Source: Rossellomorea vietnamensis (GTDB taxonomy: Bacteria; Bacillota; Bacilli; Bacillales; Bacillaceae_B). From it: DNA of 64,000 nucleotides. The stretch is from NCBI RefSeq assembly GCF_025398035.1, contig NZ_CP104558.1:1798001-1862000 (forward strand), given 5' to 3'. Shown here piece by piece: positions 1-64,000 of the stretch. The stretch's first letter is position 1. Every line of letters starts with the position of its first letter. The notes below the pieces were generated by a model. The model saw only the letters and a program-made list of their open reading frames with translations, did not search any database and was not told the origin of the DNA. Position numbers and translations under genes: made by a program.

Positions 1-469
1 GACATTGAGTGGGTGAACGTCCCCGTTAGCAAACATGGTCTGTGACGCCATATCCGTCGTGACGTTCACCATCTTACTTCCTTCTGCTTTTTTCAATAGG
101 GGCAGATACGCTTGCATCATCTGGAAAGTGCCAAAGAAGTTTACATCAAAGATGTCACGCAGCATCTCGACTTTCACTTCACTCGGTTGGATGTTGAAAT
201 CCAATGCGATTCCGGCATTATTGATCAGTAAGTCAAGATGCTCTGTGATCCCTTCTATCGTACGGACTGATTCTTGAATGGACTGTGAATCAGTAATATC
301 CAATTGAACGAACGTTACATTAGACAAGCCCAGTGAATCCACCGCTTTTTGCCCAAACTCTTCATTGCGGGCACCTAAGAAAACGTCATATCCCCTCTCA
401 GCCAATTGTCGAACCACTTCGTATCCAATCCCTTTATTTGCACCTGTTACCAAAGCATACTTTGTCATA
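1..469 (-). CDS. SDR family NAD(P)-dependent oxidoreductase (partial, C-terminus beyond window)
   Basis: The 156 visible residues are the N-terminal half of a classical short-chain dehydrogenase/reductase. The cofactor loop TGANKGIG is at residues 8-15 and the NNAG core motif at 83-86. The YxxxK catalytic pair would lie past the window edge. The start ATG (467-469) follows a GGAGG box at good spacing. The substrate cannot be told from this half; these enzymes reduce or oxidise small carbonyl compounds in the cytosol. The IDEAL-protein gene diverges from it. Confidence 0.9.
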
Positions 470-562
470 TATCTTTCCTCCATTTACTTCGTTTTGTTGT
501 TCTAAATTCAGAATAAACCCTGAACCAAGGTTGAGGGCAAGAATATTTTTTTGATAAAATGT

Positions 563-591
563 TTGAATATTCTATAAATGGTTAGTATAAT
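563..591 (+). promoter_or_regulatory. SigA-type promoter of the IDEAL-domain gene
   Basis: TTGAAT (563-568), a 17-base spacer, then TATAAT (586-591), 27 bases before the start codon at 619. An AAGGAG ribosome binding site is at 604-609. Confidence 0.7.
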
Positions 592-618
592 AGAAAAAAG
601 GTCAAGGAGCTGATTGTC

Positions 619-822
619 ATGAAGAAGTATTTGCTGAACTCACCACAGTCTGATGTAAATCACATGGATTCCTTATTTGCAGAAATGATATTGGACGAGG
701 CACTGCTGACATTTCGGAAAGAGCAAATCGCACAAGGGATTGACCAGGCATTATGTAACCGGAATAAAAAAGAATTCCTGCGGTTGACGGAGGAATTGAA
801 GGAAATTCAGAGTGTGGGATAA
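619..822 (+). CDS. IDEAL domain-containing small protein
   Basis: A 67-residue protein whose centre (about residues 24-50) carries the IDEAL signature, here MILDEALLTF, followed by a basic/acidic helix ending LTEELKEI. The domain is found as a short helical module in Bacillales proteins and its role is mostly unknown; in some proteins it contacts other regulators. The gene is monocistronic, with its own promoter (563-591) and terminator (843-886). A second IDEAL protein lies at 8030-8362. No catalytic residues are visible. Confidence 0.85.
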   Translation: MKKYLLNSPQSDVNHMDSLFAEMILDEALLTFRKEQIAQGIDQALCNRNKKEFLRLTEELKEIQSVG

Positions 823-842
823 TTAATTTTTCACTATAAATC

Positions 843-886
843 AGGACAATCCTTTGCCGGACGAGCATATGGATTGTCCTTTTTAT
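843..886 (+). terminator. Intrinsic terminator of the IDEAL gene
   Basis: AGGACAATCC (843-852) pairs perfectly with GGATTGTCCT (871-880) and is followed by a T run. Confidence 0.85.
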
Positions 887-1009
887 GTCATAACCAAGCA
901 AAGGGTTCAGATTGGATCCAATGCTATCTTAAAATAAAAGAAGGTTTCAAAAAGGAACCCTGTATATGTATGGAGTAAAATTCTCGTATCGGAAAGGTTT
1001 CTTTCAACT

Positions 1010-1915
1010 TCAAAGAATCCCTTCCTCTTTTAATATTTCTTCAAAGGCCTGTACAATTTCCTGATCGTAATGCTTCCCTGAAAGCCTCTTTAACTCTTCC
1101 ATGGCATGCTCCTTACTGAAGGCTTTACGATACGCCCTGTCTTCTGTCATGGCATCGAAAGTATCACTTACAGCGATGATCCTGGCCTCCAAAAGGATGT
1201 CCTCAGCTTTCAAACCATGAGGATAACCACTTCCGTCAAGCCGCTCATGATGTTGCTCAATAATCGGGACAAGCTCTTTATAATACGTTTCTTTGATCAT
1301 ATTGGCTCCATCTTGTGGATGTTTTTTGATTATCGAAAATTCATCATCCGTGAGTCGATCCGGCTTGTTCAGTATTTCTGCAGGTACATGGATCTTCCCT
1401 ACGTCATGAAGAAGGGAAGCCATGGTTAGGTTTTCCAGCTGATCTTTATTTAATTTGAGCTTTTTAGCAATTTTAACGCAGTATTTGGCCACCCTGTCAC
1501 TGTGCATGGAGGTGTAGCGATCTTTTTGTTCCACTTCTTTTACTTTTCCCATAAGAATGGACATATCCTTGCTTAGATGAAAGAAGGTAGGGTCTGTCAC
1601 TGCCCATAATAGGGTCACTTGGGTTAAGGCTGTAAAATGAATCGGTTCTACAAGTCCTTGAGCCGAGAAATAATCCTCCGGTCCAAGCCTTTTCTTCTCA
1701 CCACCTACGTCACATTCCATCTCCCCTGATAGAACATAATAAAACTCGAGCCCAGTAGGATTATCACCTGGGTAAACATAGAATAAGCTTCCTTCATTAA
1801 TGGTCTGAAGCAGCACCTCAACACCATCACCCCGGGACAACAAACTCAATTCAAAATTGTGAAACGCTACTTTTCCCAATGGTTTCCGGCTATTTCCTAA
1901 CGTGAATCCTTTCAT
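1010..1915 (-). CDS. Cupin-HD-GYP domain protein, probable cyclic-di-GMP phosphodiesterase
   Basis: 301 residues. The C-terminal half (about 125-300) is an HD-GYP domain with HDVGK at 170-174 and HHERLDGSGYP at 222-232, the metal ligands and GYP signature expected for hydrolysis of cyclic-di-GMP. The N-terminal 110 residues look like a small beta-barrel cupin (LEFYYVLSGEMEC), probably a ligand sensor. There is no receiver domain, so this is not a response regulator. It is monocistronic between the IDEAL gene and a secreted coiled-coil gene. Biochemical class is firm; the sensed ligand is unknown. Confidence 0.88.
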   Translation of the reverse strand: MKGFTLGNSRKPLGKVAFHNFELSLLSRGDGVEVLLQTINEGSLFYVYPGDNPTGLEFYYVLSGEMECDVGGEKKRLGPEDYFSAQGLVEPIHFTALTQVTLLWAVTDPTFFHLSKDMSILMGKVKEVEQKDRYTSMHSDRVAKYCVKIAKKLKLNKDQLENLTMASLLHDVGKIHVPAEILNKPDRLTDDEFSIIKKHPQDGANMIKETYYKELVPIIEQHHERLDGSGYPHGLKAEDILLEARIIAVSDTFDAMTEDRAYRKAFSKEHAMEELKRLSGKHYDQEIVQAFEEILKEEGIL

Positions 1916-1952
1916 CAGTCTCTCCCCCTCTTATTTATGATATTCAACAGTG

Positions 1953-1985
1953 AATAAAACGAGCCCATAGTGAACTCGTTTTATT
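1953..1985 (-). terminator. Terminator after the coiled-coil gene (symmetrical)
   Basis: AATAAAACGAG (1953-1963) and CTCGTTTTATT (1975-1985) form a perfect 11-bp stem with an 11-base loop. The T-rich arm is at the 3' side on either strand. Confidence 0.7.
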
Positions 1986-2008
1986 CTTCTCTTATTCAGT
2001 TTAACAAT

Positions 2009-2707
2009 CTAATAGTAGCCAACCACCCGAATCGGATCGATCCACACCCAGCGGTCTGCAAAGCGCACATGTTTCCAACTGCATTCAGCAATGACCCCTT
2101 TTTCAGCTGCCTTCTCAATTGTTTCTTGTGACATCTTAAGTGTATCGTCATACACTTTGGTGATGACCACATCCAAATCCTTTTGATATTTTTGAGATAT
2201 TCCATTCATCTTATTAGATCGTTTGTTTAGTTTTTCATATAACTTATCCAATTTCTTGTCTACTTTTTCCTTCTCTTTATCATTGCTGGAATTCATTTTC
2301 TCAAAGGATAGTGCCTCTATCTCCTCTTGGATCAACGTGATCTCGTTCTCTATTTCTGCCTGTTTTTCAGCGATTCTATTTTCTATATCCGAAAGATTCT
2401 TTTTGAGTTTTTCATGTTTCTTTTCATCATGTTCTGCTTTCATTTCTTCCAGTTTCTTTTCCTTTTCCTCTTTTAGTTTGACGACTTCTTTCCCTTCTTC
2501 CACTTCACGAACGTCAGATAAGAAAGATTCATTTAATTTATCTGCTTCTTCTACCGCTTTTCTCACTTTTTCATCAATATCCTGATTGGTTTTCGCAATG
2601 GATTCAAGCACCTTTTCGTAATCGTTCTGGCTGGATGCTGCCATTACACTGTTTCCGAAACTAAAATATACCAACACCATTAACATGACCATAACTGCTT
2701 TTTTCAT
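2009..2707 (-). CDS. Secreted coiled-coil protein of unknown function
   Basis: 232 residues from the ATG at 2705-2707, chosen because GGGAGGG lies just upstream; an in-frame longer reading lacks a site. A signal peptide (MKKAVMVMLMVLVYF, cleavage near MAA-SS) is followed by a highly charged Glu/Lys heptad coiled coil over most of the chain. The C-terminal 25 residues are Trp/aromatic rich (WKHVRFADRWVWIDP), unlike the helix, and may be a surface-binding tail. I do not recognise a family; the protein is exported and probably elongated or oligomeric. Confidence 0.75.
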   Translation of the reverse strand: MKKAVMVMLMVLVYFSFGNSVMAASSQNDYEKVLESIAKTNQDIDEKVRKAVEEADKLNESFLSDVREVEEGKEVVKLKEEKEKKLEEMKAEHDEKKHEKLKKNLSDIENRIAEKQAEIENEITLIQEEIEALSFEKMNSSNDKEKEKVDKKLDKLYEKLNKRSNKMNGISQKYQKDLDVVITKVYDDTLKMSQETIEKAAEKGVIAECSWKHVRFADRWVWIDPIRVVGYY

Positions 2708-2978
2708 ATGTATTCCCTCCCACCATTTTCTTGTGCAGATCCTTCGCATTCTAATCTATAAGATTAGTATAAAAGTCCTGCACGCGAATAACAACAATTT
2801 ATTTCTGAATAATCTGTCTAGTTTTGTCGTATTGGTGTTAATCCCCTCCCTTTTTTGTATGTTTTGAAAGATTTTTGTCAAAAATGCGCAACATGACTCT
2901 TTCACATTACCCCAAAAGACCTATTAACTAACCCGTCTTTTTAACTATTTTCAACAAGGGTAAATCTCTCCTTCACGA

Positions 2979-3017
2979 AAAAAGCGGGATCCCCGCCAAA
3001 TGAGCAGGCATCCCGAC
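2979..3017 (-). terminator. Terminator of the ABC exporter operon
   Basis: On the minus strand CGGGAT-GCC pairs with GGC-(bulge)-ATCCCG and is followed by six T residues. Confidence 0.7.
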
Positions 3018-3022
3018 ATCCT

Positions 3023-4795
3023 TTAAGAAACATAATCGATGGTCGCTCCACCAATCTCTGCTTCCCTTCCAAACAGCCGTGAGTACACACCGGTCTGGTT
3101 CTGTAACAACTCTCCATGTTTTCCTTGCTCTGCAATCCGTCCATCCTCCAGGACGACGATTTGATCGGCAGACAGGACCGTGGATAAACGGTGGGAAACG
3201 ATGATGATCGTTTGATTCTTCCCGGCCCTCAGTACGGCTTCGTTGATCTTCGTTTCCGTGATGGGATCAAGGGCAGAGCTTGCTTCATCCAGAATTAGAA
3301 TGGGAGCATCTTTTAAAAGGGCCCTTGCAAGGGACAGACGCTGCTTCTGTCCGCCGGAAAGCAGGCTTCCCCTTTCACCGACCGAAGTATTGAGCCCTTC
3401 AGGCAGCGTCTCGATCAGATCCCCGAGCCCGCTGTCTTCGAGTGCCTTTAAGAGCTCCTCATCCGTTGCATCCCTTTTTCCGATCCGCAGATTATCAGCG
3501 AGTGTACCACTTCTCAGCATGACATCCTGGGTGACAATGGCCATCTGCGACCGCAGCCACGCTGTATCCCACTCCCGGATATCCCTGCCATCCACTTCGA
3601 TCCGTCCGACCCCCGTATCATAGAGCTTGAACAAGAGATCGACAATCGTGGATTTACCCGAGCCGCTCGGTCCGACCAATGCCCATTTTTCCCCGGCACC
3701 GATGGAAAAAGACACACCTTTTAATACATTTTCATCTTTGCCGGGATAAGAGAATGCCACGTCCTGAAGACGGATGCTGCCGATTGCCCGTTCACCGGCG
3801 ATGCCTTCAGACACCTCCGCTTCCGAAACTTCCTCGCCAAGCAAAACTTCCGACCGATCCAACGCCGGACCTGTCCGTCTGACAGAAAGCCAGTTTCTGA
3901 GAAGTCTTTGCATCTCATTCGCCGCAATGGTCACGAGTCCTCCGGCTGTCAGCATCTGACCACTTGTCAGGCCTTGATTCCAGATTAAGAGCGTACTGAT
4001 CAAATATACCAGTCCCAGGGCAAATCCGTTATAACTTGCGATGACGACAACGGATTGCATCCTCGCTTTCAGTTCTTTCACCGAGTGCTGGACGAAGCTG
4101 TCACGGATGGAGATGACGCTGTCCACTTCACTGTCCGACACCCCCATGACCCGGGACAAATGGATTCCCGTCACTGATTCTCTTAATCTTTCAAGATATC
4201 TCGACGCTTCTTTCCTGGCATCCGCTGAGGCCAATCGGGTTCTTGCCCCTACTATATTAGAAGTCCAATAGAAGATTACGCCAAGGACGACGCTTGTGAT
4301 CATCAGATAAGGATGAATCCAGAGGAGCACCAGACTGTAAATGAATACTCCCTGCACGCTTGCCATGAAGGTCGAACCTTCCCAGGCGAGGAAATTATGA
4401 AGCGTATCCGGGTCATCCGACACCCTCGCAAGCATCTCTCCCGTGGAATTATGATGGTAAAAAGAATACGGGACGATCTGCAGATGACGAAACAGGCGCA
4501 GCTTCTGCCAATTCGTCACGGTCTTTGCGGTCTGGTGACAGAAATACTCGTCGATGACCATCATGACGAGATCCAGAACCGCAGATAAAATCAGGAGCCA
4601 CATCAACCCCCATAGCCAATTATAATGTTCATTCGGTATGATCGTATCCACGAGCCAGCTAAGAGCGAGTGTCGGTATTAATGCTGAGAACACCTGGCTG
4701 ATCGCGATGACGATGGAATCCGCGATGACCCATTTTTTATAAGGACGGAGAAAGCTCAGCACTCTTCTACCGTCGCGATTCTTCTTGGCGCTCAT
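3023..4795 (-). CDS. ABC exporter half-transporter, permease/ATPase fusion (second subunit)
   Basis: 590 residues: six-helix type-I exporter membrane domain (about 15-310) then a nucleotide-binding domain. Walker A is GPSGSGKST (375-383), the signature LSGGQKQR (479-486) and Walker B ILILDE with catalytic Glu (about 499-504). Its start overlaps the stop of the partner gene by 4 bases (ATGA), so translation is coupled. Together they form a heterodimeric exporter of the YfiB/YfiC or BmrC/BmrD kind, probably for drugs, lipids or peptides. Both ATP sites look catalytically intact here, so no degenerate site is obvious. Confidence 0.92.
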   Translation of the reverse strand: MSAKKNRDGRRVLSFLRPYKKWVIADSIVIAISQVFSALIPTLALSWLVDTIIPNEHYNWLWGLMWLLILSAVLDLVMMVIDEYFCHQTAKTVTNWQKLRLFRHLQIVPYSFYHHNSTGEMLARVSDDPDTLHNFLAWEGSTFMASVQGVFIYSLVLLWIHPYLMITSVVLGVIFYWTSNIVGARTRLASADARKEASRYLERLRESVTGIHLSRVMGVSDSEVDSVISIRDSFVQHSVKELKARMQSVVVIASYNGFALGLVYLISTLLIWNQGLTSGQMLTAGGLVTIAANEMQRLLRNWLSVRRTGPALDRSEVLLGEEVSEAEVSEGIAGERAIGSIRLQDVAFSYPGKDENVLKGVSFSIGAGEKWALVGPSGSGKSTIVDLLFKLYDTGVGRIEVDGRDIREWDTAWLRSQMAIVTQDVMLRSGTLADNLRIGKRDATDEELLKALEDSGLGDLIETLPEGLNTSVGERGSLLSGGQKQRLSLARALLKDAPILILDEASSALDPITETKINEAVLRAGKNQTIIIVSHRLSTVLSADQIVVLEDGRIAEQGKHGELLQNQTGVYSRLFGREAEIGGATIDYVS

Positions 4796-6531
4796 CCGAT
4801 CATCTCCCTCTCAAGCTCGCTGTATTGAGCTCTGTATAATTCATAATACTTCCCTTGTTTCAGAAGCAGTTCTTCATGAGTGCCTTTTTCCGCCACGACT
4901 CCTCCATCGAGAAGAATGATGACATCGGCATTCCTTACGGTGACAAGCCGGTGGGCGATGGTGATCGTGGTCCGTCCCGGAATGAGTTTTTCCAAGGAAG
5001 CCTGCACCCGCTCCTCCGTTTCCCCGTCAAGGGAAGAAGTCGCTTCATCGAAGATCAGGACAGGCGGCTGTCTGAGGATGGCACGAGCCATGGCGACCCT
5101 TTGCCTCTGTCCGCCTGAAAGCTTCAATCCCCTCTCCCCGACGATCGTTTCATATCCTTCCTCCAGCGAAAGGATCAACTCCTTCAACCCTGCCGCTTCT
5201 ACAGCCTGATCGAGCTCTTCTGTCGTCGCATCAGGTTTTCCGTACAATAGATTCTGCCGGAGTGTGCTATTTAAGAGGAACGTTTCCTGGGATACGACCC
5301 CTACCTGCTGACGGAAGCTGTTCCGGTTATAGTCGAATAGATTCTTATCATCGATCATCACCGAACCCTGCTGCGGTTCATAGAGTCCCAGTAACAGCTG
5401 GACCAGCGTACTCTTCCCTCCGCCGCTCGTTCCAACGATCCCGATATGGTTCCCCTGTTCGAGAGACAAAGAAACGCCTTTTAAGACTTGCTTATCCGTC
5501 CCGGGGTACGAAAACCATAGATTCTGTAAGTCTATTTTTCCTTTTACAGGACCAAAAGCAGGAAGCTTCTCTTCATGTTCTTCCGGCAGATCGAAATATT
5601 CGTAAATCCGCTGCAGTGCCGGAATTGCCTGCTGTATTGTCAAGGCATGCTCTGCCATGGATCTTACCGGTAAAAACATGATGGGAATGAAGCTCAGGCA
5701 GGCAACGAGCGTACCGATGGTGATCGTTCCATCCCAGATCGCCCAGCCCCCGATCAGCATGACGACACCCGGTGCTGCGATATTAAAGAGATTCCCGAGG
5801 CGCCAGTTCACCTTGCCGATCAGCGCTGCCCGGATCGAGAATTGCTTCCAATCACTCAGCTTCTTCTCCTGAGTGCCAACTTCTATATCCTGTGTCTGAT
5901 AAGTCCTCACCAATCGGACACTTTCAATGCTTTCCTGCAGGTGCTGATACATATCCGCACTCATCTCCCGCTGGACCGCGCTCATTTTCCTCATTTTTTT
6001 CCCCAAGGTGAAGGAAGGGATGATATAAATGGCAAAAACCGCGAACATGACAATTGCAGCAGGCCAGAATAAAACAAACACTGTGGAAAAGGCAGCGACC
6101 GCTCCCACCACCTGCTGCAGAATACGGGGAACGACCGTATTGTTCAGGTTCTGAATCGATTCCACATCATGCGTCAGACGGAAGAGCATATCCCCCCTCG
6201 GCGTCTTCGAGAAAAACGACATCGGGGTCCGGTGCAGCTTTCTGAACGCCCGGATCTGCATATCTGTGATCACATCAAGACCGATTTTCACCTGCACATA
6301 TTCCTGCATCGTCTCGAACAGGGATTTACCGAGATACGCACCGAGAATCCCGCCTACTACCCAGAAAAGAAAATTCAGATCTCCTCCGACAATGACGTCA
6401 TCCACCAATCGCTTCACAAGAATCGACGGAACGATGGTAAAGAGTCCCCCGATGACGGAAAACAGGAGTGCAACCATTAGCTTCCTCCAATATGGCTTAA
6501 AATGGTTTAACGTAATTTTTAATAAGTTCAT
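4792..6531 (-). CDS. ABC exporter half-transporter, permease/ATPase fusion (first subunit)
   Basis: 579 residues with the same architecture as the downstream gene: six transmembrane helices, then Walker A GTSGGGKST, signature LSGGQRQRV and Walker B PVLIFDE. The ATG at 6529-6531 sits 6-7 bases after GAGGGGG; a GTG fifteen bases upstream has no site. It is first in a two-gene operon and overlaps its partner by 4 bases. The substrate is not evident; no regulator is adjacent. Confidence 0.92.
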   Translation of the reverse strand: MNLLKITLNHFKPYWRKLMVALLFSVIGGLFTIVPSILVKRLVDDVIVGGDLNFLFWVVGGILGAYLGKSLFETMQEYVQVKIGLDVITDMQIRAFRKLHRTPMSFFSKTPRGDMLFRLTHDVESIQNLNNTVVPRILQQVVGAVAAFSTVFVLFWPAAIVMFAVFAIYIIPSFTLGKKMRKMSAVQREMSADMYQHLQESIESVRLVRTYQTQDIEVGTQEKKLSDWKQFSIRAALIGKVNWRLGNLFNIAAPGVVMLIGGWAIWDGTITIGTLVACLSFIPIMFLPVRSMAEHALTIQQAIPALQRIYEYFDLPEEHEEKLPAFGPVKGKIDLQNLWFSYPGTDKQVLKGVSLSLEQGNHIGIVGTSGGGKSTLVQLLLGLYEPQQGSVMIDDKNLFDYNRNSFRQQVGVVSQETFLLNSTLRQNLLYGKPDATTEELDQAVEAAGLKELILSLEEGYETIVGERGLKLSGGQRQRVAMARAILRQPPVLIFDEATSSLDGETEERVQASLEKLIPGRTTITIAHRLVTVRNADVIILLDGGVVAEKGTHEELLLKQGKYYELYRAQYSELEREMIG

Positions 6532-6679
6532 GTTGAACCCCCTCACAAAATTCTATTTTATACCAACGGATGAAAATATTCACTATAATTTGAATACTGT
6601 ATAAATTAAGTATATTCATCCTTTCCCTCCCTATCTTCGGTCGTTGGGGCGGATGGGTTCTACGACTTTTGGATGAAGA

Positions 6680-6715
6680 AAAAGCTGATCCCGCCTTAGC
6701 GTGGGATCAGCTTTT
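6680..6715 (-). terminator. Terminator after the C45 hydrolase gene
   Basis: AAGCTGATCCCGCC pairs with CGTGGGATCAGCTT around a 4-base loop; T-rich on the minus strand. Confidence 0.85.
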
Positions 6716-6721
6716 CTATAA

Positions 6722-7735
6722 TCACTCTATGTAGCCACTCAGGTTCTTTCTGAGAATGTCGCCCCCTGTTACCCAATCCTGAAAGTTCACGTCCAGAACC
6801 TCTTTGCTCCCGGCAATGGTTGTTAGGATTCTTGAATCGGGATAGGAATACGAAAAGGTGTGAAGGGTGCCGAATAAATTCTCGTAATCTGTAAAGAAAA
6901 TCGGTGAGTCGATGTCTTTAAAATGGTGAAACAGTTGTTGATGGGAACGCTGCTTTTCGTTTAAACTCAGCAGATGTTCATTTCGCTCCAGGGAGCCTTC
7001 AATGGATGGGCGATTTTTCCTTTTCATGTGTTCATCCTGAAAATGATTCACACATGACAGAAAAGATTCTCCATACCTGACCGTCACCTTCTCAGGGCTC
7101 GCTTCCACTTCGGCCATCTTTCCCTTTCGATCTCCGAGGGAAAAGTTATAGCAGGCGGAGTGCGGGATTTCCTTTAGTAAGGCAACTGCTTCTTCAACGG
7201 AAGAACACGTATCCAGAACCATCCGTATGCCAGTCCACGGAGAGACTCCTTTTCTGTAGCCGTCATGACTGACAAAGTGCAAGCCAGCAACCAGACCATG
7301 TTCATTCACGCCATCATGCCTCCCCAGGAGTTGAAGATTATACCCTGCGGATGCAAAGGCTTGTTTTGGCTGAACCATACTAAAAACCCCATCATATAAA
7401 TCCGGGGAAAAGTCATAATTCCGTACATAATACTCCTTAGTAAGAAGGCTGGAACATCCCATCGCTTCAGTCTTCGGTACATCATACCCACTGCATAAGG
7501 CAGCTGCTTTAAGAAATGAGATACCGAAACCTTTTGCAAGGCCTTCCAGTTCCTCCAACAGGTGCGGGGCGAACGAGGAGTAAATCGATTTCATTTCTGG
7601 AAGATCGATCTCTTGTTTAGTGATTGATCCAAGCATATGTAAGATGGAAGTATCTCTCATCTTTTCACCTGTTTCTACTCCGATATCATATGAGTTGCCC
7701 CTCATTTGAAAGACTTGTAATTTGAAATCCGGCAT
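6722..7735 (-). CDS. C45-family (linear amide C-N hydrolase / acyltransferase-like) protein
   Basis: 337 residues. The N-terminal nucleophile family C45 is suggested by the segment AMGCSSLL; Cys94 would become the N-terminal catalytic Cys after self-cleavage. Also seen are NYDFSPDLY after it and a conserved NEHGL segment. Relatives include isopenicillin-N acyltransferase and conjugated amide hydrolases; the substrate is unknown. The start at 7733-7735 has AAGGAGGG in front. Monocistronic, with terminator 6680-6715. Repeat array A lies 108 bases upstream of its start. Confidence 0.8.
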   Translation of the reverse strand: MPDFKLQVFQMRGNSYDIGVETGEKMRDTSILHMLGSITKQEIDLPEMKSIYSSFAPHLLEELEGLAKGFGISFLKAAALCSGYDVPKTEAMGCSSLLTKEYYVRNYDFSPDLYDGVFSMVQPKQAFASAGYNLQLLGRHDGVNEHGLVAGLHFVSHDGYRKGVSPWTGIRMVLDTCSSVEEAVALLKEIPHSACYNFSLGDRKGKMAEVEASPEKVTVRYGESFLSCVNHFQDEHMKRKNRPSIEGSLERNEHLLSLNEKQRSHQQLFHHFKDIDSPIFFTDYENLFGTLHTFSYSYPDSRILTTIAGSKEVLDVNFQDWVTGGDILRKNLSGYIE

Positions 7736-7842
7736 GTAAATCCCTCCTTGATTCCATCCTATTCCTTCTGATTGCTTCACACCTGTCATTTTGTGCTTGT
7801 TTGGGACCGATAGATGAGTTGAATTTCACAAGGTATCCGGGA

Positions 7843-7955
7843 TTCATGCGGGTTTCGAGACCTTTCATGCAAGATATGAAATTTTCATGCCGGACGACTC
7901 AGGATCAAGCGGGATGTGGAACAATCGAGCGGGATTTCAGATTATCATGCCAGCT
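7843..7955. repeat. Array A: six 12-base units at a 20/21-base period
   Basis: Units start at 7843, 7864, 7884, 7904, 7924 and 7944 and fit WTCRTGCSGGWT with 1-3 mismatches. The 8-9-base spacers between them do not match each other. The period is not a multiple of three and no conserved reading frame crosses it. The array lies between the terminator of one minus-strand gene and the start of the next. The last unit is followed by TGTCGAATTT. Confidence 0.85.
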
Positions 7956-7984
7956 TGTCGAATTTCCTTCATCTATCACAAAAT

Positions 7985-8017
7985 AAAAAAAGCCGAAGAG
8001 TCCACCCCTTCAGCTTT
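7985..8017 (-). terminator. Terminator of the 8030-8362 IDEAL gene
   Basis: Minus strand AGCTGAAG pairs with CTTCGGCT, followed by seven T residues. Confidence 0.8.
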
Positions 8018-8029
8018 ACACTACTCTAT

Positions 8030-8362
8030 TCACTTCACACCCTCAACCAGTTCACGCATAGAGTTCAACTTAGCTGTCAGCTCCAGGAACCACTCTTCGT
8101 CTCCCGTTTCGAGGGCCAGGTCGATCAAGTATTGGATCTGTTCTTTATTTTTGACATGTGTATCGGGAATTTTGTTTATTTGTCTGTTTAACAGGGGAAG
8201 GATTTTCCCTTCGATGGTTTTATTATCGCTGGTCACGATTTTCGCTTTAACAGCTTCTCCTTTGGTGTCCAGGTTCTCAATATAGCCGATGACCAGTTCT
8301 CCGGTAAGTAATTTCCCTTTGACCCAATCTCCAATTTTTAATAGTGTTTGCTCGTTTGACAT
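8030..8362 (-). CDS. IDEAL domain-containing protein, third gene of the spx-saiR cluster
   Basis: 110 residues. The N-terminal 65 are beta-rich (KIGDWVKGKLLTGELVIGYI), like a small SH3/KOW-type barrel. The C-terminal part reads LIDLALETGDEEWF, a good match to the IDEAL domain. No enzyme motifs. It follows the Rrf2 gene on the same strand and has its own copy of the shared operator at 8380-8402, so it is probably in the same regulon. The function is unknown; a protein-interaction or adaptor role is an inference. Confidence 0.75.
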   Translation of the reverse strand: MSNEQTLLKIGDWVKGKLLTGELVIGYIENLDTKGEAVKAKIVTSDNKTIEGKILPLLNRQINKIPDTHVKNKEQIQYLIDLALETGDEEWFLELTAKLNSMRELVEGVK

Positions 8363-8379
8363 TCCTTTTCACCTTCCAA

Positions 8380-8402
8380 ACTGTAATGTTATTTGTTACA
8401 TT
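8380..8402 (-). promoter_or_regulatory. Third SaiR-type operator (imperfect)
   Basis: ACTGTAA-N9-TTACATT, matching the ACTGTAA-N9-TTACAGT sites at 8862 and 9389 except for the last two bases. It is 18 bases upstream of the IDEAL gene start. A TAACAT -10 lies in the equivalent position, but no good -35 is present. Confidence 0.6.
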
Positions 8403-8421
8403 TATTCAGAAAGAAAGCTCT

Positions 8422-8838
8422 CTACGCTTTCTCCTGATGGATCATCTCGACGATGTCTTTAATCGTGTAGTCCTTTAAGTAATCCCCCAGTTTTTCTTCT
8501 GCACCTAGGAAGATCTGGAACAGGACATTCTTCATATTGGCGCCTACGAGACACTTATCATTGGTGGCGGTGCATTTTGGCTGCAGGGCGCCTTCTGATG
8601 TGATTTTATAAATATCCCACAGATTGATGTCACTCAGGTCCATGGCGAAGATGAATCCGCCGCCTGTCCCTTCTTTCGACGCAATGAATCCCTGCTTTTT
8701 CAGAAGACTGAGGACTTTGCGGATCCGGACCGGATGAACCCCTGCACTTTCCGAGATCGCATCGCTTGTCGACATGCGGTCCGTCTGCAGTGCCAGATAC
8801 GTCAAACTATGGATGGCTAAGGTAAAGTCGCTATTCAT
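8422..8838 (-). CDS. saiR: Rrf2-family transcriptional repressor, SaiR-like
   Basis: 138 residues: winged helix in the first 80 (HPVRIRKVLSLLKKQGFI is the recognition region, EGTGGGF the wing start), then two Cys in PKCTATNDKCLVG, as in redox- or Fe-S-sensing Rrf2 proteins that usually carry three. It directly follows an spx paralogue, the arrangement described in Bacillus anthracis, where SaiR represses spxA2. Operators at 9389, 8862 and probably 8380 fit autoregulation plus control of the neighbours. The family is firm; the SaiR name rests on gene order. Confidence 0.85.
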   Translation of the reverse strand: MNSDFTLAIHSLTYLALQTDRMSTSDAISESAGVHPVRIRKVLSLLKKQGFIASKEGTGGGFIFAMDLSDINLWDIYKITSEGALQPKCTATNDKCLVGANMKNVLFQIFLGAEEKLGDYLKDYTIKDIVEMIHQEKA

Positions 8839-8861
8839 GGACTGCCTCCTTCCCGGATGTT

Positions 8862-8896
8862 ACTGTAATGGTAACTTTTACAGTTCACACTGTCAA
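8862..8896 (-). promoter_or_regulatory. saiR promoter with overlapping operator
   Basis: Minus strand: -35 TTGACA (8891-8896), 17-base spacer, -10 TACCAT (8868-8873). The perfect inverted repeat ACTGTAA-N9-TTACAGT (8862-8884) covers the -10 and spacer, so a bound dimer would block polymerase. Confidence 0.8.
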
Positions 8897-8912
8897 GAAT
8901 CCGGTTTCCCGG

Positions 8913-9308
8913 TTAATTGGCCAGCTTTTGCAGCTCACTGTATTCGAAGTTACGCACTTTCCTTGGGAGAAAGCTGCGGATTTCTTCGTCGTTATATCCA
9001 ATCTGTAATCTTTTTTCATCCAGCATGATCGGCCGTTTCAATATGAGGGGATTTTCCCTGATCAGTTTATATAAATCCTGGAGCGGCAACGAATCAATGT
9101 CTACTTTCAACTCCTGGTACGCCTTTGATTGTTTGGAAATGATGTCCTCTGTTCCATTTTCCGTCAGGCGGAGGATCGATTTGATTTCATCAGGTGTCAA
9201 TGGTTCTGTCAGCATATTGCGTTCTTCAAATTCAATGGAATGTTCCTCAAGCCACGCTCTCGCTTTGCGGCAGGACGTACAGCTCGGTGTCAGAAATAAA
9301 TTGACCAT
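8913..9308 (-). CDS. spx: Spx-family redox regulator (SpxA2-type paralogue)
   Basis: 131 residues, the exact length of Spx. CTSC (residues 10-13) is the redox disulfide, and the RNA-polymerase alpha-CTD contact region ([14 protein letters not shown]) and the LPRKVR motif are conserved. Spx proteins bind the RNA polymerase alpha subunit and switch on thiol/oxidative stress genes when oxidised. The ATG at 9306-9308 is preferred over an upstream GTG because GGAG sits 11 bases away. The adjacent Rrf2 gene and the operator over its promoter mark it as a separately induced second Spx, not the housekeeping one. Confidence 0.93.
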
Positions 9309-9388
9309 GTATTTACACACTCCTTTTTAAATGTAATAAAAAAAGTAACAGTTATGATTAAAATAAATGCACTCCTTATTCCGGGTAC

Positions 9389-9423
9389 ACTGTAATAATA
9401 ATATTTACAGTTAAAGATGTCAA
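9389..9423 (-). promoter_or_regulatory. spx promoter with overlapping SaiR-type operator
   Basis: -35 TTGACA (9418-9423), 17-base spacer, -10 TATTAT (9395-9400). The perfect repeat ACTGTAA-N9-TTACAGT (9389-9411) starts six bases past the -10 edge, exactly as at the saiR promoter. Confidence 0.82.
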
Positions 9424-9544
9424 CACTTTTTAGAAAACTCTTTTTGACCGTTATGATGATTCCTTACCCGATAAGCTATATTGATAAACGTAAGATTGAT
9501 CGCAATGAATCTTTTGATGTTTTTGTAAACAAAAGAGGTACTGA

Positions 9545-9581
9545 TAAAAAGAAGAATCCTTCCCCATAAGAGAAGAATTCT
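9545..9581 (-). terminator. Terminator of the DrrAB-type operon
   Basis: Minus strand AGAAT-CTTC pairs with GAAG-ATTCT (one unpaired base per arm), followed by CTTTTT. Confidence 0.65.
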
Positions 9582-9589
9582 ATGCCACT

Positions 9590-10369
9590 CTATTTTCTTG
9601 ATACGGCCCCTTTCGCAGATACGGCGGCGAATGTGATCGTGATGGCACAGACAATCACGATGGCGATGACACCCTGCATCAAATCCCAGAACACCCAACC
9701 GTCGATGAGAGCGGTCCGCATGCTTTCAAACACATAGGTCGTCGGGTTGATCGTGGCGGCAATCTTTAACCACTGTGCCTCGATCAATTCAAGTGGAACA
9801 AAGGTCGTGCTTAAGAAAATGAGCGGGAAAAAGATGAATGTCCCCGCCTGGGCAGCCTGGGCATTTCTCGTCCGCAGGGCAATCCCCACAGAGTACCCGG
9901 CAAAAGCAAGACCCCAGCCAATGGCGATCAAGAGGACAAACAAAACCCCTGCAAATCCTGTTTTGACGTTCAGACCGAGTAAAAAGGCCATTCCAATGAT
10001 AAGGAGCGTCTGGACGAGCAGCTGCAGCATTCCGGCGATGATCGGACCAAGGACGATGGCAAGGCGAGATGCCGGTGTCAATAGCAGTCTTGAGAAAAAG
10101 CCGGTTTCAATATCCTTTACGATGCTCTGCCCCGCTCCCCCTGCTCCACCGATGGCAGCCGATACAATTGATACGGGAAGGATGAAAGCCAGGTAATCGG
10201 CACCTTCAAAGGTCGGCAACTGGGATATACCGCTCAGTCCCCCCTCGTACACCAGAAGGAAGAAAGCAGAAATAATCAGGTTAGGAATGAATGAAAACGG
10301 GTTTCGGATGGTGGTCTTGATGTTCCGGACCGTCATGAGCCACGTGTCCTTGAATACATTATTCCCCAC
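9590..10369 (-). CDS. ABC-2 type permease (DrrB-like)
   Basis: 259 residues with six predicted membrane helices and the ABC-2 motif region (TGFFSRLLLTPASR, a short cytoplasmic loop typical of DrrB/antibiotic exporters). Its start overlaps the end of the ATPase gene by 11 bases. It would form the membrane half of a two-component exporter whose ATPase is 10359-11327. Substrate unknown; DrrAB homologues often export drugs or lipids. Confidence 0.88.
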   Translation of the reverse strand: MGNNVFKDTWLMTVRNIKTTIRNPFSFIPNLIISAFFLLVYEGGLSGISQLPTFEGADYLAFILPVSIVSAAIGGAGGAGQSIVKDIETGFFSRLLLTPASRLAIVLGPIIAGMLQLLVQTLLIIGMAFLLGLNVKTGFAGVLFVLLIAIGWGLAFAGYSVGIALRTRNAQAAQAGTFIFFPLIFLSTTFVPLELIEAQWLKIAATINPTTYVFESMRTALIDGWVFWDLMQGVIAIVIVCAITITFAAVSAKGAVSRK

Positions 10370-11327
10370 GGCTCTTCACCCCTTCCTTCGTCTCGCTCGT
10401 CAGTTTCAGGAAGATATCATCCAGGGTTGGGGAGGACAATTGAATATCGACAATCCCGATATCCTCCGTGTCAAGGATTCGGACTACCTCAAGAAGCTGC
10501 CTCGTTCCCTCTTCTACATAAACGAGGATTTTTTCTTGTTGTGCAAGGACATCGACCCCTTCCATTTGGGTGCGAATCAGGTTCACACTATGTTCGATCA
10601 CATCACGGTCTTTCAGGGTTATGGTAATGAGATCCTGCCCGATCTCTGATTTCAAGTCCTTCGGGGATCCCATGGCGACGATTTCGCCTTTGTTGATGAT
10701 GCCGATCCGGTCTGCCAGGGAATCGGCTTCCTCCAGATACTGTGTTGTGAGAAAGATCGTCGTGCCCTTCTCCTTGTTCAGACGGCGCAGCTCTTTCCAG
10801 ATCGCTGCCCGGCTCGACGGATCCAGTCCCGTCGTCGGTTCGTCCAGGAAGAGGATATTCGGTTCATTGACCAAAGTGAGGGCAAGGTCCAGTCTCCTTC
10901 GCATCCCCCCGGAATAACCACCGATCCTCCGCTCAGATGCTTCTGATAAATCCACAATGTCCAGAAGCTCCTGTGCCCGGCGTTTCCCTTCTTCTTTCCC
11001 GAAGCCGAAAATAAACGCCTGAAGCTCCACCATCTCGCGTCCGGTCAAATCCGGGTCTACCCCCGTCTCCTGAAGGGCGACGCCGATATGCCGCCGGACG
11101 TGTTCCGGCTCCCCGATGACATCATATCCCGCTACCTCCACTTTTCCAGAGGAAGCATTGATGAGCGTCGTCAAAATCTGGACCGTCGTTGATTTCCCTG
11201 CACCATTCGGTCCTAAAAAGGCGAAGAACTCTCCCTCTTCGACTTGGAATGATACATCCTTCACTGCCTGAACGTTTCCTTTTTTAAATGTTTTGGTTAG
11301 ATTCTCCACTTCAATCCTGCCATTCAT
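10359..11327 (-). CDS. ABC transporter ATPase (DrrA-like)
   Basis: 322 residues: Walker A GPNGAGKST, signature YSGGMRRRL, Walker B ILFLDEPTTGLDP, then a 90-residue C-terminal domain of the DrrA type (ending in SPTLDDIFL). The ATG at 11325-11327 has GGAGGG six bases before it; an ATG two codons earlier touches the Shine-Dalgarno. First gene of a two-gene exporter operon. Confidence 0.92.
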   Translation of the reverse strand: MNGRIEVENLTKTFKKGNVQAVKDVSFQVEEGEFFAFLGPNGAGKSTTVQILTTLINASSGKVEVAGYDVIGEPEHVRRHIGVALQETGVDPDLTGREMVELQAFIFGFGKEEGKRRAQELLDIVDLSEASERRIGGYSGGMRRRLDLALTLVNEPNILFLDEPTTGLDPSSRAAIWKELRRLNKEKGTTIFLTTQYLEEADSLADRIGIINKGEIVAMGSPKDLKSEIGQDLITITLKDRDVIEHSVNLIRTQMEGVDVLAQQEKILVYVEEGTRQLLEVVRILDTEDIGIVDIQLSSPTLDDIFLKLTSETKEGVKSRGE

Positions 11328-11449
11328 GAGCATCCCTCCGTTCTATCTATTTCTATTCGAGGAGGGGGTTGGTTTATCCTTTATTGGGTGTGAGCGGATG
11401 TGTTGGCGGGTGTGAAGGCGGGAGACAGGTCATGAGGCAGGGAAAGCCA

Positions 11450-11734
11450 TCAATCCATAAGCCTCCTATTAATGAATACATACACACCCGTTAAAAGAGT
11501 CAACATGACCACCACAAGAATGGTTCCCTCGTAGTGATAATCGATTAAGCTATTGATGATCACAATCAATCCTAATGGAAGAAAAAAGAAAAGCCCCGTT
11601 ACCGTTCCTAACAAAGACTTATTTTTGATCATCTTTTCATTGAAGCCCGCAAGCAGCCAAGTTTGTTTTTTGATCCCGACTAAATATGAGACGAGGACAA
11701 GAGCAAGACCGATCACCAGCAAACCGTAGTCCAT
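11450..11734 (-). CDS. Small membrane protein, DUF3784-like
   Basis: 94 residues, three hydrophobic segments (about 4-20, 42-62, 68-87). The linker GIKKQTWLLAGFNEK resembles the conserved stretch of DUF3784 membrane proteins. No known function. It stands alone between the DrrA-like gene and another small membrane protein. Family assignment is from memory of the motif and is moderate. Confidence 0.6.
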   Translation of the reverse strand: MDYGLLVIGLALVLVSYLVGIKKQTWLLAGFNEKMIKNKSLLGTVTGLFFFLPLGLIVIINSLIDYHYEGTILVVVMLTLLTGVYVFINRRLMD

Positions 11735-11803
11735 AGTGATTCCTCCAATTTTTCATGTTAGTACATGTACGTTTCTGCTCCTGAAAGGTTCCATATTTTT
11801 ACT

Positions 11804-11830
11804 AAAAAAGCCCCACTGGCGTACCAAGGG
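11804..11830 (-). terminator. Terminator after the yoaS-yozG-yoaT unit
   Basis: Minus strand CCCTTGG-TACG-CCAGTGGG (one bulge), followed by a six-T run. Confidence 0.6.
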
Positions 11831-11848
11831 ACCTGTTCCTACTATATA

Positions 11849-12103
11849 TTAAGGCATGGAGCTGACAGCAAAATAGATAAACACGGTTGCCACCATCAAA
11901 AACACCATCCACCCATTTGAGGTGGCGAGTATTCTTCTATTTATGCTCACTTTATCCAGCTTGATTTGAATCATAAACCCGATTGCTACGATGGCGATCC
12001 AAGCCAACATTCCAAAGGGTGAAAATAAGTATCCTGAATTCATGATCCACAGGATAAAGATGATGATGTGGATCAATATGAATACGAAAGCCAGCTTCTT
12101 CAA
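11849..12103 (-). CDS. Small hydrophobic protein of unknown function
   Basis: 84 residues, three membrane segments, no recognised family. The start overlaps the stop of the DUF817 gene by 4 bases (ATGA), so it is the last gene of the yoaS-yozG-yoaT operon in this organism. Confidence 0.65.
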   Translation of the reverse strand: MKKLAFVFILIHIIIFILWIMNSGYLFSPFGMLAWIAIVAIGFMIQIKLDKVSINRRILATSNGWMVFLMVATVFIYFAVSSMP

Positions 12104-12921
12104 ACTGTTCCCTCCTGACCTTGCTGGGAATGTTCGGTGGGGATGTGGATTGCCCCACCCTTACCCTTCACGCGTTTCAACGTTGCCACAATCAAAAAGC
12201 TGACAATGACGAGGAGAAGCCATGAGCTGACCTTTCCAAGGTGGACAAGGCTCCAGGCTTCGGTCTGATTCGGGTATTCCCAGGCACCGAAGAAGGTTGC
12301 GATGTTTTCAGCGATCCAGATGAAGAAGCCGATGAGGACAAATGATAGGGCGAGGGGCATGTGGTAACGTGTCCCACCCACCTCATATTCGACCCACGTT
12401 TTCCAAAAGACGACGATGACAAGGCCCGAAAGCCACCAGCGGATGTCGATCCAATAATGGTGGGTAAAAAAATTCAGGTAGATCGCTGCGGCAAGGGCAA
12501 CGACTGCCCAAAACGGCGGCCACCTGATCAATTCCACCTTGAGCCTCCTCCACGCCTGGCACAGGTAACTTGCTACACTTGCATACATGAATCCACTATA
12601 TAAAGGGACGCCGAACAGCTTGGAATAGCCTTCCCCGGGATAAGACCACGAACCCATATGTACCTTGAACAGTTCAAGGGCAAGGCCGATCAGGTGGAAC
12701 AGGGTGATGACCTTCAGTTCATCCGGGGTTTCGAGACCCGATTTCACCATACCCCATTGCATCACAAGGCAGATCAGGAGAAGCCAGTCATACCTCGGCA
12801 GGAAGGGAAGCGGAATGATTTGAGTCAACGCCAAAGATGCAAAGATGACAACAGGAAACAAGCAGGACAGAGCCTGCTCCCAGCCGAAACGAAGGAGTTG
12901 TTTGCCCGCTCTCATGATCAT
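12100..12921 (-). CDS. yoaT: DUF817 membrane protein (YoaT-like)
   Basis: 273 residues with about eight membrane helices. Conserved-looking polar segments include HMGSWSYPGEGY and the C-terminal AENIATFFGAWEYPN, both typical of DUF817. In Bacillus subtilis yoaT follows yoaS and yozG; the same order is seen here with 4-base overlaps on both sides. The biochemical role is unknown; acidic/aromatic intramembrane motifs suggest transport or binding, which is inference. Confidence 0.8.
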   Translation of the reverse strand: MIMRAGKQLLRFGWEQALSCLFPVVIFASLALTQIIPLPFLPRYDWLLLICLVMQWGMVKSGLETPDELKVITLFHLIGLALELFKVHMGSWSYPGEGYSKLFGVPLYSGFMYASVASYLCQAWRRLKVELIRWPPFWAVVALAAAIYLNFFTHHYWIDIRWWLSGLVIVVFWKTWVEYEVGGTRYHMPLALSFVLIGFFIWIAENIATFFGAWEYPNQTEAWSLVHLGKVSSWLLLVIVSFLIVATLKRVKGKGGAIHIPTEHSQQGQEGTV

Positions 12922-13139
12922 GACTCTGCTTCTTCATCCCGTTGATACTCAAGCAAATCTCCCGGCTGACAATCAAGGGCTTTGCATATCGCGTCGAGCG
13001 TGGATAAACGAACCGCCTTTGCCTTCCCGTTTTTCAGGATCGAAAGGTTGGCCATGGTGATTCCCACCTTTTCCGAAAGCTCCGTCACACTCATTTTCCG
13101 TTTCGCAAGCATCACATCAATATTGATTATAATTGCCAT
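12918..13139 (-). CDS. yozG: Xre-family helix-turn-helix regulator (YozG-like)
   Basis: 73 residues, essentially one HTH_3/HTH_26 domain (MSVTELSEKVGITMANLSILKNG) with no sensor domain. Such mini-regulators are usually encoded next to DUF2975 membrane proteins, as here (YoaS upstream). It overlaps yoaT by 4 bases and lies 9 bases after yoaS. The membrane partner may act as its signal input, an inference from conserved pairing. Confidence 0.85.
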   Translation of the reverse strand: MAIIINIDVMLAKRKMSVTELSEKVGITMANLSILKNGKAKAVRLSTLDAICKALDCQPGDLLEYQRDEEAES

Positions 13140-13148
13140 AATTTCACC

Positions 13149-13622
13149 TCAGACCGTTAAATCATTTTCAGATTTGATTTCGATGGCATTGTAGAGTAGC
13201 TTCTGGAGCACCGCCGCAAAAACGGCAATGACGGCTGAACCGAAGATGAAAATCAGCCCGATCACGATAATGCCCGGTGCGTCCTCCACCTGCGCCATCA
13301 CATAAAAGAGCGGCAATCCTGCTACATAGAAGAGACTGATCACAATGGCACACTTCTTGATTATCTTCAACGCCTTCACGGATGTCCCAGAGAATGCGTT
13401 GTGCCGGTCAATCAACATTAACAATTTAAACGCCTGAAACAACGCTGTGTAAAAAGGAATCGCCGATGCATACATGACTGCCAGCATCCCATAAACGACA
13501 TAGGCTACCTTCGAACCCGCCGCTTCCATTGCGATCAGTGGTAATCCGATCAAACATAAAGCGGCAATGGGAGTCGCAATAAGAAAAAGGGCAATCTTCA
13601 AAAAAAGTGTTTCCCGTTTCAT
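13149..13622 (-). CDS. yoaS: DUF2975 membrane protein (YoaS-like)
   Basis: 157 residues with four membrane helices, the DUF2975 architecture. First gene of the yoaS-yozG-yoaT-11849 unit. DUF2975 proteins pair with small Xre regulators throughout Bacillota. No enzymatic motif. Confidence 0.8.
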   Translation of the reverse strand: MKRETLFLKIALFLIATPIAALCLIGLPLIAMEAAGSKVAYVVYGMLAVMYASAIPFYTALFQAFKLLMLIDRHNAFSGTSVKALKIIKKCAIVISLFYVAGLPLFYVMAQVEDAPGIIVIGLIFIFGSAVIAVFAAVLQKLLYNAIEIKSENDLTV

Positions 13623-13734
13623 TCATAGCACCTCACTTGATAATATAATATGAATTTAACATGTTGTTTATCGATTTACAATAAATTTTTATTATTTTTT
13701 AAGATATGTTTATTGATAATTAAAAAGCACCCCC

Positions 13735-14211
13735 TTATGCGTGGGGATGCTCACCAACCGGAATCCAGATGTCCATTTCATATTCACCGCTATCTTCTTT
13801 TCCAAACAAATGCGCGTTTACCACTTCAATCTCGGGCATTCCTTTTTCAATAAGATATCCTTCCTCATCGAAGACCTTCCACAGCTTGTGGTAGGTTGCA
13901 GAAATGTTTTGGGAAGGACCCGTATGCTTGAATACGACGTATTTCTGCTTCTTGAAAAGGTGTACCGTCACGTCCTTTCTCATTCTTCGAAAAGCTACAG
14001 AATCCATCTCCACCCCACAGGTGTAATAGTAGTCATCGCTTCTTGGGGGAAGGCAGACTCCTACAATCTGATCCACCTGATCCGTTGTGATGAATTCCTT
14101 CGCTTTCTCCCATAGGCCAGGTATCGGATACGCAAAATCTCCACCCCAGCTTCCCGGAGCGCTATACCCGACCACAACAAAAGCTTCCTTCACCATTTCT
14201 TTAAACTCCAT
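13735..14211 (-). CDS. GyrI-like / AraC effector-binding domain protein
   Basis: 158 residues forming one GyrI-like (SOUL-fold) small-molecule binding domain with no DNA-binding part. Aromatic residues of the binding cup are visible (WGGDFAYPIPGLW, YYYTCGVEM, EMDIWIPV). Stand-alone members bind or hydrolyse small aromatic or cationic compounds. Start 14211 has a nearby GGGAG; an in-frame ATG six codons upstream is possible. A second member of the family lies at 51830-52303. Confidence 0.8.
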   Translation of the reverse strand: MEFKEMVKEAFVVVGYSAPGSWGGDFAYPIPGLWEKAKEFITTDQVDQIVGVCLPPRSDDYYYTCGVEMDSVAFRRMRKDVTVHLFKKQKYVVFKHTGPSQNISATYHKLWKVFDEEGYLIEKGMPEIEVVNAHLFGKEDSGEYEMDIWIPVGEHPHA

Positions 14212-14302
14212 CCCTCTCCCGCCTTTCATCTCACATGCACTCTACTAATATAGTAGAAATTTCAAAAACCCTCCTGTCCATTCTTGCACATGATAGACAG
14301 GT

Positions 14303-14367
14303 GAGGGACGGACCTTTATGGGCGGGAAATCAATAGAGTTCAAATGCCTTTTAGAGGTCCGTCCCTC
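14303..14367. repeat. Inverted repeat with GAGGGACGGACCT arms
   Basis: GAGGGACGGACCT (14303-14315) and its exact reverse complement (14355-14367) flank 39 bases. Neither strand has a T run directly after the hairpin, so it is not a plain terminator. The same 13-base word occurs at 21015-21027 just after another gene. It looks like a dispersed intergenic repeat family. Confidence 0.6.
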
Positions 14368-14402
14368 AAAAAAAGGAGACCGACCATTGGCCGGACTCCT
14401 TT
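14367..14402 (-). terminator. Terminator of the MarR-MFS operon
   Basis: Minus strand GGAG-t-CCG ... CGG-t-CTCC followed by seven T residues. Confidence 0.7.
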
Positions 14403-14406
14403 AAGA

Positions 14407-15600
14407 TTATTCATGCGCGAGTACTGTGCGCGATTGTTTTCTTTCCTGGAAATAGTAGAGTACGAGTGTTGCAGCAACCAGGATTCCCATGATCATGTAC
14501 AGTGACCGGTAGCCAGTCAAGGGAATCAGGAAGCCGAGTACATACGGTCCGAACCCAAGTCCTGCATCCAGGGAAATGTAATAGGTTGATGTGGCGAGCC
14601 CGACACGCTCAGGTGGAACGGCCTTCACGGCAATCGCCTGTGTGACGGATTGCATATTACCAAATCCAAGTCCGATCAGAACACCTGAAAGAAGCAGGAT
14701 CATCGTGTTACCTGCAGCGCTCAGCAGGAACAATCCCGCCGCGAACAGGACAAACGCAGGCAGCATGACGGCCTTGGCCCCTTTTGCATCCATCAGTCTA
14801 CCTGTAAACGGACGCGATACAAGGATCGCTACGGCATAGACGACAAAGAACACGCTCGCTGCTTCTACAAGGTCGATGTCGATGGCATAGAAATTAATGA
14901 ATGACAGGACACTTGAATAAGCAAGGGAAACGAACAGTACAACAAGTGCAATCGGAAGTGCCTTTGGTTCAATAAAGCTTGAGAGACTTAGACGTTCTTT
15001 CTCCGTTCTCTCCCCTGCCGGTTTCTTGACAACCGGGATTCTCACAAACAAGGTGAAGACATAGCTAATGACCCCAAGGGCAAGACAGAAAGCAAAGATC
15101 GTATGGAAGCTTGCATGCTGACTTAAGAACAGTCCGAAGAATGGTCCAACAGCAGTTGCGAGCGTGATGCTCATACTGTAGTAACCGATTCCTTCCCCTT
15201 TCCGGCTCGCAGGAATGATTTCCGCTACGATGGTACCGGTCGCCGTACTGACCATCCCGAGTGCAACCCCGTGAAGAAAACGGGTAAGCAGTAGGAAACT
15301 GATGCCACCCTCCACAAAATACAGGCATGATGTGGCAATGAAAGCGATCATGCCGACAAACAACATTTTTTTATTTCCGATGGTCGTGATCATGCGGCCA
15401 AGGAACAAGCGGCCAATCAAGGTCCCGATGATGAAGATCCCGGTCACTAGTCCCGCCTGACTTTCCGATGCACCGAATTCATCCACGGCATAGACCGCCA
15501 TGGTGACAAGCAATAAATAAAAGATAAAATAGATGAAAAAGTTAGCGATAGACATGAGCGTGAAGTCCTTCGTCCATAGCTTTGACTGTGTCTGACTCAT
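14407..15600 (-). CDS. MFS transporter (drug efflux type, YwoG-like)
   Basis: 397 residues, 12 membrane helices. The motif-A region GRLFLGRMITTIGNK lies between helices 2 and 3. It follows the MarR regulator by 12 bases in a two-gene operon controlled by tandem operators. Organisation and length resemble the Bacillus subtilis ywoH-ywoG pair, though I cannot prove orthology. Probably proton-driven export of a toxic compound sensed by the MarR protein. Confidence 0.87.
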   Translation of the reverse strand: MSQTQSKLWTKDFTLMSIANFFIYFIFYLLLVTMAVYAVDEFGASESQAGLVTGIFIIGTLIGRLFLGRMITTIGNKKMLFVGMIAFIATSCLYFVEGGISFLLLTRFLHGVALGMVSTATGTIVAEIIPASRKGEGIGYYSMSITLATAVGPFFGLFLSQHASFHTIFAFCLALGVISYVFTLFVRIPVVKKPAGERTEKERLSLSSFIEPKALPIALVVLFVSLAYSSVLSFINFYAIDIDLVEAASVFFVVYAVAILVSRPFTGRLMDAKGAKAVMLPAFVLFAAGLFLLSAAGNTMILLLSGVLIGLGFGNMQSVTQAIAVKAVPPERVGLATSTYYISLDAGLGFGPYVLGFLIPLTGYRSLYMIMGILVAATLVLYYFQERKQSRTVLAHE

Positions 15601-15612
15601 CTGTAAAACTCC

Positions 15613-16032
15613 TTATCTGTTCAAGTTTTCTTTGATTTTTTTCATCATTTCCATCATCTCAAGCTGCTTCTCTTCGCTGATCCCTTCCATGATGGTCTGT
15701 TCAAAACGGTCGATGGTTTTGCGGGCACTCTCATACACTTCGATCCCCGCCTCCGTCAGCTGCATCCGCTTTTCACGACGATCCTTTCCGGGAATACGCT
15801 CGATATAGCCCGCTTCCTCCAACTGATGAACCGTCCTTGTAATGGTCGGCTTCTCCACACTCTGATAGTTGGAGATCTCCACATTGGAAGCAGGTCCGTT
15901 ATGATAAAGATTATATAAAATCGTCCACTGAGCCCTATGCAGACCGTGTTCATTCAGCTGAACGTTCAATTGATTCTCAAATGGCCTGTAGAGCCTGATC
16001 AGCTCCTGAAAAAACTGTTGTTCCGATTTCAT
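15613..16032 (-). CDS. MarR-family transcriptional regulator
   Basis: 139 residues with the winged helix-turn-helix of MarR (SNVEISNYQSVEKPTITRTV, wing IPGKDRREK). It is the first gene of the operon with the MFS pump and has two tandem operators in its promoter, indicating autorepression relieved by a ligand, probably a pump substrate. Start at 16032 follows AGGAGGATCC. Confidence 0.92.
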   Translation of the reverse strand: MKSEQQFFQELIRLYRPFENQLNVQLNEHGLHRAQWTILYNLYHNGPASNVEISNYQSVEKPTITRTVHQLEEAGYIERIPGKDRREKRMQLTEAGIEVYESARKTIDRFEQTIMEGISEEKQLEMMEMMKKIKENLNR

Positions 16033-16054
16033 TTAATGGATCCTCCTTTTTATA

Positions 16055-16094
16055 TAGTTATCTTGGGTAATAGTTATCTTAGGTAACTATTATA
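16055..16094 (-). promoter_or_regulatory. Tandem MarR operators and -10 element
   Basis: Two head-to-tail 16-base copies, TAGTTATCTTgGGTAA (16055-16070) and TAGTTATCTTaGGTAA (16071-16086). The second extends into a palindrome TAGTTA-N7-TAACTA. A minus-strand TATAAT (16089-16094) lies directly upstream, so both copies cover the transcription start region. Confidence 0.75.
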
Positions 16095-16170
16095 TAGTAA
16101 CAGATGATTGTTGGGTTGTCGAGAATGGAGAATGAACTGGGGGTAACATGCTTCATTAAGAAACAAAAAA

Positions 16171-16240
16171 TTAGCCCTTCTTCGTAAGGCGTAGGTTAAC
16201 TTGGACGAACCAAGTCAGAGCTATAATACGAAAAGGGCTT
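16171..16240. repeat. Nested hairpin element
   Basis: Outer arms AGCCCTTCTTCGTA and TACGAAAAGGGCT (one bulge) enclose a second perfect hairpin ACTTGG-N5-CCAAGT (16199-16215). Six T residues follow on the minus strand, so it could terminate, but it is distant from the upstream MarR promoter. It may be an insertion-element end, a MITE or a small RNA. Confidence 0.45.
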
Positions 16241-16286
16241 GTGTGGATTAGTATGGGCAAAGGTAGAATGAAATATTCAGATGCAC

Positions 16287-16311
16287 AAAAAAAGCAGCAT
16301 CCGCTGCTTCT
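16287..16311 (-). terminator. Terminator of the glycerophosphodiesterase gene
   Basis: Minus strand GAAGCAGCGGATGCTGCTTTTTTT: AGCAGC pairs with GCTGCT, then a seven-T run. Confidence 0.8.
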
Positions 16312-16325
16312 GTTCTCTTATCCTA

Positions 16326-17156
16326 TTAATTTCTTGGATCCACATAATCCGGATAGTCTGTTATAATCGCATCTACTTCCATGTCGAACAAAAAATCCGC
16401 GGCTTCGTGACTGCGCACTGTCCATGATCCAATTTGCATATCTAAAGAGTGAACGTCTTCCACCACTTGTTCTGTCACGATTCCATAGCTTGGATTGAAC
16501 CATTCTGCATACTCAGAGATTTCTTTTAATGCTTCAGGTGTCGCCTGCGACTGACTCCAGGCTAAAACTCCGATTGGAACTTTTGGAAGGAGTTGATCCA
16601 TCTTTTTCATAGAGTCAAAATTAAAGGATTGAAGAATAATTTTTTCATTTTGCGGTGTATCGAGGTGACGTTCCTTTAATGCATCAGCTACTTGTTCCTC
16701 AATACCAGGATAAAGCTCCGGAGACTTCATTTCGATTAAAATCCCTACTTTTCCATGATAGCGATCCAGGACCTCTTCAAATGTAGGAATCTCTTCTCCT
16801 GCAAATTGTTCGCCTTTCCAACTGCCTGCATCAAGACTCTTCATTTCCTCGAGTGTCAGATCCCCTACTTTTCCCGATCCATCGGTTGTGCGATCCACTG
16901 ATGTATCATGGATGACAACCAATTCACCATCTTTGCTTCGTTGAACATCGATTTCGATATAATCCGCCTTCATATCGACTGCCAAATCATAGCTTGCGAT
17001 CGTATTTTCAGGTGCATAGGCTGCCGCCCCGCGATGTGCAATATTCTCTACTTGCTTTTTCTCACCTGCTGACGGTTCCTCTGCAAACGCCTGGCTGAAC
17101 GGACTCAATAATAATGAAACCGCAATTCCTGTACCGACTAAAAACTTTTTGTTCAT
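16326..17156 (-). CDS. glpQ: Secreted glycerophosphodiester phosphodiesterase
   Basis: 276 residues with a signal peptide (cleavage after AFA, near residue 25). GDPD catalytic residues are all visible: HRG (41-43), EID with Glu68/Asp70, and HD (83-84); a second-half IEMKSPE motif follows. It hydrolyses deacylated phospholipids (and possibly wall teichoic acid fragments) outside the cell to sn-glycerol-3-phosphate and alcohol. Monocistronic with its own terminator. Confidence 0.92.
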   Translation of the reverse strand: MNKKFLVGTGIAVSLLLSPFSQAFAEEPSAGEKKQVENIAHRGAAAYAPENTIASYDLAVDMKADYIEIDVQRSKDGELVVIHDTSVDRTTDGSGKVGDLTLEEMKSLDAGSWKGEQFAGEEIPTFEEVLDRYHGKVGILIEMKSPELYPGIEEQVADALKERHLDTPQNEKIILQSFNFDSMKKMDQLLPKVPIGVLAWSQSQATPEALKEISEYAEWFNPSYGIVTEQVVEDVHSLDMQIGSWTVRSHEAADFLFDMEVDAIITDYPDYVDPRN

Positions 17157-17340
17157 ATTCTTCCTCTCCTATCCCTAATATGTATTCGACTACATTTTAG
17201 GGAAGGGATGTTAAGTGGGTATGTAGTTCGGTACCCATCTTAATAAAGGTTGTGTGAAGAAATTTCGATCTATTTTCTTAGGGATTTTTACAAAAAAGGA
17301 AAAAGTACCGTGATGTAGTATTATTTGCTTATCATGCAGC

Positions 17341-18633
17341 CTACTTCAAAGCATTCATCTCCCATACTTTCTCCTCTCCGGTTTCCATATCCTTCACCTT
17401 AAACTGATTCTTCCGGACCTCCTCTTCTCCTATAACAATCACATTCCGTACCCCTTCTTTATTTGCTTTCTCCAAGAGTTTTCCTAATTTCCGGCTGCTC
17501 ATCTCAACTTCGACAATATAGCCTTTTTTCCTTAAATCATTTGCCACCCGTAAAGCTTCCTTCCCGGTACCAAGTGGAATGACGTAATAGTCAACGGTGG
17601 CACTTTTCTTCCCATTTTGCTTAGTCGTCATGATCGCTGCATATATGACATCCAATCCAAAGGAGATACCGACGGTCGAGACATTTTCACCTGTTCCCAA
17701 TAGACCACCGATAGCATTGTCATACCGTCCTCCGCTACCGATGCTTGATGTGATGGACCCATCCGTTAAGAATATTTCATAAATGGTTCCCGTGTAAATT
17801 TCCAGACCTCTTGCCAAAAAGGGATTAAACACGCATTGTTCGTTGATTTCCAGGAAGTCAAGATAGGAAGTCAGTTCCTTTAATTCATCCAATCCTTCCC
17901 TGATTTGGCCGTTTTGATCGGCGTATGACTCGAAATAGCCCAATCTGTTATTGTCACAGTCTGTTAAAAATTGTTGTATCAATCGGCTAGTACTGTCCGC
18001 AATGGACAGTTCAGAGAGTTCTGAGATGACCGACTCGACACCAATCTTTTCGAGTTTATCGAGGATCAAGACTGCTTGATTGATTTGATCCGCTTCCACA
18101 CCGAACACTTCAAGCATCCCCGTCAGCAGTTTCCGGTTATTATATTGAATGGTCACCTTCATATCGAGCTTTCCGAATGCATCCAGTGCCATCATCATCA
18201 GCTCTGCTTCCGCTACCTGTGATTCGACGCCAACTATATCCACATCGCACTGAGTGAATTCCCTGAACCTTCCCGCCTTGATAGGTCCGTCCCTGAACAC
18301 TTTTCCAATTTCATAGCGCTTGAACGGCATGGGGATGGTCGGGTTCATGGCCGCCACCTTGGCAAAAGGAATCGTGAGGTCATATCGCAGGGCGAGATCC
18401 CTTTCTCCCCTATCCGTTAAGGTATACATCTCTTCCAGGATCTCAGCACCACCCGCATATTTTGAAGCAAGCAACTCTGTGTAATTCAGGATAGGGGTCT
18501 CGAGGGGCTTGCAGCCGTATTGGATGAAAACGTCCTCCAGAGTCCTCCTGACTTCCCTTCGGATCACTTCCGCCTCCGGTAAATAATCCTGTGTCCCTTT
18601 GACATTTTGATAATCCATCTTCTTCATTTTCAT
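17341..18633 (-). CDS. hisS: Histidyl-tRNA synthetase (probable second copy)
   Basis: 430 residues: class II catalytic core with ALRYDLTIPF (81-90), motif 2 KRYEIGKVFRDG (105-116) and GRFREF, the HisA-type motif ARGLEIYTGT (274-283; the usual form is RGLDYYTGT), motif 3 GGRYDN (301-306), and an anticodon-binding domain in the last 90 residues. It charges tRNA-His. It stands alone; in Bacillus the housekeeping hisS is normally followed by aspS and preceded by a T-box, neither of which is here, so this is probably an auxiliary synthetase. The upstream leader encodes a His-rich peptide and an attenuator, so expression should rise on His-tRNA shortage. ATG 18631-18633 follows GGAGGAG. Confidence 0.9.
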   Translation of the reverse strand: MKMKKMDYQNVKGTQDYLPEAEVIRREVRRTLEDVFIQYGCKPLETPILNYTELLASKYAGGAEILEEMYTLTDRGERDLALRYDLTIPFAKVAAMNPTIPMPFKRYEIGKVFRDGPIKAGRFREFTQCDVDIVGVESQVAEAELMMMALDAFGKLDMKVTIQYNNRKLLTGMLEVFGVEADQINQAVLILDKLEKIGVESVISELSELSIADSTSRLIQQFLTDCDNNRLGYFESYADQNGQIREGLDELKELTSYLDFLEINEQCVFNPFLARGLEIYTGTIYEIFLTDGSITSSIGSGGRYDNAIGGLLGTGENVSTVGISFGLDVIYAAIMTTKQNGKKSATVDYYVIPLGTGKEALRVANDLRKKGYIVEVEMSSRKLGKLLEKANKEGVRNVIVIGEEEVRKNQFKVKDMETGEEKVWEMNALK

Positions 18634-18651
18634 CTTTCTTCTCCTCCTTTT

Positions 18652-18759
18652 TTGTATAAAAAAAGAACCGCACTTGATAAGCGAATAACTTAATCAAATG
18701 CGGTTCTATGGGAAATAACCTTCCTATGTGCGATTGTTAAAAATCGGATAGCAAGGTTA
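18652..18759 (-). promoter_or_regulatory. Histidine attenuator: pause hairpin and terminator
   Basis: Hairpin 1 pairs TAACCTT (18753-18759) with AAGGTTA (18716-18722) and, inside, CTAT/ATAG and CGATT/AATCG. The terminator pairs AGAACCGCA (18699-18707) with TGCGGTTCT (18664-18672), extended inside by further pairs, then a T run down to 18652. The 3' arm of hairpin 1 can instead pair with the 5' arm of the terminator (GGTT/AACC and AATCG/TGATT), giving an antiterminator. Hairpin 1 begins in the leader-peptide stop codon. Confidence 0.8.
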
Positions 18760-18813
18760 CTTGTTATGATGATGGAATTGTGTGAATGAGCATTGCTTGT
18801 TGATGAGAGTCAT
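18757..18813 (-). CDS. Histidine leader peptide of hisS
   Basis: 18 codons reading MTLINKQCSFTQFHHHNK and a TAA stop. Three consecutive His codons (14-16) sit three codons from the stop. The ATG (18811-18813) has a strong AGAGGTGG site 6-7 bases upstream and a SigA-type promoter at 18839-18867. A ribosome stalled on the His codons would mask the 5' arm of hairpin 1 and favour the antiterminator. This is the classical his-leader layout of enteric bacteria. It is too short for normal gene calling. Known: T-boxes are the usual Bacillota solution; no T-box consensus is present here. Confidence 0.82.
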   Translation of the reverse strand: MTLINKQCSFTQFHHHNK

Positions 18814-18838
18814 ATTTATCCACCTCTTATTTTCATAT

Positions 18839-18867
18839 ATGTTATCACGGCGGAAGATGGTTTTCAA
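18839..18867 (-). promoter_or_regulatory. hisS leader promoter
   Basis: TTGAAA (18862-18867), 17-base spacer, TAACAT (18839-18844); the transcript would start just upstream of the leader-peptide ribosome binding site. Confidence 0.65.
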
Positions 18868-18891
18868 TATATGTTGATGATTTATCGGTAA

Positions 18892-19461
18892 CTATTCATT
18901 TCCCCTTTTAAAGGCGTCAATGATGAGAGAAGGAGCAGCTAGCCTTTCTCCCTGATTTCTTGGATCGAACTTCTTGGATCGGAAGATGACCCCGTCAGCA
19001 CCATCCCAGTTATTTTGATGGAACTGTCCGCTTTCGTCACAATACTCTAGTAACCTGACTTCAAACCCTGCAGCTTCAAATAACTCAGTTAATAATTTAT
19101 AGTTGTAGACAATCTTATGACTCGCTGCAGGATGATCTTCCGGTCCCGGACCTCCTATCTGCACAATACTTTGATAGGTTTCATCAGGAAAATATCCATC
19201 AGGCACAGCACATCGAATATACCCAGACCGCTTAAGGTACTTCATACATATCCTTGTTGCCTGCAGACCTTCTTCGTATGTAAGGTGTTCCCAAACATGC
19301 TCTGCTAATAAAACGGATATCGAACTTTCTTCGAACATGTTCTGCCACGTCGTTTCGTCCAGTAAGTTCAGGTCTTCTTCCTGGGTATGCAGCCAGCCGG
19401 GATTATTATGATATTCTCCTGCGCCGATCACGACTTTGAGTTCTGTTTGGGTATTGTTCAT
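18892..19461 (-). CDS. SAM-dependent methyltransferase-like protein
   Basis: 189 residues resembling class I methyltransferases: a loop near the N-terminus (VVIGAGEYHNNPGWLHTQ) in place of the glycine motif I, the motif HVWEHLTYEEG (compare EHxxH/P of ubiE-like folds), and AVPDGYFPD. It lacks a canonical GxGxG, so catalytic activity is uncertain. Downstream gene of a short run with an alpha/beta hydrolase (17 bases apart). Confidence 0.7.
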   Translation of the reverse strand: MNNTQTELKVVIGAGEYHNNPGWLHTQEEDLNLLDETTWQNMFEESSISVLLAEHVWEHLTYEEGLQATRICMKYLKRSGYIRCAVPDGYFPDETYQSIVQIGGPGPEDHPAASHKIVYNYKLLTELFEAAGFEVRLLEYCDESGQFHQNNWDGADGVIFRSKKFDPRNQGERLAAPSLIIDAFKRGNE

Positions 19462-19478
19462 TTGGGTTACCTCACTTT

Positions 19479-20363
19479 CTAATCTAAAAACTTATTGGTC
19501 TCCTTTACAAACCTTTCTGTTTCCTCCAAGTCAGGAAAATGGGCACTTTCCCCAAATTGAATCAGAGTGCTATTGGGCAGGTTGGAATGGATCAATTTCG
19601 AAATGGGCAAACCAGTATTTCGGTCAAACACTCCTGTCATTATGAGTATCTGATGATGGATTTCCTTGAGACGTTCAAGAAGGGGGACTTCAAGCGGCCT
19701 GTTCGTGAGGGTACGGTTCATGAGACCAGTGTTAACGAGATTGCTTTCTTCCCACAACCCTCGATTTATTTTGGCGATTTCCTGATTTTCAAATAATAAT
19801 AGGTCCACGATTTCGGGACTCACCATCTCCCATACCTCGTTATAGATTGTGTCAAGAGTCCCTTCCGTTTGAAAGCACGCTGATATTTTGTTGATTAGAT
19901 TTGAATCCCCAATAGACAAAAACCCGGTTACTTGCACCATTTTCTGAATGTCTGTATTGAGAAGACTTGGAGCTGACAGGATGATTTGGTGAATCTCTTC
20001 AGGTAAGTGATTGGCAACCTCTAGAGCCAGCTCTCCGCCAAATGAGTAGCCAAGAAGGTCAACCCTTTCAGCACTTAACCATTCCTTCAGTTCTTTGAAA
20101 TCCTCAATCAATACGTCAAGTGTATATTCATCATCAGCGTAAGGCTTATCCGATCTTCCACACCCGCGTTGCTCATAGTAAACAACCGTCCTTGCATTTG
20201 ACAATAACGGGCCAGCCGTCCTTTCAAACACATAATGATTGCCACCTGGTCCCCCATGGAGAATGATCAAGGGGGTAGTCCGGTTTTCAGCGCCATCGAT
20301 TTTAACCCAGTGATTGATTCCATTAAGAGGTACTGTGAATTCTCCGTTTTTGAGGTTGGGCAT
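19479..20363 (-). CDS. Alpha/beta hydrolase (proline iminopeptidase-like)
   Basis: 294 residues. HGGPGG (36-41) is the oxyanion loop typical of the prolyl iminopeptidase group; EQRGCGRSD follows; the nucleophile elbow is GYSFGG (105-110, Ser107). Likely catalytic Asp and His are in GVFDRNTG and ESAHFPD near the C-terminus. Cytosolic hydrolase; the exact substrate (N-terminal Pro peptides or esters) is unproven. Confidence 0.85.
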   Translation of the reverse strand: MPNLKNGEFTVPLNGINHWVKIDGAENRTTPLIILHGGPGGNHYVFERTAGPLLSNARTVVYYEQRGCGRSDKPYADDEYTLDVLIEDFKELKEWLSAERVDLLGYSFGGELALEVANHLPEEIHQIILSAPSLLNTDIQKMVQVTGFLSIGDSNLINKISACFQTEGTLDTIYNEVWEMVSPEIVDLLLFENQEIAKINRGLWEESNLVNTGLMNRTLTNRPLEVPLLERLKEIHHQILIMTGVFDRNTGLPISKLIHSNLPNSTLIQFGESAHFPDLEETERFVKETNKFLD

Positions 20364-20389
20364 GGTGGTGTCTCCTTATAAGTTTCAGT

Positions 20390-20986
20390 TCAATACTTCG
20401 AATCCCTCAAAGCAAATCCTGCCTTTACCGCAGGCCACTCCTCATCAATGATCGAATACAGAACGGCATTTCTGACATAGCCTCCTGACAGGATCCTTTC
20501 TTTTCTCAGAACTCCTTCTTTCACGGCACCTAACCGTTCAATTGCCTTCTGGGAACGGAGGTTTCGTTCATCTGTTTTAAGCTGAACCCGCATCATCCCC
20601 AGTTCTTCAAAACAATAACGAAGAATGAGATACTTACAGCTGGAATTCACGAAAGACCTCTGATTTTCTTTGCTGTACCACGTTGAACCGAGTTCACACG
20701 ATTTTTGTGAGAGGTTGATTTCGAACAATCTGGTTGACCCAATGATTCTATTTTGTTCTTTTAACACAACAGCAAAAGGCAAGGCAGTTTGTTGATCCCG
20801 TAGCCGGACGGCGGTTGTTACCCATTGGTCCATTTGCTCGAGGGTTGTGATTTCGTTAAACATAAAACGCCATATCTCCGGATCGTTTGCTTCAAGGAGA
20901 GCAGCGGAATGATGAACCTCCAAGGGTATCAATTTAATTTTCTCGTTTTCTAATGCCGGTGGGGAATGAAAGATATTGTTTTTCAT
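20390..20986 (-). CDS. GNAT family N-acetyltransferase (RimJ/RimL-like)
   Basis: 198 residues of the Acetyltransf_3 type, with VVLKEQNRIIGSTRLFEI in the central sheet and KTDERNLRSQKAIERLGAVKEG in the acetyl-CoA-binding and C-terminal region. Proteins like this acetylate protein N-termini, antibiotics or amino compounds. The ATG at 20984-20986 follows GGAGG. Located 26 bases upstream of the alpha/beta hydrolase gene. Confidence 0.85.
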   Translation of the reverse strand: MKNNIFHSPPALENEKIKLIPLEVHHSAALLEANDPEIWRFMFNEITTLEQMDQWVTTAVRLRDQQTALPFAVVLKEQNRIIGSTRLFEINLSQKSCELGSTWYSKENQRSFVNSSCKYLILRYCFEELGMMRVQLKTDERNLRSQKAIERLGAVKEGVLRKERILSGGYVRNAVLYSIIDEEWPAVKAGFALRDSKY

Positions 20987-21025
20987 ATGTCCTCCTATTT
21001 TTGCATTCAATTTGAGGTCCGTCCC

Positions 21026-21592
21026 TCACTTTCGCTCGAGTTGAAACTCTTCTATTATCTTCTCGGCAACTTCTTCGGGGCTCATATCCGTATTGTTGAT
21101 CTTGATATACTTCTCTCTTTCTATTTCCCCTTCAACCGAATTCAGGCGATGGGTGTCCAGGGAAGCTAGCAATCGCTTCTCGGAGTCTTCGATATTTCGC
21201 TTCGACGGCTTATGCTGCAGTCGGTTCGGTGTGATGTTACGCTTCAGTCTTACTTCCAGATCCGTTTCAAGCTCCACGAAATAGACTTCTGCCCCATTTG
21301 ATTCAAAAATGTCTGTGACCTTCTCGACCCACTTCCAGTCCTTTTCTTCGTTAAATGCCCACATAAAGGTAAAGATCATCCCGTACTGATCTGTTTTTGA
21401 GAAGGATTCAAAAATTTCGACTCTCAGCATGTTGCAGATTCTCCACATTTCTTCCGAGAAACCAAAGAAAGGTTGTAGCAATTCGATGGTCATATGATTG
21501 TGGAATAGTTTCAATTCTGTTCGTTTTTCTAACTCTTGACCTACCGTCATTTTCCCGACGGCCTGGGGTCCGAAAAGTAAGATGAGTTTCAT
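21026..21592 (-). CDS. P-loop NTPase, shikimate-kinase-like
   Basis: 188 residues beginning with a P-loop GPQAVGKMT (8-16) and a nearby HNHMTIE segment. The lid-like basic region is VRLKRNITPNRLQHKP. Resembles small-molecule kinases of the AAA_33/CPT group found among resistance-type genes in Bacillus. Its 3' end coincides with the dispersed GAGGTCCGTCCCTC repeat. Substrate unknown. Confidence 0.75.
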   Translation of the reverse strand: MKLILLFGPQAVGKMTVGQELEKRTELKLFHNHMTIELLQPFFGFSEEMWRICNMLRVEIFESFSKTDQYGMIFTFMWAFNEEKDWKWVEKVTDIFESNGAEVYFVELETDLEVRLKRNITPNRLQHKPSKRNIEDSEKRLLASLDTHRLNSVEGEIEREKYIKINNTDMSPEEVAEKIIEEFQLERK

Positions 21593-21682
21593 TGGAGTGC
21601 CCCCTTTTGGGTTATTTGCTAGTAAATCGCTTGATTTTATTTTTATTTAAGGACCAGCTTTTTTGTTCATGAACAAGATTTG

Positions 21683-22492
21683 TCAGTGGTCTTCTCCATC
21701 CTCTTTTCTAGCCAACTTTATGTTTTCAAAATGGATACTCTTCATTCCCTCAAAAAAGGGGTATTGTTCGCGACAATGGGTTTCGAGCTTTTCCCCACCC
21801 TGTAAAAGATGATTGATATAGTAGGTTGATTCCGTGATTCTCTTCATGATCTCGTCCGGATTATTTGTCACAGATCCATGCCCAGGGACATGTACCTGAA
21901 TAGAGTGAGTTTCCAGAATCGTTGCTGCCTTTTTCATCGTTTTCTTATAATCTATGTAACTGCTGAAAATGAAAGGGAACTCTACATCGGATAGATAGTC
22001 ACCTGATAAGAAGATGCCTAAAGGTTCAATAACCGTGAAAAGGCCATCGTGGGTGTGGCCAGGTGCTTTGTAAAAAGTTAAGGAAAGTGAGCCGATTTCG
22101 AGCCTTTCTCCGTCGTGGGATATGGAGTGATCCACTGATGGATAATGGGGCTCGTAGTCCCTATTAATATAATATCGCTGGTCAAACTCACTGACCTTCT
22201 GCATGATTTCCTTTTTGTGTTCGTGATGCTTGAATTCTTCTGAAGCGATCACCTTTGCTTCCGGAAATGCCCCGGAACCGATGATGTGGTCGAAATCACT
22301 GTGCGTGTAGATGATATAAAGCTGCTTGGCACCTAATTCACTATCCACATACTCCCGAATGGCTTGGACTTCATTTGTAAGCCAATTGGGATCAGTCAGG
22401 ATCATCACGTCGCCGGTTTGTATGACTGCGGATGTTGTTTGATATAACGAGCTTTGGAAAACGGTTAGGTAATCATTTTTGAAATGAATCAT
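21683..22492 (-). CDS. MBL-fold metallo-hydrolase
   Basis: 269 residues with the metallo-beta-lactamase fold: THSDFDH (a His-x-Asp-x-Asp-His variant of HxHxDH), GHTHDG, SGDYLSD and a late HVPGHGSV. The first metal His of the canonical motif is replaced by the HSD arrangement, as in some glyoxalase II-like proteins. The start (22490-22492) follows AGGAGGC and overlaps the upstream GNAT gene by 20 bases, implying coupled expression. Possible role: hydrolysis of a thioester or lactone; not determinable. Confidence 0.8.
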   Translation of the reverse strand: MIHFKNDYLTVFQSSLYQTTSAVIQTGDVMILTDPNWLTNEVQAIREYVDSELGAKQLYIIYTHSDFDHIIGSGAFPEAKVIASEEFKHHEHKKEIMQKVSEFDQRYYINRDYEPHYPSVDHSISHDGERLEIGSLSLTFYKAPGHTHDGLFTVIEPLGIFLSGDYLSDVEFPFIFSSYIDYKKTMKKAATILETHSIQVHVPGHGSVTNNPDEIMKRITESTYYINHLLQGGEKLETHCREQYPFFEGMKSIHFENIKLARKEDGEDH

Positions 22493-22955
22493 GGGTCGCC
22501 TCCTTCTGTCCATTTGAATTTAGACTCTTAGCAAATCCGGTACTCTTGGCCACATATCCTCTCTTGCGATAAAAAGCATGTGCCTTTAATCTCTCTTCCC
22601 TGTTCCCGCTATTCAGTCCGATTCCTTTAGCACCAATATGTCTGGCCCATCTCTCAGCTTCAGATACTAATTCATGGCCTATGCCCATGTTACGAAAGGC
22701 TGAATTGACAACCAGGGCGACAATCCGCACATAGCAACCATCCATTTCGTAGTAATATCCTTTCGTCAGCCCAACCATTCCGGCCACTTTCCCTTTCACT
22801 TCAGCTACTAAGGTAAGATAGTCAGGGGTGGAATCGATTTGGGCCATTCTTAACTTCATCTCGTCCAAACTGGTGGGATAGCCAAGCTGATCCATTAATA
22901 TGGCCAACTCTTTCACATCACTTTGAGTTACTTTCCTAATCTCCATTTCTCTCAT
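22473..22955 (-). CDS. GNAT family N-acetyltransferase
   Basis: 160 residues, GNAT core with VRIVALVVNSAFRNMGIG (acetyl-CoA pyrophosphate loop RNMGIG) and AFYRKRGY at the C-terminal. ATG 22953-22955 lies 9 bases after GGAGG; the longer reading has no site. Overlaps the MBL gene. Confidence 0.85.
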   Translation of the reverse strand: MREMEIRKVTQSDVKELAILMDQLGYPTSLDEMKLRMAQIDSTPDYLTLVAEVKGKVAGMVGLTKGYYYEMDGCYVRIVALVVNSAFRNMGIGHELVSEAERWARHIGAKGIGLNSGNREERLKAHAFYRKRGYVAKSTGFAKSLNSNGQKEATHDSFQK

Positions 22956-22992
22956 CCTGCAATGCCTCCGTTGATCCAATCATTCTTATTAA

Positions 22993-23424
22993 TTACTCCA
23001 TCTCATTCCCATACTTCTCAGGCAGCAATTCCAACACATTACATTTCACCAATTCACCCCGATAAGAAAGGATGACATCAGTTTGTGTCCCGTAGTCACT
23101 GATTAACTCCCTGCACATCCCACAAGGCGCGACGACCCAGCATTTCTCGATATCTTCGTGTGGATGGGGGTGGGCGACGGCGACAATGGTTTCGAATTCA
23201 TGGTCCCCTTCAGAGATGGATTTCCCAAGAGCCATCGCTTCGCCGCAGACGGTGATCCTGCCGACGTTTGCTTCGACGTGGACAGCTGCATAGACCTTTC
23301 CCGATGTTGCTCTGACGGCTGAACCGATGTGATGCCGACCGTACCGGTAATTCGTTTCTATGACTCTTTCTGCTTCTTTGATCAGTTCATAGTCTCTTTC
23401 TTCTAAGGGTTTAACGTTTAACAT
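22993..23424 (-). CDS. Cytidine deaminase-like protein (blasticidin-S deaminase type)
   Basis: 143 residues of the CDA superfamily: zinc site motifs are VCGEAMAL (Cys and catalytic Glu) and PCGMCREL (two Cys). HHIGSAVRA matches the substrate loop. Lengths and motifs fit the small deaminases that act on free nucleosides or on nucleoside antibiotics such as blasticidin S. Which substrate is used cannot be read from sequence. It sits among other small-molecule modifying genes. Confidence 0.82.
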   Translation of the reverse strand: MLNVKPLEERDYELIKEAERVIETNYRYGRHHIGSAVRATSGKVYAAVHVEANVGRITVCGEAMALGKSISEGDHEFETIVAVAHPHPHEDIEKCWVVAPCGMCRELISDYGTQTDVILSYRGELVKCNVLELLPEKYGNEME

Positions 23425-23440
23425 GTTGCACTTCCTTTTT

Positions 23441-23932
23441 TCATATTTGTTCTAAAATCATTTCCACTACCTCATCCTCCGTCATTTCATCCGTCAATTG
23501 CACTTCTCCATCCACACGGAGATAGTCCTCTGCATTCCACCATGCACGTAAAGAATCCTCCCCGAATTCTGTCCTTTTTGAACGGGCGTTATGTCGGCGG
23601 ACGGTTTCTTGAAACGATAAATCGTAGTAGTATGTATGGGCTTTTCCGTTATAAAATTGGATTAACTGCCGAAGCATATCGCCGTAGCGTTGTTCAGTGA
23701 AGATTCCTTCCACTATGACGTTTTCACATTTCCCTCTGCCGTATTCTGCGATCTGCCTGATCAGGTCCATGGACAGGTTGCCGTCCCGGTCCTGTACCTT
23801 TAACATGTCGCGGCGGACGACATCTTGGGAAACAAGGAGCGTCCCCCTTCCAAAATGTTCTTGAAGACGTTTGGCGGTCGTTGTTTTTCCGCTGCCGGAA
23901 TTTCCTCGTATGATGATCAATGTTGATTCCAT
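23441..23932 (-). CDS. P-loop kinase of unknown substrate (AAA_33 type)
   Basis: 163 residues: P-loop RGNSGSGKTT (9-18), second region VSQDVVRRDML, IVEGIF as Walker-B-like, and a basic lid RRHNARSKRTEFG. Similar to chloramphenicol phosphotransferase-like and zeta-toxin-like small kinases. Its start has GGGAGG upstream. Lies 16 bases before the deaminase gene on the same strand. Confidence 0.78.
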   Translation of the reverse strand: MESTLIIIRGNSGSGKTTTAKRLQEHFGRGTLLVSQDVVRRDMLKVQDRDGNLSMDLIRQIAEYGRGKCENVIVEGIFTEQRYGDMLRQLIQFYNGKAHTYYYDLSFQETVRRHNARSKRTEFGEDSLRAWWNAEDYLRVDGEVQLTDEMTEDEVVEMILEQI

Positions 23933-23948
23933 AATTCCTCCCAGGTGG

Positions 23949-25016
23949 TTATAGCTGTATAGTGTATTTTTTCAGTAAATCTTTTAATGCCGGTCTTTCA
24001 TTTCCATCCCTGCCCACCACGTGCGTTGCCGTAATCAATGAATTCAATACTGCTTCTTCCGTCGCTTCTCCAATGGCGCGGAATGCAAGGTCGATTTCTT
24101 CTTCATGGATCATCGGGGCGGACATGCATTGGGACGTATGGTCATGGGGGATCTTCGTTGCCGTCGAGAAGCCGATGACCACTTCGCCGCTCCCGGTTGT
24201 GATGATGGAGCCTGTACGGGATAATCCTGTGATCGTCCGCTTGATGATTCGGTTGAGCTGTCTTTCTGACACGGGGAGGTCCGTCCCTGCAATGATGATG
24301 ATCGAGCCTTTGTCCTGTTCTTCGCGGGTTTGGAGGATTCTCTCCTTCAGTTCTTCGCCGACGGCCCTTCCGTTTATGGTCAGGTCGCTTAGTATCCCGA
24401 AATTTGTCAAAACGAGGATACCCATTGTGTAGGTCCCGTGTTCCATCTTCATGATCCGTGAAGCCGTCCCGATTCCGCCTTTAAGGGAGTAACAGAGCAT
24501 GCCGGTACCGGCTCCTACCGTCCCCTCTTCAACGAATGACGAAGTGTTTTCCAACGCCTGCCGGACATGGTCTTTCGTGATGAAACGTGCCCTAATGTCG
24601 TTTAAAAACATGTCATTGCACTCACACACCACGGGATTGACGGTCCCCGTCGTTCTGCCGATCTCAGGATTCTGTTCGAGCATGTAATCGAAGAGGGCGT
24701 CGGCGGCTGTACCGATGTTCAATGTGTTCGTTAATAGAATGGGAGTTTCCAAGGTTCCAAGTTCATTGATTTGAATCGTGCCCATCGTCTTGCCGAACCC
24801 GTTGATGACATGGGTGGTGGCGATGAGCTTCTCTTTGAATAGGTTTCCCTGGTGAGGCAGGATCGCCGTGACGCCCGTTTGCCCGTCATTTTCACTAAGG
24901 GTGACATGACCGACCGTTACGCCTTCAACATCAGTAAGAGAATTATTGGGACCCGTTTCTAACTTTCCTATTTTCACTCCGTAGTCCCGGATTCTTTTTT
25001 GTGCAGGATTGTTCAT
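23949..25016 (-). CDS. P1 family peptidase (DmpA/BapA-like aminopeptidase)
   Basis: 355 residues. Family P1 features are NSLTDVEGVTVGH near the start, GTVGAGTGM, and the autoprocessing site G237-S238 in KGSIII, which would generate the N-terminal Ser nucleophile. These enzymes release D-amino acids or beta-amino acids from peptides. The start has GGAGGGG before it. Upstream are the TTTGGAATAATTGG motif and repeat array B. Confidence 0.9.
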   Translation of the reverse strand: MNNPAQKRIRDYGVKIGKLETGPNNSLTDVEGVTVGHVTLSENDGQTGVTAILPHQGNLFKEKLIATTHVINGFGKTMGTIQINELGTLETPILLTNTLNIGTAADALFDYMLEQNPEIGRTTGTVNPVVCECNDMFLNDIRARFITKDHVRQALENTSSFVEEGTVGAGTGMLCYSLKGGIGTASRIMKMEHGTYTMGILVLTNFGILSDLTINGRAVGEELKERILQTREEQDKGSIIIIAGTDLPVSERQLNRIIKRTITGLSRTGSIITTGSGEVVIGFSTATKIPHDHTSQCMSAPMIHEEEIDLAFRAIGEATEEAVLNSLITATHVVGRDGNERPALKDLLKKYTIQL

Positions 25017-25082
25017 CGTGGCCCCTCCATTAGGTGAATATTCCGAAAATTTTGGTTGTGAAGAAAGCTAGTCTTATACATA

Positions 25083-25096
25083 CCAATTATTCCAAA
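25083..25096 (-). promoter_or_regulatory. TTTGGAATAATTGG motif upstream of the P1 peptidase
   Basis: Minus-strand TTTGGAATAATTGG, one of five near-identical 14-mers found just upstream of unrelated genes in this window, always in the gene's orientation. The start codon is 66 bases downstream. Confidence 0.4.
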
Positions 25097-25148
25097 ATAT
25101 TCATATAAACTCAATCCTTTCTTGGGTAATGACATTCCTCGCCAGGTA

Positions 25149-25261
25149 ATCATGCGGGATTATAAAAAATCGTGCGGGTTCTGGATTTTTCATGCGGGAC
25201 TGAAGGTAATCGTGCGAGACTGGATTTAATCATGCCGGTTTCAAGTGGAATCAAGCCTCAA
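25149..25261. repeat. Array B: 12-base units at a strict 20-base period
   Basis: Units start at 25149, 25169, 25189, 25209 and 25229, with a degenerate sixth at 25250; spacers of 8 bases are unrelated. All fit WTCRTGCSGGWT with up to two mismatches. The surrounding 313-base gene-free stretch (25017-25329) also holds the TTTGGAATAATTGG motif and a terminator (25292-25330). Confidence 0.87.
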
Positions 25262-25291
25262 CGTCGAATCTTCTTAATTTGGATGCACCAG

Positions 25292-25330
25292 AAAAAACGG
25301 CTTTGACCAATAAAGGTCTAAACCGTTTTT
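25292..25330 (-). terminator. Terminator of the sensor kinase gene
   Basis: Minus strand ACGG-t-TT ... GACC-loop-GGTC ... CCGT followed by T6; it overlaps the stop region of the kinase gene. Confidence 0.75.
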
Positions 25331-26583
25331 CACGTTTCAACACGCGGAAATTCAATGACAAACTCAGTACCGACCCCTTCTTCACTTTCCACTGTGATTC
25401 GCCCTTTGAAGGAACGGATGATTTGATAGCTGACCATCATCCCGAGCCCGGTACCCTTTTCTTTGAGAGAATAATAGGGAGAGCCGAGGCGGTCGACTTG
25501 TTTCGGGTTCATGCCGATTCCCTGGTCTTTGATGGTGATCCTGATGTGTCCGTCTTCGGATGAATGACAGGCGATCCAGACGGTTCCACCATCGGGCATG
25601 GATTCCACAGCATTTTTCAGGATATTGATTAGGGACTGGTTCAGCTTTTGAGGATTTGCTTTAATCCAGCAGTCATCCGCTACATCGGATTTGAACTCCA
25701 CCTGCTGGTTTATGCTGAATGTTTGAATGAGCGTGGTGACTCTCTTTAACTGTTCACCGACATTGATGGTCCCGTATGTATTCATGGAGGGCTTGCCGAA
25801 CGCCAGGAAGTCGTTGATGATTTCATTGGCGCGGTCCAATTCTTCAATAGACACCTTAATATATTCTTTTTTATGATGAGGCAAATCCGGCTCATCGAGT
25901 AGCTGAAGAAAGCCACGGGTCACCTGCATGGGGTTTCGGATTTCATGGGCAAACACACTGGTCAGCTCACTGATCATCCTGAATTTCTCCGCATCCTGGA
26001 CCTCTAGCCTCAGCTGATGGGTCTCGCGGATTTTTTCAATTAATACCGTACAGAAACAGGTAACGGCCACGGTAAAAAGAAGATGGATACCCTGTACTTT
26101 CAAAACGGGGAGTGAGATTCCATTCATAAGACTGAACACCGTCATGCCACAGAGGCAATATAGGAAAGATAATCCCGTTGCAATCATCACTCTTCGATCC
26201 TTTTTCTCCCGCATAAACATTCGTTGAACGTACAAAATGACAGGCAGGGTGATAACGAGAACAAGGATTGTCGTATAGAGTCCCATGGTGATTCCCGAGG
26301 TCATGCGATAGAATATAATCAGGGCGGACAGAAATAACCCCGGCCACATCCCGAGGTACAATGTCCCGAGAAGGAGCGGAATAAATCGTAAATCGAGGCG
26401 GTCTCCTCCCGCATATTCCACTGGAAATGACATACATAACACGATGGACACTCCCCACAATAGGGCTACGAACATCTTGATTGTGCGGTCATTCTTTACT
26501 TTTTCCAGAATAAAGGTGAAATAACTGAATATCGGTATGATCATGAGGGTGAGCTGCAGCAGGAAATCTTTCACTATACTCAT
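25330..26583 (-). CDS. Orphan membrane sensor histidine kinase (KinB/5TM-Lyt type)
   Basis: 417 residues. About six transmembrane helices fill residues 1-185 in the 5TM-5TMR_LYT pattern, with PVEYAGGDRLDLRFIPLLLG as the typical polar loop. HisKA follows with the phospho-acceptor in FAHEIRNP (His213), then HATPase_c with NILKNAVESM, DQGIGM and KGTGLGM. No response regulator is adjacent. Kinases of this kind in Bacillus feed the sporulation phosphorelay (KinB, KinD-like), so that is a reasonable but unproven role. A second one is at 53211-54941. Confidence 0.88.
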   Translation of the reverse strand: MSIVKDFLLQLTLMIIPIFSYFTFILEKVKNDRTIKMFVALLWGVSIVLCMSFPVEYAGGDRLDLRFIPLLLGTLYLGMWPGLFLSALIIFYRMTSGITMGLYTTILVLVITLPVILYVQRMFMREKKDRRVMIATGLSFLYCLCGMTVFSLMNGISLPVLKVQGIHLLFTVAVTCFCTVLIEKIRETHQLRLEVQDAEKFRMISELTSVFAHEIRNPMQVTRGFLQLLDEPDLPHHKKEYIKVSIEELDRANEIINDFLAFGKPSMNTYGTINVGEQLKRVTTLIQTFSINQQVEFKSDVADDCWIKANPQKLNQSLINILKNAVESMPDGGTVWIACHSSEDGHIRITIKDQGIGMNPKQVDRLGSPYYSLKEKGTGLGMMVSYQIIRSFKGRITVESEEGVGTEFVIEFPRVET

Positions 26584-26674
26584 CTGGGCACCATTCGCCT
26601 TCTGTTTATATATGGTTCTATTTTAACAAAAAATCAGATGAAGATAGAGAATATTTCAACAATTTACGACATTT

Positions 26675-27298
26675 TTAGATTCTTCCAATATAGTCTGCCT
26701 GTCCGGCCGGATTTTCGTGAAGAAGATAATGGTCCTCCGCAAGCCAGTATCTTCTCTTATACTTCTCGACCCTGGCCCGCTCATCCCCGAGATAGGTGTC
26801 CCGGCCGATGACTCTTTCGGTTCTGAGTTCGGGTGGACAGTCTAGAAAAATCACAAAGTCAAAGAAATTGCGCCATTCCTTCCGCTGCAGGAAGACGCCT
26901 TCAATCAGGACCACCTTCACCCCGTCAATCTGAATGTTTCTCGGTACAACTGAGTCCGTATTGGATTCATAAAAAGGTAAGGTGATAGAGTTAAAGTCTC
27001 CATGTAACCTTTGGAAAAGCTCTTTCCGAAGCTGTTCAACATTCCACTGAAGGGCGTAGTATTCATACCATTCCTCGTACCCTGTTCCATATCGTTCGCT
27101 CTTTTCCACAATGAAGTCGTCCATGTGAAGGATGACCGCGTCACACTTTGCAAACATGAATGCTTGTTGCACCTTTCTGGCAAGGGTCGTCTTCCCCGAA
27201 CCACCCAAGCCATCGACCCCGACGATGAAGGGACGGTTGGTCGAAGAGCGTCTTGTATAATGTGCGAATAATGTACGCATCACTTGATCAATGGCCAT
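26675..27298 (-). CDS. Uridine-kinase-like P-loop kinase
   Basis: 207 residues; P-loop GLGGSGKTT (about 30-38), then HMDDF (the kinase catalytic Asp region as in uridine and pantothenate kinases), VVLIEGVFL and a lid IGRDTYLGDERAR. Nucleoside or related kinase; exact substrate not determinable. Last gene of a three-gene unit with 27317 and the nucleoside deaminase, hinting at nucleoside salvage. Confidence 0.8.
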   Translation of the reverse strand: MAIDQVMRTLFAHYTRRSSTNRPFIVGVDGLGGSGKTTLARKVQQAFMFAKCDAVILHMDDFIVEKSERYGTGYEEWYEYYALQWNVEQLRKELFQRLHGDFNSITLPFYESNTDSVVPRNIQIDGVKVVLIEGVFLQRKEWRNFFDFVIFLDCPPELRTERVIGRDTYLGDERARVEKYKRRYWLAEDHYLLHENPAGQADYIGRI

Positions 27299-27316
27299 GT
27301 CCATGTTCCTCCATCA

Positions 27317-27793
27317 TCACTTGGGGTCATATACCTTCCCTACATACACGTCATGTTTCTCGAAAATTTCTTTTTCAAACTCCTCGCACCACTTCTCCAC
27401 TTCCTCGAGATTATTTGTTTCAAATACCTTTTGATCCCAAGCCATTTGGGTCGGCCGGTCTTTGTCTGCACGATACTCATCGAAGAATATGTAATAAGGT
27501 TCTTTGGCTTTTGTGAAGCTGGAATACTTTCTGATTTCATCCCATTCTTCTTGATGTACATCCTTGTAGCGATCTACCCTGCACAGGATCTGTCCTGGAT
27601 GAAGGAAGGAATGACGCTCGGCCAGATCCCACAGTGGTTGATCGGCTTCACCAAATTTCTCTTCGTCTTCGTCTTCCATTACGACATAGCTGTAAATTTC
27701 GTAACGATTTTCCTGCAGTGGTTCCGGCTTTGATGCTTTCTTCAATAAAAAGATGATCAATACTACTATGATGCCAATGATAAAATAAACCAT
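27317..27793 (-). CDS. Membrane-anchored protein of unknown function
   Basis: 158 residues: one N-terminal helix (FIIGIIVVLIIFLL) then a soluble acidic domain rich in Trp/Tyr. No recognised family. One base separates it from the deaminase stop and 18 from the kinase, so it is co-transcribed with both. Confidence 0.65.
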   Translation of the reverse strand: MVYFIIGIIVVLIIFLLKKASKPEPLQENRYEIYSYVVMEDEDEEKFGEADQPLWDLAERHSFLHPGQILCRVDRYKDVHQEEWDEIRKYSSFTKAKEPYYIFFDEYRADKDRPTQMAWDQKVFETNNLEEVEKWCEEFEKEIFEKHDVYVGKVYDPK

Positions 27794-27794
27794 T

Positions 27795-28304
27795 TCATCC
27801 TCCCTTTTTGAATGTTTTCCTCAAGTTCACTACATGATTGGGATTCTCCTCCCACCTTCTCATAAGTTCGAGCTGCTTCACCTTCAAATCGGCATACGGC
27901 TCTTCCAGTACGTCGACTTCGTTAAGTTTTCGTTCAAAGATGCCGGCAGCGTTAACTCTCTTATATCCGCCAAATCTTTCCCCATCATTCAGCAGCCACA
28001 CTACTCTCCTGATTTTAGAGAAAAGGATCCCGCCGGTGCACATGAGACACGGTTCCACAGTAGTGTAGATCGTTAATGTCTCACCTTCTATTTTCGCTTT
28101 GAATATGGACGAACCGGCATTTCGGATGGCATCCATTTCTGCATGGGCCGTTGCATCCTGGTGAGAATGGACACGGTTTCTCCCTGTGGAGATGATGTTC
28201 TGATTTTCATCCACGATGACAGCCCCTACCGGATACGTCTGATCGTTTAATGCTTTTTCGGCTTCCTCAAGCGCCAATTCCAGAAAGAATCGATCGTTGC
28301 GCAT
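27795..28304 (-). CDS. Nucleoside deaminase (guanine deaminase / TadA-like)
   Basis: 169 residues of the CDA superfamily: HAEMDAI (zinc His and catalytic Glu) and PCLMC (two Cys). The insertion GILFSKIRRVVW matches the GuaD/TadA-like nucleoside deaminases. It deaminates a purine or pyrimidine base, or tRNA adenosine. Length (usual TadA about 160) fits. The start at 28302-28304 has AAGGAGGGGG. It is preceded by the TTTGAAATAATTGG motif at 28332. Confidence 0.85.
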   Translation of the reverse strand: MRNDRFFLELALEEAEKALNDQTYPVGAVIVDENQNIISTGRNRVHSHQDATAHAEMDAIRNAGSSIFKAKIEGETLTIYTTVEPCLMCTGGILFSKIRRVVWLLNDGERFGGYKRVNAAGIFERKLNEVDVLEEPYADLKVKQLELMRRWEENPNHVVNLRKTFKKGG

Positions 28305-28331
28305 TTTCCCCCTCCTTACAAAACCCATATA

Positions 28332-28345
28332 CCAATTATTTCAAA
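28332..28345 (-). promoter_or_regulatory. TTTGAAATAATTGG motif upstream of the deaminase operon
   Basis: Exact minus-strand 14-mer, 28 bases before the start codon. Confidence 0.4.
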
Positions 28346-28398
28346 TTAAGAAGGATAACTCAATGATTAACTCAAAGGCTATTTTCTTTTATAAAAAA

Positions 28399-28453
28399 GA
28401 GGTCTGTCTCCTCCACGTTAAAACATTAACGTGTCAGTGACAGACCTTTTTTA
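28399..28453. terminator. Bidirectional terminator of the PhoX-like gene
   Basis: AGGTCTGTC ... GACAGACCT outer stem and CACGTTA-N5-TAACGTG inner stem, separated by an internal loop. A/T runs flank it on both sides. Confidence 0.85.
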
Positions 28454-28461
28454 CACGAATC

Positions 28462-30423
28462 TTATTCTTCTGAATCGTGATCTTCGCGCTCTTCATCTTG
28501 CTTCTCAACATGGCTCTTGTGGTGTCCATCTTTCTTGTTCACACCAGGAATGCCGGAGATATAGCCGACTCCACCCGTTTCCATGATGCCCAGTGTATCT
28601 TTCATCGCTTGTTCCAATTCGTTTTTATCGACTGCTGTGATTTCTTTTTCATCAAGATCTGCTCCAGGATGTTGATAGTTACTTAGGACATAATTCGAAT
28701 CTTTCATTGAATCCACCGCTCTTAATCCCGTTGCTTCTGCTCCGACCGGGACGGAAAGGATTCTGGAAAGCTTTTTCGTTTGTACATCGTACGCCCACAC
28801 GAAGTTGTTCGTGTGCATGTCGCTGTCTTCTCCGATGAAGAGTGTATTCAGATCTTCTGAGAAGCTCAGATTGTCAGGGTTTGCTACTAGATCAGGGTTT
28901 GCTGTGTTTCCGAGTGTGTCCGGAGAAGAGAGGTCCTCACCCAATACAAATCCGTTCATGCTGGCAGGGACATATTCGCTATCAATCTTTTCATTTCCAT
29001 GGTCCGCTTGACTGCCTTCAAGATTCAATTCATATGTGACACCTGATTCAATCTTAGGAAGTTGAATGTCGTCCTGAACGGCTCCATCCTGTTTTTCCAT
29101 GCTTCCTTCTTGATAAGAGATAGCCATATACGCTTTATGGTCTTCCGCGTTGACAGCAAGACCTTCCATTTTGTTGAATTCAGAAGTCGCTCCCAGGATG
29201 GTGCCGTATCGGCGTGGTTCTAAGAAAGCCGCCGCTTTTTCTTTCCCTGGTTTCACTTTTAGATATTCCACTGAATCATGGGAATTCGTCTTAACCGCCG
29301 TAAAACCTTCTGTTGGTTCTTCCGTTGTTTCGAAAATATCATTGAATGTCACTCCGCTGTCAATGATGTCTGAGATTTCTTTATCGCTACCGTGTCCGAG
29401 CTTAATCCAGTTCAAGTCACCGGACCCGCCTTTTTCTGTACCCGTTTGTTCGAACTTGGCAGCGTATAGAGTTCCTGCTGAGAAATCTTCCGCTTTATCG
29501 GCTACATACATGAACATCATCGTATTGCCGCCGTCGTCTCCGAATAATGCCGTCTTGTTATCCGGAAGGACCTGCATCATTTCATGGGAGAAGCGCCCGG
29601 TGCTGTAATGTTTAACGACTGATGGCTCTCCATCATGAGATACCGAAATTTCCGGAATCCATCCATAGTTGTAAGGATTCGCCTTGGACTCATCGTTAAA
29701 ATAATACTTGGCAAAGTTGCTTACTTCTTTGTAGGCATCAGATTCTTTATTTGCAAATTCCCGTGCATCCGGTTCATATTCCTCTGAACCAAGATGAGTA
29801 CCCCAATCCGTAGTGGAACCGTTACACGGATTCCATAGTCCGTCTACACTTGAAAAATCAATCTTATGTGCTTCTTTCACTGAAAGCTTGCCCGATTTCT
29901 TATCCTGGTCAAGTTCAGAAAGGGTCATGGAAGCAGGCAGACCGGAAATCTCCTCACCGGCATTGTTCTGTGAATCGTATTCGAAATGGGAAATCATAAA
30001 TGACTTGTTCCCTTTCGTCAGAAGGCTATTTGAATCTGGAGCATCCGAGATGAAATAGGAAGGATCTGTTGGAACGCTCGTATCCATGATTGGATCACCG
30101 TTCACATCGATCGGGGTTCCAGCCGGGATCATTTCTCCTTTGTTTGAAACGATTTTATCCTTTGACAGGTAGAGCTGATCGTAGTTAAGAGGTAATTCTT
30201 TTACTGTTCCATCTTTATAAGTAACTTTCACTGTTGCTGTTGTATAGGTTTTCACCATGTTTTTAATCGTGTCAGGAGCTTTCATGGAAGAGAATACAAC
30301 ACTCTCGATTTTCTTGTGTGAATCTTTCTTTTTTTCGTGCTCCCCGTTATCGTGAGCCATGGCTGTTAAGGATGAAGATGCAAGTAATGCCATCGATAAT
30401 CCGATTGATAGTCTTTTTTTCAT
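28462..30423 (-). CDS. Secreted PhoX-family (DUF839) alkaline phosphatase-like protein
   Basis: 653 residues: signal peptide (cleavage after TAMA, near residue 23), a His/Lys-rich N-terminus, then a DUF839/PhoX beta-propeller. The PhoX hallmark Cys and acidic pair are seen in PCNGSTTDWGTHLGSEEYEP. PhoX enzymes are calcium/iron phosphomonoesterases. The C-terminus is charged (HHKSHVEKQDEER). Length is in range for the family. Phosphate-starvation control was looked for; only weak TTTACA repeats were seen upstream. Confidence 0.85.
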   Translation of the reverse strand: MKKRLSIGLSMALLASSSLTAMAHDNGEHEKKKDSHKKIESVVFSSMKAPDTIKNMVKTYTTATVKVTYKDGTVKELPLNYDQLYLSKDKIVSNKGEMIPAGTPIDVNGDPIMDTSVPTDPSYFISDAPDSNSLLTKGNKSFMISHFEYDSQNNAGEEISGLPASMTLSELDQDKKSGKLSVKEAHKIDFSSVDGLWNPCNGSTTDWGTHLGSEEYEPDAREFANKESDAYKEVSNFAKYYFNDESKANPYNYGWIPEISVSHDGEPSVVKHYSTGRFSHEMMQVLPDNKTALFGDDGGNTMMFMYVADKAEDFSAGTLYAAKFEQTGTEKGGSGDLNWIKLGHGSDKEISDIIDSGVTFNDIFETTEEPTEGFTAVKTNSHDSVEYLKVKPGKEKAAAFLEPRRYGTILGATSEFNKMEGLAVNAEDHKAYMAISYQEGSMEKQDGAVQDDIQLPKIESGVTYELNLEGSQADHGNEKIDSEYVPASMNGFVLGEDLSSPDTLGNTANPDLVANPDNLSFSEDLNTLFIGEDSDMHTNNFVWAYDVQTKKLSRILSVPVGAEATGLRAVDSMKDSNYVLSNYQHPGADLDEKEITAVDKNELEQAMKDTLGIMETGGVGYISGIPGVNKKDGHHKSHVEKQDEEREDHDSEE

Positions 30424-30613
30424 CTGTAATACCTCCTCAAGTATTTGCTACTATTCTAGTAAAACATGAGATGATTAAGGCAGTATGAATACAAGAGGGG
30501 AAAATTAAAGTCTATGTAAATATCCGTTTACTTTTCCATATCAATTCATGTGTAAATGGACATGGTTCAAAGTATGGTGATCAAAGTAGGAAGACTACCT
30601 TTCCGATAAATTG

Positions 30614-30647
30614 ATAAAAAAAAGCGACGGGGCGATTCCCGACGCCA
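30614..30647 (-). terminator. Terminator of the lipoprotein gene
   Basis: Minus strand GCG-t-CGGG-loop-CCCG-t-CGC with eight T residues following. Confidence 0.7.
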
Positions 30648-30649
30648 TT

Positions 30650-31342
30650 TCAATTAGATTCAACTGCGGTATCCAATGCATCAAACGGTTCTTTCTCTTT
30701 CGAAGTAATCGTATAGACGTTCTTCCCTTTTTGCCACTTCACGACGGTTTCAGGATGTTCCTTGAATCCGTTGATGGTGATGACGCCCTTTTCGTCTGGT
30801 GCGGGCAAATAATTTTTTTCTAGATACTCCACCACTTTTTTCGCCATGTCCTCCGCTCCATCATATCCGTCGATGCGATACTCTGGATCCGTCGGAAAGT
30901 CGACTTTGATCAGCCAGTCGCCTTCATTCCAGTAAAGATACTCATGCCCGGCTGCCCCTTCCTGTAACCCTTTGATTCCATGGCCCAAATCGATATTCGT
31001 CTGCTCTACCTTCTCATACCCATTGATGGCCGCTGCAGCGTCCTCCGCTGATTCATACTCTTTCTTTTGAATCTCTTCATTCTCACTGCTGGTATCACTA
31101 TTTGCTTTGTCACTACTTCCCCCGGCATCTTCATTATTCTCACTGTCAGCGGCGCTTGTATTCTCGCCGACGGTGTCGTCTCCATTGTTATCTTCATTCG
31201 TATCCGTCGAAGTTTTCGTTTGATTTTGATCCTGCGACTGATTGCTTTCGTCCTGATCGGATGCAGTCCCGTCTCCGCTGCAGGCTGATAAAAGAAATGC
31301 ACTGCCTAGAAGGAGGGCTGCAGTATTTATTTTGATCGACAT
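30650..31342 (-). CDS. Putative lipoprotein with acidic linker
   Basis: 230 residues: signal peptide with lipobox LSAC (Cys near residue 21), a low-complexity Asp/Ser/Asn/Gln linker to about residue 95, then a 130-residue globular domain (WNEGDWLIKVDFP, WQKGKNVYTI). The domain is not one I recognise. It would be tethered outside the membrane. Confidence 0.75.
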   Translation of the reverse strand: MSIKINTAALLLGSAFLLSACSGDGTASDQDESNQSQDQNQTKTSTDTNEDNNGDDTVGENTSAADSENNEDAGGSSDKANSDTSSENEEIQKKEYESAEDAAAAINGYEKVEQTNIDLGHGIKGLQEGAAGHEYLYWNEGDWLIKVDFPTDPEYRIDGYDGAEDMAKKVVEYLEKNYLPAPDEKGVITINGFKEHPETVVKWQKGKNVYTITSKEKEPFDALDTAVESN

Positions 31343-31471
31343 TTCTGCACCACCTTTTACCGTTTGTATACCACGTTAAAACATATTTATTCAATAAATG
31401 GTGGTAAAAGAGTTATCAATTGGATGAAGAAGGGTATGAACAAAAGGAGTATAAAGGGGGAGTTGTTGTAC

Positions 31472-31747
31472 ATGAGGATGACCAAGCTCGATTTGATGTC
31501 CTGTTTACTATCAAGAGACCACCATTCTTTTAAGAAGTTCTATCAGGATTATGAAACGTTTATGTTTCGCACGGGTTATAGGGTGACGGGGTGCAGGAAG
31601 GCGACGGAACAGATGATCCTGATGGTCGTGAGAAATATTTGGGACCAGCCATCTGTCATTTCCAGATCATCGGACCGCTACTTATCAGTTATCCTGCAGA
31701 AGTTGATGGTAGACTATAAGAGAAACCAACTTTTAATGGAAGAATAA
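31472..31747 (+). CDS. Orphan sigma-70 region-2-like small protein
   Basis: 91 residues from ATG 31472 (GGGGGAG upstream; the longer open reading has no good site). The chain aligns along its length with region 2 of ECF sigma factors: FKKFYQDYETFMF, GYRVTG, then a helix at the position of the AEDxxQExF motif, and YLSVILQKLMVDYKRN. The acidic core residues of region 2 are replaced (TEQMILMVVRNIW) and region 4 is absent. It might be a degenerate sigma factor or a competitor of one. It converges with a membrane-protein gene, overlapping by 15 bases. Confidence 0.6.
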   Translation: MRMTKLDLMSCLLSRDHHSFKKFYQDYETFMFRTGYRVTGCRKATEQMILMVVRNIWDQPSVISRSSDRYLSVILQKLMVDYKRNQLLMEE

Positions 31748-31969
31748 GAATCCTTGAATAGAAGAGTAGAGGCAAAGTAAACCGGTTAAGAGTAATACCC
31801 ATCCCCTCCCCTTATGATCCCTCAAAATTTCTTCTATCCCCATGATTCCTATGGATAGACCAAGCATTAACATCATGAGTTCAATCCATTGATATTCCTG
31901 CATCACCAGTACAAAGGTGGCCAGGACGAAACCCGCCAAAGAGAAAACACTGCCTAATATCCTTAACAC
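31733..31969 (-). CDS. Small membrane protein, DUF3953-like
   Basis: 78 residues, three helices; the patterns MLGLSIGIMGIEEI and LYSSIQGFL resemble DUF3953. GTG start at 31967-31969 with GGAG upstream. Last of a run of small membrane genes. Confidence 0.55.
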   Translation of the reverse strand: MLRILGSVFSLAGFVLATFVLVMQEYQWIELMMLMLGLSIGIMGIEEILRDHKGRGWVLLLTGLLCLYSSIQGFLFFH

Positions 31970-32004
31970 GCATTCACTTCTCCTTTTCCGTGAACAAAAA
32001 CCAC

Positions 32005-32229
32005 TTATTTTTGTGACACTTCTTCCTCAGGCCTCTTTGCCTTTTTATATTCTTGCACGGACCGTGCCAACATAATGGTCATTCCCCCGATCAGATAGAG
32101 CGGCTGACTATCGAAATGATCTTCGATGACTAGATCTTGGAACAGGATAAAGCAGCCATATAAAATCCAAAAGCCGGTGAAGTATATGGCAAACAGCCAG
32201 AATCTCGGGTACATTTTTTCTTTTTTCAT
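32005..32229 (-). CDS. Small membrane protein of unknown function
   Basis: 74 residues, two helices and a basic/acidic tail. Its ATG overlaps the stop of the YdcF-like gene by 4 bases (ATGA). No family recognised. Confidence 0.6.
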   Translation of the reverse strand: MKKEKMYPRFWLFAIYFTGFWILYGCFILFQDLVIEDHFDSQPLYLIGGMTIMLARSVQEYKKAKRPEEEVSQK

Positions 32230-32855
32230 ATATTCGCTCCTTTATTTAAATGAATATCCACATCTTCATCCTTCAAAGCTCCCTGCTTCACGTACCGAAT
32301 CAATTTCCCCGTTTCCCCTTGGACGCGTTTGACACCTGTTTCACTCAGAAACCAATTATCTTCGTTGGTATTGTCATCATCCACAGGGCATAGGGTGAAG
32401 GAAATCCATTCCGGCATATACGTTTTCAGTGTAAGGTGAAGCCTTCTCATATGATAGGAAGTCGTCACGACGAGCAGGCGCCGGGTATTGTGCAGATGAA
32501 ATTCCCGGTTTAGGACAAGAAGGGAAGCAAGTACATTCTCTAAAGTATGTAGGGAAACTGTTTCGATTAAGATATCTTTTTCCGGAACCCCTAGTGAGAT
32601 GGCTCCCCTTTTTAATTCTTCGGCTTCTGTATATTCATTTCCCTGCCACTTCACACCACCGGAAAACAAGATCTTACCGGCTCTTCCCTGTTTGTAAAGC
32701 TCTACCGCTTTCGGCAATCGGTACTTCACTGCTTTGCTGCTTCCTGCAACAAAGATACAATCCCCTTTTAATTGATCGTCATGAATAGAGGAGAATAATA
32801 GTTGTGTCATTTGGTCATATGTGAGATGTTCTTGATTTATTTTAGAGATGTACAT
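32226..32855 (-). CDS. YdcF/DUF218 family protein
   Basis: 209 residues from ATG 32853-32855 (GAGGG upstream; a longer in-frame reading would overlap the previous gene). The DUF218 fold is indicated by DCIFVAGSSKAVKYRLPKA, ILFSGG, EAEELKRGAISLGVP and TSYHMRRLHLT. The usual GxG of the first motif appears as AGSS. Family members are membrane-associated or cytosolic and bind nucleotides or SAM; function is not settled. Part of an operon of small membrane genes. Confidence 0.8.
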   Translation of the reverse strand: MYISKINQEHLTYDQMTQLLFSSIHDDQLKGDCIFVAGSSKAVKYRLPKAVELYKQGRAGKILFSGGVKWQGNEYTEAEELKRGAISLGVPEKDILIETVSLHTLENVLASLLVLNREFHLHNTRRLLVVTTSYHMRRLHLTLKTYMPEWISFTLCPVDDDNTNEDNWFLSETGVKRVQGETGKLIRYVKQGALKDEDVDIHLNKGANI

Positions 32856-32878
32856 TCCGACCCTCGCTGTGTTCTTAT

Positions 32879-33079
32879 TTATTTTGATAGACTCTTTTCT
32901 TTTTTTATCGTTTGAAGTGTCAAGATCAACCCTGTAAATCCCGCTAAAAATGACGGAGGGAGACTCCATATGAGATATCGCAAATCTCCCGTGAACAAAG
33001 AGACAAAGAAAAAGAGAATGGGAAACCCGACTAATACGATGAGCGACACGAATAAAGCCAATGAATTCATGTTTTTCAT
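32879..33079 (-). CDS. Small membrane protein of unknown function
   Basis: 66 residues from ATG 33077-33079 (GGAGG box at good spacing), two helices separated by TGDLRYLIWSLPP and a Lys-rich tail. First gene of the unit leading into the YdcF-like gene. Confidence 0.6.
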   Translation of the reverse strand: MKNMNSLALFVSLIVLVGFPILFFFVSLFTGDLRYLIWSLPPSFLAGFTGLILTLQTIKKEKSLSK

Positions 33080-33154
33080 AGATAACCTCCGTTTTCTTAA
33101 TCTTATCACTTTCTATATTTTAACATAATTTTCCTATATGTGATTCTCCCCAAC

Positions 33155-33194
33155 AAAAAAAAGAGGCACTTTTCCAATCAAGAAAAGTGCCTCT
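33155..33194 (-). terminator. Terminator of the 33199-33384 gene
   Basis: GAGGCACTTTTC pairs with GAAAAGTGCCTC; the minus strand ends in eight T residues. Confidence 0.85.
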
Positions 33195-33198
33195 TGCT

Positions 33199-33384
33199 TC
33201 ATCTTTTAAATAACAGGAAAAGAATAAGGAAAATGATCATTCCCAGAAATAAAAGATATCCCATCCCCATGCTGTATACGAAATAGACTCGTACATGGAG
33301 GATGATGCGGATGATATGAAAGATCAGGATGCAAAAGAGCACCATAATGACGATATTGACCTGTCTGTCCCGGTTTCGATACAT
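33199..33384 (-). CDS. Small two-helix membrane protein
   Basis: About 61 residues; two hydrophobic segments (VNIVIMVLFCILIFHII and MGYLLFLGMIIFLILFLLF). No family recognised. The start could be the Met at 33384 or five codons earlier. Strong terminator follows. Confidence 0.5.
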   Translation of the reverse strand: MYRNRDRQVNIVIMVLFCILIFHIIRIILHVRVYFVYSMGMGYLLFLGMIIFLILFLLFKR

Positions 33385-33477
33385 AGAAATCAGCCCCAAT
33401 CAAAGAGCTGGCACAAGATGAAACCTTGTACCCTTTGTCTTTCTATATACCTATTTCCCTTTGCCCTTCATTATTCA

Positions 33478-33660
33478 TCAAACATCGATCGCTTCCAGCT
33501 GTTTGCGCAGATCTGAAAGCTCAGTCTCGAGTTCGTCTAGTTTCCTTTGCTGAATATCCGTGTTTCTGCCGAAGGACTCGAGCTTCTCAAGGTCCCCCTG
33601 AATACGGATATAGTCCAATTTCACTTCGTTTACTTTGTATTCCAATTCTTCTTTCGTCAC
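33478..33660 (-). CDS. SE1832-family small coiled-coil protein
   Basis: 60 residues, charged helix with heptads (LEYKVNEVKLDYIRIQGDLEKLES). It resembles the conserved SE1832 family of Bacillales/Staphylococcus, function unknown. It follows the TetR gene by 21 bases on the same strand. Confidence 0.65.
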   Translation of the reverse strand: MTKEELEYKVNEVKLDYIRIQGDLEKLESFGRNTDIQQRKLDELETELSDLRKQLEAIDV

Positions 33661-33681
33661 GTTGGTTCATTCCTTCCATCT

Positions 33682-34278
33682 TTATTGGTGATCGAATCCT
33701 CTCGTATGGATCAGGTAAAATTGCCGTGCCAGAAAAGCAGGGGTATAAGGCATATCATTCCGCAGCCACGATTCAATGGTCCCGATGATTGCCGCCGCGT
33801 CGTACCATATGAAGATCTCCTGCTGAATGCCGGCTTTTTGGACGAAGGACGCCTCTCCCCTGCTCTCAATTCTTGTCACGAGCCAGTCGGTAAAAAAGGT
33901 GAGGATCCTCTCTTTGAAGATCGGGATTCTCCTCGTCGCTAGGACCGTTTTATAAAACTTCCCATTCAAGGAGATATGTTCAAGGAACCTCTCCAGCACC
34001 TTGATATTTTCTTCATGATCCGGGTGCTCGTCCGTTTCCGGTTCTCCCAATACGCTTGAAATCTCGAGGATCATCTCATCGGCCATCTTATCCAGCATAT
34101 CCGAAATGTCCTGATAATGCAGGTAGAACGTCACCCGATTGATGGTGGCCGCTTCTGTGAGCCGATTGACGGTTAATTTCTCAAGATCCATCTCTTGCAG
34201 CAATTGGACAAAGGCGTCCTTTAATAGCTGGCGTGTTCGAAGGATTCTAGGATCGGTCTGTTTCTTCTTATTACCCAT
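33682..34278 (-). CDS. TetR/AcrR-family transcriptional regulator
   Basis: 198 residues; N-terminal HTH (LTVNRLTEAATINRVTFYLHYQDISDML) in about residues 10-60 and a ligand-binding helical domain with FIWYDAAAIIGTIESWL near the end. Divergently transcribed from the DHA2 pump, which it probably represses. Confidence 0.9.
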   Translation of the reverse strand: MGNKKKQTDPRILRTRQLLKDAFVQLLQEMDLEKLTVNRLTEAATINRVTFYLHYQDISDMLDKMADEMILEISSVLGEPETDEHPDHEENIKVLERFLEHISLNGKFYKTVLATRRIPIFKERILTFFTDWLVTRIESRGEASFVQKAGIQQEIFIWYDAAAIIGTIESWLRNDMPYTPAFLARQFYLIHTRGFDHQ

Positions 34279-34311
34279 ATCATCTCTCCTTTCCCCAAGA
34301 CTAATTGACGA

Positions 34312-34454
34312 TTTCGTTGATTCTGTTTAGTTTTACAGGATTAAACAACAAGGTTTTTCTATGTGTAAACTAATCAACACAACCCACCGTACTGTTCATT
34401 GAAAGCTTTCGGGATAGCTTCTATAATTTAATTTATGTTTTGTTTAGTATACTA
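34312..34454. promoter_or_regulatory. TetR/DHA2 divergent control region
   Basis: Plus-strand promoter TTGAAA (34399-34404), 17 bases, TATAAT (34422-34427). Related half-sites recur: GTTGATT..TTTAGTTTTAC (34316-34336), its near inverse GTGTAAACTAATCAAC (34363-34378), TGTTTA-N12-TAAACA (34324-34347) and the palindrome TAGTATACTA (34445-34454) just after the -10. Which of these is the operator is undecided. Confidence 0.5.
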
Positions 34455-34493
34455 CACATTGTAAATTAAGCCCACGAAAGGAAGTGGAAAGGA

Positions 34494-35951
34494 TTGAGTA
34501 CCGTTACAAACTCCATAAAAAAAGGACCCGTCATGACCATCATGATTCTTGGCGCCTTCTTTACGATATTTAATCAAACCACCATGACCGTCGCCCTTCC
34601 CACGATCATGGATGTGTTCAGCATTGATGCATCCACCGGGCAATGGCTGACGACGGGTTATATGCTCGTGAACGGAGTACTGATACCCGTCACCGGCTTT
34701 TTAATGCAACGCTATACGACGAGGCAGTTATTCCTTAGTGCCATGCTGATCTTCCTTGTCGGTACGGTTGTCTCGGCCCTAGCACCCAATTTTCCTGTTT
34801 TACTGACCGGCCGGCTGATTCAGGCTGCGTCCACCGGGATCATCATGCCGCTCCTGATGAACGTAGTGCTGAAACTCTATCCTCCGGAAAAAAGGGGAAC
34901 CGCCATGGGGACCGTCGGCCTCGCGATCATTTTCGCTCCGGCAATCGGCCCGACACTGACAGGCTATGTCCTTGATGTGTTTCCTTGGCAGACGTTATTC
35001 TATGGAATGATTCCGTTCATTCTGATCATCATCGTGTGCGGATTCATTTTTCTCAGGAATGTGTCGGAAACGATTGAAAGCAAGATGGATATCGTCAGCT
35101 TGATCCTTTCCACGATTGGATTCGGCGCCTTGCTTTATGGGTTCAGTGAAGCGGGAAGTGAAGGCTGGGGCAGTATTGAGGTCATTGCCACACTGAGTGT
35201 CGGGGTTGTAGCCGTAGTGCTATTCTCTTGGAGACAGCTGGTTACGGAACGACCGTTTCTTGACCTTCGAGCGTTCAAGTACAATATGTTCACGTTGACT
35301 ACTCTCATCAACTGCGTGATTACGATGGTCATGTATGCAGATATGATCCTGCTTCCGTTGTATCTTCAAAACGCCCGTGGATTCACCGCCTTAGAAGCGG
35401 GATTCCTGATGCTCCCAGGTGCATTACTGATGGGGCTGTTGAGTCCTGCGGTGGGAAGATTATTCGACCGTTTCGGGGCAAAATGGCTTTCGGTTATTGG
35501 AATCACCATCATACTGGTCACAACGTACACGTTTACGGATTTATCAGATTCCACAAGCTATATGCATCTTATTCTGATGTACGCCGGACGCCGGATCGGG
35601 ATGGCCCTCTTCCTGATGCCGCTTCAGACGGCCGGGCTGAATCAGCTTCCATCAAGTCTCCATTCACATGGGACCGCCATTTCCAATACGGCAAGGCAGG
35701 TCGCTGGGGCCATCGGAACGTCCCTCCTCGTCACGATTATGACGAGCCGGACGAAAGAACATCTCCAGGACATCATGATGGAAGGCTCAGATGCATCGAA
35801 AGCCCATATGATCATGGAAGCATCGATCGGGGGAATCAACGATACCTACTTCGCCATCATGATCATCGGAGCCGTCAGCTTAGTCCTGTCCTTCTTCATC
35901 AAGAAGATAGAACAGGCACCCGAGGAGACACTCATGTCGCGTTCGAGTTAA
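34494..35951 (+). CDS. DHA2-family MFS multidrug exporter
   Basis: 485 residues, 14 membrane helices (EmrB/QacA class). The motif VALPTIMDVFSID follows helix 1 and GxxxGPxxGG-like AIGPTLTGYV is in helix 5. The TTG start is preferred: AAGGA lies just upstream and no ATG is nearby. Proton-coupled efflux of drugs, quaternary compounds or similar. The TetR gene diverges from it. Confidence 0.9.
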   Translation: MSTVTNSIKKGPVMTIMILGAFFTIFNQTTMTVALPTIMDVFSIDASTGQWLTTGYMLVNGVLIPVTGFLMQRYTTRQLFLSAMLIFLVGTVVSALAPNFPVLLTGRLIQAASTGIIMPLLMNVVLKLYPPEKRGTAMGTVGLAIIFAPAIGPTLTGYVLDVFPWQTLFYGMIPFILIIIVCGFIFLRNVSETIESKMDIVSLILSTIGFGALLYGFSEAGSEGWGSIEVIATLSVGVVAVVLFSWRQLVTERPFLDLRAFKYNMFTLTTLINCVITMVMYADMILLPLYLQNARGFTALEAGFLMLPGALLMGLLSPAVGRLFDRFGAKWLSVIGITIILVTTYTFTDLSDSTSYMHLILMYAGRRIGMALFLMPLQTAGLNQLPSSLHSHGTAISNTARQVAGAIGTSLLVTIMTSRTKEHLQDIMMEGSDASKAHMIMEASIGGINDTYFAIMIIGAVSLVLSFFIKKIEQAPEETLMSRSS

Positions 35952-35959
35952 TATAATGA

Positions 35960-35995
35960 GAGGCATCATCCTGTGACAGATGATGCCTCTTTTTT
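35960..35995 (+). terminator. Terminator of the DHA2 exporter gene
   Basis: GAGGCATCATC-N8-GATGATGCCTC followed by six T residues. Confidence 0.92.
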
Positions 35996-36079
35996 ATAAA
36001 TTCAGTTAATTTTTTGAGTAGATTTCACTCTGATTTCTGTCCCAAAGAACCTCCACTTGAAACTTCGTATTTAAGATAC

Positions 36080-36715
36080 CTACGAGCTTCTCCGTCGTCT
36101 CCTCAACAAACCGTGAAATTTCATCCGGGGTTTTAAATAGTCAAATGGATAATTCGGATCCAAGGCGAAGGCATACGAGTCGCTAAGATAAAACTCCGTG
36201 ATCCGCTTGATTTGTCTCGTAATCTGATTTTCCGGAAAGATGTCCAGGTAATCCGGGAAACGATCAATATGTTGGAAAACCCGATGGAAATTCGTATCCT
36301 TGTTTTCCTGTAAGTACACAAAGTCCGAACCATACCAATCCCCTTTTACCTTTTTCGTATATTCAGGCGTTCCAAGGATCGTTTGATAAACAGGTTCTTT
36401 CTTCTTTTCACGATGCATCCGACTCCACTCTACATCGGTCACGAAATGAAGATAGTAACCTAAATAAAAAGAGGAGCGAGGTTCAAGGAAATCGTCTTCC
36501 TTCTGTATGTACTTTCCCCAAAACAATTCAGGATTTATTTTCCCATCATCCTTAAAGTGAGTAGCGATTTTGTCAGGAAAGAAGATACCTGTCTCCTGAT
36601 CAGGCAAACCACAATCCGGCCCGATATTCCCCACGACAAACTCTTTTTCAGAGGCCCGCAATCCTCTATTCAGCAAATTCTCCGCAATTCTGAAATGTGC
36701 CATCCACGTTGCCAC
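36080..36715 (-). CDS. Zinc-dependent phospholipase C-family protein, frame lost near the 3' end
   Basis: 211 residues in the open frame. The Zn_dep_PLPC pattern is seen in HFRIAENLL, GNIGPDCG and YLHFVTDVEW (zinc His/Asp ligands). The last 14 residues (FHGLLRRRRRSS) are unlike a family C-terminus. In the -1 frame the DNA continues for about 40 sensible codons (PDEISRFVEETTEKLVGIL) to a stop at 36006. The frames join at T-TTA-AAA (36131-36137), a canonical -1 slippery heptamer, just before CCCC. So this is a frameshift mutation, a sequencing slip, or programmed frameshifting. Function as a hydrolase is family-based. Confidence 0.75.
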   Translation of the reverse strand: MATWMAHFRIAENLLNRGLRASEKEFVVGNIGPDCGLPDQETGIFFPDKIATHFKDDGKINPELFWGKYIQKEDDFLEPRSSFYLGYYLHFVTDVEWSRMHREKKKEPVYQTILGTPEYTKKVKGDWYGSDFVYLQENKDTNFHRVFQHIDRFPDYLDIFPENQITRQIKRITEFYLSDSYAFALDPNYPFDYLKPRMKFHGLLRRRRRSS

Positions 36716-36867
36716 TGTGTCCAGTCCCCTTTTCTCCTTATTTTCCCAACAGCTAAAAAAACACTCATCTATAATAGACGATTGTGAAGACCGTTAAGTT
36801 TCACTAAAACCACCATTTCCCATTTATTCTAAATAATAAAAAATAAGCATTGAATTGCAGTCAATAA

Positions 36868-36881
36868 TTTGAAATAATTGG
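36868..36881 (+). promoter_or_regulatory. TTTGAAATAATTGG motif upstream of pdaC
   Basis: Exact 14-mer, 50 bases before the pdaC start codon and in the same orientation. Confidence 0.4.
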
Positions 36882-36931
36882 AATTGCCAAATTTATTCCA
36901 AAGACCTTTTTAGCAGAAAAGAGGATGACAT

Positions 36932-38284
36932 ATGCTGAAAAAGATACCCTTCAGGCGGATACGTTGGCCAGGGTGGGTTGTGCTGATCGTAATAGGATTT
37001 TCTTTCATTTATGGGATGGCCCAGCTCGTCGATGCGATCCGGTTTGACCCTGAATCGGAAGCAACATCTCCACCGGGCATTGAATTCAAGACGGAATCGA
37101 CGGATGCAGATACGTATACAATGTCCACCGAAACTCCGGTTATGGAGGATCCACAAATCAATAAGCCCCTCAACGACTGGATCAAGAAAGAGAAGGAAGA
37201 CTTTTTAAAAAGGGTCAAAGAAAACAAGAAAGAGCTTGGAGAAGGGTACCGGGCCCACCTCATCATCCAGGCCGACAGCAGGAAATCGACACAGGATACA
37301 TATAGTATCATGTTTCACTCGTACCAACTGGTCAATGATGTACGGGCAAAAGAGCAAGTGAAGACCTTTACCCTCAATGTGGCAGAAGGGAAGTTCATCA
37401 AGCTGCCGGACATCATGACGACGAATGATGAAATGATCCAAACGATCCGGACCCGTATTCAAAGGCATGCCAATGCAAAAATGCAGGAAGCGTTAAAAGA
37501 TCCGGCAACCTGGAATTGGACATTAAACGGGAAGGCACTCACCTTGTATTTCAATGATATCGACGAAGCCGGCCCAACCCGGGTGGAAGTCCCCATCCAT
37601 GCCATTCTCCCCTATCTGGATGATAAGATAGCCGACACCCTGGAAGTGGCAGAGGCGTCGATCGGAGTGGGAGAGAAATATGTGGCCCTCACTTTTGATG
37701 ACGGCCCCGACCCTCACGTGACACCACGGATTCTAAACGTATTGAAAGAACATGACGTTAAGGCAACCTTTTTCATGTTAGGCAATCAGGCAGAGAAATA
37801 CCCGGCCATTGCGAAGAGCGTGGCAGAAGCCGGACATGAAATCGGGAATCATACGGATCATCATAAGGATTTAACGAAAATCGGCAGAGAACAGATGGCT
37901 CAGGAAGTCTTGGCTTCCCGTGAGAAAATCATGGATGCGACCAAGGAAATCCCCGTCATGCTGCGCCCGCCTTATGGTGCGATCAATCAAGACGTAGAAA
38001 CGGTCGCCAATGATAATGGGACTTCACTCGTCCTCTGGTCCGTCGATTCGCTTGATTGGAAGAACAAAAATGCAGCTGCCATCAATTCTGTCGTTCAGAA
38101 GGAAATCGCTCCAGGTGCCATCATCCTCCTCCATGATGTTCACTCCACCACAGCCGATGCGTTACCGACCCTGCTTACGACTCTTGAAAAAGAGGGTTAT
38201 CATTTCCTCACCGTCTCTCAACTGCAGTCGAAGCTGGCAGCGGAAACCGCGAGCCCCTTTTATGGGAATATGAAAAAGGGATGA
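36932..38284 (+). CDS. pdaC: Polysaccharide deacetylase PdaC-like
   Basis: 450 residues: one N-terminal membrane anchor (14-31), a DUF3298/DUF4163-type domain (about 60-235), then a NodB deacetylase with TFDDGPD (254-260, catalytic Asp and metal Asp), HTDHH (307-311), LRPPYG and LLHDVH. The order matches Bacillus subtilis PdaC (YjeA), which deacetylates N-acetylmuramic acid in peptidoglycan and gives lysozyme resistance. Its terminator overlaps the stop codon. Confidence 0.9.
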   Translation: MLKKIPFRRIRWPGWVVLIVIGFSFIYGMAQLVDAIRFDPESEATSPPGIEFKTESTDADTYTMSTETPVMEDPQINKPLNDWIKKEKEDFLKRVKENKKELGEGYRAHLIIQADSRKSTQDTYSIMFHSYQLVNDVRAKEQVKTFTLNVAEGKFIKLPDIMTTNDEMIQTIRTRIQRHANAKMQEALKDPATWNWTLNGKALTLYFNDIDEAGPTRVEVPIHAILPYLDDKIADTLEVAEASIGVGEKYVALTFDDGPDPHVTPRILNVLKEHDVKATFFMLGNQAEKYPAIAKSVAEAGHEIGNHTDHHKDLTKIGREQMAQEVLASREKIMDATKEIPVMLRPPYGAINQDVETVANDNGTSLVLWSVDSLDWKNKNAAAINSVVQKEIAPGAIILLHDVHSTTADALPTLLTTLEKEGYHFLTVSQLQSKLAAETASPFYGNMKKG

Positions 38285-38309
38285 AGCTTTTATATGCTTC
38301 ATCCCCTTT
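38278..38309 (+). terminator. Terminator of pdaC
   Basis: GGGATGAAGC-N8-GCTTCATCCC followed by TTTCTTT. The 5' arm contains the pdaC stop codon. Confidence 0.8.
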
Positions 38310-38311
38310 CT

Positions 38312-38914
38312 TTATTCATCATTCATGCCCTTACCGTCCAGAATATGTTGCACGTACTTCTCCACCCTCGACTCCCGGGTTTTCGATTGTTTCGCTTTTG
38401 AAATATAAAGGATATAGGCACGCTGACGTCCAGGCGTCAAGGCTTCAAAAGCCGTTTTCAGCTCCGGCATGTCATCGAATTTCTGTTGAAGCTCTTCTGG
38501 CACGGGATATTCTTCCGTCTTTTTCAACTCCACTGTGAGACCTGCTTTTTCCACTTCAATGGCTTCCTGAATATACGCTTTCAGGATCTCTTTCATTTCG
38601 ATGATTTCCTGAGGATTGGTGAACCGGATCTGGCGTGCCGCCTGCACATTTTCCGTCTGTTGGATCAGAATCCCTTGAGGATCCTTGAGTAACGCACCTT
38701 TGTGAAACAAGAGGGCACAGTAGTCTTTGAATCCATGCATCAACACGATGTTTTTTCCCTCTAACGTGTAGCAAGGATGCATCCACTTGATTTCTTCCTC
38801 CAGTTCCTCAAAGGAAAGAAGGATGCTTCTCAGCCTTTCATATTCTTCCTGCCACTGCTTCGCTTTTTTAATGAATCCATCAACCTTGCGACTAGGCTTG
38901 ATCACATGCACCAC
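38312..38914 (-). CDS. ydeI: YdeI/DUF1801-family protein
   Basis: 200 residues: an N-terminal DUF1801 domain (WMHPCYTLEGKNIVLMHGFKDYCALLFHKG) and a C-terminal OmdA-like segment (EALTPGRQRAYILYISKAKQSKTRESRVEK). Matches Bacillus YdeI. Downstream of the Fra-like gene by 9 bases, same operon. Role unknown, possibly linked to small-molecule or metal stress. Confidence 0.85.
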   Translation of the reverse strand: MVHVIKPSRKVDGFIKKAKQWQEEYERLRSILLSFEELEEEIKWMHPCYTLEGKNIVLMHGFKDYCALLFHKGALLKDPQGILIQQTENVQAARQIRFTNPQEIIEMKEILKAYIQEAIEVEKAGLTVELKKTEEYPVPEELQQKFDDMPELKTAFEALTPGRQRAYILYISKAKQSKTRESRVEKYVQHILDGKGMNDE

Positions 38915-38923
38915 TCCTTTCTT

Positions 38924-39295
38924 CTATTTCCGCCAAAAGCCTGTGAATTCAGCTTTTTCTTGAATATTATAGGTGATCATATCCTCAAGCAGTTTGTAAT
39001 TGACGGGATCTTTCCACGGGATGCGAAATAAACCTTTCGTCGCACTGTAGCCGGCTTCTTTAATTCGGTCGGCGAAATGCACCATTGTGACCTCTTCAGG
39101 TGCAACGCTTACATGATGCTTCGCAGTCGAAATCCCGATGATAAAGGTCCCGTGATCCGTAAACATCGGCGTATTCCACTTGATGACAGGTTCCAATTGT
39201 GGGAATGTCTCCTGCACCCAGGTCAGGATTTCCTCCATCCGCGCACGATGATCGGGATGATCGATACCTTCTAAAAAGCTTGAAAAGACGTCCAT
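38924..39295 (-). CDS. fra: Frataxin-like iron chaperone YdhG/Fra
   Basis: 123 residues, single DUF1801 domain with [17 protein letters not shown] and a FWRK C-terminus, close to Bacillus subtilis YdhG (Fra), reported to deliver iron for Fe-S and haem assembly. One base downstream of the GNAT stop; co-transcribed with ydeI. Confidence 0.88.
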
Positions 39296-39296
39296 A

Positions 39297-39851
39297 TTAA
39301 CTCCTCCTTATCTCTGCTTTTCTTCGCAAGACCGTAATAAAACCGTCCAGAATATCATGGGAAATCGTGAAACCCTTTCTCTGATAAAATGCCAGAGCAT
39401 CATCATTCCCATTCGAGGTGAAGACAAAATAATCCTCGACATCTTCAAACTCTGCCAACCATTCCATCGACATATTGTACAGTCTTGATCCGATTCCAAA
39501 TTGTCGATACCCTTCCTTTATGTAAAACTGCGAGAGACACCCTACGTTCTCTCTTTGGACAGTCGAAAGGTCGAAAAACGTGGCAAAATCATTCGAATAG
39601 ACTTCCTTTGGTGAGATGTTCGTATACACATAGGCGATGACTTCGTCCTGTCTATCGTGATCCTTCACGACCACCAGGAAATTATGTACTGCATTTTCTA
39701 TAGACGGCAGCATCCGCGTGTCAAAATTCATGCTGTCAAACCGTTCCGGCGCAATGGATGCTTTCGACTTCTGGAAGAGCATCAGTTCATTGCAAAGATC
39801 GCGGCAGGATTCGGCCTCTTCTTCAGGAATTACTTCATACTGTAGATTCAT
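39297..39851 (-). CDS. GNAT family N-acetyltransferase
   Basis: 184 residues from ATG 39849-39851 (AAGGGA nine bases upstream). GNAT core: [18 protein letters not shown] holds the acetyl-CoA loop, FYQRKGF the final strand. First gene of the unit with fra and ydeI. Substrate unknown. The 230 bases upstream (to 40082) show no clear gene. Confidence 0.8.
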
Positions 39852-40082
39852 CTTTATCATTCCCTTGTTATAAGCTTGCATCATCTCTTATGTAGATATT
39901 TCTCGATTGGTTGGCGGTTCTCCTTTATGATCAAGTAGAATCTCCACGAGAAAGTAGCCTTTCGAGGGTCAAATGGCTCTGCTAAACCATAGAGAACGCC
40001 CGCTCTCTCTCCTCATTATTCCAAAACCACGCAAACTACTCAAGAAAATGATCAATGGTTTTCCTTTAATTAATGATAAACA

Positions 40083-40115
40083 AAAAAAGCTCTTTGTCAT
40101 TCAAGACAAAGAGCT
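40083..40115 (-). terminator. Terminator of the SulP gene
   Basis: Minus strand GGGAGCTCTTTGTC-N6-GACAAAGAGCT followed by seven T residues. Confidence 0.9.
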
Positions 40116-40121
40116 CCCCTT

Positions 40122-41600
40122 TTAATGTCCAACGGCTTTATCAAGTGCGCCCGGCTGATTGTGAACAGCCAGCCTGTTCACAAGTTTATTGCTTTCTTCG
40201 TTTAATCCAATCAAGGTGACCTTCACACCGTTCTGGTGATATTTGATGACCACTTTATCGATGGCCCCTACAGCTGAGTCATCCCAAAGATGGGCATCTG
40301 TAAGGTCCAATGTCACTTCTTTCACCTGTTCCGTGAAATCAAACGATTCAACGAACTCCGTTACGGAAGCAAAGAATAACTGACCTGATACCCGATACAC
40401 CTTTTTATGCGGTTGATCGGTGGATAGCGTCGTAATCTTCACTTTCGAAATTTTGGAGGCAAAGAATATGGCACTCAAGATGATTCCAACCAGAACCCCT
40501 TTTGATAAATCATGTGTCAGGAGCACGGTAATGACCGTCGCCAACATGACGACCGTATCTGATAATGGCGTCTTATGAAGATTCTTAATGGAAGCCCAAT
40601 CGAATGTCCCGATGGAAACCATGAACATCACACCGACAAGCGCAGCCATCGGAATGGTGACAAGGAAGTCGTTCAATAACAGAATCAGGATCATCAAGAA
40701 CACCCCGGCTACCAATGTAGACAAACGTCCTCTTCCGCCTGATTTTACGTTGATGACCGATTGACCGATCATGGCACACCCTGCCATCCCGCCAAAGAAA
40801 GCAGAAACGATATTCGCAACACCTTGTCCTTTTGCTTCCTGGTTCTTATCACTTGTTGTATCCGTCATATCATCCACGATGGATGCGGTCAATAAGGATT
40901 CAACCAATCCGACAATCGCAATGGAAAGGGAATAGGGAAAGATGATCTGTAACGTTTCAAAGGTAAACGGAATATCCGGGATCAAGAAGATCGGTAACGA
41001 CTGAGTCAGCTGTCCCATGTCACCCACGGTCCGCACATCACTATTGATCAAAACAGCGACCACGGTGATGGCAATGATGGCAACCAATGGAGATGGTACC
41101 GCTTTGGTGAAGCGCGGGAGGATATAAATAATCGCCAACGCCCCGGCAACCATCGCATACATCACCCATGACTCCCCTACAAAGTGTGGCAGTTGTGCCG
41201 TAAAGATCAGAATAGCCAAGGCATTTACAAATCCGATCATGACGGAACGGGGAACAAACTTCATTAATCGCCCCAACTTGCATACACCCATAATAATCTG
41301 AATGACACCCGTCAGAATGGTGGCGGCCAGTAGATATTGCAGCCCGTGATCGGCCACAAGATTAACCATCACCAGAGCTGTTGCACCGGTTGCGGCGGAT
41401 ATCATGCCGGGGCGCCCACCTACAAAAGCAATGACCACAGCAATACAGAAGGAAGCGTACAATCCGACCATCGGATCGACACCCGCTATGATCGAGAACG
41501 CAATCGCCTCGGGAATCAAAGCCATGGCTACAACCGTTCCAGCCAGGACATCCCCACGGATGTTTCCAAACCACTGAGATTTAATTGTTGATAAATTCAT
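40122..41600 (-). CDS. SulP family anion transporter with STAS domain
   Basis: 492 residues: 12-14 membrane segments with the SulP signature region ([25 protein letters not shown]) and a C-terminal STAS domain (about 395-490, [22 protein letters not shown]). Transports sulfate, bicarbonate or another anion. It diverges from a UspA gene. The 278-base gap between them holds a perfect GACTTTC-N9-GAAAGTC palindrome (41632-41654), a possible control site, and no other gene. Confidence 0.9.
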
Positions 41601-41878
41601 TATGCACCTCTTTTTAAGAAATTTTTTTGTTGACTTTCAACTCTCATGAAAGTCGGGTCCGTTAAACACAAAGGCCATTATATAACGAATCCCACTTGTT
41701 GTGAAGCCTCCAATTAAACGTTCACAAACCTTCATTTCTTTCATTTTCTTATAAATACGTTCATTTTCGACAGAATCCAACTTTCCATTAAATTTACATA
41801 AACGATTGTAAAGGATATTAGATGGTCATAGTCGAATACCTTACATAACTCGAAACAACATAGAAAGGAGATTCAATC

Positions 41879-42295
41879 ATGTTCAATAAAATTTTATTAG
41901 CAACAGATGGGTCCGACCATTCTATTAGAGCAACTGAAAAAGCCATCGCCCTTGCCTCCTGCCAAAAAAACGGCACCATTGAAGTGGTGTATGTTATTGA
42001 TGGGAGACAATCAAGAGACGATGTACTGCAACATTGGGGAACCGACACCGCTGACCATCGAAAGAAGAAACTTCTACTCATCGAACAGAAAATCAAACAT
42101 GCGAGGATTAACTATACAACTCATTATTTACACGGGGAACCAGGTCCCACGATCGTCAAACATGCGAACGAGCACCAATTTGACGCAGTGGTGATTGGAA
42201 GCAGAGGGTTGAATACCCTTCAGGAAATGGTCTTGGGGAGTGTGAGTCATAAAGTCGCGAAAAGAGTGAAGTGTCCTGTGATGATCGTGAAATGA
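41879..42295 (+). CDS. Universal stress protein (UspA family)
   Basis: 138 residues with the Usp fold; ATP-binding loop GSRGLN-x9-GSVSHKV near the end. Binds ATP and helps survival under stress; often paired with SulP transporters, as here. Start follows AAAGGAG. Confidence 0.92.
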   Translation: MFNKILLATDGSDHSIRATEKAIALASCQKNGTIEVVYVIDGRQSRDDVLQHWGTDTADHRKKKLLLIEQKIKHARINYTTHYLHGEPGPTIVKHANEHQFDAVVIGSRGLNTLQEMVLGSVSHKVAKRVKCPVMIVK

Positions 42296-42331
42296 CAGAA
42301 CCCCTTGGGCCCACTGGCCGAAGGGGTTCTG
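42296..42331 (+). terminator. Terminator of the uspA gene
   Basis: CAGAACCCCTT ... AAGGGGTTCTG perfect 11-bp stem, then TTC; T-poor tail. Confidence 0.7.
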
Positions 42332-42374
42332 TTCATTGCAGGTCTCAACGCATCTCTTCTATTATATCCTTAGA

Positions 42375-42506
42375 CTAGCAGTATGAACTTTCTTCGTTTT
42401 CTTCAGAAGAACAACATCGTTCTTGTACCACTTCTTTTATCTCAATCTGACAACACCCTTCGGAATCGCTTTTCTTATCCCCCAGTAAAATCTTAATGAA
42501 ATTCAT
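42375..42506 (-). CDS. Cys-rich 43-residue peptide, divergent from the ArsR-ArsP unit
   Basis: ATG 42504-42506 is preceded by AAGGGG eight to nine bases away. The peptide begins MNFIKILLGDKKSDSEG and carries two Cys pairs (CCQ and RCCSS) and a terminal YC, in an acidic background (EENEESS). No known family. Its minus-strand promoter TTGCTA-N17-TATACT (42585-42613) is flanked by ArsR-type operators at 42531, 42559 and 42621, so it is very probably induced with the arsP unit. A metalloid-binding or chaperone role is inference. Confidence 0.6.
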   Translation of the reverse strand: MNFIKILLGDKKSDSEGCCQIEIKEVVQERCCSSEENEESSYC

Positions 42507-42530
42507 ATCATCCATCCCCTTCCATTTTTA

Positions 42531-42756
42531 AATCAAAAAAAATTGATTAATTGTATACATCAACTTTATTTGATTTATACTCTTAGTATATGTTTCACTT
42601 TTCAGAATAGCAATTAATAAATCAAAAAAAATTGATTTTGGGAACCGGCATCCAGTCAGCTGCATAGGATAATACCAATACATCAAATATATTTGATTTA
42701 ATTCTTGACACATGAAAATAATGGATATAAGATGATTACATCAAGAAAATTTGATG
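42531..42756. promoter_or_regulatory. Divergent promoters with five ATCAA-N6-TTGAT operators
   Basis: Operators at 42532-42547, 42559-42574, 42621-42636, 42682-42697 and 42740-42755, all ATCAA-N6-TTGAT. Plus-strand promoter: TTGACA (42705-42710), 17 bases, TAAGAT (42728-42733); the last operator covers its start site. Minus-strand promoter: TTGCTA (42608-42613), 17 bases, TATACT (42585-42590); the 42559 operator covers its start site. Confidence 0.8.
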
Positions 42757-42774
42757 AGAAACGAGGATTGAGTG

Positions 42775-43098
42775 ATGACAAACGACATTCCATTACAAGA
42801 CGTATCCAACACGAAGATATTTGAAACTTACGAACAGAAGTTCAAAGCCATTGCCGATCAAAAAAGGCTTCAAATCATGAACATTTTGACGATGAAAGGC
42901 GAAATGTGTGTATGTGACCTCGCTCCATTAATGGATATGAAGCAATCTAAATTATCGTATCATTTGAAGATACTCTTAGACGCGAACATTGTGACGAAAG
43001 AAACTAAGGGAACTTGGAGTTATTACAGTTTGAACCAGGATGAGATCAACCACCTGCTTTCAGCCGAATTATGTTGCCTGTTCAGGCCATCCTGTTAA
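42775..43098 (+). CDS. arsR: ArsR/SmtB-family metalloregulator
   Basis: 107 residues with the ArsR winged helix (LSYHLKILLDANIVTKE). Metalloid ligands are CVCDL (Cys45, Cys47), the As(III) site motif of ArsR; the C-terminus adds CCLFRPSC, four more Cys including a pair. ATG 42775 follows GAGG; a GTG one codon earlier is less likely. It presumably binds the seven ATCAA-N6-TTGAT sites around it and controls both Cys-rich peptides and ArsP. Confidence 0.88.
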   Translation: MTNDIPLQDVSNTKIFETYEQKFKAIADQKRLQIMNILTMKGEMCVCDLAPLMDMKQSKLSYHLKILLDANIVTKETKGTWSYYSLNQDEINHLLSAELCCLFRPSC

Positions 43099-43113
43099 AT
43101 TTTTAAAGTTTAT

Positions 43114-43151
43114 ATCAATTTTTTTTGATTAATAAATCAACTTATTTTGAT
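43114..43151 (+). promoter_or_regulatory. Two more ATCAA-N6-TTGAT operators
   Basis: Operators at 43114-43129 and 43136-43151, between arsR and the 51-residue Cys-rich peptide gene; the second ends just before its GGAGG site. They may allow separate control of the downstream genes. Confidence 0.7.
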
Positions 43152-43169
43152 TAACGGAGGAGATACCAA

Positions 43170-43325
43170 ATGTTTAATTTCTATAAAGATGAAATGATTT
43201 TAAAACAAAAAATACGCGACATGCAGGAAAGGGTCGCCATGCATCACGCTAAATCGGCATCATCCATCAACACTAAGAAAATCGAAGACCAACTATGCTG
43301 CGGCCCTTGCTGCCCGGCCGTTTAA
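43170..43325 (+). CDS. Cys-rich 51-residue peptide of the ArsP unit
   Basis: Starts at ATG 43170 after GGAGGAG; begins MFNFYKDEM and ends with CCGPCCPAV, two Cys pairs two residues apart. The first 40 residues are a charged, His-containing helix. 21 bases upstream of arsP, so clearly part of the operon. Possibly hands the metalloid to the pump or binds it, by analogy with ArsD; I know no family for it. Confidence 0.65.
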   Translation: MFNFYKDEMILKQKIRDMQERVAMHHAKSASSINTKKIEDQLCCGPCCPAV

Positions 43326-43346
43326 TCAGGAAAGGGGACGGTCACT

Positions 43347-44213
43347 ATGTGGGGGGAAACAGTTAAAAGCTTTCTGGAAATTGCACTGGAATTAACGGTC
43401 TTGTTTGTGGTCATTTCATTTGCCATCAGTTTACTTCAAGGGTTCATCCCTTATGAAAAAATCGAGAAAATGATTTCGGGGAAAAACAAGGCTTGGGGTG
43501 CCGCCGCTGCGATCGTTTTTGCATTTGTCACTCCATTTTGCTCATGTTCAACGATACCGGTTGTGGTAAATATGTTGAAAAAGAAATTGCCTTTTGGGAT
43601 TGTCATGATCTTCTTATTTGCTTCACCCGTTTTAGATCCCACGATCTTGACAATCATGGGGGTTATCCTCGGGTGGAAAGTAGCTTTCATTTATACTGTG
43701 GTGACGACCATCTTCTCAATCAGCATCGGCTTCTTACTCGAGGCATTCGGATTTGAAAAGTATATAAAGAACGTCATGATGACCGGTTTTAATGAAGAAG
43801 AGAAAAGGTTCTCCTTAAAGGGTGCCTGGAAGGAAACCATTGACTTGATGAGAAGCGTTTATCCCTACCTCATTATTGGAGCTGCCATCGGTGCCGTCAT
43901 CCACGGACTCGTTCCGACTGAGTGGATTTCCGGTTTCTTTGGAAGGGAGCACTGGTGGCTCATCCCGATCGCTGCCATTGTCGGGGTTCCTTTATATATA
44001 CGACTGTCCAGCATGATCCCGATTTCTCAGATCCTGATAATGAAAGGGATGGCCCTCGGTCCTGTCATGGCGATGATGATCAGTTCCGCCGGGGCCAGTC
44101 TTCCTGAAGTGATCCTGCTGAAATCCATCTTCAAGAAGCAGTTGGTCGTGACATTTGTTCTGTCGGTGATCACCATGTCCACCGTATCGGGATTTATCTT
44201 CTATCTCATCTGA
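43347..44213 (+). CDS. arsP: ArsP-type permease (DUF318), likely organoarsenical efflux
   Basis: 288 residues, about eight to nine helices in two repeats. The DUF318 signature is TPFCSCSTIP (Cys pair in the membrane) with SPVLDPTILT and SAGASLPEVILL. Family members ArsP export trivalent organoarsenicals such as methylarsenite. Preceded by arsR and a Cys-rich peptide under the same operators. Confidence 0.88.
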   Translation: MWGETVKSFLEIALELTVLFVVISFAISLLQGFIPYEKIEKMISGKNKAWGAAAAIVFAFVTPFCSCSTIPVVVNMLKKKLPFGIVMIFLFASPVLDPTILTIMGVILGWKVAFIYTVVTTIFSISIGFLLEAFGFEKYIKNVMMTGFNEEEKRFSLKGAWKETIDLMRSVYPYLIIGAAIGAVIHGLVPTEWISGFFGREHWWLIPIAAIVGVPLYIRLSSMIPISQILIMKGMALGPVMAMMISSAGASLPEVILLKSIFKKQLVVTFVLSVITMSTVSGFIFYLI

Positions 44214-44222
44214 TAAATTGAA

Positions 44223-44255
44223 AAGAGGCAGCTGCTCATATGCAGCGGCCTCTTT
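44223..44255. terminator. Bidirectional terminator between the two ars units
   Basis: GAGGC-a-GCTGC-N6-GCAGC-g-GCCTC with A run before and T run after; serves the converging arsP and ars operons. Confidence 0.8.
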
Positions 44256-44258
44256 ATG

Positions 44259-44534
44259 TTAACAACATTGATTGGCACCGATCAGGACCAGCCCTACTCC
44301 ATCAGGGGTAGTTTCGATATCGATCGTGTATGCATCTGTTCCCTCCATTGAAGGGGCGATGGCAACGCGGATGCCATTGATGGTTTCAATCGTGTCTGTC
44401 GGTTCCGGGTCGTCCATGGATACGGCGATCTGTGGGCCGCAGCAGCCTGCTGTGGACGATAAACGGATCCCTTCTGCTCCCTGTTCTTGTAACACTTCCG
44501 TTAATACGGTTCTCGCTTGATCTGTAATGTGCAT
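44259..44534 (-). CDS. HesB/IscA-like Cys-rich protein of the ars operon
   Basis: 91 residues resembling the HesB/IscA fold (MHITDQARTVLTEVL, GIRLSSTAGCCGPQ). It has two vicinal Cys pairs, Cys31-Cys32 and the C-terminal Cys90-Cys91, instead of the single Cys and CxC of IscA. Terminal gene of the ars operon. An As(III)-binding or Fe-S-linked role is inferred from position and Cys content. Confidence 0.72.
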   Translation of the reverse strand: MHITDQARTVLTEVLQEQGAEGIRLSSTAGCCGPQIAVSMDDPEPTDTIETINGIRVAIAPSMEGTDAYTIDIETTPDGVGLVLIGANQCC

Positions 44535-44546
44535 ATGTGTTCCCTC

Positions 44547-44969
44547 CTATTTATTCGGGTAAAGTTTTCGTAAAGACTCCATCATTTCAGGTTTCACATT
44601 GATTTTAGGACGGGACTCTTGGGCCATGGCTTCCGCTTCCTCCAACGTTTCGGCGAATCCAAGTTCAAGAAGGGTTCCAACCGCGACTGTACCTGTACGG
44701 TTGCTGCCTCCCTGACAGTGGAAATAAATGTTCTTCCCGTCTTTATAGGCTGTTACCACTTGCTCGATGGAAGCCTTGATGGAGTCGTCTTGATCCCCTT
44801 CGTTGTCGACAATCGGACTGTGAATGCGTGAATAAGTCGCATCACTTTTCGGTGATTCCGCCCTTAAATCGAAGACAAGATCGATAGTTTCGTGTTTTAC
44901 GGCTTCTTCTGCGTCATCCGCTCCGCCTATATAAATGCGGTCCTGGACCAGTTCATGATAGTTTTTCAT
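44547..44969 (-). CDS. Dual-specificity phosphatase-like protein in the ars operon
   Basis: 140 residues of the DSP/PTP fold with active-site loop HCQGGSNRTG (His84, Cys85, Arg91; CX5R). Asp candidate VDNEGDQDD upstream. PTP-fold enzymes in ars operons can act as arsenate reductases (compare yeast Acr2p and ArsC). Here ArsC is already present, so it may be a second reductase or a phosphatase. Sits 13 bases downstream of arsA. Confidence 0.75.
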   Translation of the reverse strand: MKNYHELVQDRIYIGGADDAEEAVKHETIDLVFDLRAESPKSDATYSRIHSPIVDNEGDQDDSIKASIEQVVTAYKDGKNIYFHCQGGSNRTGTVAVGTLLELGFAETLEEAEAMAQESRPKINVKPEMMESLRKLYPNK

Positions 44970-44982
44970 GCTTGTACCTCCA

Positions 44983-46761
44983 CTAGTTTATTAGATAATC
45001 TTTCAACTTCTTATATCCGATTTTCTCTTCTGCCATCCATGGGATCGTCGCTGTCTTTTCTGCAAACTGGTTCTGTACTTTTAAAATCCAGTCCTTTTCA
45101 GATTGTGCTTTCCCCTTTAAAACGGGATCATTCGTCTTGGTCTCCAGCAGGCTTTGGTTGATCACCCACCACTTTGGAGTGATGGAAGCGCGCTTAAGGT
45201 CCTCCTGCAGACGGGACGATTCCAAGACGGGTGTTGCTTCAGCCAAGGTGACAATGACTACAGCCGTTTCCTCCGCATTTCGCAACTTTGGCAGGAGCTC
45301 TTTTACACTTGCAGGGACGTCACCTGTCGATTTCTGGATTTCTTTACTATATGATTCTGCTGCATCCAGTAGCAGAAGGGTGTGGCCGGTAGGGGCCGTG
45401 TCGATGACGACGATTTCATCCTCCGATCGTGCCACCACTTCACTGAATGCGCGGAAGACGGCAATTTCTTCGGTACAAGGGGAATTCAAGTCTTCCTCAA
45501 GATAAGCAAGTCCGTCCTCATCGACGTTCTCTTTCGCCTGATCCAACACCTCTTGCTTATATTTTTCCACTTCCGTTTTCGGGTCAATGCGGCTGATCGT
45601 CAAGCGTTCGTTTACTGCATCCCCTGCATCCTGCTCAAACTGGTAGTGGATATGAGCTGCCGGATCCGTCGTCGTTAAGTGAACTTTATGCCCTTTTTCA
45701 ACGAGCCCTACAGCGATGGCAGAAGCTACGGTTGTTTTTCCGACTCCGCCTTTCCCCATGGTGAAAATTAAAGATGTTTCATTAGTGGAGAAATCTTCAA
45801 TTAAATCGTTCAGCTTTTCCGTTTCAATAAACAAGTCCTGATCTTGATCGGAATATGCCGGCATCGTCGACTTGAATAAGTGACGCAGGTTCTCGACTCC
45901 TGTCAATGAATACGATACGAACGGAAGAGAATAAGCCACCAACTGCTTCAGTCCCTCTGGCATCGTTCTTAAAGCTTGTTGCTGTTTGTTGTAAAAAGCA
46001 AGCGAAACAGAATCTCGGGCCACTCTTTCCTTTAGTAGTCCGTTCACGAGGAGAAGTTGATGATTCAATCCGATCTCCCTTAATTCAAGCGCTGCTCTAT
46101 TCGCTTCCATAAGGGATGATCCATCTGCTCTCGTAACAAGTAGCAGGGTGGTTCGATCCCGGTCAGATAATGCAGAGACCGTTTTGGAGTAAAGTTCTTT
46201 TTTCTCTGCGAGCCCGGCAAGTGGACCTAAGCAGGAAGCCCCGTGGGTACTTTCTTCCAGAAATCCGTTCCAGGCTGTCGGAAGCTGCAATAAGCGAAGG
46301 GTATGCCCTGTCGGAGCTGTATCAAACAGGATATGATCGTACTCCTCCGTGATCTCCTGATTGGACAGGAGGCCCGAAAACTCGTCAAAAGCGGCAATCT
46401 CCACTGTACAGGCTCCGGACAATTGTTCTTCCATGGTCGCAACCACCGAATCCGGGAGAACTCCCCGATAAGGACCGACCACTTTATCCCGATACGCCCG
46501 CGCAGATTCTTCCGGATCAATATTGCTGATCCACAGATTGTCGACGACCGGAACCTGCGTCGGCGTGTTGGAACAGTCCATTTGAAACACATCCTGCAGG
46601 TTCGACGCGGGATCGGTGCTGATGAGCAGGACTTTCTTTCCCTGATCGGCCAAGGCAACCCCTGTGGCACTGGCTGTGGACGTCTTTCCCACGCCTCCCT
46701 TACCTGTTATAAAAAGGAAGGGGGTCTTCACCACTTGCTGAGGGACATAAGATTGAAACAT
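44983..46761 (-). CDS. arsA: Arsenite efflux pump ATPase ArsA (tandem two-domain)
   Basis: 592 residues as two homologous halves, each with a deviant P-loop GKGGVGKT (around residues 20-27 and 335-342) and a DTAPTGHTL switch motif. Metal-site Cys occur in each half (LSGACTVEI and NSPCTEEI). Drives As(III)/Sb(III) efflux with ArsB, receiving metalloid from ArsD. ATG 46759-46761 follows GGAAGG. 15 bases after arsD. Confidence 0.94.
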   Translation of the reverse strand: MFQSYVPQQVVKTPFLFITGKGGVGKTSTASATGVALADQGKKVLLISTDPASNLQDVFQMDCSNTPTQVPVVDNLWISNIDPEESARAYRDKVVGPYRGVLPDSVVATMEEQLSGACTVEIAAFDEFSGLLSNQEITEEYDHILFDTAPTGHTLRLLQLPTAWNGFLEESTHGASCLGPLAGLAEKKELYSKTVSALSDRDRTTLLLVTRADGSSLMEANRAALELREIGLNHQLLLVNGLLKERVARDSVSLAFYNKQQQALRTMPEGLKQLVAYSLPFVSYSLTGVENLRHLFKSTMPAYSDQDQDLFIETEKLNDLIEDFSTNETSLIFTMGKGGVGKTTVASAIAVGLVEKGHKVHLTTTDPAAHIHYQFEQDAGDAVNERLTISRIDPKTEVEKYKQEVLDQAKENVDEDGLAYLEEDLNSPCTEEIAVFRAFSEVVARSEDEIVVIDTAPTGHTLLLLDAAESYSKEIQKSTGDVPASVKELLPKLRNAEETAVVIVTLAEATPVLESSRLQEDLKRASITPKWWVINQSLLETKTNDPVLKGKAQSEKDWILKVQNQFAEKTATIPWMAEEKIGYKKLKDYLIN

Positions 46762-46776
46762 ACATCTCATCCTTCC

Positions 46777-47142
46777 TTATTTCCGTGATTTCAAGTCGAG
46801 GGATAGTCGGACTTTCGGCTTCTTCGTCAACTCTTCCGCTGAAAGGTCGAACCATTCAGCCATCTCTTCGTTCGTAGGATAATTCCCTGACTTCACGACG
46901 TCACCATCAAGCAGTACAAGTGGTAATGAGTCCGGCCCATTTTCCTGGAGGACTTTGCTGATGACCGGATTTCCTGCGAACTTTTCAGGCTCGCTGGTCA
47001 ACTGATAACGGGATACATCATATCCCTTTTGCTCAAGGGAATACACAGCAGATGCAATCCTGGTCAACTCGGGATCGACGCTTGGTCCGCATACCCCGGT
47101 TGAACAACACATTGCTGGATCGAAAATCTCCATTTTACTCAT
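46777..47142 (-). CDS. arsD: Arsenical metallochaperone ArsD
   Basis: 121 residues, thioredoxin-like fold. Cys12, Cys13 and Cys18 (MCCSTGVC) are the As(III) ligands used to pass metalloid to ArsA. Located immediately before arsA, as in other Gram-positive ars operons. Confidence 0.94.
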   Translation of the reverse strand: MSKMEIFDPAMCCSTGVCGPSVDPELTRIASAVYSLEQKGYDVSRYQLTSEPEKFAGNPVISKVLQENGPDSLPLVLLDGDVVKSGNYPTNEEMAEWFDLSAEELTKKPKVRLSLDLKSRK

Positions 47143-47180
47143 CGTATCTCTCCTCCTTTTTATTAAAACGCCAGAAAAGA

Positions 47181-47206
47181 AGCCAAGAGAACACCGTCTC
47201 TTGGCT
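47181..47206 (-). terminator. Attenuating hairpin between arsC and arsD
   Basis: Perfect 10-bp stem AGCCAAGAGA/TCTCTTGGCT with 6-base loop, followed on the minus strand by TCTTTTC. It could reduce transcription of arsDA relative to arsBC. Confidence 0.6.
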
Positions 47207-47214
47207 ATGTGTTT

Positions 47215-47634
47215 TTATTCGCCCGTTTCAGCAAAACGGTGGATTCTCTCTCCTACCTCATCACGTACGCGTTGGAAGAATGCCCATTTCTCTTCTTCCG
47301 TTCCTTCTGCCTTCGCCGGGTCATCGAATCCCCAATGAACACGTTTCACTTGTGGAGGTGTCACCGGGCATTTATCCGCTGCGTCTCCGCAAAGTGTCAC
47401 GACTAAATCAGCATTATTCAGGATCTCAGGATCGATGATATCGGATGTTTGATTTGTAATGTCGATATCGACCTCTTTCATCGCTTTCACTGCATTAGGA
47501 TTTAAACCGTGCGCTTCGATTCCTGCGCTGTATACGTTCCACTCGTCACCTAAGTGTTTTTTCGCCCAGCCTTCCGCCATTTGGCTGCGGCATGAATTCC
47601 CTGTACATAGGAAGTAGATGGTTTTCTTTGACAT
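47215..47634 (-). CDS. arsC: Arsenate reductase ArsC (thioredoxin-coupled)
   Basis: 139 residues, low-molecular-weight PTP fold. Cys10 in CTGNSCRS is the nucleophile; Cys82 and Cys89 ([10 protein letters not shown]) complete the triad. Reduces arsenate to arsenite using thioredoxin. In operon after arsB. Confidence 0.96.
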
Positions 47635-47658
47635 GTTGAATCTCTCCTTTAGTTTTTG

Positions 47659-48948
47659 TTAGATGATTAATAACCAGATATAAAGCCCGACCAGTGTGAT
47701 GAATAGGGTTGGGATGGTCAGGATGATTCCTGTTTTAAAGTACGTCCCCCAGGGGATTTTTACCCCTTTTAAAGAAAGGACGTGTAGCCATAATAATGTT
47801 GCCAATGATCCGATCGGGGTAATCTTCGGTCCAAGATCCGATCCGATGACGTTGGCGTAGATCAACGCTTCTCGTGTGACACCCGTCGTATCCGTGCCGG
47901 CAATCGCCAGAGCATCGATCATCACCGTCGGCATATTGTTCATGATGGACGATAGGATCGCCGCGATGAATCCCATTCCGACTGTGGCTGCAAATAATCC
48001 TTGATCAGCCGTCATCTGGATGACATCCGAGAGCACATTGGTCAGTCCTACATTACGTAGACCATATACGACCACGTACATCCCAATGGAGAAGAACACG
48101 ATGGCCCACGGAGCGCCTTTGATGACGGTTTTCGTATTGACTGCTGCACTTCTTCTAGCCATGAACAAGAAGAAGATGGCTACGATCCCTGCAATGATGG
48201 AAACTGGCACGCCAATGAATTCACTGGCGAAATAACCGATAAGGAGAATCGAGAGCACCACCCATGAAAGACGGAACATCTTGATATCCTTAATGGCATC
48301 CACAGGCTTCTTCAGCTGAGAAACATCATAATTCTTCGGTATGCTCTTTCGGAAAAAGAGATACAGAACTAAAATACTTGCTCCTAATGAGAATAAATTC
48401 GGCACAATCATCCGTGAAGCAAACTCCACAAATCCGATCCCGAAGAAGTCAGCGGACACGATGTTCACGAGGTTACTGACCACTAAAGGAAGAGATGTCG
48501 TATCCGCGATGAATCCGCTGGCGATGATGAACGGAAACACAAGCTTCTCACTGAAATTCAGATTCCGTACCATCGCAAGCACGATCGGTGTGAGGATCAG
48601 CGCCGCTCCGTCGTTTGCGAATAGAGCCGCCACCACTGCTCCAAGAAGTGACACGTAGACGAACATCCTTACGCCGTTTCCTTTTGCCGCCCTTGCCATA
48701 TGCAAGGCAGCCCATTCAAAGAATCCGATCTCATCAAGGATGAGAGAAATAATAATAATTGCTATAAATGCTAATGTCGCATTCCAAACGATGCCGGTCA
48801 CATCAACCACGTCGCTGAAATCGACTACCCCTACGATCAGGGCAATTACGGCTCCGCCGATGGCTGACCATCCAATGGAAAGTCCCTTTGGCTGCCAAAT
48901 GACGAACACAAGGGTGATGAGAAAAATCACAGATGCTAATATAGTCAT
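47659..48948 (-). CDS. arsB: Arsenite efflux permease ArsB
   Basis: 429 residues, 11-12 membrane helices, ArsB/NhaD fold with [17 protein letters not shown] and [20 protein letters not shown]. Exports arsenite/antimonite alone or with ArsA. Follows arsR by 20 bases. Confidence 0.94.
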
Positions 48949-48968
48949 AATTCCTTTTTTACCTCCTA

Positions 48969-49313
48969 TTATTCACAAGAAATGCGTAAGCCCTGCTCCT
49001 CCAATTCCTTCAATTTGAAGTCCTGATTCGGCAGGTGGTCCAGGAGGCTTTGGATCATGGGGAAGTATTCACTTTCACGATTAAGGGAATATATGATCCA
49101 TTGACCACGTCGCTTCTCCCTTACGATTCCTACATCCTTCAACTTACGGACGTGCTGACTAATAGCAGGCTGACTCGCTTGAAAAATCTCCACGAATTCA
49201 CACACACAACAATCATTTGTATCTAGTATCTTTACCATGGTCAACCGGGTTTTATCCCCTAGTAACTTAAGAATGGTCGCGGATTTGTCTATTTCAACCG
49301 TCGATGCTTTCAT
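48969..49313 (-). CDS. arsR: ArsR-family arsenic repressor of the ars operon
   Basis: 114 residues; winged helix ([19 protein letters not shown]); metalloid Cys in DCCVCEF (35, 36, 38). First gene of arsR-arsB-arsC-arsD-arsA-DSP-HesB. Its promoter contains A/T-rich direct repeats rather than ATCAA-N6-TTGAT, so the two ArsR proteins probably recognise different sites. Confidence 0.93.
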
Positions 49314-49345
49314 CCACTCGCCTCCATATATTAATGTATGCTTAT

Positions 49346-49374
49346 ATAATAGTTCACTTATATATAGATTGCAA
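49346..49374 (-). promoter_or_regulatory. ars operon promoter
   Basis: TTGCAA (49369-49374), 17 bases, TATTAT (49346-49351). Two TATAAG copies 16 bases apart overlap it and may be ArsR half-sites. Confidence 0.65.
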
Positions 49375-49465
49375 GATGTTTTTGTATTCTACTTAGACGC
49401 TGCTTTAGAATTATTGGACACTGTGTACTGATTTTGTGAAGAGATAGAGAAAAGGAACGGAATTA

Positions 49466-49498
49466 AAGAAAAAACCGGAGATTGTTCCCCGGTTTTAA
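49466..49498 (-). terminator. Terminator of the DinB gene
   Basis: Minus strand AACCGG-N10-CCGGTT followed by TTTTC. Confidence 0.7.
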
Positions 49499-49544
49499 TC
49501 TATTTTTAAGTAATAGTAAAACAGACACCAACCAACTGAAACGA

Positions 49545-50018
49545 TTAAGGCTCAATGAGATCCGTATCCGGAGGAATATACCCCAGCTGTCTGCCAATTT
49601 TCACGATTTGGCCTTTATGGTGAAATTCATGTGTGACGGTATGGGTATACAACCATAATGCAGAAATCTCGGCACTATCGTCTTCCCCGAAGGATATGTG
49701 CATGGTGTGATCCCACTTCCCTTTGAACTCCTCTAGAAATTCATGAAGCAGGTCATCCGTCTTCCTGAAAATGTCACGCATTTCCTCTACAGTGTTTGCG
49801 GAATCCGCAGTGATTTTAGGAAGGGACCGACCTAGCGCACGACTTCCCAGCCATACACGGTAGCAATCTGCTACGTGAACATGCAGATTGCGGATGGAGT
49901 CTCCTCCAAACGATTCAAGTTCTTTTACATAATCCGCTTGGGACATCGTTTCACAATAACGGAATAATAATTCTCTCGTACGGCGGATCCAGTCATATTG
50001 ATTTATAAAAACGTCCAT
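49545..50018 (-). CDS. DinB-family protein
   Basis: 157 residues, four-helix bundle of the DinB/YfiT superfamily. Metal-binding His are apparent in HVHVADCYR and HTVTHEFHHKGQI. Superfamily members are metal-dependent thiol S-transferases (e.g. bacillithiol), but this one's substrate is unknown. Confidence 0.85.
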   Translation of the reverse strand: MDVFINQYDWIRRTRELLFRYCETMSQADYVKELESFGGDSIRNLHVHVADCYRVWLGSRALGRSLPKITADSANTVEEMRDIFRKTDDLLHEFLEEFKGKWDHTMHISFGEDDSAEISALWLYTHTVTHEFHHKGQIVKIGRQLGYIPPDTDLIEP

Positions 50019-50113
50019 CTTTCGGCCTCCATTTTTGAAAAGTGTATAGGTTAATCATTCTATTTTCGAGCTTATATTTCCTTTATGTATGAAAAGATAT
50101 CTAATAAACCCTC

Positions 50114-50578
50114 TCAACGTCTAACCAGTAAATAATCAGGAGCTTCTTTCTTTACGAAATGCTTCTCAATGAACGATAGTACTTCCTCATTTCCAGGTAA
50201 AGACACAATGCCCATTGCGTCTTCAAAGGACAACCATCTATAATCACTATGCTCTTCGTTTAACACCACCTCCTGATCATCTGCTACGAATCCCACAAAC
50301 ACAGGCGCGATGTATATGTAATTCCCTTCAATGGAATAAATCCGATCAAAGGTGTTGGCAGAATATAAGGAAAGGTTTGTGATGCCTGTCTCTTCTTCCA
50401 CCTCTCTGTATGCGGCTTCCCAGGCTTTTTCGCCTTCCTTGATTCCTCCGCCGATATAGCACCATTCATCTTTCAAGACAGATTCGGCTCTTTTCACGAG
50501 TAATACTTTGTGTTGGTCATCCTCTTTTTTCAGTAATACGACGGCGACTCCTGTACATCTGATTGGTACTTCACTCAT
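50114..50578 (-). CDS. Nudix hydrolase
   Basis: 154 residues. Nudix box spans GGGIKEGEKAWEAAYREVEEETG (about 48-70) with the REVEEE catalytic core. ATG 50576-50578 overlaps the stop of the phosphatase gene and has GAGGG before it. Hydrolyses a nucleoside diphosphate-X compound. Confidence 0.92.
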   Translation of the reverse strand: MSEVPIRCTGVAVVLLKKEDDQHKVLLVKRAESVLKDEWCYIGGGIKEGEKAWEAAYREVEEETGITNLSLYSANTFDRIYSIEGNYIYIAPVFVGFVADDQEVVLNEEHSDYRWLSFEDAMGIVSLPGNEEVLSFIEKHFVKKEAPDYLLVRR

Positions 50579-51162
50579 GTCATCACCCTCTTCGCTTCTG
50601 TCCACAATCGCTGGACCCTTACAAGTTCGAGACCACTAAATTCCATTCGATAAATATCCGGCTTGGATGTACTGTGCAGGAAACTCAAATCAAAGCGGCT
50701 GTCATAATGGCCCATCATCAGCGTCATGATGGCTCCATGTGTGCCGACCGCAATTTTCTTTCCTTCATATGTATGTAAGAGTGTATTCAATACGGCAATG
50801 GCCCGACTTTGACATTCGGCATTCGATTCCGCACCCTTTAAGGCAAAATCCGGGTCGCTGAACGACGCCTCCAACAAAGGCTCCAGCTCCTGGTCGGAAA
50901 TCCGTTTGTTACCTGTGGAAAAGATCCTTTCCTTCAGGTCTTCTTCTACGATCGCAGATTGTCCGATATGCTGACTTATCCCTTCTACGGTTCGAACTGA
51001 ACGGAGGTAGGGACTTGATACCACGATGTCCATGTTTTCCTTTTTCAGCAGTTCGGTAACTTTTTGGGCATCGACTAACCCTTTTTCCGTTAAACCCCGT
51101 GTACGTTCAGGACCTTCTTTTGGTGAGTCGCCGTGTCTTATCATATAGATGTAGGTATTCAA
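50575..51162 (-). CDS. Histidine phosphatase family protein
   Basis: About 195 residues. RHG motif IRHGDSPKEG near the N-terminus with the phospho-acceptor His; second His in GTHGAIMTL. TTG start (51162) is chosen since GGAGG lies ten bases upstream and the N-terminus then reads MNTYIYMIRHG. Phosphoglycerate-mutase-like phosphatase. Overlaps the Nudix gene by 4 bases; array C lies about 90 bases upstream. Confidence 0.87.
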   Translation of the reverse strand: MNTYIYMIRHGDSPKEGPERTRGLTEKGLVDAQKVTELLKKENMDIVVSSPYLRSVRTVEGISQHIGQSAIVEEDLKERIFSTGNKRISDQELEPLLEASFSDPDFALKGAESNAECQSRAIAVLNTLLHTYEGKKIAVGTHGAIMTLMMGHYDSRFDLSFLHSTSKPDIYRMEFSGLELVRVQRLWTEAKRVMT

Positions 51163-51253
51163 ACTGGGATTTCCTCCTCTCACTGATAAAAATCAGTTCC
51201 TTTTATAATAGAAATGGTTCAACGTTCTATATTGGGTGGTCATCGCAACAGGA

Positions 51254-51366
51254 TTCATGCCGGTTCCATCCACTTTCATGCGAGATCTGAAACAATCATG
51301 CGGAGTTCATATTTATCGTGCGGGAATAGAAGAAATCATGCGGGATATGAGATCATCGTGCCGGTT
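51254..51366. repeat. Array C: six 12-base units at a 20/21-base period
   Basis: Units start at 51254, 51275, 51295, 51315, 51335 and 51355. As in array A the first step is 21 bases and the rest 20. The last unit (TGCCGGTT) is followed by TGTCGAATTTT, again as in array A. It fills the gap between a lipoprotein gene and the phosphatase gene. Confidence 0.87.
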
Positions 51367-51397
51367 TGTCGAATTTTCTTTACACATAGCTCCCCGC

Positions 51398-51817
51398 TCA
51401 GTCTCCTAAACTCTCCCCCGTCAAAATTTCAAACAAACGAGCAGAGTCTTCCTTTGTCAGCTTGGCATACTCATCTGTACCCTGCATGACCTCGAGTTCA
51501 TCTTTCATCGGACTGATCCACACCTGGTGCAGCATGGCCTTTGTATCGATATTCGGATTTTTAAATTCATACATAAAACGATAACCAGGAGGCCGGATGA
51601 AGTCTACTTGTGCATCCTGCCAGTGGACATCACGTAGGATTCCCCTTACCTCTTCCACCTGTTTGGTATCCGTGACCTTGTTAAACTCTTCATATTTATC
51701 TTCATTTCCGACCTGCTTCTCGACGACGATGTTTTGTTTTTCGCCACCGATTCCCAACACGTTTACCTGACAGCCGACCAATAGAATCGCAAGAATAATG
51801 AGGGCCATTCTTTTCAT
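51398..51817 (-). CDS. Putative lipoprotein
   Basis: 139 residues: signal peptide with lipobox LVGC (Cys about residue 16), then a 120-residue domain with FNKVTDTKQVEEVRGIL and SPMKDELEVM. ATG 51815-51817 sits seven bases after AGGTGG. Unknown function; no family name I can give with confidence. Confidence 0.75.
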   Translation of the reverse strand: MKRMALIILAILLVGCQVNVLGIGGEKQNIVVEKQVGNEDKYEEFNKVTDTKQVEEVRGILRDVHWQDAQVDFIRPPGYRFMYEFKNPNIDTKAMLHQVWISPMKDELEVMQGTDEYAKLTKEDSARLFEILTGESLGD

Positions 51818-51829
51818 CTGCATTCCACC

Positions 51830-52303
51830 TCACCCCATTAGAATGGCATCATACAATTCCACCCGCACATCAGAAGGGTCCCCAGGCTGGTTTTCTTTTT
51901 GATAGATTTCTAGATTCCAACTCTTGGTGGAACGGGTATACCCGTTTTCATGAATCCACTGGTGCAGCTGCTCGTAGCTCTGCCGGATGTCATGATTGGG
52001 ACCCTGGTGAAAAATCGTGCCATAGGTGTGGGGCGGAATGGTCAAGGTGATCATGTCTGTTGAAATGTCTCCATATTCACTTACCTGCAACCCGATCCAG
52101 TAACCATCTTCCTCCGGGGATGATGCTTCTACTATAAAGGCACCGATCTGCTGATCAGGGTGCAGGGCATGATGGATTTCACCCGCTCTTTCTTTCAACT
52201 GCTTCGCCGCTTTCGGGATTTCCACCACGTACTCGTCACCAGGGCAAACGACCCTGAACCCCACTAATTTCACTTCTCCCACACTTTTCAATTCTGCCAT
52301 CAT
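51830..52303 (-). CDS. GyrI-like / effector-binding domain protein
   Basis: 157 residues, stand-alone GyrI-like domain (WIGLQVSEYGDISTDMITLTIPPHTYGTIFHQGP). Directly abuts the phosphotransferase gene. Stand-alone members bind small molecules; some act as hydrolases. Related in fold to 13735-14211. Confidence 0.82.
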   Translation of the reverse strand: MMAELKSVGEVKLVGFRVVCPGDEYVVEIPKAAKQLKERAGEIHHALHPDQQIGAFIVEASSPEEDGYWIGLQVSEYGDISTDMITLTIPPHTYGTIFHQGPNHDIRQSYEQLHQWIHENGYTRSTKSWNLEIYQKENQPGDPSDVRVELYDAILMG

Positions 52304-53095
52304 TTACGCCTCCTCTATCCAATCATTAAGGTTTTCCCGGACAAATGCGATATCCTTCTGGTAATGTTCCACATGCCCTTCTTTTATCATCTTTTGAAAA
52401 GCAGGGTCCCCTTCCCGTGCTTTCCGGTGGATGGTTTGACATATAGCTTCCAATCGACGAAGGACCATCTGAAGATCTTCCATTCCAAAATCAATACCAT
52501 ACGATTCAAAGAACCGTTTCACCCGCTCTTTGATCCTCGCTGCATCCCGCTCCCGGTCGTAATGCATAGCGTCACCCGTTTCTGAATAACGGACACGGCT
52601 CAAGGGTACACAGGTGTACAGGGTATAGGCAATGTCCCACCGTCTTGGACCGGGTCCTGCCACGTCGAAATCGATGATTCCTACAGGATGTTGTTTGTTG
52701 AAAATGATGTTGTATATGGCGAAGTCATTGTGACATAACACCTCAAAGGGTTCTGGCGTGAGATCGATCGGTTCCCAGCCGTCGTCGATGGGGAAATCGC
52801 TCACGGCGTCATGATAGTGCCTGAGCATCTCCGCGATACCGCTAAGCACCTCATCTGACCACATATATTCCTTTAAAGGATAATTCCCCGCTTCCCCTTC
52901 TATGAACGATAAGATTTCCCTGCCTTTCTCATCGAGGCCGAGAAACGCCGGTGAGTGCTGGAATCCTTTCTTTTCGAGATGGTTCAGAAGCTTGTGAATC
53001 CGGGCGCTCTCAGGCTTCAGTTCCCGACGGACTGTATTTCCAGAACGGTAGACGGTCGAGACATTCCCGCCGGTTAGTTTTTCTTCATGTGACAT
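52304..53095 (-). CDS. Aminoglycoside phosphotransferase-family (APH) protein
   Basis: 263 residues, protein-kinase-like fold. Catalytic loop CHNDFAIYNIIF (HxD...N) and metal-binding GIIDFDVAGPGPR are clear. Phosphorylates a small hydroxylated compound; not necessarily an antibiotic. Abuts the GyrI-like gene. Preceded by the TTTGAAATAATTGG motif. Confidence 0.88.
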   Translation of the reverse strand: MSHEEKLTGGNVSTVYRSGNTVRRELKPESARIHKLLNHLEKKGFQHSPAFLGLDEKGREILSFIEGEAGNYPLKEYMWSDEVLSGIAEMLRHYHDAVSDFPIDDGWEPIDLTPEPFEVLCHNDFAIYNIIFNKQHPVGIIDFDVAGPGPRRWDIAYTLYTCVPLSRVRYSETGDAMHYDRERDAARIKERVKRFFESYGIDFGMEDLQMVLRRLEAICQTIHRKAREGDPAFQKMIKEGHVEHYQKDIAFVRENLNDWIEEA

Positions 53096-53132
53096 AAGCT
53101 ACCCCCCATGAAACCAATTTGATCCTACAATC

Positions 53133-53146
53133 CCAATTATTTCAAA
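53133..53146 (-). promoter_or_regulatory. TTTGAAATAATTGG motif upstream of the APH gene
   Basis: Exact minus-strand 14-mer, 37 bases before the APH start codon. Confidence 0.4.
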
Positions 53147-53181
53147 ACTCAAACCATTTCACAATCCCCTACTCGCTTCCA

Positions 53182-53206
53182 TGAAAAAACCTCTCGTTTT
53201 CACAAG
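53182..53206 (-). terminator. Terminator of the 53211 sensor kinase gene
   Basis: Minus strand CCTCT-N10-AGAGG followed by six T residues. Confidence 0.75.
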
Positions 53207-53210
53207 AGGA

Positions 53211-54941
53211 TCAGCTTTTCTTCGGCAAGAGGAGCGTGACGGTCGTTCCCCAGCCTACTTTACTTTTCACGGACATTTCTCCGTTGTAGTCATTCATGAG
53301 CTTGAAGCATATGGTGAGGCCGATGCCGGTCCCTTTTTCTTTATTGGTGAAGTAAGGTTCCCCGATCCGGGCGAGGCGCTTCTTGGAAATGCCTTTCCCG
53401 TTGTCGATGATCCGGACCCGGATACACTCATTTGTCTGATCTAGCTTGATTTTAATCTTGCCTTTTTCCTCGACGGCTTCAAGACTGTTCTTGATCGTAT
53501 TGAGGAGCACCTGTTTGAAGTGAGATTCATGAAAGGCAACCAGGGTGTCGGACGGAAGTGTGCTCGACATGTAGATCCTTTTATTCTGCTCCGCCGCAAC
53601 AGCGTCGAACAGGATCCTGACATGGTTGACTTCATGATGGATATTGAGCTCCATGTCTTCTTCACGGAGGTCGCCATCGTCATTCGCTTCGGGCTTTGCA
53701 AGCAGCAATAGCTCCCTCAACACTTCATTTACCCGATCGATTTCTTCGAGCATGATTCCTTCATACTGACTGTCCACATTCTTTTCTTTCATAAGTTGGA
53801 TGAATCCCCTCACCGTCGTCAGTGGATTTCGGATTTCATGGGCAATGCTTGCGGCGAGTTCCCCGATGACCTTGCTTTTTTCAGTGGAGAGGAGAAGTTG
53901 TTCATTCTGTTTCTGATTGGTGAAGTCGATTCCATAAAACAAGGTGTACAGTTCCTTGTCATGATAGCGCAAGGTCGTGGTGCCCCATTGGATATAGTGG
54001 ACTTCACCATTGATGCGGGTCAGCTTCTGCAATTCACCGCGTGTGATTTTCAACTGATGTGCCTTCAGGAAGTTGGAAAATGTCATGCCCATCATCTGTT
54101 CTCCGGATATCAACAATAAGGCACAGATGGAATGATTGATCTTCACGATCCGATTCTCTTTATCCAGTACAACCAGATAGTTTGGGTTGATATTCATGAT
54201 TTCTTCCAACAGATTGCTTTGTTTCACGAGACTGTCATTCGCCACATTCAGCTGTTCCGATTGCATTTGGAAGAAGCCGAGAAACAGGAGGATGGCGACA
54301 AGGATGGAATTGAAGCTTGAGAAATATAAAGGCAGCACACCAAATCCGCTGATGACCCCGTTTAAGAAAACAAAGAAGGAGCCAAACACAAGCTTGGAAT
54401 AAAAAAGACGGAAAAAGGCGTCATGTAGCTTTAATGTAAGGCCAAGAAGGAAAAACGTGTGAACAAATACCAATAACACATTAATGATGAAAGTAGAGTT
54501 AAGCATCCCATACACGGGAATGAAATGAGAAGGGGCGAACGCCGTTTCCGGAACGAGCGCATACGAGGTGACTCCGATCTTAGTGAAGTTTATCCCGTAT
54601 ACAATGAGACTGAATCCAACGAGGAACAGGAGCACCGCTTTATTAAAGAACATGTGATATTTCCTTAATTCATCATGCCTTTCTACAAGATAGTACGCAA
54701 AATAATACATGACCGGCATGATCAGAATTGGGCCGATCCGGAAGAGCCTGAACGCATGATCGATCAATTCTGGAGAAAAATAGTCATTGGCATATAAAAA
54801 GGCAATATCAATCTGCCATAAACATAATAGAAATAAAAATATGGATAGGGCTTTGCTTAAGGTGGATGTTGAATAGAATAATAGCGATCCTGAAATGATG
54901 ACAGGAATGAATGAAATGGCAACTAACAGAACAAACTCCAT
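53211..54941 (-). CDS. Orphan membrane sensor histidine kinase with PAS domain
   Basis: 576 residues: seven-helix N-terminal region (about 1-225), PAS domain (about 240-350), HisKA with SIAHEIRNP (His368) and HATPase_c with NSLEAVEEKG, DNGKGI and GTGIGL. No response regulator nearby, so the partner is elsewhere, possibly Spo0F. Start at 54939-54941 after GGGGAGAGG. A 300-base upstream gap holds candidate RNA structure. Confidence 0.9.
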   Translation of the reverse strand: MEFVLLVAISFIPVIISGSLLFYSTSTLSKALSIFLFLLCLWQIDIAFLYANDYFSPELIDHAFRLFRIGPILIMPVMYYFAYYLVERHDELRKYHMFFNKAVLLFLVGFSLIVYGINFTKIGVTSYALVPETAFAPSHFIPVYGMLNSTFIINVLLVFVHTFFLLGLTLKLHDAFFRLFYSKLVFGSFFVFLNGVISGFGVLPLYFSSFNSILVAILLFLGFFQMQSEQLNVANDSLVKQSNLLEEIMNINPNYLVVLDKENRIVKINHSICALLLISGEQMMGMTFSNFLKAHQLKITRGELQKLTRINGEVHYIQWGTTTLRYHDKELYTLFYGIDFTNQKQNEQLLLSTEKSKVIGELAASIAHEIRNPLTTVRGFIQLMKEKNVDSQYEGIMLEEIDRVNEVLRELLLLAKPEANDDGDLREEDMELNIHHEVNHVRILFDAVAAEQNKRIYMSSTLPSDTLVAFHESHFKQVLLNTIKNSLEAVEEKGKIKIKLDQTNECIRVRIIDNGKGISKKRLARIGEPYFTNKEKGTGIGLTICFKLMNDYNGEMSVKSKVGWGTTVTLLLPKKS

Positions 54942-55248
54942 TAACCTCTCCCCTTTTGCGATGATCATGCAGATGTTGAATCCCTTGTGAGGTAATCACA
55001 TTACGTTTCTGTAACTGAGGGATGCTTTCTTATTTATATCGGATTCCGAACGATCTTGTTGAACAACTTACCTAAATTCCTTCCGGCCCCCATGCAGCTT
55101 AGAAGAAGACGCTTCCATTATTCAGGTAGGCGAATAGACCCACATAATCTATTTTACTGAATTACGAAAGAAAACTATATATATTTCCCTAGTGAATAAA
55201 CGTTACTTTATGGTAAAAAAGGATTATCGTTGGAAAAAATCATATAAA
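54942..55248 (-). other. Gene-free 307-base stretch with possible leader structure
   Basis: No supported gene here. On the minus strand TACCTGAAT (55097-55105 region) can pair with ATTTAGGTA (55070-55078 region) around about 42 bases, followed by small stems TTGTT-c-AACAA, TCGGA-a-TCCGA and GTAAT-GTG-ATTAC. It could be the 5' leader of the kinase gene. No known riboswitch consensus was recognised. Confidence 0.3.
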
Positions 55249-55276
55249 ATCCCGCCTCCATGGAGAGAAGCGGGAT
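55249..55276 (-). terminator. Terminator of the SunI/YesK small-protein operon
   Basis: Minus strand ATCCCGC ... GCGGGAT with an inner CTCCATGGAG palindrome, followed by TTTTAT. Confidence 0.75.
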
Positions 55277-55324
55277 CGTTTAGATGTGGATTTGGGCAAA
55301 CGGCTAATATAGTAGAATCGGGGA

Positions 55325-55402
55325 TCATTTCTTTCTGTCCTTCAGAAACGATACAGCAATGGCTGCAATGACATCACCAATCGCCGTCAAGAGTGCCATC
55401 AT
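55325..55402 (-). CDS. 25-residue hydrophobic peptide at the end of the SunI/YesK operon
   Basis: Reads MMALLTAIGDVIAAIAVSF then LKDRKK. One hydrophobic helix with a basic tail, the pattern of small membrane peptides. Its ATG overlaps the YesK-like stop (ATGA), with a GGATGGGG site inside the preceding gene, so it is translationally coupled. Could be a regulatory or toxin-like micropeptide; no homology can be claimed. Confidence 0.45.
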   Translation of the reverse strand: MMALLTAIGDVIAAIAVSFLKDRKK

Positions 55403-55677
55403 CCACTCACCCCATCCTTTTTCTTAACGAACGGGCTGATAGCCGTTCCGATCGCTAGACCAAGAAACGCAGCAATGGCATAGAAACCGATGGCCATCCC
55501 GTCCCAGCCTCCGACCATGAAGATACTGTATAGAATGGTACTGAGACAGACCAAGCCCAATAGTGCAGACAAACTGAATACGATATGATTACGGGTAAAC
55601 CTGGCGATCAAAACAATCAGACATGCTGAAATGACAAAAAGCATGATGATTGGCAGCCATCCCTCTAACATCAACAT
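55399..55677 (-). CDS. YesK-like membrane protein
   Basis: 92 residues, three helices; GGWDGMAIGFYAIAAFLGLAIGT is typical of the YesK family. Within a four-gene operon of small proteins headed by a SunI-like gene. Function unknown; such proteins cluster with bacteriocin immunity genes. Confidence 0.7.
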   Translation of the reverse strand: MLMLEGWLPIIMLFVISACLIVLIARFTRNHIVFSLSALLGLVCLSTILYSIFMVGGWDGMAIGFYAIAAFLGLAIGTAISPFVKKKDGVSG

Positions 55678-55691
55678 ATTGCCACCCCCTA

Positions 55692-55844
55692 TTAAACTCC
55701 TCTGTTAAACCACCATAAGAAAAAGAGTATCACGGCCACAATAAACCCAAGGAAGGCAACCACATGTTTTCTTTCCGTTTTTTTCTTACCGGAATGAGCA
55801 GCAGCAATACCTCCGGCCAATGGCAAAGAAATGGCGACCCACAT
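55692..55844 (-). CDS. 50-residue small membrane protein
   Basis: ATG 55842-55844 has GGTGGG seven bases upstream. Two hydrophobic parts (MWVAISLPLAGGIAAAH and HVVAFLGFIVAVILFFLWW) flank a KKKTERK loop, a helical hairpin. Between the SunI-like and YesK-like genes with 12- and 14-base gaps. No known family. Confidence 0.6.
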   Translation of the reverse strand: MWVAISLPLAGGIAAAHSGKKKTERKHVVAFLGFIVAVILFFLWWFNRGV

Positions 55845-55856
55845 CCAGAAACCCAC

Positions 55857-56117
55857 CTAACTCGCTTCCATGAATGAGAGAATCTTATCTTTCAATCCAC
55901 CATTGCTCGTATACAGAATATACGTTTCAGAATGGGTCTTGATGACGATTCTGTCTGTGTGTCCATAAGGAAATCCGATTCGGATGGCCATCTTCTCTTC
56001 GCCACCATATGTATCATCCATTAATACATCTTTGATTTGTGAAAGGGGAATGTCAATTTGACTTAACTGCCATTTGATTCGCAGGTTCTCATTGTTCCTC
56101 GATACCTTTACTTCCAT
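55857..56117 (-). CDS. SunI/YnzG-family protein
   Basis: 86 residues matching the SunI N-terminal (bacterial PH-like) domain: MEVKVSRNNENLRIKWQLS, DDTYGGEEKMAIRIGFPYG and TDRIVIKT. SunI gives immunity to sublancin in strains carrying SPbeta; YnzG-type relatives are widespread without a bacteriocin. Unlike SunI it lacks its own membrane segment, which the neighbours supply. ATG 56115-56117 follows GGAG. Confidence 0.8.
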   Translation of the reverse strand: MEVKVSRNNENLRIKWQLSQIDIPLSQIKDVLMDDTYGGEEKMAIRIGFPYGHTDRIVIKTHSETYILYTSNGGLKDKILSFMEAS

Positions 56118-56185
56118 TCTGATCACTCCTATCTATCTATACATATTTCTACGAGATAAGGATACAGAAGGTTTCAAATTTCTTC

Positions 56186-56605
56186 CTATTTCAAACTTGA
56201 CGCCTCTTTCTTCCTCTTGTTTTCAGGTTGCTTTAACCAGTACCGTACCCCTTTTCCAGCCAGCGGTTCGTCATTATACCGCGGGATTACGTGCAGGTGG
56301 CAGTGGAAGATGAACTGATTGGATACCTCTCCGACATTCCATCCAAGGGTATAGCCGTCTGGTGAAAACGTTTCATCTAAATATGTCTTTGCTTTTTGTA
56401 ATAATTCGTATGTATCGTTCCATTCTTTCTCTGTTAACTCGAAAGCATTTGCGTGATGACTTCTCGGCACAATCACGCCGGACCCCTCCAGTACATCCTG
56501 GTGCTTGTTATGCTGCAGGAAATAGCAGGATTCATTTTCGAATACGATGTTTTGGTCTTTGTCCTTTTCCGGATGGCAGAATGGACAGGTTTCTTGATTG
56601 GTCAT
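56186..56605 (-). CDS. HIT-family protein
   Basis: 139 residues; HIT motif HCHLHVIPR with the nucleophilic His, and CPFC near the N-terminus as a zinc site. Nucleotide hydrolase or transferase. The TTTGAAATAATTGG motif is 46 bases upstream. Confidence 0.9.
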   Translation of the reverse strand: MTNQETCPFCHPEKDKDQNIVFENESCYFLQHNKHQDVLEGSGVIVPRSHHANAFELTEKEWNDTYELLQKAKTYLDETFSPDGYTLGWNVGEVSNQFIFHCHLHVIPRYNDEPLAGKGVRYWLKQPENKRKKEASSLK

Positions 56606-56651
56606 GTGTTTTCTCCTTCTATATAAATTTGCGATACTCTAACCTCTCCTT

Positions 56652-56665
56652 CCAATTATTTCAAA
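56652..56665 (-). promoter_or_regulatory. TTTGAAATAATTGG motif upstream of the HIT gene
   Basis: Exact minus-strand 14-mer. Confidence 0.4.
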
Positions 56666-56865
56666 CCCCCCTTCCTTTGACAACCCAAATCCCAGTAGTG
56701 ACACTCATTTTGCTTTACTGTTCATTTTTGCAAAAACACCCCATACAAACTCTACACAGTGAAACCCCTTTCATTACTGGTTAAATGCCTATATACTAGA
56801 CTCATAAGATGATCATCTACTAAACAAGAATATAAATATGCAAAATTAATCAGAGGAGGATCCTC

Positions 56866-58965
56866 ATGGTATTGGATAAAAGACGTGCACACTTATTATC
56901 CATCATTCAGCATTCGCCCGATCCGGTCCCGACGAAGGAACTGGTTGCCAGAATGAACCTGTCCCAAAGGACCATTTATTACGATCTTGATCAGATCAAC
57001 AGCTGGCTGAGGACGGAAGGCTTGGAACCGATTGAAAGTCAGCATGGAAAAGGGTTGTTTTTGCCCCCTGATTCGAAATCGAAGTTGATGATTTCGAAGG
57101 ATCAGAGTTTTGAAGATTGGCAGTATCAGTTATCGAAAGAAGAACGCGAAGTCCTCATTAAAGCCTCGATCCTCTTGGAGGAACAGGATGCGTCGATGCA
57201 GCGGTTCATGGATCTTACGAGCATGAGCCGGGGAACGATCGCGAAGGTGATTAAAGACATCAAGAAGGAATTTCGTGAAGCAGGACTCCAACTTTATTAC
57301 AAAAAAGGATCAGGCTACCGGTTGAAGGGTCCCGAAGAGGCAAAGCGAACGATGCTTTCCACGATCCTCGCCACCATCTTCTCGCACCACGATTGGCAGA
57401 ATGTCCGGAATGAGGTTCACAAGATGATCCAGCCGGAAGCCGATACGTGGTCACAGGAAACCGAGCAAAGACGCCTGGTGAGGGAAATTCTTTATGAAGC
57501 GGAAAAGGAATTGGGATTGACGCTGACGGATGAAATGGTCGAGATCCTGTCGCTTCAGATCCTGATGATCATGAAGCGGATAGAACTGCAAAAGTATATC
57601 TCGGTGCCTGACGAGGAGAAAGAAGTCTTGAGGCAGACGGAAGCCTACCGGGCAGCCCTTCATATCACAAATAAGCTGGACGTCGCTTTTCCGGATGATG
57701 AGGTTTGCTTCATCACGATGAACCTGCTCGGATCGAAAGTCCAGCAGGATAATTTCAACCGCTATACGGAACAGGAATTGTCAGGGCTGAAGGAAGTCGT
57801 TCAACGGATGATCCATGATTTCCAGCTTTACTCCTGTGTTGTATTCGATGACAAACAGGGACTGGAGGAAAACCTGATCTCCCATATCAAACCGACGTTT
57901 TACCGGCTCAAGTACGGGCTCTCGATTGCGAATGATCTGGCTGACAGCATTCAAACGACGTACCCTGACATCTTTCACCTGACAAAGCGGGTGATGAGAC
58001 ATCTGGAACTCTATGTCGGAAAAGCGGTACCCGATGAAGAGGCAGCCTATATCACCCTGCATTTCGGAGGATGGTTGACGAAAGAGAAGAAAAAGGTCGA
58101 GACGAAGTTCAAAGCCCTGATCGTCTGTGAAAACGGGATCGGGACATCCAATATGCTCCGGACCCAGCTCGAGAATCTGATTGCCGGGCTCAATGTCATC
58201 ACGACGCTCTCCATGAGGGACTATCGAACGAACGAGTATGAGGCGGATATTATTTTTTCTACCAACTATATAAAAGAAAAAGACATTCCCGTCATCCATG
58301 TGCCCGCCATTCTGACGAATTCGGAAAAGGAACGGGTCATGCAGCGGATGAATGAGCTTTTCGACTCGAAGCCGTCCGAAAAGAACCGGACCGAACTTCT
58401 GATGGATGTGATCAAGCGTCACGCGACCATCCATGAAGAAGCCGCATTAAAAAGAGAACTGGTCCAGCTTTTAGAACAAACTACTCCCACGATAAAGGAG
58501 CTCAGAAAGCCTATGCTTAATGAATTACTGACAGAACAGACGATCCAGCTGAAAGACCGTGTCACGGATTGGGAGGAAGCCATCAAGGTGGCAAGCCAGC
58601 CCCTTGTCGACCAACAAGCGATCCGACCGGATTACGTGGAGGCGATGATCACGAACGTGAAGGAATTGGGTCCTTATATCGTCATCGCACCGAATATCGC
58701 AATCCCCCACGCACGTCCTGAAACAGGAGTCGAACAGCTGGGGATGAGCTTCCTGCGACTCGAGGAACCGGTTTATTTTTCCGAAAAAGAAAAGCATCGC
58801 GCTCAGCTCATCATTGTGCTTGCGGCAATCGATAATCAAACGCACTTAAAGGCACTCTCACAGCTTACAGAACTATTATCAAATGAAGGCAATGTAGAAA
58901 AGTTGATCGTAGCAAACGATCAAGAAACCGTCATTGAATTAATCAATCAAACTGTAGAAGTATAA
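56866..58965 (+). CDS. PRD-containing PTS transcriptional regulator (BglG/MtlR/UlaR type)
   Basis: 699 residues: HTH_11 (1-60), a second HTH/M-trans region, two PRD domains (about 190-400) with regulatory His, an EIIB-like domain with Cys421 in VCENGIGTSNM, and an EIIA-like domain (about 550-695) with His615 in IPHARPE. Activates PTS genes and is controlled by phosphorylation from HPr and the EIIs. It immediately precedes ulaB and ulaA and so likely controls them. Confidence 0.92.
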   Translation: MVLDKRRAHLLSIIQHSPDPVPTKELVARMNLSQRTIYYDLDQINSWLRTEGLEPIESQHGKGLFLPPDSKSKLMISKDQSFEDWQYQLSKEEREVLIKASILLEEQDASMQRFMDLTSMSRGTIAKVIKDIKKEFREAGLQLYYKKGSGYRLKGPEEAKRTMLSTILATIFSHHDWQNVRNEVHKMIQPEADTWSQETEQRRLVREILYEAEKELGLTLTDEMVEILSLQILMIMKRIELQKYISVPDEEKEVLRQTEAYRAALHITNKLDVAFPDDEVCFITMNLLGSKVQQDNFNRYTEQELSGLKEVVQRMIHDFQLYSCVVFDDKQGLEENLISHIKPTFYRLKYGLSIANDLADSIQTTYPDIFHLTKRVMRHLELYVGKAVPDEEAAYITLHFGGWLTKEKKKVETKFKALIVCENGIGTSNMLRTQLENLIAGLNVITTLSMRDYRTNEYEADIIFSTNYIKEKDIPVIHVPAILTNSEKERVMQRMNELFDSKPSEKNRTELLMDVIKRHATIHEEAALKRELVQLLEQTTPTIKELRKPMLNELLTEQTIQLKDRVTDWEEAIKVASQPLVDQQAIRPDYVEAMITNVKELGPYIVIAPNIAIPHARPETGVEQLGMSFLRLEEPVYFSEKEKHRAQLIIVLAAIDNQTHLKALSQLTELLSNEGNVEKLIVANDQETVIELINQTVEV

Positions 58966-58984
58966 ATTTGAGGAGGAAATCAAA

Positions 58985-59251
58985 ATGAAAAAAGTATTAG
59001 TGGTATGTGGAAACGGATTAGGAAGCAGCATGATCGTAGAAATGAACGTAAAAGCAGCATTGAAGGATATGGGGAAAGAAGCAGAAGTATCCCACACGGA
59101 TTTGACAACAGCCAAGACGGAACAAGCGGATCTATTCCTCGGTTCTGAAGATATCGTCGAGAGCCTTGAAGATGGCCGTAAAAATGTAGTGAAATTGAAG
59201 AACCTGATGGACAAGAACGAACTTCGCGCAGCATTGGAACAAAATATCTAG
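58985..59251 (+). CDS. ulaB: PTS system IIB component, ascorbate type
   Basis: 88 residues; phospho-Cys8 in VVCGNGLGSSM. The fold and length match UlaB/SgaB. Accepts phosphate from an EIIA and passes it to ascorbate (or related substrate) bound by IIC. 19 bases after the regulator. Possibly the regulator's EIIA domain or a distant gene supplies IIA. Confidence 0.88.
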   Translation: MKKVLVVCGNGLGSSMIVEMNVKAALKDMGKEAEVSHTDLTTAKTEQADLFLGSEDIVESLEDGRKNVVKLKNLMDKNELRAALEQNI

Positions 59252-59280
59252 TCCACTTTTAAAAAGAAGGAGCGATACAC

Positions 59281-60648
59281 ATGATTGATATCATAATGAA
59301 GGATATACTCGGTACACCTGCAATCCTTGTCGGTCTATTCGCCTTAATCGGGCTCCTCATCCAGCGCAAGAATTCAGGGGATGTCGTGTCCGGAACCCTC
59401 AAAACGGTCATGGGCTTCGTCATCCTCGGGGCGGGTGCGAATGTACTCGTCCAGTCCCTTGGGCAGTTCAGCAGCATGTTCAACCACGCCTTCGAAGTCG
59501 ACGGGGTCATCCCGAACAACGAAGCGATCGTGGCTCTTGCCCAGGAGAGCTTCGGTACGGAAACAGCGATGATCATGTTGTTCGGTATGGTGGTCAATAT
59601 TCTGATTGCACGATTCAGTCCTTTTAAATACATTTTCTTAACCGGACATCATACCATGTTCATGGCCTGCATGATCGCCGTTATCCTGACGACCGGTGGA
59701 TTCACGGGAGTACCGTTGATCGTTCTTGGTTCGATCATCCTTGGGGCATTGATGGTCCTGTCTCCAGCGATGCTTCAGCCGTTCACTCGCAAAGTCACGG
59801 GTTCAGATGATTTTGCCGTCGGTCACTTCGGATCGATCGGGTATTTAGTGTCAGCGATGGTCGGGAAAGCAGTTGGAAAAGGAAGCAAATCGACAGAAGA
59901 AATCAAAGTGCCAAAGTCACTCGGATTCCTTCGCGACACATCCGTTTCCGTTTCCCTGACGATGGTCATCCTGTTCTTCGTCGTAGCTGGCGCAGCCGGT
60001 CCAGCTTTCGTCGAAGGAGAATTAAGCGGAGGACAGAACTTCCTTGTTTTCGCCTTTATGCAAGGGATCACATTCGCTGTTGGTGTGTACATCATTTTAG
60101 CAGGGGTGCGCATGCTCCTTGGTGAAATCGTACCTGCCTTCAAAGGGATCGCGGACAAAGTCGTTCCGAATGCTAAACCCGCCCTTGATTGCCCGGCGAT
60201 CTTCCCATTCGCAGGGAACGCCGTCATCATCGGATTTCTATTCAGCTTCATCGCCGGACTTGTGAGCATGCTTTTCCTTCCACTACTCGGATTGAAGGTC
60301 ATCGTTCCGGGACTCGTCCCCCACTTCTTCACAGGGGCAGCAGCCGGCGTATTCGGTAACGCTACCGGCGGACGCCGCGGTGCCGTCATCGGTTCCATGG
60401 CGAACGGAATCATGATCAGCTTCCTGCCTGCCCTGTTATTACCGGTGTTAAGTTCACTCGGATTCCAGGGAACCACGTTTGGAGATGCAGACTTCGGATT
60501 GGTCGGCATCGTACTTGGTAACCTTGTCAGTCTGATCGAATCCAATATGATGGTATTCGTATCCATCATCGTTCTTCTTGCCGTCCTGTTCTTTATCAGC
60601 TTTAAGTCGAAAGGAACTGGGGAGAAGGAAGAAACAGAAGTAGCGTAA
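59281..60648 (+). CDS. ulaA: PTS system IIC component, ascorbate type (UlaA/SgaT)
   Basis: 455 residues, 11 helices in the UlaA fold: QSLGQFSSMFNHAFEVDGV, GHHTMFMACMIAVIL and CPAIFPFAGNAVIIGF are family features. Ascorbate or related transporter. The last 20 codons are partly repeated at 62110-62177. Its own terminator follows at 60660. Confidence 0.92.
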   Translation: MIDIIMKDILGTPAILVGLFALIGLLIQRKNSGDVVSGTLKTVMGFVILGAGANVLVQSLGQFSSMFNHAFEVDGVIPNNEAIVALAQESFGTETAMIMLFGMVVNILIARFSPFKYIFLTGHHTMFMACMIAVILTTGGFTGVPLIVLGSIILGALMVLSPAMLQPFTRKVTGSDDFAVGHFGSIGYLVSAMVGKAVGKGSKSTEEIKVPKSLGFLRDTSVSVSLTMVILFFVVAGAAGPAFVEGELSGGQNFLVFAFMQGITFAVGVYIILAGVRMLLGEIVPAFKGIADKVVPNAKPALDCPAIFPFAGNAVIIGFLFSFIAGLVSMLFLPLLGLKVIVPGLVPHFFTGAAAGVFGNATGGRRGAVIGSMANGIMISFLPALLLPVLSSLGFQGTTFGDADFGLVGIVLGNLVSLIESNMMVFVSIIVLLAVLFFISFKSKGTGEKEETEVA

Positions 60649-60659
60649 GATGAATTCAG

Positions 60660-60687
60660 CCACCCGCGAGTTGCGGGTGGTTTTTTT
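60660..60687 (+). terminator. Terminator of the ula operon
   Basis: CCACCCGC-gagtt-GCGGGTGG followed by seven T residues. Confidence 0.92.
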
Positions 60688-60903
60688 CGCTGTGAGACAT
60701 GGGGACAGGTACCGTGGTGTGTGAAATCAATGACAATAGAAAAAAACCATTCTCTAAAGGAAGTTTTTCCTGTAATCTAGTCCTTGAGAAATTTTTACAT
60801 ATTTTTTGTAACGAATGAACGTTTCCCTGGAGTAATAGATGATTAAGTTTTTAAAAGGGTTCATTCTCTTGTGACCAACACTTTGTCGAAAAGGAGGTAA
60901 GAC

Positions 60904-61389
60904 GTGGATAAGGAAGATGTTTATCAAGAATACGCAGATTTTATTTTTAGATACCTAGTAACCCTGACAAATGACGCTCAATCTGCCGAGGAGTTGACTC
61001 AAGAAACATTTTATCAGGCCATTAAGTCCATCGGTCATTTTCGGGAAAACGGAAAAGCCTCGTTTTCCACCTGGCTCTGTTCAATCGCCAAGAACGTTTG
61101 GCTGAAAGAAGTCAATCGTGAAAGGAAGAAGCACCGGTTAGTGGAATCACTAAGTAGTGAACACACTCCTGTTTACAATTTGGAAGAACAATATATTCAA
61201 AACGAAGACAAAGTCCATTTCTTTCAACAGGCTCAACAACTTAGCGAGAAAAAACGCGAACTCCTTTATCTCAGGTTATTGGGGAATTTATCGTTCAAAG
61301 ACATCGGCTCGATATTGGGAGAAACAGAGAATTGGGCAAGAGTCACATTTTATCGTGCCAAACAACAAATAAGAAAGGGTGATCAATAA
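60904..61389 (+). CDS. ECF RNA polymerase sigma factor
   Basis: 161 residues: region 2 (IFRYLVTLTNDAQSAEELTQETFYQAI) and region 4 (LLYLRLLGNLSFKDIGSILGETENWARVTFYRAKQQI). GTG start with AAGGAGG seven bases upstream. Directs RNA polymerase to its regulon when released from the anti-sigma factor encoded next. An ECF-like -35 TGTAAC is upstream, so it may autoregulate. Confidence 0.93.
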   Translation: MDKEDVYQEYADFIFRYLVTLTNDAQSAEELTQETFYQAIKSIGHFRENGKASFSTWLCSIAKNVWLKEVNRERKKHRLVESLSSEHTPVYNLEEQYIQNEDKVHFFQQAQQLSEKKRELLYLRLLGNLSFKDIGSILGETENWARVTFYRAKQQIRKGDQ

Positions 61390-61390
61390 A

Positions 61391-62041
61391 ATGGACCATC
61401 ATGTGTTTAAAGATTTGGTTCCGAGCTATCTGGAACATTTAACGAGCGAAGAGACCAATAAGCAAATGGGCGTACATATGGAACAGTGCAAAGAATGTAG
61501 AGAATATGTACATGACATGCGAGAAGAATGGATGTCAGAACATGTGCATGTACAGGCAAAAGAGGATAGAAATGTGGACTACTTCAAAAAAGTACGATCA
61601 AAGAACAGAAAGAAAATATTCACGATTGTCGCCTCTCTCCTATTCCTTTTCCTCATTTTGATGCTTAGCTATTACCTGCTCTTCGTAAGAATGTGGATAG
61701 CAGATGCAAACGATGTTCAAACAACCATCCAAAAGCAAGGGAAAACGGTTACACTGACATTTACATCAAAACAAGACAACCACTTCTTGTTACCTAGAAA
61801 AGAACAGCTGAATCAAGACTATATAGACTGGATGATTATTTATGAGAAGCGCGAAGATTTTTCAACTCCAGAAAGCCTGAAGAATGAGATTAACATTACC
61901 TATACCTTCTTGGATGAAAACACTTTATTACTGGATAATGGGAAAGAGAAAAAACTGACAGCTGATGACAAAATATCGATCCAATACAAACACCACACGA
62001 AAGAACTATCCTTAATCGATTTATACCATTCTGACCTTTAA
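61391..62041 (+). CDS. Membrane anti-sigma factor with zf-HC2 (ZAS) domain
   Basis: 216 residues. ZAS motif HMEQCKEC (H-x3-C-x2-C) near residue 29-36, one membrane helix (about 75-97), then an extracellular domain (about 100-216) that probably senses the signal. Start ATG 61391 lies 1 base after the sigma stop. Binds and inhibits the ECF sigma factor. Confidence 0.87.
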   Translation: MDHHVFKDLVPSYLEHLTSEETNKQMGVHMEQCKECREYVHDMREEWMSEHVHVQAKEDRNVDYFKKVRSKNRKKIFTIVASLLFLFLILMLSYYLLFVRMWIADANDVQTTIQKQGKTVTLTFTSKQDNHFLLPRKEQLNQDYIDWMIIYEKREDFSTPESLKNEINITYTFLDENTLLLDNGKEKKLTADDKISIQYKHHTKELSLIDLYHSDL

Positions 62042-62109
62042 GCCGTGGGGACAAGTATCATGGTTTATTATGTGCTGGGTCATCTCATCACCTTGATTGA
62101 ATTTCCTGT

Positions 62110-62177
62110 TTTAATCATCGTCCTTTTCTTCATCAGCTTTAAGTCGAAAGGGACTGGGGAGAAGGAAAAAAAAGTAG
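62110..62177 (+). pseudogene. Fragment duplicated from the ulaA 3' end
   Basis: The reading VLFFISFKSKGTGEKE is shared, nearly identical in DNA, with the C-terminus of ulaA (about 60585-60640). Nothing upstream resembles the rest of the gene. A further short match (TGGGGACA-g/a-GTA) occurs before it and after ulaA. It looks like a partial duplication left when the sigma/anti-sigma genes were inserted, or when a second IIC gene was lost. Confidence 0.6.
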
Positions 62178-62207
62178 CCACCCTCCATATTTGTGGAGGG
62201 TGGCTAC
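62166..62207 (-). terminator. Terminator of the 62233-64000 ABC operon
   Basis: Perfect 14-bp stem GTAGCCACCCTCCA/TGGAGGGTGGCTAC with 6-base loop, then eight T on the minus strand. Confidence 0.92.
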
Positions 62208-62232
62208 TTCTGTTTCTTCTAATACGATGCAT

Positions 62233-63231
62233 TTAATAAATATCCTTCTGAGTAAAATTCCAAAACGCAACGGCAAGGCAAGCGACAGTCCATACTGCAA
62301 GTACGGTTAATGAAAACGGCAGTGACATCCCTTCTATTGGAGGAGCTTGACCTTCCAGGTAATTGATGAGATCAAAATTCAGGTTCACCAAATACTTTGA
62401 GCTCGTCCAGCTAGAACCGATAGAAGATAAAAGGGTGCCTGCAATCAACACAGCCATCATCGCCCCGATACCGGTTGCTGTATTTTTCACAAGCACTGAA
62501 ATCATCAGGCTAATCGTTGCAACAGTCGCTGTCACAACCCACGCAAGACCCGCTGACATCAGTAAATATTCCCACATCGGGAGAGTATGGATATAGGTCG
62601 TCGAAAATTCACCCGATGGAGAAGCTTGAAAGCCCGTCAGGATAGGTGCCGTCCAGCCATCATATCCGAGGACGATCCCTGAAATCCCATAGCAGACAAT
62701 CACCGTAGCTGCGATCAGCATCGATGTATACAGCAAAACCGTCAGCCATTTGGCCATCAGGATCCTCCATCGTTTAATCGGTCTTGATAATAATGTCTTG
62801 ATGGTCCCATCATTGTATTCTCCACTCACAACATCTGCCATAATGATGATAATGAGTAAAGGCAGGACGAGTGTGAGTCCCTGGGAGAAGAAGATGCGAA
62901 TGAATGTAGGTGCCCCGGGATAGTTCGGATTGATGTTGTTGTCCAGGTAGTATTGCTTTTGCTTCAAATCCAATTCAAGGAATTGTCTGGCCTCATCCTG
63001 GATCCCACTGGATGCGAGCCGGTTTTGCCGGTCGACGATCTCCTGCTGCAGCTCTACCCTCCAGTCCAGCGTACCCTGCTTTTCAATCTTCTCTTGTATC
63101 TCCCGGTATTGTGCATATGTAAACATAGAGACGAGAATGATTAAAATCGCGATGACAACCGCAAAGCGTTTTTTGGAGGCAATCTTCATGACTTCATTAT
63201 GAATCAGACCCAGCATATTGGGATTAGACAA
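62233..63231 (-). CDS. ABC-2 type permease
   Basis: 332 residues, six membrane helices; a large extracellular loop between helices 1 and 2 carries the coiled region (QREIQEKIEKQGTLDWRVELQ). Motif VVSGEYNDGTIKTLLSRP is typical of bacteriocin/antibiotic exporters of this class (BcrB-like). Overlaps the ATPase gene by 8 bases. Confidence 0.87.
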   Translation of the reverse strand: MSNPNMLGLIHNEVMKIASKKRFAVVIAILIILVSMFTYAQYREIQEKIEKQGTLDWRVELQQEIVDRQNRLASSGIQDEARQFLELDLKQKQYYLDNNINPNYPGAPTFIRIFFSQGLTLVLPLLIIIIMADVVSGEYNDGTIKTLLSRPIKRWRILMAKWLTVLLYTSMLIAATVIVCYGISGIVLGYDGWTAPILTGFQASPSGEFSTTYIHTLPMWEYLLMSAGLAWVVTATVATISLMISVLVKNTATGIGAMMAVLIAGTLLSSIGSSWTSSKYLVNLNFDLINYLEGQAPPIEGMSLPFSLTVLAVWTVACLAVAFWNFTQKDIY

Positions 63232-64000
63232 TATGATCGCCCCCTGTCAAACGAATAAATAAGTCCTCCAATGTCTGGACCTTCCTTTCAATGGTCCATA
63301 CCTCAATTCCCGCCTGTAGTAACGATTCATTCAGGATCGACGTTTTGCTTTCATCCATGAGAGTATGGATCGTATGATCATCGTACAATTCTGCAGATTG
63401 GACATAGGGAGATGCTTTAACGATGTCAAGTGCACGAAACGCATCATTGACTCTCCAGTCCACCCCCGATGACAATGCATCCACTAAATCCCTTACCGTA
63501 CCTACCTTCACGATTTTCCCACGGCTCATGATCGCCACTCGATCGGCAAGCATTTCAATTTCACTTAATATATGGCTGGATACAAGAACGGAAAGACCCG
63601 TTTCGTCGACCAGTTTCCTGATAAATGTACGAAGATCCTTTATTCCCATCGGATCCAACCCGTTCGTAGGCTCATCCAATATAAGCACATCCGGACGACC
63701 CAACAATGCTTGTGCAATCCCGAGCCTCTGACGCATCCCCAGTGAATAGGTCTGTACCTGGTCATCAATTCGAGCAGTCAAATCCACGAGATCAATGACC
63801 TCCTGTATTCGTTCACTGTCCACCCCAGGCAGCATCCGTGCAAACAGTTGCAGATTTTCCCGACCGCTCAAATACTTATACAATTCTGGATTTTCAACGA
63901 TCGAACCAAGGCGCTGCATCGCCTGTACAAATTGCTTTCTCACATCAAAATCACAGATTTTAATGATTCCCGAGGTTGGCTTGATCAGACCGACGAGCAT
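63224..64000 (-). CDS. ABC transporter ATPase (partial, N-terminus beyond window)
   Basis: 258 visible residues, without the Walker A region. Signature YSLGMRQRLGIAQALL, Walker B VLILDEPTNGLDP and a switch His in SSHILSEIE are seen. The C-terminal extension is of the BcrA type. Forms an exporter with 62233-63231, possibly for peptide antibiotics. Confidence 0.9.
   Translation of the reverse strand: MLVGLIKPTSGIIKICDFDVRKQFVQAMQRLGSIVENPELYKYLSGRENLQLFARMLPGVDSERIQEVIDLVDLTARIDDQVQTYSLGMRQRLGIAQALLGRPDVLILDEPTNGLDPMGIKDLRTFIRKLVDETGLSVLVSSHILSEIEMLADRVAIMSRGKIVKVGTVRDLVDALSSGVDWRVNDAFRALDIVKASPYVQSAELYDDHTIHTLMDESKTSILNESLLQAGIEVWTIERKVQTLEDLFIRLTGGDHIV

Follow-up and report, generated by a model that had tools for sequence, protein, structure and literature searches.

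The attenuator of the enteric his operon (RF00514) places His codons in a short leader ORF that is accompanied by hairpins and a terminator. In Bacillota, synthetase genes are normally controlled by T-boxes. The literature, consulted in excerpts, describes two systems that come nearest to the one considered here. A His leader peptide in front of hisS* and hisZ of bacilli was predicted in 2010 by Naville and Gautheret (PMC2965389), and in 2022 Ashniev et al. (PMC9413887) described attenuator RNAs ahead of his operons, found in the Bacillus cereus group, Peptostreptococcaceae and Erysipelotrichales. We found no system in the literature that is closer than these two.

In the window, the whole 64-kb stretch of DNA (64,000 nucleotides) analysed here, a His-codon leader region lies upstream of hisS2 on the minus strand (18867–18652; Table 1). 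A sequence-only reading had named a promoter-like site, a Shine-Dalgarno sequence, an 18-codon ORF with a His triplet, a hairpin starting from the stop codon, a terminator and a Shine-Dalgarno sequence for the synthetase gene, and all of these parts are present. Its statement that the leader contains no T-box consensus was upheld, as no Rfam family, T-box (RF00230) included, reached its gathering score within the window. A permissive Rfam scan of 18600–18900 returned two matches at chance level, and RF00514 gave none at gathering score in the window and none at E ≤1 in 18600–18900. The 182-nt leader is predicted to fold with −50 kcal/mol, compared to −24.7 (sd 3.8) for shuffled sequences (z −6.7; 0 of 200 shuffles as good), and the terminator accounts for about −22 to −25 kcal/mol. 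This terminator is visible in the fold; a terminator scan of 18300–19000 reported no terminator-like site. The promoter scan of the same interval gave two sites against 1.3 expected by chance, and the promoter-like site is weak on its own. The encoded peptide ends in ...FTQFHHHNK*.

Table 1. Features of the leader region and of hisS2 (positions in the window)
Feature	Positions	Strand	Basis
Promoter-like TTGAAA-17-TAACAT	18839..18867	-	promoter scan, 9/12 matches
Leader-ORF Shine-Dalgarno AAGAGGTGG	18820..18828	-	sequence
Leader ORF, 18 codons, MTLINKQCSFTQFHHHNK, ATG 18813, stop TAA 18759-18757	18757..18813	-	sequence; retained in relatives
Three His codons CAT CAT CAT	18766..18774	-	sequence
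Hairpin 1 (H1; strands A and B), Lys and stop codons in base	18713..18762	-	fold, covariation, swap test
TTATTT, 3' foot of hairpin 1, fits NusG pause motif TTNTTT	18713..18718	-	motif match
Intrinsic terminator (strands D and E), T run 18664-18658	18658..18707	-	fold, covariation, swap test
hisS2 Shine-Dalgarno AGGAGG	18643..18648	-	sequence
hisS2, second histidyl-tRNA synthetase, 430 aa, ATG 18633	17341..18633	-	profile matches

The leader does precede a HisRS gene, as had been read from the letters, with the refinement that this gene is the second HisRS gene of the genome. The hisS2 protein matches NF009085 (618.5 bits, cutoff 540) and TIGR00442 (362.7 bits, cutoff 286.75), and a separate main hisS in the same 4.5-Mb genome carries a T-box (123.4 bits), which served as a positive control for the T-box search. 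Genome-wide, the leader model R1 identified one true site together with two opposite-strand shadows. Two tandem T-box pairs were also observed in this genome (C1:314382-314918 and 730350-730830), one member of the second pair lying just below the cutoff. The genome's own hisZ (L109) has no R1 match; a CATCACCAT string occurs upstream of it. The element is probably a ribosome-read His-codon leader-peptide attenuator of hisS2, which would give the genome an inducible reserve HisRS, encoded by hisS2, in addition to a main hisS under T-box control. Conservation, covariation, the codon switch and the absence of B:D co-evolution are observations, reported below; translation of the ORF, stalling of ribosomes on it, the sign of the response and the pausing of RNA polymerase are inferences.

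Protein searches gave 51 distinct hisS2 loci, all of which were fetched (L001–L026, L031–L050 and five more), and the leader is present in 48 of them. It is missing in G060, where hisS2 is broken, in G101, which shows a partial match, and in G234, which has a diverged intact frame. Two further hisS2 loci beyond the 51 (L156 and L158) also carry the leader. In the order sample, hisS2 was found at E ≤1e-60 in 37 of 249 genomes and the leader model R1 at E ≤0.01 in 73 of 397, some of the latter matches being weak; a class-wide scan was positive in 3 of 348 genomes, the window's own among them. When one genome per species was scanned with a pattern that demanded most of hairpin 1, 58 stretches were recovered from Rossellomorea, Cytobacillus, Halobacillus, Shouchella, Viridibacillus, Oceanobacillus and others. 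Inspected by eye, 49 of the 58 have a HisRS-like ORF as their first long frame downstream; no long ORF was found within the stretch in eight, and one has a different ORF. The last case, from a Lysinibacillus MAG (L102), has the leader QLQHHIF* followed by a first long ORF that is not HisRS-like. Oceanobacillus sp. J11TS1 carries a second leader copy (L076) on the same contig as L089, with its terminator end disrupted, and Sutcliffiella horikoshii CH28_1T has leaders on two contigs (L056 and L096), each before a HisRS-like ORF.

Leader features were counted in 79 unique leaders, a regex set that demanded some His codons, GGA[AT]G and TATT, so that counts of those features are inflated. Outside this set and the swap tests were 34 loci that fail the regex, not all of them leaders, and L116–L147, most of which duplicate other sampled loci. 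Conservation of the peptide is mainly confined to its end, Q-(L/F)-HHH plus zero to two codons, and the N-terminal half varies freely. Between the start of the His run and the stop there are three His residues in 69 of the 79 leaders, two in nine and four in one. The distance from the first base of the His codons to the end of the stop codon behaves as a ruler, measuring 18 nt in 56 leaders, 15 nt in 22 and 12 nt in one. A start codon and a Shine-Dalgarno-like sequence are present in 78 of 79 (by script; L033 and L037 by eye), the sole leader missed in this count, L006, having GGGGTGG. Hairpin 1 usually has the stop codon as its foot; the stop codon of L037 sits just upstream of the hairpin. 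The leader thus offers what is required of a ribosome-mediated attenuator, a short ORF, predicted to be translated, with regulatory codons just before its stop.

Both hairpins are maintained by compensatory change. In alignment A1, which holds 45 leaders, the two hairpins are paired in 92.9% of cells, ten pairs show two-sided changes, and their covariation score is 0.173, compared to at most 0.073 in slid controls. We also compared native strands with strands exchanged between species among the 79 unique leaders, with identical leaders removed and relatedness uncorrected. The native strands of hairpin 1 (A:B) paired far better than swapped ones (z −14.6), and the same holds for the terminator (D:E; z −15.0). 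Judged by its T run, its covariation and the swap test, an intrinsic terminator stands between the leader ORF and the gene. Beyond the needs of pairing, hairpin 1 and the terminator stem show invariant columns in A1 around ATAGGA and AACCG, and hairpin 1 contains a conserved G.G mismatch (G18752 opposite G18723) that pairing does not explain. The strand-A G of this mismatch is present in 78 of 79 leaders; the facing G was demanded by the regex.

Although R1 was built from His leaders only, it also matched leaders with Gln codons in family f26 (E values per single genome): ...QLQQQN* in G237 (E 5e-14), ...TIQQQQ* in G260 (E 2e-9), ...HVQQQK* in G187 (E 3.5e-5) and ...RQQQQI* in G103 (E 0.003). 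Five more Gln leaders, in G341, G162, G281, G417 and G418, were found by reading. The loci are L149/L190 (G237), L150/L192 (G260), L194 (G187), L195 (G103), L230 (G341), L231 (G162) and L227–L229. Downstream of the four matched leaders stands an ORF for an RlmI-like methyltransferase, followed by glnS; the methyltransferase ORF of G260 scored below NCBIfam cutoffs, and GlnS was confirmed by TIGR00440 above its cutoff in G237 and G260. In family f26, a glnS-like match was obtained in all 35 genomes searched (36 matches, 30 loci fetched). The methyltransferase ends closely upstream of glnS in 12 of the 30 fetched loci, and a leader carrying three or more Gln codons close to hairpin 1 precedes nine of these 12 methyltransferase–glnS operons. 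Despite the same gene arrangement, reading revealed no Gln leader in G322, G380 and G435, and a relaxed search over the whole length of L232–L234 gave no leader. Among the fetched glnS loci, that of G432 (L222) shows a methyltransferase-like end at a greater distance upstream, and c-di-GMP-I riboswitches lie near two others (L207, 2099-2183; L210, 1016-1103).

The scaffold of the Gln leaders is that of the His leaders. The G.G mismatch is retained in folds of G237, G260, G187 and G103 and, by eye, in G281, G417 and G418, and the first four also keep a ruler of 15 or 18 nt (by eye). In G162, G281, G417 and G418 the leader frame has no stop at the hairpin foot, where it usually ends, and G341, G281, G417 and G418 have their Gln codons scattered among other codons. 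On this common scaffold the regulatory codon fits the regulated gene, His with HisRS and Gln with the glnS operon. Such a natural His-to-Gln codon swap, matched to the synthetase, suggests that a ribosome reads the codons. The open-access literature searched yielded no report of a glnS leader peptide with Gln codons.

In the mechanism that we propose, a ribosome would translate the 18-codon leader ORF and, when charged tRNA-His is scarce, would halt at the His triplet, altering the fate of the terminator before hisS2. The switch element is likely to be hairpin 1, with its G.G mismatch and its TTATTT pause-type motif, and not a B:D antiterminator. A ribosome reaches about 12–13 nt downstream from the start of its A-site codon. 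Placed at the first His codon, it would end about where hairpin 1 starts and leave the hairpin folded; at the stop codon, it would melt the 5' strand. Under starvation, folded hairpin 1 would then go with read-through, and under plentiful His, melted hairpin 1 with termination, if the sign is as we propose. In folds of the window masked accordingly, hairpin 1 is intact when the A site holds the first His codon; when it holds the third, the hairpin loses its lower part and a 4-bp GGTT/AACC helix appears. In these models, a stall at the first His codon, the likeliest place, would not yield a four-segment switch, whereas a stall at the third could do so weakly.

Hairpin 1 with its TTATTT foot would probably also pause RNA polymerase just before the terminator, letting the ribosome catch up; from the spacing of the motif, the pause would fall near 18708. 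TTNTTT is exact in 14 of 79 leaders and YTNTTT is found in 56 of 79, and TTNTTT occurs in about 1.5% of 10-nt windows on the plus strand of the 64-kb window. In excerpts of two studies, TTNTTT is given as the NusG pause motif of B. subtilis (PMC9226507, PMC12288461), and the motif alone is reported as insufficient in one of them (PMC12288461).

Diverged His leaders of family f23, which R1 also matches (L153, L154, L155 and L156), have a five-segment arrangement. L156 precedes a diverged hisS2 (51% identical). An amino acid permease (Pfam PF13520) lies downstream of L155. Another ORF follows both L153 and L154, that of L153 having no Pfam match. We folded L153, L155 and L156. Before strand E is made and with A free, A:B and C:D form (−35.7, −39.3 and −31.9 kcal/mol, respectively); with A masked, B:C forms. 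In the masked folds of L153 and L155, D is still contacted by letters upstream of B:C, and in that of L156 it folds into a separate small hairpin. Once strand E has been made, the best fold of every state tested, a ribosome at the first His codon included, contains the terminator. Since full-length folds always hold the terminator, read-through in the five-segment leaders would depend on timing alone, and a stall before hairpin 1 could favour it during transcription, a prediction for three leaders. With A free, A:B together with C:D would capture a terminator strand before E is made, and in this respect the modelled folds speak for the proposed sign.

For the window's version, we found no RNA pairing that stops the terminator (about −22 kcal/mol) once hairpin 1 has folded. 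This counts against the proposed attenuator, and so do the full-length five-segment folds, the leaderless intact hisS2 of G234, the Gln frames that overrun the hairpin foot, the three methyltransferase–glnS operons lacking a Gln leader and the small share of leaders with exact TTNTTT. Hairpin 1 might itself be the antiterminator, acting on RNA polymerase or on a factor without pairing to the terminator, its folding gated by where the ribosome stops, and the cassette would have been re-aimed from hisS2 to the glnS operon by exchanging His for Gln codons. None of the three folded five-segment leaders has the G.G mismatch (a different mismatch lies nearby in L153 and L155), as this reading expects of relatives in which RNA pairing could suffice. 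We nevertheless regard it as unlikely.

Classic four-segment attenuation, in which a stall on the His codons masks A, B pairs with D and the terminator is blocked, had been suggested by the sequence-only reading from an alternative pairing, GGTT/AACC plus AATCG/TGATT. Its letters do exist in the window, but the comparison of orthologous leaders that had been called for separates the parts of the proposal: the ORF with its His codons is kept (48/51 loci) and hairpin 1 and the terminator covary, whereas the alternative pairing lacks both conservation and co-evolution. GGTT occurs together with AACC in only 14 of the 79 unique leaders, AATCG with TGATT in 42, and both halves in 12. Native B:D strands pair no better than swapped ones (−4.90 vs −4.92 kcal/mol; z +0.2), and the alternative pairing is worth about −5 kcal/mol in the window against about −25 for the terminator, B:D being far weaker than D:E. 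Taken as a whole, the proposed pairing holds in 83.6% of A1 cells, compared to 14.8–55.1% when slid, with the proposal itself derived from one A1 sequence; its covariation is no better than that of shuffles. Pair 80-94 of GGTT/AACC is broken in 30 of 45 leaders because hairpin 1 itself covaries there, G-C replacing A-U while the terminator letter stays constant. The other half pairs in 87.4% of A1 cells, but its AATC/GATT core, paired in most leaders, barely varies and so provides no evidence either way. Folding offers this reading the 4-bp helix at the third His codon and, when A is masked in L031 and L034, a CAAATA.G/C.TATTTG helix. With the footprint given above, however, a ribosome at the first His codon would stop short of strand A and one at the stop codon would reach it, which gives the wrong sign. 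Altogether, we consider four-segment attenuation quite unlikely.

Other pairings were tried and rejected. A shifted B:D helix (AATC..AAATAGG with CCGTATTTGATT) that is good in a few lineages paired in 79.0% of cells without a two-sided change, and 500 of 500 shuffles scored as high. A linker:D hairpin gave P 0.71 with 79 leaders and 0.64 with 56 non-redundant ones. Pairing of leader codons with the terminator arm (ATCAAGT with ATTTGAT) was dropped by eye, the codons past His being variable, and a second small ORF starting within the linker was dropped as the linker in the window has no ATG. The swap test on the 79 unique leaders gave no conserved signal for A:E, A:D or B:E. In leaders of the window's type there is thus no conserved B:D, linker:D, A:D, A:E or B:E pairing that would provide a mutually exclusive antiterminator capturing a terminator strand.

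The excess conservation in hairpin 1 and the terminator stem (ATAGGA, AACCG and the strand-A G) is what one would see if a protein, HisRS2 itself or an RNA-binding antiterminator, bound one of these structures and the leader ORF were secondary. We consider this very unlikely, as the change from His to Gln codons tracks the downstream synthetase while the hairpin and terminator features stay the same; with these constant and the codons matching the synthetase, amino-acid specificity resides in the codons and not in the hairpin. AACCGC/GCGGTT was also compared with what we take to be the acceptor sequence of tRNA-His, and mimicry of that acceptor was rejected, because the Gln leaders of G237, G260, G187 and G103 share AACCGCA. 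A further reading takes the product of the short ORF to be a small protein with a function of its own, or the terminated leader to be a small RNA; the terminator would belong to it and hisS2 would use its own promoter. In its favour, 138 to 339 bases separate the terminator end from the hisS2 match in L036, L041, L014 and L021. Against it, the N-terminal half of the peptide is free to vary, Q-(L/F)-HHH and the position of the stop being mostly retained, hairpin 1 includes the stop codon, and a HisRS-like ORF follows in most pattern-scan stretches (49/58); we find this reading hardly credible.

Returning to the ribosome-read attenuator, its occurrence across many Bacillales genera, together with the natural His-to-Gln swap, would make it a test case for a ribosome steering RNA polymerase in cells such as those of B. 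subtilis, where transcription and translation are reported, in the excerpt at hand, to be mostly uncoupled (PMC7858274). The lack of an antiterminator turns the way in which the switch works into a testable question.

Compared to known systems, the element would share with T-boxes (RF00230), one of which precedes the main hisS here, the control of synthetase genes in Bacillota; the hisS2 leader has no T-box, and its sensing would proceed through translation. With the enteric his attenuator, which is also described in the excerpt of PMC9413887, it has in common a short leader ORF containing His codons, as well as hairpins and a terminator, and it differs by having no Rfam match, no conserved antiterminator pairing and a synthetase gene as its target. 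The vmlR leader of Bacillus subtilis, as excerpted (PMC9226507), likewise combines a uORF, ribosome stalling, a NusG-dependent TTATTT pause and an intrinsic terminator, of which stalling and pausing are presumed for our leader. However, vmlR senses antibiotics and not an amino acid, and its stall prevents an anti-antiterminator so that an antiterminator forms; no antiterminator was found here. The Firmicutes attenuators of PMC9413887 likewise have a leader peptide whose three to five His codons immediately precede attenuator and terminator structures, but they control his operons and have described antiterminators, and hisS does not occur in the excerpted text. The closest likeness is to the element of PMC2965389, which in the text available also concerns a Bacillus hisS paralogue, a short ORF with a stretch of His codons and a terminator; the window element is very probably the leader predicted there. 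The same text, within the part available, mentions no alternative pairing, no G.G hairpin and no Gln or glnS version (glnS has 0 occurrences). We conclude that the element is a member of an already predicted family, to which, as far as the literature searched shows, the following are new: the test of a B:D antiterminator, the ruler and the G.G mismatch, the related leaders of five segments, and the glnS version with Gln codons.
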